Part shown: positions 1-23,917 of the stretch, piece after piece
Layout: each line of letters begins with the position of its first letter
How positions within the stretch are numbered: the first letter of the stretch is position 1
Virus record (IMG/VR): IMGVR_UViG_3300004369_000144
Location: 1-23,917 of that record
Direction: 5' to 3' (one strand)
Source of the DNA: a virus
DNA length: 23,917 bases
Position numbers and translations under genes: made by a program
Notes under the pieces: generated by a model
Database searches by the model: none
Seen by the model: only the letters and a program-made list of their open reading frames with translations
What the model was told of the DNA's origin: nothing

Positions 1-260
1 GTTAGTAAAACTATATAACCATCTTGTATATTTAAATATGTAACTTATTTTCCTATACGCGCATGTGTGTGCGTGTGCGCTGTAGTAAAAAAAGGTTGAG
101 TATTTCAGAATTATAAATGGTTTATAGTTTATAGTTAAGTATAGTCGCCAGGTGGTATCCTGGGAGGGTCCTAAAAAAGGTTTTAGGTTTTTGATTTTTA
201 GTTTGCAAAGTTTTGAGGGAAGGTGGTATGGTGAACTTGCACGACGAAGGAGAGAGACGA
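1..260. other. AT-rich gene-free left end
   Basis: These 260 bases hold no convincing gene. The first 150 are much richer in A and T than the rest of the window. They contain an alternating purine-pyrimidine stretch (about 58-80, rich in GT and GC steps, with GCGCA and TGTGCGC forming an imperfect dyad) and several TATA-like words, for example TATAGT near 140. No -35/-10 pair with good spacing is clear, so any promoter for the first operon is unplaced. A short dyad CCAGG/CCTGG lies at 148-163, just before the terminator-like hairpin at 170-199. Confidence 0.5.
170..199 (+). terminator. Rho-independent terminator candidate
   Basis: A perfect 7-bp stem CCTAAAA/TTTTAGG closes an AAGG loop and is followed by a T-rich tail (188-199). 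The stem is AT-rich and therefore weak. It would end transcripts entering from the left, or act as an attenuator in the leader of the gene at 261. Confidence 0.45.
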
Positions 261-461
261 ATGACGAAGTTAGACGCGACAGGTATACCTACTGCGATGT
301 GCCCAAGTTGTGGGTCGTCGTGGTTGAACGTGCCCGTGATGTTTGACCCTGTTACCTACGAGATTGCTGCGTGGGGAACTGAAGCTTCGTGCTTTTCCTG
401 CGGAACTTTGGTTACTGCGTGCTGTCCAGTAGATGCCCTGAGCGAAAGAGGGACTGAATGA
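261..461 (+). CDS. Small zinc-ribbon protein
   Basis: This encodes a 66-residue protein that I do not recognise. Two knuckles, CPSC near residue 13 and CFSC near residue 46, make a four-cysteine zinc ribbon likely; a later Cys-Cys pair lies near the C-terminus. The ATG at 261 is chosen because AAGGAGAG lies just upstream; an in-frame GTG further up lacks as good a site. Its stop overlaps the next start (ATGA), so it heads a translationally coupled run of six genes. Zinc ribbons of this size are common in phage accessory regions and usually bind nucleic acid or protein, but nothing here shows which. Confidence 0.7.
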   Translation: MTKLDATGIPTAMCPSCGSSWLNVPVMFDPVTYEIAAWGTEASCFSCGTLVTACCPVDALSERGTE

Positions 462-673
462 TTTGGTGGCAACTTCTACTTGTGATTGCGGCGAACTTCG
501 TCTCAATCATGGCTTCTGTGGTGTTCGTGAATTTTATGAACATGAGGAAGCGAAACGCCGAAATCAGGGGACTGATGAAGGGAATCATTGCGAAGGTCGA
601 AACAGAGATGGACTTCTCTGACATCGTGAATCGCAACTTTATGAGAGACGGAGGAGATAATGACATCCGCTAA
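458..673 (+). CDS. Small single-pass membrane protein
   Basis: This is a 71-residue protein. A hydrophobic segment covers roughly residues 3-25, followed by a basic stretch (MRKRN) and a charged soluble tail. This predicts one membrane span with the tail in the cytoplasm. The start overlaps the preceding stop by four bases (ATGA), and the 3' end overlaps the next gene by 14 bases. No family is recognised. It could be a spanin-like or anchoring protein, but no lipobox or long coiled coil supports that. Confidence 0.65.
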   Translation: MIWWQLLLVIAANFVSIMASVVFVNFMNMRKRNAEIRGLMKGIIAKVETEMDFSDIVNRNFMRDGGDNDIR

Positions 674-1130
674 CGATGCACTCGCTGCCATGGGGATTGA
701 CCCTACGGAAGCGATTGCGATTGAACAGTCAAAGACCAAAAAGGTTACTCGGGATAACCGAGTCTGCATTTGTGGTCACGCTGTGGCTAGACATAAAACA
801 GACGCTTATTCGGGACTGATGGAGTGCAACCCATCAAGGATGCACTGTCCATGCAATAACGTGAGACCAGTTCTTGAGGTTGAGGACACCAGGTTGTTCC
901 TGCGTGGAACTTCTGGCCCCAAGAACGAACACGCATTGGTCCGTGGGATGACCGCTTTGGCTATGAGTGGAAAAGATGCCAAGTGGATTGAGCAACCCAA
1001 GTGCGACCGATGTGACACAGGAGAAGGACCGATTGTCCCTGTTCCGATTACCAAGACGAACAGAGTTGCGTATGAGGCAACACCTCTGAACGCCATGCTC
1101 TGCAATAACTGTTTGGAGGAAATTCGATGA
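660..1130 (+). CDS. Cysteine-rich hypothetical protein
   Basis: This is a 156-residue protein with two metal-binding-looking regions. The first, about residues 36-66, has CICGH, a following His and then a CPC motif. The second, near 115-150, has CDRC and, after about 30 residues, CNNC. Such spacing suggests two separate zinc sites. The ATG at 660 follows a GGAGGA site that lies inside the end of the upstream gene. The stop overlaps the next ATG by four bases. It is not recognised beyond a resemblance to phage zinc-binding accessory proteins. Confidence 0.7.
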   Translation: MTSANDALAAMGIDPTEAIAIEQSKTKKVTRDNRVCICGHAVARHKTDAYSGLMECNPSRMHCPCNNVRPVLEVEDTRLFLRGTSGPKNEHALVRGMTALAMSGKDAKWIEQPKCDRCDTGEGPIVPVPITKTNRVAYEATPLNAMLCNNCLEEIR

Positions 1131-1429
1131 AGGCACTAAAGAATCAGATTCGTAGTGACCTGAGTTATTTGGTTTCGGTTGGAGAAATCAACCCTGACCA
1201 GATGATAAAAGTTTTTGAACGAGTGGAGAAGGCCATCAACTCCTGGTCTGAGCAAGCAACTGATGAACTCAAACAACTTGCCAAAGATTGGGAAAACACC
1301 ATGGGTGACCTCAACGAGAGTTTCTACTCTCTGGGAGTCCGTCGTGCGATTGATGTTGTGACGGGAGAGTCGGAACTAAACAGACTTCCGATTTTGGAGA
1401 CAGACGACACTCCAGATTCTCGTGAGTGA
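1127..1429 (+). CDS. Hypothetical helical protein
   Basis: This is a 100-residue, mostly charged protein with heptad-like patterning in residues 20-60 that suggests helices, and an acidic C-terminus. No signal peptide, membrane segment or known motif is seen. It is coupled to its neighbours: ATGA overlap upstream and an 8-base overlap with the next gene, which begins at a GTG. The function is unknown. Confidence 0.65.
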   Translation: MKALKNQIRSDLSYLVSVGEINPDQMIKVFERVEKAINSWSEQATDELKQLAKDWENTMGDLNESFYSLGVRRAIDVVTGESELNRLPILETDDTPDSRE

Positions 1430-1907
1430 CCAACTCTGGTCATGGCTTCTTGCCGTGGTTGGAGTCTCTGGAATTTACTTTGTTGGTCGTAAGACCATCT
1501 GGGGTTGGGTTGTCCTGTTCATCAACGAGTGTCTTTGGATTGGTTATGCCTTAGTCACAGAACAATACGGGTTCATCTTTGCTGCCTTGGCCTACATGGC
1601 GGTGTATGTTCGTTCGTATAGGTCGTGGAGACGGGAGCCAGAAGTGCAGGAAGAAATACCTAACTCACCTTTTGATGCCTCGGAACGAATCAACCTGACG
1701 GTGAGGAAGGTCTACTTCGTCGGTGAGTTTTCTCATTGGGAGGGGGAACTTACTTACAAAGATTCTCACAGCGAAGCGGTCTATCTTGAAGTGACTGGCC
1801 CAAACTGTCTAGGGGTGCTAGACAAACTTGCTGAGTACCTAGTTAACAACGACAACGCTATTGATAGAGATTGGATGGATGAAGATGCGAACAAACCGAA
1901 ACCGTGA
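1422..1907 (+). CDS. Multi-pass membrane protein with soluble C-terminal part
   Basis: This is a 161-residue protein starting at GTG 1422, which overlaps the previous gene. The N-terminal 65 residues hold about three hydrophobic segments (near 6-22, 28-45 and 48-65) rich in Trp, Tyr and Gly. Their pattern resembles short PnuC-like or holin-like phage membrane proteins. A basic stop-transfer (RSWRR) follows, then a soluble domain of about 95 residues, probably cytoplasmic. I cannot assign a substrate. The membrane assignment is secure; the family resemblance is inference. Confidence 0.65.
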   Translation: MSDQLWSWLLAVVGVSGIYFVGRKTIWGWVVLFINECLWIGYALVTEQYGFIFAALAYMAVYVRSYRSWRREPEVQEEIPNSPFDASERINLTVRKVYFVGEFSHWEGELTYKDSHSEAVYLEVTGPNCLGVLDKLAEYLVNNDNAIDRDWMDEDANKPKP

Positions 1908-2082
1908 CGACATTGTTCAGATTGAACTGACGAAGGAAGAGGCTTCTGCCCTTGCCTTGGTCATCCGCATGGGCGGGTATCACCGTCGCAAGGAATACCC
2001 CGAGCACCTTCGACACACCGAGAGCCCCATCGTCAGATTGATGAGCAGGGTGTTGAAGCGACTCGAAAAAGCAACCAAGTAG
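1879..2082 (+). CDS. Small hypothetical protein
   Basis: This is a 67-residue basic protein. Starts at 1879 or 1885 are both possible; each overlaps the end of the upstream gene. The segment QIELTKEEASALALVI near residue 14 is typical of small phage proteins with one beta strand and a following helix, but it is not diagnostic. It is the last gene of the 261-2082 run and stops five bases before the tRNA gene. Confidence 0.55.
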   Translation: MKMRTNRNRDDIVQIELTKEEASALALVIRMGGYHRRKEYPEHLRHTESPIVRLMSRVLKRLEKATK

Positions 2083-2087
2083 TTCTC

Positions 2088-2163
2088 GGTCCCATCGTCT
2101 AGTGGCCTAGGACGCCTGCCTCTCACGCAGGTAACACGGGTTCAAACCCCGTTGGGACTACCA
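2088..2163 (+). tRNA. tRNA-Glu (anticodon CUC)
   Basis: A complete 76-base cloverleaf is visible. The acceptor stem is GGTCCCA paired with TGGGACT, with a G-U first pair. The anticodon stem CCTGC/GCAGG encloses CTCTCAC, giving anticodon CTC, which reads GAG. The T arm contains the GGTTCAAACC pattern, and CCA is encoded at 2161-2163. The proteins of this window use GAG heavily, so a supplementary Glu tRNA fits. No integrase is visible, so there is no positive evidence that it is an attachment site. Confidence 0.93.
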
Positions 2164-2385
2164 ATTCAGAATCACTTTTTCTGTTCACTTTTTGGGTCTG
2201 CCGTACAACCCTGACACTTATCACGAAACCCTTGTTTTATGGGGAAAAGTGGGGACTTGTGGGGCGTTGTTTATACAAGGAGGGCGTGTTTGTCTCTCTC
2301 CTCACGCAAAAATTCGTCCGACGGCGACGGCGTATCCTGACAAGGTGGGTAAAAATCCACGACCTTGTAAGGAGACGGAGTACAC
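2164..2385 (+). other. Structured leader upstream of the holin candidate
   Basis: This 222-base gap has no supported gene. It contains several dyads: CTTGT at 2231 and ACAAGG near 2275, GCGTG/CACGC at about 2285-2307, and the hairpin ACAAGGT/ACCTTGT (2340-2346 with 2362-2368), whose loop carries GGTAAAAAT (2348-2356). That hairpin ends just before the ribosome-binding site AAGGAG of the gene at 2386. It could therefore affect translation or transcription of that gene. The word GGGGCGTTGTT near 2260 also occurs before the second holin-like gene at about 21717. Confidence 0.5.
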
Positions 2386-2697
2386 ATGTTCGATAACAAA
2401 TTCTGGGTAGCCGCAGCAGAGCGAGCCATCAAGACTTTCGCCCAAACCCTCGTAGCCCTCATGGGCACCGAGATGGTGGGTATTCACGAGTTTGAGTGGG
2501 GTATGTCCCTCTCAGCCGCAGCCTTTGCTGGGGTTCTCTCAATCGTGACATCGCTTGCATCTGCAAACTTTGGCGCTAACCCTGGCCCATCCCTCGTGGA
2601 TGAGTCCACTCACCCCGACACGGTTGTGGTTGAGGTAGAGGTTCCAGCCGCCCCTAAGAAGGCCGTCGCAAAGAAGGCAACTTCAACCAAGAAGTAG
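2386..2697 (+). CDS. Holin candidate, r1t-like
   Basis: This is a 103-residue protein. The N-terminal half (WVAAAERAIKTFAQTL, then a second hydrophobic stretch near residues 37-58) follows the pattern of the phage r1t holin family: an amphipathic first helix with Arg and Gln, and a small second transmembrane helix. The C-terminal tail is acidic and then very Lys/Ala-rich, as in many holins. Such proteins collect in the inner membrane and trigger lysis. The start at 2386 has a strong AAGGAG site. A lysozyme-like gene is not adjacent; it lies near 20.5 kb beside another holin-like protein. The family assignment is from pattern only. Confidence 0.65.
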   Translation: MFDNKFWVAAAERAIKTFAQTLVALMGTEMVGIHEFEWGMSLSAAAFAGVLSIVTSLASANFGANPGPSLVDESTHPDTVVVEVEVPAAPKKAVAKKATSTKK

Positions 2698-2707
2698 CCC
2701 ACGGTTT

Positions 2708-2763
2708 GTGGCGCGGGGCCCAGGTATCTGCCCCCTAATAGATTTCCCCTGGGCCCCCGCCAC
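2708..2763 (+). terminator. Strong GC-rich hairpin after holin gene
   Basis: Arms 2708-2724 and 2748-2763 pair over 16 bp with a single bulged C: GTGGCG then GGGGCCCAGG, and CCTGGGCCCC then CGCCAC. The loop is about 23 bases. There is no T-run, so this is either a terminator of the type seen in high-GC hosts or an mRNA-stabilising or processing structure. It separates the holin gene from the gene at 2786. Confidence 0.55.
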
Positions 2764-2785
2764 GCCTTCTACAGAACGGAACAAC

Positions 2786-2977
2786 ATGAGCGCAGAGCGT
2801 GACGCCCACATCAAACTGGAGAAAAACCTCCGCGCCGAGATTGACGGGCTGCTTCTAGAGCTCAAACATAAGAATTATTCTTCAAAGTCTGAGAAGGCGG
2901 AGCTGAACAAAAACCTGCTCGACAAGCGGCGCGAGTATCAACAACTTCGGCTTGCTCGCCCCAAGTCCGACGGGTAG
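2786..2977 (+). CDS. Small coiled-coil hypothetical protein
   Basis: This is a 63-residue, highly charged protein with continuous helical heptad character over residues 8-55 and no cysteines or hydrophobic spans, so it is probably a short coiled coil. The ATG at 2786 is used because the region upstream folds into the hairpin at 2708-2763; an upstream GTG inside that hairpin is unlikely. The ribosome-binding site is weak (ACGGAACAAC). It lies just before the TerS-like gene, with nine bases between stop and start. Confidence 0.5.
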   Translation: MSAERDAHIKLEKNLRAEIDGLLLELKHKNYSSKSEKAELNKNLLDKRREYQQLRLARPKSDG

Positions 2978-2986
2978 GTAAAAATT

Positions 2987-4024
2987 TTGGCTGATTTAGT
3001 CCCCTTCAACGAGCCCAAAGAAGAAGAGTCCAACGAACCGCTTCTTGAGACCCCCCTTGACATGCGGCCCGACCTTGCCGCCCTCGGCTTGCAAGAGCAC
3101 GAACGGGGCGTGGTTGAGGACTCCTACGAGAACCGCCAAATCCTGCGGCAAGCCAAACTCAACTGGGATGCGGTCTACGACGCACAGGGAAAGCCAACGG
3201 GTCTCATATCGGCCCGCTCCCAAGAACAAAATCGCGAGCGCCGAATCCTTGCGCTCAACGAGAAGAAGCCGCTCCTGGTAGACCCAGATGACAAAAACTC
3301 TGAGTACTTGACGGGCCTCGACTTGCTGGTTGACGATACGGCTTGCCGTATCACCCCACCGTGGGTGGTGAACTCAACCCGAGCTTATCTAAAAGAGCAG
3401 GAAAATGGTGGCCCGTCCAATGCACGGCGGGCACCTCTAGCCCTGCCCCACCGCTGTCGAACGGTAAAAAGTGACGGCATCCGATGCATGTTGTGGTCTT
3501 CTGGACGAATCAAGGATGACGGCCTGTGCCGAATCCACCTCCGCAGCCAACGGAAACCAGGCGAGGACGTTGAACGGGCCCGCAGGAAGTTAATGCAATC
3601 TGCACCTTACGCGGTTGATGTTCTTGAGGAACTGATGGAATCCGCTATCTCTGAACCCGTTCGCCTCAAGGCTTCTTCGGAAATCCTTGACCGTGCTGGT
3701 GTTCGAGGCGGCATGGACATCGGCCTGGACGTTGAGGTGACGGACAGCCGCTCACCTGCCCAAATTGTTCAGGAACGGCTAGCGCGTCTAGCAGCTGGAG
3801 CTCAACGAGTTATTGAAGTTATTGCGACGGATGAGCCAGAAATCCAGGACGCCGAGGTTGTTGCTGATTCCGAGGAAACTGGAGCGGACGTTCCAAATTC
3901 AGAAGAACCGAATAACTCCGAGGTCGAGGAAGCAGCTCCCCCAAAATTTTTACCTAACGGCGAGGATGATGAAGACGCCGCCATACAAACGGAAGGCTTT
4001 GATGAGGATGAATTCGATGTCTGA
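2987..4024 (+). CDS. Terminase small subunit-like protein with CCCH zinc site
   Basis: This is a 345-residue protein from a TTG start. Residues 155-185 hold a zinc-binding-looking cluster (C157, C167, C181, H184). A helical segment follows (about 203-243) whose text, AVDVLEELMESA then PVRLKASSEILDRAG, is the pattern common to actinophage small terminase subunits (DNA recognition for packaging). The last 90 residues are strongly acidic and low in complexity. The TTG lies at the end of a GGTAAAAATTTTG element instead of a clear Shine-Dalgarno site. No large terminase gene follows, which is unusual and lowers confidence. An alternative is another DNA-binding protein sharing this helical repeat. 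Confidence 0.5.
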   Translation: MADLVPFNEPKEEESNEPLLETPLDMRPDLAALGLQEHERGVVEDSYENRQILRQAKLNWDAVYDAQGKPTGLISARSQEQNRERRILALNEKKPLLVDPDDKNSEYLTGLDLLVDDTACRITPPWVVNSTRAYLKEQENGGPSNARRAPLALPHRCRTVKSDGIRCMLWSSGRIKDDGLCRIHLRSQRKPGEDVERARRKLMQSAPYAVDVLEELMESAISEPVRLKASSEILDRAGVRGGMDIGLDVEVTDSRSPAQIVQERLARLAAGAQRVIEVIATDEPEIQDAEVVADSEETGADVPNSEEPNNSEVEEAAPPKFLPNGEDDEDAAIQTEGFDEDEFDV

Positions 4025-4187
4025 GATTATGGAACTGGCTGAGCAGCTAGCGGCCCGCCTCAAGGAAGATATTCCGTTGTCGCGTACCCGCGATGAGCAC
4101 ATCCGTGTAACGGCTAGGGCGAATGAAGCGGCTTGGCTTCTCGACAAGTTAACAACTCACAACGCTGATACTCAGCGTAGTGAGTAG
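4017..4187 (+). CDS. Small hypothetical protein
   Basis: This is a 56-residue protein starting at ATG 4017 and overlapping the end of the TerS-like gene by eight bases, so it is probably coupled to it. It looks all-helical (LAEQLAARLKEDI, then ARANEAAWLLDKL) and has no membrane segment or metal site. It could be a small partner of the upstream protein; this is inference from position only. Confidence 0.5.
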   Translation: MSEIMELAEQLAARLKEDIPLSRTRDEHIRVTARANEAAWLLDKLTTHNADTQRSE

Positions 4188-4201
4188 TTAACGGCTTGTC
4201 A

Positions 4202-4279
4202 ATGGGACTTAAAGAAGGCGACTGCACCAAAGAGCCAAAACCGTTTGACGGCGTGGACCCAGACGATTTCATTATTTAG
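4202..4279 (+). CDS. Very short ORF, doubtful
   Basis: This is a 25-codon reading frame from ATG 4202 with an acidic ending (DPDDFII). Spacing and codon choice resemble its neighbours, but there is no good ribosome-binding site. Its stop sits on a GGTAAAAA element at 4279. It may simply be spacer. Confidence 0.25.
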   Translation: MGLKEGDCTKEPKPFDGVDPDDFII

Positions 4280-4302
4280 GTAAAAAAGGGTAGAATAAAA
4301 CC

Positions 4303-4428
4303 ATGAGTAACGAGAACGGCGAGACTGACTGCTTCTGGTGCGAAACGGTGTACCAGGAAGCTGGTCACCCAGCCTGCCCACATTGTGGAACACCCACGGG
4401 TCAGATTTCTGTAGTTAAGTCGAAATAA
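4303..4428 (+). CDS. Tiny zinc-ribbon protein
   Basis: This is a 41-residue protein with CFWC at residues 10-13 and CPHC at 25-28, a minimal four-cysteine zinc ribbon. It has no Shine-Dalgarno site. TAGAAT at 4291-4296 lies six bases before the ATG, so transcription could begin at or next to the ATG and give a leaderless mRNA, a common mode in actinobacteria. The stop overlaps the next start by one base (TAATG). Confidence 0.6.
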   Translation: MSNENGETDCFWCETVYQEAGHPACPHCGTPTGQISVVKSK

Positions 4429-4625
4429 TGGAAAGCCGAGTCCAGAAAGCCCTCAACGCGGTACTTCTGGTCGGATGCGCCTACGAGATAGTTGCGTTGA
4501 CAACCAGGCGAGTCCCAACAATCACCCGCATCCTTCGAACGGTCGGCTCGAAACCGCAGGGAAAAGCACTTGTTTACCTGTGGATTGGGTATATCTCAGC
4601 GCATTTCCTCGAACCGCTCGACTAA
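4428..4625 (+). CDS. Small membrane protein, two spans
   Basis: This is a 65-residue protein with hydrophobic stretches near residues 8-25 and 47-62, separated by a basic loop containing TRRVPTITR. It is likely a hairpin membrane protein. It is coupled to the zinc-ribbon gene by a TAATG junction. Its last four bases overlap the end of a convergent minus-strand gene. The size and topology allow a holin, but the basic loop and lack of a lysis neighbour make that uncertain. Confidence 0.55.
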   Translation: MESRVQKALNAVLLVGCAYEIVALTTRRVPTITRILRTVGSKPQGKALVYLWIGYISAHFLEPLD

Positions 4626-4837
4626 TGGTGATGACGCCAGGTAGTTCCGTCGGTATATAACTTCCGAATAAGTCGGCGTGCTCTTAACCAGGCGAGCTTT
4701 AACATCCGCCACCAACGGTGAGCAAAAATGCGAATCGCCAGCAAACCGCCAGCTCCAGCTGTAGCGGCGAGTACAAACAACTCGTGAACCCCAAACGGGT
4801 CACCGCCCACCTGGTGAGCGAGAACTATTTCTTCCAT
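4622..4837 (-). CDS. Small membrane protein on the minus strand
   Basis: This is a 71-residue frame with a clear membrane segment (HELFVLAATAGAGGLLAIRI, about residues 18-37) followed by a strongly basic helix rich in Trp, Arg and Leu. This is protein-like, obeys the positive-inside rule, and is unlikely to arise as an antisense shadow because no plus-strand gene overlaps it apart from four bases. The start at 4837 lacks a convincing ribosome-binding site; TGTAAAAAC precedes it. It would be the only minus-strand gene before 22 kb. Confidence 0.5.
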   Translation of the reverse strand: MEEIVLAHQVGGDPFGVHELFVLAATAGAGGLLAIRIFAHRWWRMLKLAWLRARRLIRKLYTDGTTWRHHH

Positions 4838-4966
4838 GTTTTTACAATAGTGGTTAATTTGTGTTTAACGGAGAGCGGCTCGCCAGCTGCGGAAAACCTG
4901 CAGCAGAACGGAACAACTTTAGTTACTGACGGGTAACTTAAGCTGTCCATCATAGAACCAAACGGA

Positions 4967-4986
4967 CAGACTTAGTTCTAAGTCTG
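4967..4986. repeat. Perfect 9-bp inverted repeat
   Basis: CAGACTTAG and CTAAGTCTG are separated by TT. The near-zero loop suits a protein-binding operator better than an RNA hairpin. It stands in the noncoding region next to the paired GGTGTTGCACC sites. Confidence 0.6.
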
Positions 4987-5003
4987 AACGGCCTGGTACC
5001 AGC

Positions 5004-5035
5004 AGGTGTTGCACCTCAACGGTGGTGTTGCACCT
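5004..5035. promoter_or_regulatory. Paired dyad operators GGTGTTGCACC
   Basis: Two copies of GGTG-TTG-CACC start 19 bp apart, about two helical turns. The first is extended by one more pair (AGGTG...CACCT). The arrangement looks like a double operator for a dimeric regulator. No promoter is obvious directly beside it. Confidence 0.5.
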
Positions 5036-5431
5036 GGTTATTTGAATGTCGGTATATGACGGCCCGTCAGATTCTGGGGTAAAACCCCTGGTAAAACGCT
5101 AATCGTGTTTGCAGCTGCATTTTTCAATTAAGACATCAAAACAACTTTGCGGATGGCGGGCCCGCGTTTGAGCTCAACGGCCCGCCCGATGCGACTTCGT
5201 TAAATTGTGATGTTCTATAAAACAGCCCAGTGAATTCAAGCCGTGTAATTTGCTCAACATCGGAATAACTTTTTACAACTTAAGCTGGCCCGCCAGCAGC
5301 TGCGTGACGGCTCGGGCACGGTAGGTAAAAATTTTGGCAAGCGGCCCGCGAAATCCAGGGAGAAATCAATATAACTTCTTGGAGAAGCGGCCTGGAGCTG
5401 CTCCGCCGCTCGCAACTTCCCAATAACGGGG

Positions 5432-5475
5432 TCTTGACTTGACGGCCTGGAACGGTTAGCGTTCTATAAAACGGC
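5432..5475 (+). promoter_or_regulatory. Promoter candidate for the gene at 5499
   Basis: CTTGACTTGACG (5432-5443) offers two overlapping -35 boxes and GTTCTATAAAAC (5461-5472) a -10-like box. Spacing between the best boxes is longer than 17, so which pair is used is unclear. An almost identical GTTCTATAAAAC sits at 5212, suggesting that this word is a conserved control element. Confidence 0.35.
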
Positions 5476-5498
5476 CTGACAAAAAGACGGAGGACAAT

Positions 5499-5924
5499 AT
5501 GCAGACCTTTTTACCGTATCCAGACTTCACGGCGAGCGCCGAGGTACTTGATTATCGACGGCTCGGGAAACAACGGGTAGAGACGTACCAGCTACTACGC
5601 GCCATCAACGGCGAGACCAAAGGGTGGGTTAACCACCCAGCCGCTGTGATGTGGCGTGGGTACGAGTCCGCGCTCGCTTACTACGGTGTTGTGATATGCC
5701 GCGAGTGGATTCAACGTGGATATAAAGACACGATGTTGGACCGCCTGGAGCAGCTCTGGGTTGAACACGGTAAAAATCTGGTGATGCCGCCCTGGATGGG
5801 TGACACCGCGTTTCACCGTAGCCATCAATCAAACCTGGTTCGCAAGTTCCCTGAGTTTTACATTCCGCTGTTCCCTGGCGTGGGCCCCGAGCTTGAGTAC
5901 ATTTGGCCTACAACAAAAAGTTGA
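5499..5924 (+). CDS. Pyrimidine dimer DNA glycosylase-family protein (MSMEG_6728-like)
   Basis: This is a 141-residue protein. The N-terminal MQTFLPYPDFTASAEVLDYR, then RLGKQRVETYQLLRAI, and later GWVNHPAAVMWRGYESAL with CREWIQRGYKD are the signature blocks of the MSMEG_6728 / Pyr_excise family, whose T4 relative removes UV-induced pyrimidine dimers by glycosylase/AP-lyase action. The length matches single-domain members. AGACGGAGGACAAT provides a good ribosome-binding site. The gene stands alone after the noncoding region and ends inside a possible TTGACA box. Repair in phage DNA is the likely role; activity is inferred from the family only. Confidence 0.75.
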   Translation: MQTFLPYPDFTASAEVLDYRRLGKQRVETYQLLRAINGETKGWVNHPAAVMWRGYESALAYYGVVICREWIQRGYKDTMLDRLEQLWVEHGKNLVMPPWMGDTAFHRSHQSNLVRKFPEFYIPLFPGVGPELEYIWPTTKS

Positions 5925-6022
5925 CACGAACTTGACACGCCTGGTAGCCTCGCGGCGCGGGCCGTGACGCGAGGTAGTCGGAGCGTTTTTGAAACTTCCC
6001 AAAAGAAATTTTGGAATTGGTG

Positions 6023-6052
6023 TTGACAAGTTGTGCAGGTAGGTGTTATGAT
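6023..6052 (+). promoter_or_regulatory. Cassette promoter for 6087-6523
   Basis: TTGACA (6023-6028), an 18-bp spacer, then TATGAT (6047-6052). The spacer contains TGCAGGTAGGT, a one-mismatch copy of the conserved spacer element. AACGACGAAAGGACA (6067-6081) follows before the ATG. Confidence 0.8.
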
Positions 6053-6086
6053 GGTCCTACCATCCAAACGACGAAAGGACACCGAG

Positions 6087-6227
6087 ATGGTTTTCAAGAT
6101 AGAGACACCGCAGGGGGTTCTCCCCTACGAATTTGCAACTGAGCGTGAGGCCCGCGATTACGTCATGGCGGCGTTGTCGTGGAGCGGCACGCGATACCGC
6201 ATCATCAAGGAAAGGAAAACGGCGTGA
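6087..6227 (+). CDS. Tiny hypothetical protein
   Basis: This is a 46-residue protein. The start at 6087 is fixed by the AACGACGAAAGGACA start-associated element six bases upstream and the promoter at 6023. It begins with a strand-like segment (FKIETPQGVLPYEF) and a helix (EREARDYVMAALS). It is coupled to the next gene by a GTGA overlap. The function is unknown. Confidence 0.65.
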   Translation: MVFKIETPQGVLPYEFATEREARDYVMAALSWSGTRYRIIKERKTA

Positions 6228-6523
6228 GCACGATAGTCAAGATGGAAACACTGCCCGCTTGCGACTTCTGTGGCAAGACGGCGGGATACGACGCACGGAC
6301 GAAGATGGGCCCGTGGGCCTATATGTGCGAGAGTTGTTTCGAAGACAACGGCACGGGCCAGCTCGGCACGGGCTTCGGACAACGGCTAGTCAAGGACGGC
6401 GAGGACATTGTTATGTCGTGGGGCGAGGTAATGGAACTCACTCACAAGACGCAGGTGGAACTGTTCAACTTCTGCACTTGCGAAGACGGCCCGTCGGTTT
6501 ACGAAGACTGCCCGACCAGCTAG
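6224..6523 (+). CDS. Zinc-binding hypothetical protein
   Basis: This is a 99-residue protein from GTG 6224 (GTGA overlap). CDFC at about residues 12-15 and CESC near 34-37 form a probable zinc ribbon (pattern C-x2-C-G-x(17-18)-C-x2-C). CTC and a further Cys near the C-terminus may add a second site. Small proteins of this layout recur in actinophages without known function. A strong terminator follows. Confidence 0.7.
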   Translation: MSTIVKMETLPACDFCGKTAGYDARTKMGPWAYMCESCFEDNGTGQLGTGFGQRLVKDGEDIVMSWGEVMELTHKTQVELFNFCTCEDGPSVYEDCPTS

Positions 6524-6557
6524 ACGCCTAGCAACAACAGAACAACTTCACGGATGA

Positions 6558-6590
6558 GCCCTCGCCAGGACGGCGGGGGCTTTTCCTTTT
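6558..6590 (+). terminator. Rho-independent terminator
   Basis: GCCCTCGCC (6558-6566) pairs with GGCGGGGGC (6572-6580) over nine pairs with one T-G. TTTTCCTTTT follows. It ends the 6087-6523 operon. Confidence 0.85.
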
Positions 6591-6631
6591 GTGCCGCGAT
6601 GTCGAGCGAGTTGGTAAAAATGTCAGTGAGG

Positions 6632-6637
6632 TATGAT
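6632..6637 (+). promoter_or_regulatory. -10 box for a probable leaderless gene
   Basis: TATGAT ends seven bases before ATG 6645, so transcription would start at or beside the start codon. No standard -35 lies 17 bp upstream; GGTAAAAAT (6613-6621) occupies that zone instead. Confidence 0.5.
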
Positions 6638-6644
6638 AGACAGC

Positions 6645-6830
6645 ATGAACGGACAAGAGCGTAAAAAAGAACGGGACCGCATCAAGCGGTTGACCCGTGG
6701 TATTCCCATAGACAACTTGTCTGTCTACAACCGCGCAGCAACATTCGAAGACCGCCGCACTAATCGTGACCGAAGCAGGTCCGACCAAGAACGAAATGCG
6801 ATTCGCCGCGACCTTGAGGCGGATGAGTAA
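6645..6830 (+). CDS. Small highly basic/charged protein
   Basis: This is a 61-residue protein, mostly Arg, Lys, Asp and Glu, likely helical and perhaps nucleic-acid-binding or disordered. The ATG at 6645 is preferred over 6633 because 6633 lies inside the -10 box TATGAT. With no Shine-Dalgarno site it would be translated leaderless. No family is recognised. Confidence 0.55.
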   Translation: MNGQERKKERDRIKRLTRGIPIDNLSVYNRAATFEDRRTNRDRSRSDQERNAIRRDLEADE

Positions 6831-6900
6831 AAAGTTGTTGGCTTGTTAGAGCTCGTCGAGCCAGCTGGTTTCTTCGTTACAAAAATGTAATAGAACTGGG

Positions 6901-6929
6901 TTGACATCTCCCTGCACCTTTTGTATCAT
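6901..6929 (+). promoter_or_regulatory. Cassette promoter for 6978-7882
   Basis: TTGACA, 17 bp, TATCAT. The spacer has CCTGCA, the reverse-oriented core of the conserved element. AACGACGAAAGGACA follows at 6959-6973. Confidence 0.85.
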
Positions 6930-6977
6930 AGAACTTGCTAGGAACCCCTAGTGACTCAAACGACGAAAGGACACACA

Positions 6978-7193
6978 ATGGCAAAGCCAAGTGTTACGAC
7001 TGTCAAGGAGTGGGAAGTTGTCTACGACAGCGACCTCGTGACAGTCTCGACAGGGACATCAGAGTTCTATCAGGACTACTGGATGCTCAAGGACAAGCAG
7101 ACCAATAAGAAGCGTTACTTCTATGGTGAGACTGCATGGATGGATGCACGCCGCGAGGCGAGCGACCTCGACTTCGGGGCTTGGAGCATCTAA
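6978..7193 (+). CDS. Small hypothetical protein
   Basis: This is a 71-residue protein rich in aromatic residues (EFYQDYWMLKDK, KKRYFYGETAWMDARREA), suggesting a small alpha/beta fold. The start is set by the start-associated element five bases upstream. It is coupled by TAATG to the YubB-like gene, so the two may act together. No family is recognised. Confidence 0.65.
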   Translation: MAKPSVTTVKEWEVVYDSDLVTVSTGTSEFYQDYWMLKDKQTNKKRYFYGETAWMDARREASDLDFGAWSI

Positions 7194-7882
7194 TGCCAAA
7201 CTGGGTATTCACCACAGCAAGCGTTCACGGCGCTGCGGACAAGATTGCTGAGTTCCGTGAGAAGGCTCGACAGCCATACAACACCTACTACGAGGACTGG
7301 CAGACCAAGGAGGTGAAGGAACAGCAACGAGAGGGCGACCTTTTGTTCTGGAACTTCGTCCAGCCCGAGAACAAGCAGGCTTACTTCGGTGACGCACACG
7401 GCACGAAGCCTGAGGGCTACGAGTCGTGGTCATCCGAGGAACGGCTCGCCCACGACCTGAAGTTCTCTGGTCAAGGTTGGTATGACTGGAATGTCACCAA
7501 CTGGGGAACCAAGTGGGAAGCGGATGCCGACCTTGAGCAAGACGAGCCTGAGTTCCTTCAGTATCGGTTTGACACGGCGTGGTCACCTGCCGAGGGAGCC
7601 TTCCGAGCAATGGTCGAACAGCATCCTGACCTTTCGTTCTCGTTCTACTGCGAGGAGGAGCAAGGCTGGGGCGTGGAGTATGACGGCACGGACGGCGAGT
7701 TGACTGTTACCAAACAATGGGACATCCCCGACTCACACACGGCGTGGGCTGACCTTGACCGAGAGGACAGTTGTGTATGTGTTTGGGACGACGACACGGA
7801 GAACTGGTATTCCGACTGCCCGAGGCAAGAGATGACCAAGGAAGAGTTAGACGCAATCGAAGACCTGATTGACGCAATCTGA
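7193..7882 (+). CDS. YubB/Api92-like protein
   Basis: This is a 229-residue acidic protein. It starts MPNWVFTTASVHG, has LLFWNFVQP near residue 50, WYDWNVTNWGTKWEADA near 100-116, and FDTAWSPAEGAFRAMVEQHP near 130-150. This order (MPNW start, W-N-x-x-N-WGTKW, then TAWSPP-like) is the signature of the YubB / DUF1281 ferredoxin-like family found on plasmids and phages. Molecular function is not established for the family. The acidic tail (EELDAIEDLIDAI) is an addition. It is followed by a hairpin at 7896-7922. Confidence 0.65.
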   Translation: MPNWVFTTASVHGAADKIAEFREKARQPYNTYYEDWQTKEVKEQQREGDLLFWNFVQPENKQAYFGDAHGTKPEGYESWSSEERLAHDLKFSGQGWYDWNVTNWGTKWEADADLEQDEPEFLQYRFDTAWSPAEGAFRAMVEQHPDLSFSFYCEEEQGWGVEYDGTDGELTVTKQWDIPDSHTAWADLDREDSCVCVWDDDTENWYSDCPRQEMTKEELDAIEDLIDAI

Positions 7883-7895
7883 CAAACGGCGAGGT

Positions 7896-7922
7896 TGGGG
7901 GCAGGCGAGGAGCTTGCCCCCA
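7896..7922 (+). terminator. Hairpin terminator candidate
   Basis: TGGGGGCA (7896-7903) pairs perfectly with TGCCCCCA (7915-7922) around an 11-base loop. No T-run follows, so termination strength is uncertain. Confidence 0.5.
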
Positions 7923-7995
7923 CTTCGCACGGCGTGGTAAAAAAGACCGAAGCAGCACGGTATGATTGCTGCACACCAACCAAAGGAGAAACGGC

Positions 7996-8289
7996 GTGAC
8001 TGAAGACGCAGGTAAAAACGAAACCGCACCCACCACCGTTACTGTCGAGCGAAGCCTTCACTACTTCGCTTCTGATGGAAACTACGGAAACGCAGATGGA
8101 CTCGTCGTCATGGAGACGACCTTTTGGACTGCGGACGACTGGGACATCATTGACCAGACATCGGATGACGACCGAGGAACTGTTGCTCGACTGTTGACTG
8201 AAAGTTACGAGCCTGATGCGGACCAGGAGTTCATCAAGAATCAGCTCGTTGAGAAATACGGGATTGACTTGTCGCCCTACGGGGGGTAG
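7996..8289 (+). CDS. Acidic hypothetical protein
   Basis: This is a 97-residue acidic protein from GTG 7996, with AAAGGAG nine bases upstream. TATGAT at 7961-7966 is a likely -10 box, with GGTAAAAAA (7936) upstream instead of a TTGACA box. Codons 6-8 are themselves a GGTAAAAAC element (8011). Charge and Asp/Glu density resemble DNA-mimic-type accessory proteins, but that is speculation. The C-terminal segment QLVEKYGIDLSPYGG looks folded. Confidence 0.6.
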   Translation: MTEDAGKNETAPTTVTVERSLHYFASDGNYGNADGLVVMETTFWTADDWDIIDQTSDDDRGTVARLLTESYEPDADQEFIKNQLVEKYGIDLSPYGG

Positions 8290-8300
8290 AGTAAAAATCT

Positions 8301-8365
8301 TCGCCAGGGGTTTTCTTCGTCGTTTTCTCCTGGCGACCAACCTGGGCAAGTTGTAAAACTGCCCA
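8301..8365 (+). terminator. Tandem hairpins after 8289
   Basis: TCGCCAGG (8301-8308) pairs with CCTGGCGA (8329-8336), and TGGGC-AGTT with AACT-GCCCA (8343-8365, one bulged A). GTAAAAATC lies just before the first hairpin. Together they isolate the operon that follows. Confidence 0.6.
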
Positions 8366-8417
8366 TCACCCATTTCTAGGGCTTCGAAAAAAATCTCAAA
8401 AAATCTTGCTCAGGTAG

Positions 8418-8446
8418 TTGACAAGAGTGCATGAAGGTCGTATGAT
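8418..8446 (+). promoter_or_regulatory. Cassette promoter for 8494
   Basis: TTGACA, 17 bp, TATGAT, the canonical -35 with a near-consensus -10. The spacer holds TGCATGAAGGT (one mismatch to the conserved element). AACGACGAAAGGACA follows at 8474-8488. Confidence 0.9.
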
Positions 8447-8493
8447 GTTCTCAATGCCAACCAGGCAGGAAGAAACGACGAAAGGACACCATT

Positions 8494-8949
8494 ATGGGTG
8501 ACAGGGCAGTAGCAGGCTTCAGAGCAAAGTCTGGAGACCCCACCATCTTCATCTACCAGCATTGGGTGCGAGGCACTCAGGAGCAGGTTCTAGCCAACGC
8601 ACTAGAGGCAGCACGCCCTCGCTGGGGCGACGACTCCTATGCGACTCGCATCTGCATCTCGCAGATTGTGCAAGACGATTGGGCAAGCGAAACAGGGTAT
8701 GGCATCTATGTAGGTGGCGACAAGCATGGCGCTGACTACGACCACATCCTGATTGTGGAGTGGGACTCTCGTGAGGTCATCGTTGCAGACAATGATGACT
8801 CAGACCACCAAGTTGCTCGCATCTCGTTTGACGAGTTTCTGTCTGACCCCATCGTGAGCGTGGCGAACGCATCTCTTGACTTCGCTCGTGAGAAGGCAGA
8901 GATGTGGGAGAAGCGTTTCGCTGACATGAAGGCAGGAAACCTCTCCTGA
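8494..8949 (+). CDS. Conserved phage hypothetical protein
   Basis: This is a 151-residue protein. The opening MGDRAVAGF and the blocks FIYQHWVRGTQEQVLANAL, ARPRWGDDSYATRICISQI and ETGYGIYVG match a family I have seen repeatedly in actinophage genomes without assigned function. It has a predicted mixed alpha/beta core and a helical, charged C-terminus (about residues 120-150). It has its own promoter and start-associated element and stands as a single-gene unit before the MoxR operon. Confidence 0.7.
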   Translation: MGDRAVAGFRAKSGDPTIFIYQHWVRGTQEQVLANALEAARPRWGDDSYATRICISQIVQDDWASETGYGIYVGGDKHGADYDHILIVEWDSREVIVADNDDSDHQVARISFDEFLSDPIVSVANASLDFAREKAEMWEKRFADMKAGNLS

Positions 8950-8969
8950 AAAAAAGTTGTGGAGGGGAG

Positions 8970-8998
8970 TTGACTTTCCTGCAACTCTCCTCTACAAT
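8970..8998 (+). promoter_or_regulatory. Cassette promoter for the MoxR operon
   Basis: TTGACT, 17 bp, TACAAT; the spacer starts TTCCTGCA. The promoter sits inside an inverted repeat, GGGGAGTTG (8963-8971) with CAACTCTCC (8982-8990), which may end the upstream transcript. AACGACGAAAGGACA follows at 9018-9032. Confidence 0.85.
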
Positions 8999-9039
8999 GA
9001 AACTGTAAGCAAGTAACAACGACGAAAGGACACCTACAA

Positions 9040-9501
9040 ATGCTGGACGCAACGAAGGATGTGCAGGGAGTTTCTCTGTACGCCGAGTTTCGAAAGCCAG
9101 GTGCGACGATGCAGATTATCGTCACGCCTGATGGTTACAACGAAGAGGGCAAGCAGGTCGCTGGCTCTCTCTATCGCAGAGTCGTGACTCCGAGTGCGCC
9201 GAAGAAACAATGGCGCTCGTCGTCAGTCTCCTCCAATGGGGTGCATGATGTGATTGCAGCCTCTGGACAGATTGAGGACTCTCAGGTTGCAGAGATTGCC
9301 GAACAGCGTCTCTCGTTTGCGACTCAACTCTTTGATGGGATTACTAGTGGAGGTTGGTCAATCACGAACAAGCCTCTTCTCATTGAGACCTCAAAGAAGG
9401 ACTTGACAGATGTTCGTCTGGGCAAGACACCTAACAAGTTGCTCTACCGAGTGAACTTGACCAAAGATGCTGAAGGGTTCCCCAAGGAACTCTTCTCGTA
9501 A
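9040..9501 (+). CDS. Hypothetical protein co-transcribed with MoxR-like ATPase
   Basis: This is a 153-residue soluble protein that I do not recognise. The first 60 residues look beta-rich (GVSLYAEFRKPGATMQIIV) and a basic Ser-rich stretch follows. The start is placed by the start-associated element seven bases upstream. The next gene starts 29 bases after its stop with no promoter between, so the two share a transcript. It is a candidate third component of the MoxR-VWA module. Confidence 0.65.
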   Translation: MLDATKDVQGVSLYAEFRKPGATMQIIVTPDGYNEEGKQVAGSLYRRVVTPSAPKKQWRSSSVSSNGVHDVIAASGQIEDSQVAEIAEQRLSFATQLFDGITSGGWSITNKPLLIETSKKDLTDVRLGKTPNKLLYRVNLTKDAEGFPKELFS

Positions 9502-9530
9502 GTAAAAACACGAAAAACAGGGAGCAAAAA

Positions 9531-10571
9531 ATGACAACAATGAAAGAGCGATACGAAGGTATCCACCCCGACTTTTGGACGACTTTGGAAAAGGTCGTGA
9601 CTCAGGTCGTCAATGAAGAGTCTGCAAAGACTCTCTCTGCAAGCGTGACCTCGCAGGGTCGCTATGTTGCTCGTGCCTCTGGCGCAGAGCGCAAGCCTCG
9701 CAAGTCGAAGGTCGCCATGAGTGCGATAAATGTTGAGATGTTGGAGGGCGAAGAGTCCTACCTGCGTCCCAATGGCACGACCTACTTTGGTCGCAAGTGG
9801 GGAGAGCACTCTGATGTGCCTGCCCTTCGCAAGGCTCGTGAACTCACAGCGAGTGTGTTTGGTGGAGCCTCTGGCTCTCCAATGTTTGCACTTCTCTATG
9901 GCGCACCTGGGTGTGGAAAGACTGCACTCGTTGAGGCTGCGTTTGGCGAAGATGTCTACACGCTGATGGGAACAGGTGACACCGAAGTTGCTGACATGGT
10001 TGGTGGCTATGTTCAGACCCCGAGTGGTGGGTTTGAGTGGATAGATGGTGACCTTGTTCGTGCCGCCGAAGAGGGCAAGGCTTACTTCATTGACGAGATT
10101 GGTCTCATTGACCCCAAGGTTCTCTCTGTGGTCTATGGACTCATGGATGGTCGTCGTGAACTGACCATCACAGCCAACCCCGAGCGTGGAACTATCAAGG
10201 CGCACCCTGAGTTCTATGTGGTCGCCGCGACTAACCCCAACGCACCTGGAGTTCGTCTCTCTGAGGCACTTCTCTCTCGCTTCACTCTTCAGGTTGAGAT
10301 GACGACTGATTGGGCGCTCGCTCGCAAGATGGGCGTGCCGACTCCACTTGTCACAGCGTCTCAGAACCTGAGCAAGAAGCAGAACGCAGGTGAGACTTCA
10401 TGGTCTCCCCAGATGCGTGAGATGCTTGCCTTCCGAGACATCGCTGAAGGTTTCGGGACTGAGTTTGCAATCTCGAACTTGCTCGCAGCATCTCCAGAGA
10501 TTGACAGACCTGTGGTCGCAGATGTCTTGACTCGTGTCTATGGACAGGAGTGCAAGCCAGCCAAAATCTGA
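9531..10571 (+). CDS. MoxR-type AAA+ ATPase
   Basis: This is a 346-residue protein. Walker A GAPGCGKT spans residues 124-131, Walker B FIDEIG 186-191, sensor 1 TNPN 234-237, and the arginine-finger-like LSEALLSRF ends at R250. The region between Walker A and B (DTEVADMVGGYVQTPSG) matches MoxR/CbbQ/NorQ proteins, which remodel a partner containing a VWA domain; such a protein is encoded next. The first 110 residues are an extra N-terminal domain of unknown type. Translation uses GGGAGC upstream of ATG 9531. Phage MoxR-like ATPases are known, but their substrate is not. Confidence 0.85.
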   Translation: MTTMKERYEGIHPDFWTTLEKVVTQVVNEESAKTLSASVTSQGRYVARASGAERKPRKSKVAMSAINVEMLEGEESYLRPNGTTYFGRKWGEHSDVPALRKARELTASVFGGASGSPMFALLYGAPGCGKTALVEAAFGEDVYTLMGTGDTEVADMVGGYVQTPSGGFEWIDGDLVRAAEEGKAYFIDEIGLIDPKVLSVVYGLMDGRRELTITANPERGTIKAHPEFYVVAATNPNAPGVRLSEALLSRFTLQVEMTTDWALARKMGVPTPLVTASQNLSKKQNAGETSWSPQMREMLAFRDIAEGFGTEFAISNLLAASPEIDRPVVADVLTRVYGQECKPAKI

Positions 10572-10604
10572 GTTCTTCCCTGTTCTCAGTTTGGCTCATG
10601 GGAG

Positions 10605-10636
10605 TGGGGGGAGGTCAATAGGTGTCCCTCCCCCCA
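10605..10636 (+). terminator. GC-rich hairpin between MoxR and VWA genes
   Basis: TGGGGGGAGG (10605-10614) pairs perfectly with CCTCCCCCCA (10627-10636), and flanking GGGAG/CTCCC extends it. It separates two genes that would normally form one operon; the VWA gene has its own promoter directly after it. Confidence 0.6.
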
Positions 10637-10647
10637 ACTCTCCCTAG

Positions 10648-10676
10648 TTGACAATCACCTAGAAAGTCTCTATGAT
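10648..10676 (+). promoter_or_regulatory. Promoter for the VWA gene
   Basis: TTGACA, 17 bp, TATGAT. It is the one strong cassette promoter whose spacer lacks TGCAGG or CCTGCA, so it may escape the shared regulator. AACGACGAAAGGAAC follows at 10702. Confidence 0.85.
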
Positions 10677-10721
10677 AGAGACAAGCCCAAGGGACATGGG
10701 TAACGACGAAAGGAACGAACA

Positions 10722-12524
10722 ATGGGACATCTCAAAGACAGCACGACTCGTGCAGAGAACACGCCACCTGAGTGGCTTGGCGTTGGCATGGCGATTGGCG
10801 AGCTCGCTAACACTTGGAGTGAGCGCCACGACCTCGTTGGGTATGTGGGTAAGAACGCAGGACATGGAGCGCCTGCCTGTTACAACCCCACCCTTGCTGA
10901 GATTGAGGTTGACACAGACATCGCTTTCGGAACGATGGTTACGCCGCAAATGGTTGGCGACCTCCGAGAGCGTTCACAGCAGTATGAGTTTCCGAAGGCA
11001 ACAGGTGCAATCATGCACGAAGCCTTCCACGCAAAGTATTCCGAGTGGAGCATCCCTGATGCTCAGAAGGCTCTGAAGCCAAATGAGTTCACAGCACTCA
11101 TGTGGTTGGAAGAGTCTCGCATTGAGGCGCAAGGCATGAAGGCGATGCCAAAGGCTCGTCCCTTCCTGAGAGCGTGCGCCATTGACATCGTAATCAACGA
11201 TGCGAAGGAAAAGTTCGCAGAGCACTCCAACACAATGAGTGCGTCTTTCTTTGTTGCGACTGTTCACTCTCGCATGGACGCAGGCATCTTGGAATACGAA
11301 GATGTCGCAGAGTTGGTTGAGTTGGTCAACGACTATCTGGGTCACGATGTTGTTGAGAAGTTGCGAGCAATCGCTGACGAGTTTCGTGCCTACACGATGC
11401 ACTCGCTTGCCGACCCCATCCTCTATGACCTTGCTCGCAAGTGGGCAGAGATTGTTCAGGAAGTTGCCGAAGAGAAGGGCGACGCTAAGAGCGAGTCTGC
11501 CGAGTCTGGCGAGGCTGGCGAAGGCGCAAGTGGTGCGACTGAAGAGTTCGTCAAGGAGATGATGGAGGCGCTGGAAGAGGCGAAGGCATCTGTCTCCATT
11601 GGAGTCATGGGCGACCTCGCTGACCAAGAGACTCAGGAAGAGTGGGACGAGCAAGTAGAGCAGAAGAAGTCTGAGTCTGATGAAAAGAAGGCGCACGAAG
11701 AGACTGCACAGAAAGTGTTCTCAAAGGGAACTACTGAGTCTGGTGGCAGGAGTTCGTCGTATCTCGTGGAGACTCGCACGCCGAAGCCTGACGAGCGAGT
11801 CGCAGCAGTTCAGATTGCAAAGATGTTGGAGCGTGCGAAGTATCGTGAGCGTGACGCAATCGAAGTCAAGAGCGTGACACCTCCAGGTCGCCTTCGCACT
11901 CGTGCGTTGGTTCAGGGCAAGGCGCTCAAAGAGCGTGGAGTCGTGACTCAGGTGGAGCCTTGGCGCAAGACTGTTCGCAAGCAGACTGACGAGCCGACGC
12001 TGACTGTTGGAGTCATGGTGGACATCTCAGGCTCAATGGGTGGTGCGATGGAGCCAATGGCAATCACAGCGTGGGTCATGTCCGAAGCAGTCAAGCGAGT
12101 GCAGGGCAAGACAGCGATGGTCTACTACGGCAACGATGTCTTTGCGACTCTGAAGCCAAATCAACACCTTGACAATGTTGCGGTCTGGGCAGCGACTGAT
12201 GGAACCGAAAAGTTTCAGAAGGCGTTTCAGGCGCTTGATGGTGGACTCAACTTGCTCAACGGGCGTGGCGCTCGTTTGCTCGTCGTCGTGAGCGATGGTC
12301 AATACACAAGCGAGGAACAGAAGAACGCTCGCAAGTGGATGCACCGATGCAAGCAGGCAGGCGTTGGAGTTCTCTGGCTCCCGTTTGAGGACGGGCGTTG
12401 GGTCAAGCACTACGGCGACAATGTGCAGGTCGTGGCGAACACGACGAAGCCTGCGGATGCGTCAATGGAAATCGGCAAGGCGTGCATGAAGGCGCTAGAG
12501 CAGGCAGGCTCCCGAGTGGCGTGA
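10722..12524 (+). CDS. HExxH + VWA domain protein, MoxR partner
   Basis: This is a 600-residue protein. HEAFH at residues 99-103, followed by WLEESRIE about 25 residues later, has the shape of a zinc-metallopeptidase site (HExxH plus a downstream Glu) as in the N-terminal parts of some VWA proteins. An acidic, Glu/Ala/Gly-rich linker covers about 245-365. A C-terminal VWA domain begins near 430 with MIDAS motif DISGS (434-438) and a VVSDGQYT strand at 522-529. CobT-like and DUF2201-like proteins share this order and pair with MoxR ATPases. It could be a chaperone or protease complex acting on host or phage proteins. It is the largest gene here. Confidence 0.8.
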   Translation: MGHLKDSTTRAENTPPEWLGVGMAIGELANTWSERHDLVGYVGKNAGHGAPACYNPTLAEIEVDTDIAFGTMVTPQMVGDLRERSQQYEFPKATGAIMHEAFHAKYSEWSIPDAQKALKPNEFTALMWLEESRIEAQGMKAMPKARPFLRACAIDIVINDAKEKFAEHSNTMSASFFVATVHSRMDAGILEYEDVAELVELVNDYLGHDVVEKLRAIADEFRAYTMHSLADPILYDLARKWAEIVQEVAEEKGDAKSESAESGEAGEGASGATEEFVKEMMEALEEAKASVSIGVMGDLADQETQEEWDEQVEQKKSESDEKKAHEETAQKVFSKGTTESGGRSSSYLVETRTPKPDERVAAVQIAKMLERAKYRERDAIEVKSVTPPGRLRTRALVQGKALKERGVVTQVEPWRKTVRKQTDEPTLTVGVMVDISGSMGGAMEPMAITAWVMSEAVKRVQGKTAMVYYGNDVFATLKPNQHLDNVAVWAATDGTEKFQKAFQALDGGLNLLNGRGARLLVVVSDGQYTSEEQKNARKWMHRCKQAGVGVLWLPFEDGRWVKHYGDNVQVVANTTKPADASMEIGKACMKALEQAGSRVA

Positions 12525-12537
12525 CCGACAAGACTTC

Positions 12538-12633
12538 CTCGCCTTGGTTTGAGTTAGCGTTCCTTTCTCATGTCCCCCTCCAAGGCGAGGACGGGAGAGG
12601 GGTTCCAATCCCCCCGAGACGAACCCCTCTCCC
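12538..12633 (+). terminator. Two consecutive perfect hairpins after the VWA gene
   Basis: CTCGCCTTGG (12538-12547) pairs with CCAAGGCGAG (12580-12589). GGGAGAGGGGTT (12593-12604) pairs with AACCCCTCTCCC (12622-12633). There is no T-run. This is a probable double terminator or RNA stabiliser, insulating the MoxR-VWA block on its right side. Confidence 0.6.
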
Positions 12634-12680
12634 ACCCCAATCTAAAACGGCAAGTCGAACGGGGGAGGAGGTAGGTAAAA

Positions 12681-13163
12681 ATGCGAAGAGTAAAACCGAT
12701 GACAAACGCAGAGTTGTTCGAGCAGATGTACGGGCTTGATGATTACACGGTTGAGTGGACGGCTGGGTTTCCACTTGCGCTGACGCAGCAGGACGCCGCG
12801 TTCTATTGCAACGGAGGCGGGAGCTCGTTGGTGTGTACGGTAAAAAAGAACGGCTTCCAGGTAGACATCTACTGCGACGGCGAGATGCGGGCACGAGTTC
12901 TTGCTGATGAGAACCGATACGAGACGGTCAGCTCTGGAGACGAGTTCGAGTCATACGGGGTAAAAACGGATGCTGATTTATCGCGGCTGGTCGAAGAGTT
13001 CGGCATGAACCCCTGGTTTGACCTGTATGTGTATGGCGAGCATCTTGATGCGGTCGAACACGAAATCGCAGATGCAATCAACGCCGCGAAGGCTTGGCTT
13101 GACGACTGCTGCGAAAACGCAAATCAGATTGAGAACGGAGTGCTTGACCTTCCTGCAGTTTGA
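12681..13163 (+). CDS. Hypothetical acidic protein
   Basis: This is a 160-residue protein. Its ATG is the last part of a GGTAAAAATG element, with GGGAGGAGG as ribosome-binding site. It carries two more GGTAAAAA copies (12839, 12959), each encoding Val-Lys. MTNAELFEQMYGLDDYTVEWT near the start and CCENA near the end are the only notable features; the fold looks mixed alpha/beta. The next promoter lies across its final codons, which constrains this end. The function is unknown. Confidence 0.65.
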   Translation: MRRVKPMTNAELFEQMYGLDDYTVEWTAGFPLALTQQDAAFYCNGGGSSLVCTVKKNGFQVDIYCDGEMRARVLADENRYETVSSGDEFESYGVKTDADLSRLVEEFGMNPWFDLYVYGEHLDAVEHEIADAINAAKAWLDDCCENANQIENGVLDLPAV

Positions 13164-13172
13164 TGTTATGAT
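13144..13172 (+). promoter_or_regulatory. Cassette promoter inside a gene end
   Basis: TTGACC, 17 bp, TATGAT; the spacer has TTCCTGCAG. The -35 box and operator are read as the last codons of the upstream gene, whose stop is at 13161-13163. AACGACGAAAGGACA follows at 13188-13202. Confidence 0.85.
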
Positions 13173-13206
13173 GATGCGGCAAGGCAAAACGACGAAAGGA
13201 CAGCCG

Positions 13207-13698
13207 ATGCATACAGGACACATCCTCCTCGTTGAGGCGGAGTCACACGAAGAAGCACTCGACAAGGTTCGTAGCACGATTGAGTATGCGGAGAACCCAA
13301 CACCCTCGTGGTCTGATTGGCACGAGATTGGTGGTCGCTGGGAGAACTACTTGGGTAAGTACGGGTATGTCATGTGCTACGACAAGGACGAGCATCTCGC
13401 AGAAGAGAAAATCCACGACATGGTTCAGAGCCGAGTCAGCTCCATGCTTGCCGCGTGGGAACAGGTAAAAAACTTTGACATCGAAGCTGCGATTGCCAGC
13501 TACCTGCCTGACAAGGGCGGCTTTGACATGAACCCCTATTACCTGAAGAAGATTGCGGAGACTCTAAACAACGAGTGGACTCCTGACTCCCATGTCTACG
13601 ACTTGGAGACTTGGACTTCCGACCTGAAGTATTTCCGTGAGCGACTCGCTATCGCACCTGAGATGCAGTACCTCGTTGTCGTGGACTTCCATTTCTGA
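13207..13698 (+). CDS. Conserved phage hypothetical protein
   Basis: This is a 163-residue protein. The opening (HILLVEAESHEEALDKVRS) followed by SWSDWHEIGGRWENYLG and later DMNPYYLKKIAETLNNEW is a recurring layout in actinophage proteins of unknown role; it suggests a ferredoxin-like first half and a helical second half. The start is fixed by the start-associated element. A GGTAAAAA copy at 13464 encodes Val-Lys. It forms the start of an operon with its own promoter and ends before another. Confidence 0.7.
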   Translation: MHTGHILLVEAESHEEALDKVRSTIEYAENPTPSWSDWHEIGGRWENYLGKYGYVMCYDKDEHLAEEKIHDMVQSRVSSMLAAWEQVKNFDIEAAIASYLPDKGGFDMNPYYLKKIAETLNNEWTPDSHVYDLETWTSDLKYFRERLAIAPEMQYLVVVDFHF

Positions 13699-13711
13699 GA
13701 CACGCCGATGC

Positions 13712-13740
13712 TTGACTTGTGTGCAGGAAGGTAGTACGAT
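13712..13740 (+). promoter_or_regulatory. Cassette promoter for 13769-14776
   Basis: TTGACT, 17 bp, TACGAT; the spacer has the full TGCAGGAAGGT. A shortened start-associated sequence (ACGGAAGGACACC) precedes ATG 13769. Confidence 0.88.
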
Positions 13741-13768
13741 GAAACTACCTACTACGGAAGGACACCTA

Positions 13769-13996
13769 ATGACAACAATGCCAGAGATTTGGACTCGCAT
13801 CGAAACCCCTCGCTGCACTTGGTGCGGATACAAGGGCGAGATGGATGTGCCGATGTCGGGACTCGTCGCTCGCAAGAGTGGCGCACTTATCCAAGATGCG
13901 TTTCCCGAGATGGAGCGACCACAGCGTGAGCAAATCATGTCAGGCACTCACCCCGAGTGCTGGACAGAAATGTTTGGGATGGTTGAGCATGGCTAA
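13769..13996 (+). CDS. Small Cys/His hypothetical protein
   Basis: This is a 75-residue protein. CTWC at residues 16-19 and a later His-x3-Cys (HPECW) could bind one zinc ion. It starts the five-gene run 13769-14776 in which every member has a Cys motif or overlaps one. It overlaps the next gene by eight bases. Confidence 0.62.
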   Translation: MTTMPEIWTRIETPRCTWCGYKGEMDVPMSGLVARKSGALIQDAFPEMERPQREQIMSGTHPECWTEMFGMVEHG

Positions 13997-14132
13997 GACA
14001 GTTTGGCTCTACATCAACTGCTGGTTATGCGGTGGGGCGATGAAAGTCGCCTCACACCGATACAACAGTCACGCTTCATGCGAGGCGTGCGTTCCTAATG
14101 GCTGGAGGAGAACCGATGCCGACAATGGCTGA
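13989..14132 (+). CDS. Tiny zinc-ribbon protein
   Basis: This is a 47-residue protein with CWLC at about residues 11-14 and CEAC near 31-34, a minimal four-cysteine ribbon. It overlaps both neighbours, consistent with translational coupling. No family is recognised. Confidence 0.58.
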   Translation: MAKTVWLYINCWLCGGAMKVASHRYNSHASCEACVPNGWRRTDADNG

Positions 14133-14358
14133 GAAGATTGCCGCTAATAAGCGGTACATCACGAGAGAGTATGGGTGGATGGTTGGCAAGACCATCGCCT
14201 CTATTCGACCCTTGACCTCATCCGAGATTGAGAACATGGGATGGTACGAAGGAAGCGAGATTGCTTTCGTTGTTATGTTCACCGATGGTTCCTGGTTTGT
14301 GCCGATGTCAGATGACGAAGGCAACTCATCTGGAGCTCTCATGTACGAAGGAAGGTAA
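14116..14358 (+). CDS. Hypothetical protein
   Basis: This is an 80-residue protein. ATG 14116 is chosen over 14098 because GGAGGAG lies at the right distance upstream. The C-terminal half looks like paired beta strands (EIAFVVMFTDGSWFVPM), a pattern shared by several short phage proteins that read as small beta-barrels. It overlaps the end of the preceding gene. Confidence 0.6.
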   Translation: MPTMAEKIAANKRYITREYGWMVGKTIASIRPLTSSEIENMGWYEGSEIAFVVMFTDGSWFVPMSDDEGNSSGALMYEGR

Positions 14359-14360
14359 AA

Positions 14361-14594
14361 ATGTTTGGAACCAAGAAGCGACGCTCGACTTACATTGACC
14401 CAAAGAGCGTGAAGACCTGTCCCGATTGCGGTGGGTTTATCCCCAACAACGCAAACCCTGGGGCTTACCCTGGCGCACTATCACGCCGCGACAACAAGAC
14501 AGAAATCTGTTCCTCATGCGGAACACGAGAAGCGATGGAGGACTTCTGGGGCATGGCTGATTACATTGACCATGCTCGGAGGGCTTCCAAGTGA
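14361..14594 (+). CDS. Zinc-ribbon protein
   Basis: This is a 77-residue protein with CPDC at residues 20-23 and CSSCGTREAMEDF beginning near residue 51. The second knuckle followed by GTREA(M/L)EDF is a widespread actinophage small-protein motif of unknown function. The start codon is embedded in GGTAAAAATG, with GAAGGAAGG as ribosome-binding site. It overlaps the next gene (GTGA). Confidence 0.7.
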   Translation: MFGTKKRRSTYIDPKSVKTCPDCGGFIPNNANPGAYPGALSRRDNKTEICSSCGTREAMEDFWGMADYIDHARRASK

Positions 14595-14776
14595 AGACTT
14601 CCTCAACCTGCGCCCGATGCGGATGGGCTGTTGAGAAGAACCTGAACTCTGGTGAGTGGTTGGACGAGTGGGGTTCCCCACTCTGCTCGTCCACCCCTCC
14701 CCGAAGCATCCCCCACAAGCCAAGAGGGCTGGAAACCCCTGAAAACGAGGCTTTCGAGGCTGTTACCAAACTGTAA
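14591..14776 (+). CDS. Small Cys-motif protein
   Basis: This is a 61-residue protein from GTG 14591, coupled to the zinc-ribbon gene by GTGA. CARC lies near residues 7-10 and a single later Cys near 32. Pro-rich sequence follows. It is the last gene of the run; a possible weak dyad GTTAC/GTAAC lies at the stop codon. Confidence 0.5.
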   Translation: MKTSSTCARCGWAVEKNLNSGEWLDEWGSPLCSSTPPRSIPHKPRGLETPENEAFEAVTKL

Positions 14777-14797
14777 CAATCTTTCTGCATTTTGGAG

Positions 14798-14826
14798 TTG
14801 CAAAGTGCAGAGAGATGCTGTAATGT
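14798..14826 (+). promoter_or_regulatory. Promoter for 14910
   Basis: TTGCAA, 17 bp, TAATGT; the spacer holds TGCAGAGAG, a weaker copy of the conserved element. CTGCA/TGCAG arms (14784-14811) also flank the -35 box. The leader to 14910 lacks the usual start-associated sequence. Confidence 0.65.
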
Positions 14827-14909
14827 TCTAGTTGTTGGAGAGCAGGACTCCCCAACCTCTCCCCACAAAGGGTGCGGAGAGAAGAGACAGAAAGACAAGG
14901 TGAAGCCAA

Positions 14910-15245
14910 ATGGCAACATCAATCATCAACAAGGTCGTGACTGAGGTCGTGACCGAGCGCAAGGCAGCCACTCTGGATGCCGACACGCTTTCCGCTCTGG
15001 CACAGTTCGTCGCTACTCGTGACGCAATCCGTGACCTTGAGAAGACCAAGAAGGAACTTGAGGCTTCCATCCGTGAGGCTCTCGGTGACGCTGAGGTCGG
15101 AGTCAATGCAAATGGAGAAATCACCGTTGAGGTGAGCCTCCGTGAGCGCAAGGGAGTGGACACTAAGGCTCTTGCCGAGGCGTTCCCCGAGGCTTACGAA
15201 GCCTGCCAGACTCTCACCGAGTATTCGGTTCTGGTCGCCAAGTAA
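14910..15245 (+). CDS. Conserved small phage protein with coiled coil
   Basis: This is a 111-residue protein. Residues 25-60 form a strong helix (FVATRDAIRDLEKTKKELEA); then VGVNANGEITVEVSLRERKG is strand-like, and the end (VDTKALAEAFPEAYEACQTL) is a motif I associate with a small actinophage protein often found near recombination or exonuclease genes. No such gene is nearby, so the link is weak. It is a single-gene unit between a promoter and a strong terminator. Confidence 0.65.
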   Translation: MATSIINKVVTEVVTERKAATLDADTLSALAQFVATRDAIRDLEKTKKELEASIREALGDAEVGVNANGEITVEVSLRERKGVDTKALAEAFPEAYEACQTLTEYSVLVAK

Positions 15246-15261
15246 GACCCACACGGAGATT

Positions 15262-15291
15262 GCCCCTCACCGAAAGGTGGGGGGCTTTCTT
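15262..15291 (+). terminator. Rho-independent terminator with GAAA loop
   Basis: GCCCCTCACC (15262-15271) and GGTGGGGGGC (15276-15285) form ten pairs closed by a stable GAAA tetraloop, followed by TTTCTT. Confidence 0.92.
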
Positions 15292-15305
15292 CATGTCTGG
15301 GGTCA

Positions 15306-15391
15306 GATGCGGAGATGTCGAGATGCTGCGCCAGGAGCTGGTTGGGTAAAAATGTTGTTGCGATGTCGCCGCGCCAGGAGCTCGGCTCGAA
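15306..15391 (+). repeat. Direct repeats flanking a GGTAAAAAT element
   Basis: GATGTCG followed after a few bases by GCGCCAGGAGCT occurs before (15314-15339) and after (15363-15386) the GGTAAAAAT at 15345-15353. The first copy also forms CCAG/CTGG just before the motif. This is the clearest case of the motif sitting between copies of the CCAGGAGCT word. It lies in a 246-base gap with no supported gene. Confidence 0.55.
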
Positions 15392-15427
15392 AAGCAGAAA
15401 CACTTCAGAAAAACTTTGCGGAGATGC

Positions 15428-15456
15428 TTGACTTAGATGCAGGAAAGTGTTACGAT
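15428..15456 (+). promoter_or_regulatory. Cassette promoter for 15492-16218
   Basis: TTGACT, 17 bp, TACGAT; the spacer has TGCAGGAAAGT. AACGACGAAAGGACA follows at 15473-15487. Confidence 0.88.
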
Positions 15457-15491
15457 GACATTGTTCATCCAAAACGACGAAAGGACACAAG

Positions 15492-15740
15492 ATGAACTTC
15501 CAGATAGAGATTGACGAGACAGATGCGGAAATCCTGACGATGGGCGTTGCGATGCTCATGCGGTACACCGAGGAACGCATTGAGCGTCACAACAATCATA
15601 AGGATTACTCCATGGACAAGTTGTTTGCCAAGATGGAGATGCTGGCTCGCACGGGCGACCTGTGGGTGCGGTTGCACAAGGCGCAGGGCATGTCGCAGGA
15701 GGAAATCTCCATGTTCTTGCGAGAGGCTGGTAACGCCTGA
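15492..15740 (+). CDS. Small helical hypothetical protein
   Basis: This is an 82-residue, mostly helical protein (MDKLFAKMEMLARTGDLWVRL, then MSQEEISMFLREAG, an HTH-like pair only by general shape). The start is set by the start-associated element. It is the first of three tightly packed genes; the next ATG overlaps its stop (TGATG). Confidence 0.62.
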   Translation: MNFQIEIDETDAEILTMGVAMLMRYTEERIERHNNHKDYSMDKLFAKMEMLARTGDLWVRLHKAQGMSQEEISMFLREAGNA

Positions 15741-15994
15741 TGCAAGTGAAAGAACTGATTGAGCAACTGCAACAGAACTACACACCCGAGACTGAACTCT
15801 ATGTTGAGTATTGGGACAAGGAGACTGTTGATGGTTACATGTGGGTAGGAGAAAAGTCTCCCGAACTCACAGACGATGAGTGGGGTGCGGTCGTTGATGC
15901 GATGGAGAACTCCGAACGTCTTGACCAGAGCATGGCTGCCGACAGCCTTGTCGAAGAAGCCAAAGCCGTGATGGCGGAGAGGGAGGACAGGTAA
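15740..15994 (+). CDS. Small acidic hypothetical protein
   Basis: This is an 84-residue protein. MQVKELIEQLQQNYTPETEL, then EYWDKETVDGY, resembles short phage proteins with a 'pdtel.veYWdke' core. A helical acidic tail follows. It is coupled to the upstream gene by a TGATG junction. Its stop is inside the GGTAAAAATG element that starts the next gene. Confidence 0.62.
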   Translation: MQVKELIEQLQQNYTPETELYVEYWDKETVDGYMWVGEKSPELTDDEWGAVVDAMENSERLDQSMAADSLVEEAKAVMAEREDR

Positions 15995-15996
15995 AA

Positions 15997-16218
15997 ATGT
16001 CGGATGCGGTTGATGAAATCGAGCTGACGAAGACAGTTCTGTTCGTAGGCGACTACTTCAGCCTGATGAGCACGGTCGTGTTGTCCGAGGAACTCCGTGA
16101 AGAGGGCGAAGATGACGACGACTTCGCAATAAGACTTGCATCCGTGCTCCTAAAGGAGCATTATGGGTGGGACGTTGAAGATGCTGCTACGGTCAGCATC
16201 GGCATCGTCGAAGAGTAA
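15997..16218 (+). CDS. Small acidic hypothetical protein
   Basis: This is a 73-residue protein. TVLFVGDYFSLMSTVVL and KEHYGWDVEDAATVSIGIVEE flank a very acidic centre; the pattern recurs in mycobacteriophage and related phage small proteins of unknown function. The start codon is part of GGTAAAAATG. A strong terminator follows 30 bases after the stop. Confidence 0.62.
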   Translation: MSDAVDEIELTKTVLFVGDYFSLMSTVVLSEELREEGEDDDDFAIRLASVLLKEHYGWDVEDAATVSIGIVEE

Positions 16219-16247
16219 CTGCAGTCATAAAACGCCTCCTAGCCCAG

Positions 16248-16276
16248 AAGCCCTCGCAGAGATGCGGGGGCTTTCT
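16248..16276 (+). terminator. Rho-independent terminator
   Basis: AAGCCCTCGC (16248-16257) pairs with GCGGGGGCTT (16264-16273) around AGAGAT; TCT follows. It ends the 15492-16218 operon. Confidence 0.85.
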
Positions 16277-16467
16277 GGTCTCCAGGAGCAAATCACGGTA
16301 AAAATCCCGAGTTATCCTAGAGATGCCGCTGGCTGGCTTGAGAGCATCTCGCCGCCTAGCGATGAGGTGGCTTGCTACCGCCACCGCCCCTTCTCCTGGT
16401 CTCCCTACAGGGGGAGGGGTTATTGAGCCTCCTACTCACATTCGGGTTGCTGGAGTAAAGTTGAGGT
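16277..16467 (+). other. Intergenic region with GGTAAAAAT and dyads
   Basis: This stretch has no supported gene. GGTAAAAATCCCGAG begins at 16297, with CCAGGAGC shortly before. AGGTGGC/GCCACC (about 16365-16386) forms a hairpin. TGGTCTCC occurs at both ends (16276 and 16398). No cassette promoter is seen, so the promoter for 16468 is uncertain; TTGCTG and TATGAA near 16448-16470 are poorly spaced. Confidence 0.4.
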
Positions 16468-16701
16468 ATGAACCTAGACATCATTGACAGGGCTATCCAC
16501 CCCAACAAGGCGGGCTCTCCTTTTGTTGCCGCCATCGTTGATGATGCGGAAGATGGAAAAACCAAGTTGGTCATTCAGTTCGAGGAAGAAGGCTGCACAG
16601 CAGTTCTTCTTCTTGACTCATTGATTGAGGAGGAAAACATCGCAGTTGATGGTTCTCCCGCCGCTTACGAAGAACTTCGAGAGCAGCTCTGGGATAGGTA
16701 A
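16468..16701 (+). CDS. Small acidic hypothetical protein
   Basis: This is a 77-residue protein. HPNKAGSPFVAAIVDDAEDG, then KLVIQFEEEGCTAVLLLDSL, reads as a small beta-sheet protein with a helical end. GTTGAGG provides a weak ribosome-binding site. Its final codons (GAGCAGCTCT at 16681) form one arm of a long inverted repeat that encloses a GGTAAAAA element. Confidence 0.6.
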   Translation: MNLDIIDRAIHPNKAGSPFVAAIVDDAEDGKTKLVIQFEEEGCTAVLLLDSLIEEENIAVDGSPAAYEELREQLWDR

Positions 16702-16737
16702 AAAACTCGTGCAGCTGCCGCATCGAGAGCTGCTCGA
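16681..16737 (+). repeat. Inverted repeat enclosing GGTAAAAA
   Basis: GAGCAGCTCT (16681-16690) and AGAGCTGCTC (about 16728-16737) are a perfect 10-bp inverted repeat. Inside lie GGTAAAAA (16697) and CAGCTG. The structure covers the end of one gene and the leader of the Ntn-hydrolase gene, so it may control read-through into the latter. Confidence 0.65.
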
Positions 16738-16767
16738 CATCTAAAAATCTTGAGGAGGTGAGTGTCG

Positions 16768-17334
16768 ATGACGACGATTGCTGCCGTCCAGGGAAATGGA
16801 TGGGCTGTTGTGGGCTATGACTCTAGAGTCACAGACGACTCTCGCGTCTACACACTTCCCAAAAACTCAGGGAAGGTGGTCTCTAATGGTTCGTACATGC
16901 TTGGCGCAGCAGGCGACATGCGGGCAATCAACTTGCTCGGTCATGTGCTGAAGGCTCCCACCCCTCCTGTTGATGCAGATGAGGAAGAACTTGATGCTTT
17001 TATCTCCCAGAAGTTTGTGCCGTCCCTGAAGAAGTGCTTTGACGAAGCCCAGTACGGAGAGAAGGGCGAACACGATTCGCATGTGATTGCGGTTGTTCAG
17101 GGCGTTGTCTATGACATTGGCTCAAACTACGACTGGTGTCGAGATGTTGAGGGGATTTACGCCGTCGGAACTGGAGGGCAGTTTGCCCTGGGAGCTCTCT
17201 ACTCGACGCTGGTAGGTAAAAAAAGAACCATCTCAGCTGCGCGGCAAGCTGTCCAGGAAGCTGTTGAGATTGCGTGTCAGCTTGACTCGAACTCAGCAGG
17301 GCCAGTCAATCTGCTGGTTCAGAAGTGGGAGTGA
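16768..17334 (+). CDS. Proteasome-beta/HslV-like Ntn-hydrolase
   Basis: This is a 188-residue protein. After Met it reads TTIAAVQGNGWAVVGYDSR. Counting from the Thr, T1, D17 and R19 fall where proteasome beta subunits and HslV have the catalytic Thr, Asp17 and Arg19. Lys appears at 31 and 35, near the canonical Lys33. AVGTGGQFALGAL corresponds to the GSGG-ALGA block, and DSNS to the D-x-x-S pair. No propeptide is present, so Met removal could expose T1, as in HslV. ATG 16768 is chosen with AGGAGG nine bases upstream; GTG 16762 would hide T1. Partner ATPase or substrate is unknown; the MoxR protein is one possibility. Confidence 0.78.
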   Translation: MTTIAAVQGNGWAVVGYDSRVTDDSRVYTLPKNSGKVVSNGSYMLGAAGDMRAINLLGHVLKAPTPPVDADEEELDAFISQKFVPSLKKCFDEAQYGEKGEHDSHVIAVVQGVVYDIGSNYDWCRDVEGIYAVGTGGQFALGALYSTLVGKKRTISAARQAVQEAVEIACQLDSNSAGPVNLLVQKWE

Positions 17335-17544
17335 GCAGTTTCGACACATGCTCAGGTGAGGCAAGTCTCTTTGCCGTCAGCCAGAGGCTCAACCCCCTGA
17401 CCTACCATGGCGAGCCGTCTAGACGCACAGGACACCCAGCCCAAGTCTGTGCCGACCCTTCGCTATCTCCATAATGTAATCAGCCCCCTGTGTGAGGGCA
17501 GTTGCACATCATAAGCAGGTCTGAAAACTTTTTGCAAGAAGGAC
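17335..17544 (+). other. Gap with no supported gene
   Basis: This stretch contains one small hairpin (GGCAA/TTGCC at 17360-17375) and a CCCT/AGGG dyad near 17488-17503. I checked for tRNA-like folding and found no acceptor or T arm. It appears to be a terminator and spacer region before the next cassette promoter. Confidence 0.4.
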
Positions 17545-17573
17545 TTGACATCTTCCTGCACTTCCTGTATGCT
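17545..17573 (+). promoter_or_regulatory. Cassette promoter for 17604
   Basis: TTGACA, 17 bp, TATGCT; the spacer has TTCCTGCA. AACGACGAAAGGAAA follows at about 17579. Confidence 0.87.
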
Positions 17574-17603
17574 GGTCTCAACGACGAAAGGAAAGGAAAG
17601 ACA

Positions 17604-17903
17604 ATGCCAAAGGGACTACCCGACAGCATTACCTACACGATGGGCAAGCGCGTTATGCGTGTTGCTCGCGACAAGAACTCCGAGAAGTTGCAGAACTTTG
17701 AGGATGGTGTCGTAGTTGGAGCGATGGCTTTCTGGGGAACCATAAAGTTGGCTCAATGGGCTTTGTGGGTGCTGTTCAGCCCCATCATCCTTCTGGGCTG
17801 GCTTGCCGAGAAGGAACTTGCTCGCATGAACCGCAAGCAGGTGCGCCTTCAGCGTCAGGCTCGCTACCAAATGGCTGTGACACGCCGAAAGGCTCAGTCG
17901 TAG
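17604..17903 (+). CDS. Small membrane protein
   Basis: This is a 99-residue protein. One or two hydrophobic segments cover about residues 34-68 (GVVVGAMAFWGT, then WALWVLFSPIILLGWL). The N-terminus and the C-terminal tail (about 75-99) are strongly basic, so both probably face the cytoplasm. The start follows the start-associated element by several A/G-rich bases. The function is unknown. Confidence 0.65.
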   Translation: MPKGLPDSITYTMGKRVMRVARDKNSEKLQNFEDGVVVGAMAFWGTIKLAQWALWVLFSPIILLGWLAEKELARMNRKQVRLQRQARYQMAVTRRKAQS

Positions 17904-17909
17904 ACCTAC

Positions 17910-17938
17910 TTGCATTTTGCAGGAAGGTCTGGTAACCT
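17910..17938 (+). promoter_or_regulatory. Cassette promoter for 17982-19720
   Basis: TTGCAT, 17 bp, TAACCT; the spacer has the full TGCAGGAAGGT. AACGACGAAAGGACA follows at about 17962. It probably drives the seven-gene run to 19720. Confidence 0.82.
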
Positions 17939-17981
17939 TAGTAACACAAGCAACACCCACAAACGACGAAAGGACAGAAAG

Positions 17982-18191
17982 ATGAGAGAAGACAGCCTTC
18001 TATTCATTGACACTTCTAAGTGGAACAAGGCACCGAAGTACCGCCGTAGGCGTGCTGTGGTGTTCACCCTGCTTGCGGTGTTCACTCTGACAATCATCTG
18101 GCAGGTCGCTACCAACCTTTGGTGGGTTGGCGATGGTTACTGCTGGGGAGACATCACCGAGTGCATAGTGGAGCGCATGAACAACCCATGA
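17982..18191 (+). CDS. Single-pass membrane protein
   Basis: This is a 69-residue protein with a basic segment (KYRRRRA, near residues 19-25), then a hydrophobic span (about 26-46) and a short exported tail holding two Cys (CWGDITEC) that could form a disulfide outside the membrane. This is type II topology. It is coupled to the next gene by ATGA. Confidence 0.65.
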   Translation: MREDSLLFIDTSKWNKAPKYRRRRAVVFTLLAVFTLTIIWQVATNLWWVGDGYCWGDITECIVERMNNP

Positions 18192-18424
18192 AAGTAAAGA
18201 ACTCCGAAGTCACCCTGAACAACGAAGAGTTCACATGTCTCGTTATGCGGGAGTGCAACACTCGGTTCTGGTCTGGGCAAACCTCGCCAGAACACCACAA
18301 GGTGTGCAGGTTCTGTGCGGGCATCTTGTTCTCAAGCGCAGACTTGCGGAGATGGAACATGGTTCTTGATGAAAACGGAAGACCAATACCAGCTGAGGAA
18401 GGTAAAAATGACGAAGAAGCGTAA
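18188..18424 (+). CDS. Cys/His hypothetical protein
   Basis: This is a 78-residue protein. Cysteines near residues 17 and 22 and HHKVCRFC near 36-43 suggest one zinc site. The 3' end overlaps the next gene by 17 bases and contains the GGTAAAAATG element used as that gene's start, so its last codons are shaped by the element. Confidence 0.6.
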   Translation: MKVKNSEVTLNNEEFTCLVMRECNTRFWSGQTSPEHHKVCRFCAGILFSSADLRRWNMVLDENGRPIPAEEGKNDEEA

Positions 18425-18929
18425 GCAAACCAGAGTTGTCTGGCAACCGTTCAAGTCCTGCGTTCCCTACCGTGATGGGAAGCCAGCCGACGAGAACGGT
18501 GAGTTCTTTGGTTTGCGAGAGCACGAGACGATGTGGATGAACCACCTCTATGTTGTGTTCAAGTGGTTGATTCAGGGGACTGAAGATGGCCCCATCCACC
18601 TGAGCATCCGAAGGCTGGACAGGAAGGCGTCAAGAGATTGGCGTCACTTCCAACGCATCAAGAACGAACTTGTGGGCCCTGAACGAGAAGGCATTGAGGT
18701 GTTCCCACCTGAGAGCAAGTTGGTGGACACGGCAAATCAATACCACTTGTTTGTGTACCCAACAGGAATGACTTCCCCATTTACATGGGACGAAGGAAGA
18801 CATGTCTCAAACGAGACAGGTGAAGGAGATGTTGTTGATTGGATGCGAGAGCATGGAGCGAGTGAAGAGGACATCGCTGCTGTTGCCGCAAACGCAAAGC
18901 AACGTCCATACGAAGAAGACGAAAGGTAA
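18408..18929 (+). CDS. DUF7694-like conserved phage protein
   Basis: This is a 173-residue protein. The central block HLSIRRLDRKASRDWRHFQR, then IKNELVGPEREGIEVFPPES, LVDTANQYHLFV, is the hallmark of a protein family found across many phages (DUF7694 as I remember it); its function is unknown. The start lies within GGTAAAAATG after GAGGAAGG. The C-terminus is helical and acidic (EEDIAAVAANAK). It sits mid-operon. Confidence 0.7.
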   Translation: MTKKRKQTRVVWQPFKSCVPYRDGKPADENGEFFGLREHETMWMNHLYVVFKWLIQGTEDGPIHLSIRRLDRKASRDWRHFQRIKNELVGPEREGIEVFPPESKLVDTANQYHLFVYPTGMTSPFTWDEGRHVSNETGEGDVVDWMREHGASEEDIAAVAANAKQRPYEEDER

Positions 18930-18932
18930 AAA

Positions 18933-19130
18933 ATGAAGTACGACAGGCTTGCCGACCAGGCCGCAGAGATGTACACGAAAGGGATGTCAGTCGATGCGGT
19001 TGCATCTGAGTTGAACATCGCTTACAGGACTGCTCGCAAGGCCATTTGGGCCAAGGGAGTTGAGTTCCGTGACCCAAGCGCACGCTTGGTTGGTAGAACT
19101 CGTCCTGACAAGAAAGAGGAGATGCGATGA
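18933..19130 (+). CDS. Small helix-turn-helix protein
   Basis: This is a 65-residue protein. MYTKGMSVDAVASELNIAYR and TARKAIWAKGVEFRD form a classic helix-turn-helix in the resolvase/sigma-70-region-4-like style ('G.s...iA..l.is..tv'). Such a minimal protein could be a transcription regulator, possibly of the cassette promoters, but nothing here links it to them. The start follows GGTAAAAAATG. It is coupled to the next gene (ATGA). Confidence 0.65.
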   Translation: MKYDRLADQAAEMYTKGMSVDAVASELNIAYRTARKAIWAKGVEFRDPSARLVGRTRPDKKEEMR

Positions 19131-19297
19131 AGAAGTTCAGAATTGCATTGAAGGACTTGGTGTGGACTGCTGTCTTCGCAGCTGCGTTTGCGGTGACCAG
19201 CATTGTCCTTGCCTTTTGGGGTAACACCGACTTGGTGATTGCCTTTGGACTTGCCTCGGTTGCATCAGCAACTCTGGCATCAAGAGAAATGAAGTAA
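19127..19297 (+). CDS. Tiny two-span membrane protein
   Basis: This is a 56-residue protein. A basic N-terminus (MKKFRIALK) precedes hydrophobic residues 11-31 and 35-50. ATGA overlap with the HTH gene supports it as real. The size and topology suit a holin or small toxin-like membrane protein; no evidence decides. Confidence 0.55.
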   Translation: MKKFRIALKDLVWTAVFAAAFAVTSIVLAFWGNTDLVIAFGLASVASATLASREMK

Positions 19298-19309
19298 GGA
19301 GGACAACTT

Positions 19310-19720
19310 ATGTGGTTGTTCAGCGAAACAGGGTTCGTAAGTGCGGTCGTAGACCCAACGAACAAGAACAACATCGTGGTTCGAGCTCGTGACAAGAAGA
19401 GCTTGGAGCCGCTGATGAAGTTCGCCAAGGTAAAAATGGTGTACCCCAAGCGTTACACCGACTACCCACATCGAGTCATCGTTACTCGACAGCAGTATGC
19501 GGATTGGACGTTGAGCCTCATCGAGAAGATGCAGTACACCAACTACAAATCACAGGTGACGAAGACCCGTGGGCACGACTTCGCACATCCTCTGCACCAG
19601 GTTTGGAGCACGATGCTGCAACTGGAGGAGGGCTACACCGCACCCACCCAGGGGAACAAGTGGTCGTATGACGACACCCAGGAACTGTGGGACGAGTACC
19701 CGTCTTTACGGGGGAGATGA
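19310..19720 (+). CDS. Conserved phage hypothetical protein
   Basis: This is a 136-residue protein. MWLFSETGFVSAVVDPTNKN, then IVVRARDKKSLEPLMKFAK, DYPHRVIV and YTNYKSQV match a conserved phage family of unknown function that begins 'MWLFT..GF.S.V' and has 'DYpyR'. GGAGGACAACTT is the ribosome-binding site. It contains a GGTAAAAAT copy (19429). Confidence 0.72.
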   Translation: MWLFSETGFVSAVVDPTNKNNIVVRARDKKSLEPLMKFAKVKMVYPKRYTDYPHRVIVTRQQYADWTLSLIEKMQYTNYKSQVTKTRGHDFAHPLHQVWSTMLQLEEGYTAPTQGNKWSYDDTQELWDEYPSLRGR

Positions 19721-19721
19721 C

Positions 19722-19750
19722 TTGACTTTCCTGCACAATGCAGGTAGGTT
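19722..19750 (+). promoter_or_regulatory. Cassette promoter with full palindromic operator
   Basis: TTGACT, 17 bp, TAGGTT. The spacer contains CCTGCA-CAA-TGCAGG, a perfect dyad that joins the two half-site orientations seen singly in other promoters. It drives the gene at 19762. Confidence 0.85.
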
Positions 19751-19761
19751 AGGAGTACCAA

Positions 19762-20385
19762 GTGATGGAGGACAAAGTGACAACAAATCTGCAATCAACC
19801 CAGCCGTTTGCTACCGAACGCCAACTGAACTATCTGGATGACCTCGTTGAGAAGCGAGCAGTCTCCCAGCAGATGCGTGAGGACTATGCGGCTAAGCGCA
19901 ATTGGTTGAGGGTAAAAGAAGCATCAACTTTGATTGATGTCATGCTGAAGTTCCCTATCAAGAAGACAGATGTCCGTGACATGCCTGCGGAGCAGATGTC
20001 TGAGCGTCAGAAGTTGTTTGCTGAACTGATGAACGAGATGGAGCAGTTCCCCGAAGCGAAGTACGCCATCCCTGCAGAAGAAGTGATGATGGATTTGCTG
20101 AAGAAGCCCATCAATAACGACCACATCTTCTGTGAACTGAAGAAGTACCGAGGAAAGTTGTACTTCAAGCAGTTGCACGGAGCACCTGGCTCGTTTTCAC
20201 GAAGCATGATGCCTGTTGAGGACGCACTTGTGTTCGCACGCATCATCAAGAAGGATGCATACAGATACACCAGCATCTTTGCCGACATCTACCAATGCTG
20301 TGGCAAGTGTGGGGCCGATTTGACCGACGAGACATCTCGTGCTCTGCGGTTAGGCCCCATTTGCAGGAAGGGTTTTGGGGTTTAG
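19762..20385 (+). CDS. DUF6011-like protein with C-terminal zinc ribbon
   Basis: This is a 207-residue protein (GTG 19762, or ATG 19765). The N-terminus (FATERQLNYLDDLVEKRAV) is the 'rQl.yl..L...r' motif common in actinophage proteins with a terminal zinc ribbon. The C-terminal CCGKCGADLTDETSRALRLG, then PICRKGFGV, fits the DUF6011-type ribbon. The middle has a strand-rich domain (IFCELKKYRGKLYFKQL). The role is unknown. The terminator hairpin at 20361-20403 overlaps its last codons. Confidence 0.65.
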   Translation: MMEDKVTTNLQSTQPFATERQLNYLDDLVEKRAVSQQMREDYAAKRNWLRVKEASTLIDVMLKFPIKKTDVRDMPAEQMSERQKLFAELMNEMEQFPEAKYAIPAEEVMMDLLKKPINNDHIFCELKKYRGKLYFKQLHGAPGSFSRSMMPVEDALVFARIIKKDAYRYTSIFADIYQCCGKCGADLTDETSRALRLGPICRKGFGV

Positions 20386-20403
20386 GCCCCAAACTTCCTG
20401 CAA
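20361..20403 (+). terminator. Long hairpin built from operator-like arms
   Basis: TTGCAGGAAG (20361-20370) pairs perfectly with CTTCCTGCAA (20394-20403), and the inner TTTGGGG pairs with CCCCAAA around a short loop. The arms are exactly the promoter spacer word in both orientations. The left arm lies within the coding end of the 19762 gene; the right arm touches the next -10 box. Confidence 0.7.
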
Positions 20404-20414
20404 TTTGGTATACT
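20394..20414 (+). promoter_or_regulatory. Extended -10 promoter for the wall module
   Basis: TGGTATACT (20406-20414) is an extended -10 box. There is no -35 at 17 bp; CTTCCTGCAA takes its place. It probably drives 20476 onward. Confidence 0.55.
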
Positions 20415-20475
20415 TTAACCACTAAGTACTTAGAGACGAATTGACCTCCCCTGTCCCCTATCAAAGGATTGACTT

Positions 20476-21231
20476 TTGCTTACACTTCTAAAACCGTTTA
20501 TTGCCATTGTTCTAAGCGCGGGGTCTGTCGCATTGGGTGCCGTTTACACAAGCGGAACCAATGCAGCAGACCTCGTTGATGTTTTAGTGAGCACTTCTGT
20601 CGAGAGGCAGCTCCAGGAAGAAGATGAGGTAAAAATCTCAGCTCTCAGCTTCGACATCGACGCAGCTGTGCTGCGGGAGCTGCATCGAAGAGAAAACTCC
20701 GCCCCCACCTCCACTTCCTCCACCACCAGCACCACCAGCACCACCGCCGTTCCAACAAGGGAACAACTTCTCCAGGCGTACTCGAATCGCCAGGAAATCC
20801 TTGAACCAGGCGAACTGCGTGAACTCCTGGAACTTGTTGGCTTCCAGGGGGACGCCCTTCGCTCTGCGTGGGCAATTGCTATGCGTGAGTCCCGTGGAAA
20901 GCCTCTTGCCTTCAATGGCAACTTAGATACAGGTGACTCCTCATACGGGCTGTTCCAAATCAACATGATTGGCTATCTGGGACGCCACCGAGCAGAACTG
21001 TACGGTCTTGATGAGTACGACGAACTGTTTGACCCAGTTACCAATGCGGTTATCGCTTACCAGATGTCGTCTGAGGGCACCAATTTCGGCCCATGGTGTG
21101 TTGGCCCAAGTGGTTATAATGGATGTCGGGTTGGTGACTATCCCTATTGGCTGACCCAGTTCCCAGAGGAAGTGAGTAACACATGGGTGACAACTACAAG
21201 CGTGACGCCGAATTCAAGGCCGACGCGGTAG
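20476..21231 (+). CDS. Membrane-anchored lysozyme-like/transglycosylase protein
   Basis: This is a 251-residue protein from TTG 20476 with AAAGGA upstream. Residues 5-24 are a signal or membrane anchor. A Thr/Ser-rich linker covers 76-92. The catalytic domain covers about 115-235: AWAIAMRESRG places the likely catalytic Glu at 138, and GDSSYGLFQINM (153-164) is the soluble lytic transglycosylase signature; YNGCRVGDYPYW follows. C208 and C217 may form a disulfide. It would cut peptidoglycan, either at infection or at lysis. The last 49 bases overlap the next gene. Confidence 0.78.
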   Translation: MLTLLKPFIAIVLSAGSVALGAVYTSGTNAADLVDVLVSTSVERQLQEEDEVKISALSFDIDAAVLRELHRRENSAPTSTSSTTSTTSTTAVPTREQLLQAYSNRQEILEPGELRELLELVGFQGDALRSAWAIAMRESRGKPLAFNGNLDTGDSSYGLFQINMIGYLGRHRAELYGLDEYDELFDPVTNAVIAYQMSSEGTNFGPWCVGPSGYNGCRVGDYPYWLTQFPEEVSNTWVTTTSVTPNSRPTR

Positions 21232-21662
21232 ATGGAGATGAAGATGGTTTCGTTCAGGACGGAACTATCCATGAGCGTCCTGTTGAGTCAGTCGTTGTAG
21301 AGCCAGAACCAGAAGCAGTCGAGGAACCAGCTGTTGAGGCAGCTCCTGCAGCTGCGAAGAAGGTAAAAACTTCGGGCTCTGCGCCGAAGACCAAGCTGCC
21401 AAGCAGCACGGTTGTTTCGATGGCAGCCATTGACTTTGCTAGCCACGCTCGTAACTCTGCGTCTGTTGCGGCAGTTCAGGTTCGTCTTATTGAGATGGGC
21501 CACTACGAAGCAGGCGAAGACAAGCGAGGCGACATTGGTGATGGCACTTGCAAGGCACTTTGTGCTTTCCAGGAGGCCAGCAACGTCGAATCAGTTCGCT
21601 GCAACGACCAGGCTGTCATTGAGGCTCTGTTCGACCGAACCACCATCAAAATCGTTCCGTAG
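21183..21662 (+). CDS. Peptidoglycan-binding-like protein
   Basis: This is a 159-residue protein. Near residue 17 DGDEDGFVQDGTIHERP has the DxDxDG calcium-site look and a text common in actinophage wall or tail proteins. A low-complexity acidic/Ala linker covers about 33-75. Residues 95-145 (AVQVRLIEMGHY, then GDGTCKALCAFQEA) resemble a PG_binding_1 repeat. It overlaps the lysozyme-like gene by 49 bases in another frame, so the two are surely co-translated. Wall binding is inferred. Confidence 0.62.
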   Translation: MGDNYKRDAEFKADAVDGDEDGFVQDGTIHERPVESVVVEPEPEAVEEPAVEAAPAAAKKVKTSGSAPKTKLPSSTVVSMAAIDFASHARNSASVAAVQVRLIEMGHYEAGEDKRGDIGDGTCKALCAFQEASNVESVRCNDQAVIEALFDRTTIKIVP

Positions 21663-21700
21663 CACGCTGCTACACAAGCAACACCGCCCTGCACGTTCTC

Positions 21701-21706
21701 TATAAT
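21701..21706 (+). promoter_or_regulatory. Consensus -10 box before 21763
   Basis: TATAAT, a perfect -10; no good -35 at 17 bp, but CCTGCA lies at 21688-21693, eight bases upstream. A GCGGGGC/GCCCCCGC hairpin (about 21714-21741) follows in the leader. Confidence 0.5.
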
Positions 21707-21762
21707 GAGAAGTGCGGGGCGTTGTTGTATTTAGCCCCCGCTTACATGCGGAAGGTGCTCAA

Positions 21763-22029
21763 GTGAGCGTAATCAAAACACAAAAAGCAAAAGCAGTTCT
21801 TGGTCGAATCTTTGCGATGTTTGCTGTTTCCGCCCTGTCCGTCATTGGTGCGGGCGCACTCGTGGGCGTTGAGATTTGGCAAGCAGCATTGATGGCAGGG
21901 ATTGGTGGCGTTGCCACGGTGCTCGAAGGTCTGAGTCGTGCTTATCTGAAGGATGGCAACCTCACATACGCTGAGATTGATGAGGTGTTCTCCTCTGCTG
22001 AGAAGCGAACAACTCGGTCAAAGCAGTAA
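21763..22029 (+). CDS. Second holin-like membrane protein
   Basis: This is an 88-residue protein from GTG 21763. Residues 13-36 and 38-57 are hydrophobic. The tail (LEGLSRAYLKDGNLTYAEID, then EVFSSAEKR) has the 'ylkDG.lt..Ei...F' ending I associate with phage r1t-type holins. GGAAGG is upstream. Next to the lysozyme-like and wall-binding genes it is the better placed of the two holin candidates. A bidirectional terminator follows. Confidence 0.68.
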   Translation: MSVIKTQKAKAVLGRIFAMFAVSALSVIGAGALVGVEIWQAALMAGIGGVATVLEGLSRAYLKDGNLTYAEIDEVFSSAEKRTTRSKQ

Positions 22030-22038
22030 CCAGAAAAG

Positions 22039-22076
22039 AAAAAGCCCCTCTAGGTTTTACCTAGGGGGCTTTCTCT
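22039..22076. terminator. Bidirectional terminator between convergent genes
   Basis: AAAGCCCCTCTAGG (22041-22054) pairs with CCTAGGGGGCTTT (22060-22072) with one bulge; A-rich on the left and T-rich on the right, so it works on both strands. It separates plus and minus transcription. Confidence 0.88.
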
Positions 22077-22092
22077 GTCGGGTGGGTTTGGT

Positions 22093-22374
22093 CTAGAAGT
22101 CTCTGTCTTCACGCCATGCGTCGTACTCGGCGTCGTAGTCACGCATGTCCTCAAGGTTTCCGTCAAAGTCTGAGTCTTTGTCGCAAGTGGGGCAGGTGTA
22201 TGTTCCCCACCACTCTCCTCGGTAGGACTGAAGGTCAAGTTCTACCTCTACCTCTTCCTCAAAGCGAGGGCAGTCTTCCCATTGGCAATGGACTGTTTTA
22301 GTCTCAGTCCACTCTGCATCAGGCCCTGCGATTTCATACTCGCGTCCTGTGACTCCTGGAGGGTAGTTACTCAT
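22093..22374 (-). CDS. Zinc-ribbon protein
   Basis: This is a 93-residue acidic protein. MSNYPPGVTGREYEIAGPDA is an opening I recognise from actinophage small proteins. C30 and CPRF pair with CPTC near residues 75-78 to make a zinc ribbon. AAACGGCGAAAGGAACA (start-associated variant) precedes the ATG on the minus strand, under the promoter at 22411-22439. Confidence 0.7.
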   Translation of the reverse strand: MSNYPPGVTGREYEIAGPDAEWTETKTVHCQWEDCPRFEEEVEVELDLQSYRGEWWGTYTCPTCDKDSDFDGNLEDMRDYDAEYDAWREDRDF

Positions 22375-22410
22375 TTGGCTGTTCCTTTCGCCGTTTGACT
22401 TGATACTCCA

Positions 22411-22439
22411 AGGTTACACACCTTCCTGCACTTTGTCAA
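22411..22439 (-). promoter_or_regulatory. Cassette promoter for 22374 (minus strand)
   Basis: Minus strand: TTGACA, 17 bp, TAACCT, with the full TGCAGGAAGGT in the spacer. It overlaps the 3' end of the upstream minus gene. Confidence 0.85.
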
Positions 22440-22738
22440 GCAACTTTGACAACTATTTCGCACTCGGCGTGTCGTCCCTCTGCTGTTGGGCAGTAGGCGA
22501 CTTGGTGTGATGTTGATGAGTTCCAGATGCCCTTCTCGTACTTCTCTCGGCTCCAAAACTCCTTGCGGGTGTAGACCGTGTGCTCCCAGATGCCATTGAG
22601 ACTGCTGTTGGTGACTGTCTGCCCACACTCTGAGCACTTCCCGAACCACAACTGATTGTTCTGGCGGAAACCATCGTGCGGTTTTATGACTTGGAAACCA
22701 GCACCAATGCCTTGTTCTCTCGTCGTCTTGATGTCCAT
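22436..22738 (-). CDS. Hypothetical zinc-binding protein
   Basis: This is a 100-residue protein. CSEC near residues 35-38 and later Cys near 83 and 92 could form a zinc site. Aromatic residues are frequent (NNQLWFGKCSECG). GAGAAAGGAACAAC precedes the ATG. The promoter is probably TTGAGC-17-TACAAT at 22759-22787. Confidence 0.65.
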   Translation of the reverse strand: MDIKTTREQGIGAGFQVIKPHDGFRQNNQLWFGKCSECGQTVTNSSLNGIWEHTVYTRKEFWSREKYEKGIWNSSTSHQVAYCPTAEGRHAECEIVVKVA

Positions 22739-22758
22739 GTTGTTCCTTTCTCGATGCG

Positions 22759-22787
22759 ATTGTAGCTGCCAGGAGCTGGCTGCTCAA
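22759..22787 (-). promoter_or_regulatory. Promoter next to the only minus-strand GGTAAAAAT
   Basis: Minus strand: TTGAGC, 17 bp, TACAAT. The spacer is AGCCAGCTCCTGGCAGC, itself a CCAG/CTGG dyad, and lacks TGCAGG. GGTAAAAATC lies directly upstream of the -35 (22789-22797). Confidence 0.6.
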
Positions 22788-22788
22788 G

Positions 22789-22797
22789 ATTTTTACC
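22789..22797 (-). repeat. GGTAAAAAT element, minus strand
   Basis: This is the single minus-oriented copy, and it lies in the only minus-transcribed block that contains one. AGCAGCTCC is nine bases upstream on the minus strand, and CCAGCTCCTGG downstream, the same surroundings as many plus-strand copies. Confidence 0.85.
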
Positions 22798-22843
22798 TAC
22801 GGAGCTGCTCCTCATCGAGCTGCTTCCCTGGCTTCCTGGCAAC

Positions 22844-22868
22844 AAGAAACCCCCGCACTTGGCGGGGG
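22844..22868 (-). terminator. Terminator of the 22893-23270 gene
   Basis: Read on the minus strand, CCCCCGC and GCGGGGG pair over seven bases and are followed by TTTCTT. Confidence 0.88.
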
Positions 22869-22892
22869 CTCTTGTTGTCTCTGCGCTGTTGA

Positions 22893-23270
22893 TTAGTTCC
22901 AGTCCAACACTGCGAACGCTGGTCCTACAACTGTGTGAGTCTTGGCAACCATCGCACGGATGACTTGCTCGTCCTCTGCGGTGACTGATTGGGTGTAGCC
23001 CTCATCGTCTGGTGTACCTGTGAACACCACATCTCCAACGATGTAGTCAGTACCTGCGCCAAATGCCTTGTCCCACATCGCCTGTGCGAATGGGTTGTGC
23101 GGTAGACCCTCAAGTTTGCCTTCCTCGTTGCACCACATGGTCATGGTGGTGGTGAGGTCAATCGCCTGCACCCAACCTCCCACGCCTTCCTGTAGTGCTG
23201 TGAGGCTGTCCCTGCTTAGGTCAATCTCTGTGATGTCACCCTTGGTGGTGACTCTTAGTGCCTTCTTCAT
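22893..23270 (-). CDS. DUF3846-like protein
   Basis: This is a 125-residue protein. ALQEGVGGWVQAIDLTTTMT, then MWCNEEGKLEGLPHNPFAQA and VGDVVFTG, match the DUF3846 pattern (LQ-x-VGG-x-E/Q... NEEGK-x-x-GLP-N-x-A ... d.IvGdv), a family common in phages and plasmids and of unknown function. ATG 23270 follows AAGGAGAGACACC; a longer reading frame to 23330 would run through the promoter. It has its own promoter and terminator. Confidence 0.72.
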   Translation of the reverse strand: MKKALRVTTKGDITEIDLSRDSLTALQEGVGGWVQAIDLTTTMTMWCNEEGKLEGLPHNPFAQAMWDKAFGAGTDYIVGDVVFTGTPDDEGYTQSVTAEDEQVIRAMVAKTHTVVGPAFAVLDWN

Positions 23271-23320
23271 GCGGTGTCTCTCCTTGTGTTGTGTCTCTGT
23301 GTCCCTGTTGGGTAGTTCCC

Positions 23321-23349
23321 ACCTTACCAACCTTCCTGCACTTTGTCAA
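23321..23349 (-). promoter_or_regulatory. Cassette promoter for 23270 (minus strand)
   Basis: Minus strand: TTGACA, 17 bp, TAAGGT, with the full TGCAGGAAGGT in the spacer. Confidence 0.87.
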
Positions 23350-23398
23350 GTCTGCGGTGTGTCTTGTTCGTCACGACTTGGTAACGATGCGGTGACAT

Positions 23399-23432
23399 GA
23401 GAAAAGCCCCCACCCTGTGAGGGTGAGGGCTT
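23399..23432 (-). terminator. Terminator of the 23450-23701 gene
   Basis: On the minus strand AAGCCCTCACCCT pairs with AGGGTGGGGGCTT over 13 pairs with one wobble, followed by TTCTC. Confidence 0.88.
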
Positions 23433-23449
23433 CGCTCAGTCGGGGGAAG

Positions 23450-23701
23450 TTAGGCAACTGCGGACTGCAAAACCTGAACCTTTGCGGTGCGTCCCCAGAT
23501 GATGTCATTGACCTCAGCCTCTGACATGAGGCGAATGATGGGACGCTCGTTGATGCGGTCAGTCTGCTCGTACACCACGAATGCGGTGATGCTGTGAGAA
23601 CCTGCGAACAACTCTCGCACCTTGTTGATGCTGTCCACATGGAAGTGGTACTGCACCCCTCCTGCGGTGATTGCGATTGAGTAGGTCTTGTATGCGGACA
23701 T
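23450..23701 (-). CDS. Small hypothetical protein
   Basis: This is an 83-residue protein. It begins with beta-strand-like text (YKTYSIAITAGGVQYHFHVD) followed by a helix (SINKVRELFAG), and ends with an Ala/Val-rich tail. AACGACGAAGGAG precedes the ATG, a start-associated variant. It has its own cassette promoter and terminator. Confidence 0.65.
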   Translation of the reverse strand: MSAYKTYSIAITAGGVQYHFHVDSINKVRELFAGSHSITAFVVYEQTDRINERPIIRLMSEAEVNDIIWGRTAKVQVLQSAVA

Positions 23702-23752
23702 GCGGTGAACTCCTTCGTCGTTTCTGTCAAGCGGTATTGCTTGATAAGTACA

Positions 23753-23781
23753 ACCCTACCAACCTTCCTGCACTTTGTCAA
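23753..23781 (-). promoter_or_regulatory. Cassette promoter for 23701 (minus strand)
   Basis: Minus strand: TTGACA, 17 bp, TAGGGT, with TGCAGGAAGGT in the spacer; nearly identical from -35 through spacer to the promoter at 23321. Confidence 0.82.
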
Positions 23782-23831
23782 GTCTTTTGCAAAACTTTTT
23801 TTAGAAAGTTTCTGACCAGCCAGAACTAGAC

Positions 23832-23896
23832 CCCACCTGCCCCAATGCCCCAATGCCCACCTGCCCCAATGCCCACCTGCCCCAATCCCCCCAATG
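23832..23896. repeat. C-rich tandem repeat at the right end
   Basis: CCCACCTGCCCCAATG occurs at 23832-23847, 23856-23871 and, slightly changed, from 23872; an extra CCCCAATG lies between the first two. One strand is C-rich and the other G-rich. No gene overlaps. Confidence 0.8.
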
Positions 23897-23917
23897 CTTC
23901 AGCCTGTCTAGGTGACT

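Follow-up and report, generated by a model that had tools for sequence, protein, structure and literature searches.

A conserved MoxR ATPase and HExxH-VWA protein pair in freshwater actinophages, accompanied by a previously undescribed third protein

Pairs of a MoxR ATPase and a VWA protein are common in phages. We found no tested function for them in the literature, and many of their genes bear a cobalamin or 'peptidase' annotation. The closest described systems are found in jumbo phages (group 2.2), where a MoxR AAA+ ATPase is paired with a vWA protein having an N-terminal metallopeptidase (Iyer et al. 2021, PMC7824862). A role in virion assembly was suggested for this jumbo-phage pair, and the same work cites a MoxR-vWA pair of an archaeal virus that is required for the tail to develop. 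Two further ATPase and VWA pairs are NorQ/NorD and CobS/CobT of the aerobic cobaltochelatase, and CobT-like proteins also occur in phages and phage-plasmids, ICP2 gp41 being one example. In NorQD the VWA domain reaches into the pore of the ATPase with a finger, and a mechanism has been proposed in which turnover twists this domain relative to the N-terminal one (PMC13036017).

Here we analyse a 23.9-kb virus record of IMG/VR (the window), a contig that comes from a freshwater actinobacterial phage. Three open reading frames are present on the + strand at 9040-9501 (153 aa, named p153), 9531-10571 (346 aa) and 10722-12524 (600 aa). A gap of 29 nt separates p153 from the ATPase gene, and the ATPase and VWA genes are separated by 150 nt that hold their own promoter-like site. 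The ATPase and VWA proteins belong to the phage MoxR-(metallopeptidase-vWA) class of Iyer et al. 2021, so the two-protein core is already known while p153 has not been described before. The likeness to the jumbo-phage pair, drawn by description, lies in a MoxR ATPase paired with a vWA protein that has a candidate metallopeptidase-like domain at its N-terminus; the differences lie in the freshwater actinophage setting, the extra p153 gene and a conserved C-terminal tail of the ATPase. What is added to the known core is thus the actinophage clade, the p153 family with its linkage to the ATPase, the ATPase tail, the prediction of a VWA finger, and the separation of the pair from CobT.

By its motifs and its match to AAA_5 (E=1.5e-21), the 346-aa protein (9531..10571, +) is a MoxR-clade AAA+ ATPase of the CbbQ/NorQ type, and its best solved relatives are Midasin, NorQ and CbbQ. 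An earlier note on this DNA had read a complete set of AAA+ motifs from the sequence, and this reading holds. Walker A GAPGCGKTA (9900..9926), Walker B FIDE (10086..10097), the stretch from sensor 1 (Asn235) to the arginine finger (Arg250; 10233..10280) and Arg296 are all conserved, with the key residues invariant in eight homologues down to 50% identity. The extreme C-terminal tail KPAKI (10554..10568) is near-invariant across the clade. In the Microbacterium phages, and in some of those of Gordonia, it takes the form P-x-[KR]-[IV], and a tail of the KPAKI type is absent from remote CobS-like phage ATPases.

The 600-aa protein (10722..12524, +) matches VWA_CoxE (3.1e-6) over residues 411-581, and its AF2 model has a pLDDT of 85. 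Its N-terminal part contains a candidate zinc site, HEAFH (residues 99-103, 11016..11030), and the downstream motif LEESRIE (129-135, 11106..11126), in which E131 or E135 is the candidate third zinc ligand. The MIDAS motif DISGS (434-438) is located at 12021..12035. Among 57 relatives down to 40% identity, His99, Glu100, Ala101 and His103, all residues of LEESRIE except the fourth position (Leu129, Glu130, Glu131, Arg133, Ile134 and Glu135) and Asp434-x-Ser436-x-Ser438 of the MIDAS are invariant. Because of this invariance the HExxH, LEExRIE and MIDAS motifs are not due to chance, and the pairing of HEAFH, a downstream Glu and DISGS that was first noticed in a single sequence is a property of the family.

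In the AF2 model the N-terminal domain is followed by a 60-residue helix (274-334, 11541..11723, assigned by DSSP) and then by the VWA domain. In the N-terminal domain, which has three strands, a small sheet precedes two helices in succession, the HExxH helix (91-106) and the LEESRIE helix (120-141). It has no match among PDB sequences or Pfam families. The matches that VIA-align listed for the entire VWA model all concern its VWA part, so that the absence of peptidase matches there is uninformative. The structure prediction proposed in the earlier note therefore has a divided outcome: the VWA fold is confirmed, and the metallopeptidase fold is read from the motif and the predicted topology, which support a metallopeptidase-like domain. 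Zinc binding and proteolysis by this domain are predicted, and HExxH may instead be a structural metal site.

For the VWA domain, the model is confirmed to resemble both NorD and the Midasin MIDAS domain. Its comparison with Rea1-MIDAS gives a VIA-align Z of 17.4 (195 aligned residues, 3.0 Å), and that with NorD gives a Foldseek E of 3.8e-7 and a VIA-align Z of 14.5 (rmsd 8.2), over a range that takes in the NorD finger. The motif PPGRLRxRA sits just before the VWA domain, where a NorD-like finger would be expected. In the window protein it reads PPGRLRTRA and lies in a predicted finger at 11841..11987, with Pro387, Gly389 and Leu391 invariant. The pattern GR-L-A is found in 81 of 92 clade proteins, vs 4 of 92 after shuffling. 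By analogy we predict that this region is a NorD-like finger, which would dock into the ATPase pore. The ATPase matches NorQ and CbbQ structures and the VWA domain matches NorD of the NorQD complex; on the other hand, unlike NorQ/NorD and CbbQ/CbbO, the module has no NOR or Rubisco target and contains p153 in addition. For NorD, the literature consulted mentions no HExxH domain, in contrast to the protein studied here.

The linkage of the genes was followed in about 120 relatives of the clade, collected by VWA-anchored and ATPase-anchored scans of IMG/VR, with counts taken over dereplicated loci having enough sequence. The VWA gene is next after the ATPase gene in 66/66 VWA-anchored and 30/30 ATPase-anchored loci, with HExxH in every one; one VWA scan pattern held HEA-x-HA, so that the first set is partly selected for HExxH while the ATPase-anchored set is independent of it. 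The same tendency extends to remote phages whose ATPases are about 30% identical: a VWA-like gene is next in 32/32 and carries an N-terminal HExxH in 27 of them. The module is in conserved synteny across a family of freshwater actinophages with contigs up to about 160 kb. Direct homologues are found in the actinophages DSL-LC01, Pumpernickel, Cece, Phendrix and Sixama. The identical three-gene order, for which a search had been suggested, is present in IMG/VR relatives and in DSL-LC01, and the full set of three genes is also found in Microbacterium phages that are in culture. In Gordonia phages other small proteins are encoded between the ATPase and the VWA protein. The VWA proteins of ICP2, GMA6 and Phendrix have no IMG/VR relatives beyond those phages or near copies.

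The first gene of the module, p153 (9040..9501, +), belongs to none of the families of Pfam, PHROGs or NCBIfam. Its relatives form a single family (alignment of 53 members), with Glu16, Gln25, Pro30, Arg47, Trp58 and Arg137 among the conserved positions. The AF2 model is confident (pLDDT 91) and shows an alpha+beta protein, for which neither Foldseek nor VIA-align gives a convincing PDB match (best Z 5.7). Weak matches to WGR-like and AAA-containing viral proteins are seen with this model, and a Pfam scan of the 53 members finds no WGR match. The idea that p153 is an N-domain split off from larger ATPases was rejected, since it does not match the N-terminal extensions of the Phendrix, Sixama and GMA6 ATPases. 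Nor does it match the genes that lie between those for the ATPase and the VWA protein in these three phages. In the Pfam scans neither p153 nor the VWA protein matches the VMAP, iSTAND or effector domains of MoxR-vWA conflict systems, and nothing here speaks positively for a host-type conflict system.

As the earlier note had expected, p153 is conserved next to the MoxR gene. It lies directly 5' of the ATPase gene in 66/66 loci of the VWA-anchored set and 30/31 of the ATPase-anchored set, and a homologue of 142-146 aa takes this position in each of the five Microbacterium jumbo phages examined (hhalign 96-98%). Only Pumpernickel among these was mapped closely, and there 29 kb separate the VWA gene from p153 and the ATPase. 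The bond of p153 is therefore with the ATPase, since it keeps its place even when the VWA gene lies elsewhere. For the same reason p153 is taken for an obligate partner of the ATPase, whose role would most likely be that of a regulator or an adaptor for substrates.

These results lead us to propose, at roughly even confidence, that the module is an ATP-driven protein-remodelling machine of the phage with a probable built-in zinc protease and with p153 as its adaptor or regulator. The ATPase would form a MoxR hexamer, on whose ring the VWA domain would dock in the manner of NorQD, its finger (about residues 374-422, including PPGRLRTRA) being inserted into the central pore. Through the long helical linker, ATP turnover could then produce a twist between the VWA and N-terminal domains. 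A target protein would be held by the MIDAS, and the N-terminal HExxH...ExxRxE domain would bind Zn and cleave or trim it. As the ATPase partner, p153 may select the substrate or act as a regulator. The target is probably a protein of the host or a non-structural one of the phage, outside head and tail assembly; as far as timing enters into this, it is read from the position of the genes and the type of their promoters. In its most specific form, a three-part ATP-gated metalloprotease, which would be a regulated protease of a new kind and in which the MoxR ring and VWA finger drive the zinc peptidase, p153 selects the substrate and a host protein is processed, the proposal is tentative and rather doubtful. 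The clade offers a clean test of whether such modules are proteases, chaperones or metal inserters.

The module could alternatively act in virion assembly, as a chaperone and processing protease that helps to build the head or tail and trims the proteins of either. The shared architecture with the jumbo-phage pair and the archaeal-virus precedent in tail development (both PMC7824862) speak for it, but the location of the module does not favour the role proposed by Iyer et al. In DSL-LC01 it is found at 26.7-30.1 kb among small genes, 14 kb upstream of the terminase. The head/tail block, to which it does not belong, spans 44-84 kb and has three annotated capsid maturation proteases of its own. 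The ATPase of Pumpernickel lies among nucleotide-metabolism and HATPase/rIIA-like genes. (An rIIA association as such was ruled out, the HATPase match being found only in Microbacterium phages.) We consider virion assembly a possible but unlikely function. Less probable still is metal insertion without proteolysis, in which the HExxH site of a NorQD- or CoxDE-like chaperone would handle the metal and load a phage or host metalloenzyme. Bacterial MoxR-VWA relatives do insert metals, and NorD is among the closest VWA structures; however, no dedicated metalloenzyme target adjoins the module, and the strictly conserved catalytic-type Glu of HExxH would be superfluous for a simple metal carrier.

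A CobST-like helper, which would use the host CobN and raise the B12 supply for the B12-dependent ribonucleotide reductase of the phage, is an improbable reading for other reasons. It has been proposed for phages (PMC8651126), the DSL-LC01 record labels the VWA gene 'cobalamin biosynthesis protein', and a B12-dependent RTPR is present in DSL-LC01 and in 13/15 large relatives, so a link to B12 stays conceivable. Nevertheless, no window protein matches the CobS (TIGR01650) or CobT (TIGR01651) models at E <= 0.1, while the ICP2 proteins match both, and hhalign of the VWA protein to CobT is weak (prob 2-5%). The ARxEAxGA motif of CobT aligns weakly with LEESRIEAQG, and HExxH is missing from true CobT and from the CobT of an Acinetobacter plasmid; five CobT sequences of bacterial plasmids lack it. 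These observations rule out that the pair is CobST itself. All 23 genomes of the one genus that is a candidate host lack CobN, this genus being no more than a host hint taken from a single MAG contig with a relative, and Gordonia phages with the module lack RTPR. The ICP2 'CobT' (gp41) also has an N-terminal HExxH, and the invariant catalytic-type zinc motif, having no counterpart in true CobT, suggests that some phage 'CobT' labels are wrong. We regard as most improbable that the MoxR ATPase is the unfoldase of an HslV-like peptidase, whose gene follows 4 kb further on (16762-17334). This peptidase is found in 14/15 large relatives, DSL-LC01 and Pumpernickel, no HslU is annotated in DSL-LC01, and the ATPase C-tail is conserved. 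The same tail type occurs, however, in Cece, Zooman, Big4, Forza and GMA2, all of which lack HslV, and this rules out a partnership via the tail; Gordonia phages likewise keep the module without HslV.

The regulatory elements show how the module is embedded in the phage genome. A sigma70-like promoter, TTGACT-17-TACAAT (8970..8998, +), precedes p153, followed by a leader ACGACGAAAGG at 9019, and the same type of promoter site is found in the relative loci L002, L003, L020-L023 and L038. The VWA gene has its own sigma70-like promoter match, TTGACA-17-TATGAT (10648..10676, +), and a leader ACGACGAAAGG at 10703. There are nine ACGACGAAAGG leaders in the window including these two, most of them with a TTGACW-17/18-TATGAT-like promoter upstream, and the same promoter with ACGACGAAAGGA leader stands before seven or more further genes of the window. 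The earlier note had pointed out that the block holds no GGTAAAAA and had taken it for a possible mobile cassette with its own regulation. Indeed none is present within 9040-12524 (the nearest are at 8011 and 12674, and 24 occur on the + strand across the whole window), but this is no evidence of foreign origin, because p153 and the VWA gene carry the other leader type of the window. An own-regulation cassette is ruled out by the recurrence of promoter and ACGACGAAAGG leader at nine window sites. Other window genes are likewise syntenic in relatives. From the shared promoter and leader type and the conserved synteny it follows that the three-gene block is a resident part of the phage lineage and not a mobile cassette.

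The hairpins said to bound the block are confirmed at both ends. A 17-bp stem at 8956..8998 (+; RNA fold -27.1 kcal/mol, z -6.6) overlaps the promoter-like site of p153, and a hairpin that has no T-run lies 3' of the VWA gene at 12593..12633 (+; z -3.4). A third hairpin, at 10600..10644 (+; z -2.2), is located between the ATPase and VWA genes, in a gap that is strongly structured in 59/72 relatives (z < -2 vs mononucleotide shuffles). Stems of 12-17 bp are also found 5' of p153 in the relative loci L002, L003, L004, L020 and L021.

A repeated start-associated element is found on the plus strand between positions 6023 and 17990, in which a TTGACW-17/18-TATGAT-like promoter is followed by ACGACGAAAGGACACC and then by the ATG. 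Motif counts over the window give nine ACGACGAAAGG leaders on the plus strand and none on the minus strand. The promoter-plus-GAAAGGA pattern is not seen in the related actinophage DSL-LC01. A second start-associated element, GGTAAAA(ATG), occurs across the whole window, mainly on the plus strand (24 GGTAAAAA sites by motif count vs 3 on the minus strand), and the start codon forms the end of several of these sites.

The promoter-like site of p153, the 153-residue protein encoded next to the MoxR-type ATPase, is enclosed by an imperfect 17-bp palindrome (8956-8998, z -6.6), which may act as an operator or as an attenuator. Near relatives, too, have long stems upstream of p153. In the Microbacterium jumbo phages (L016 and L190-L193), a large gene lies downstream of the p153-ATPase pair; in three of them it is annotated as rIIA-like.

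The CobT-like VWA protein of phage ICP2 has matches in 757 records of the plasmids collection (for example L098), whose hosts are for the most part Klebsiella, Escherichia and Acinetobacter. HExxH is absent from the one Acinetobacter plasmid match examined.

An HslV-like N-terminal-threonine peptidase is encoded at 16762-17334; it has the TTI sequence, and the position of HslV Asp17 is likewise occupied by Asp. No HslU gene is annotated in DSL-LC01; the peptidase is found in 14 of the 15 large relatives. A tRNA-Glu (CTC) gene lies at 2088-2163.
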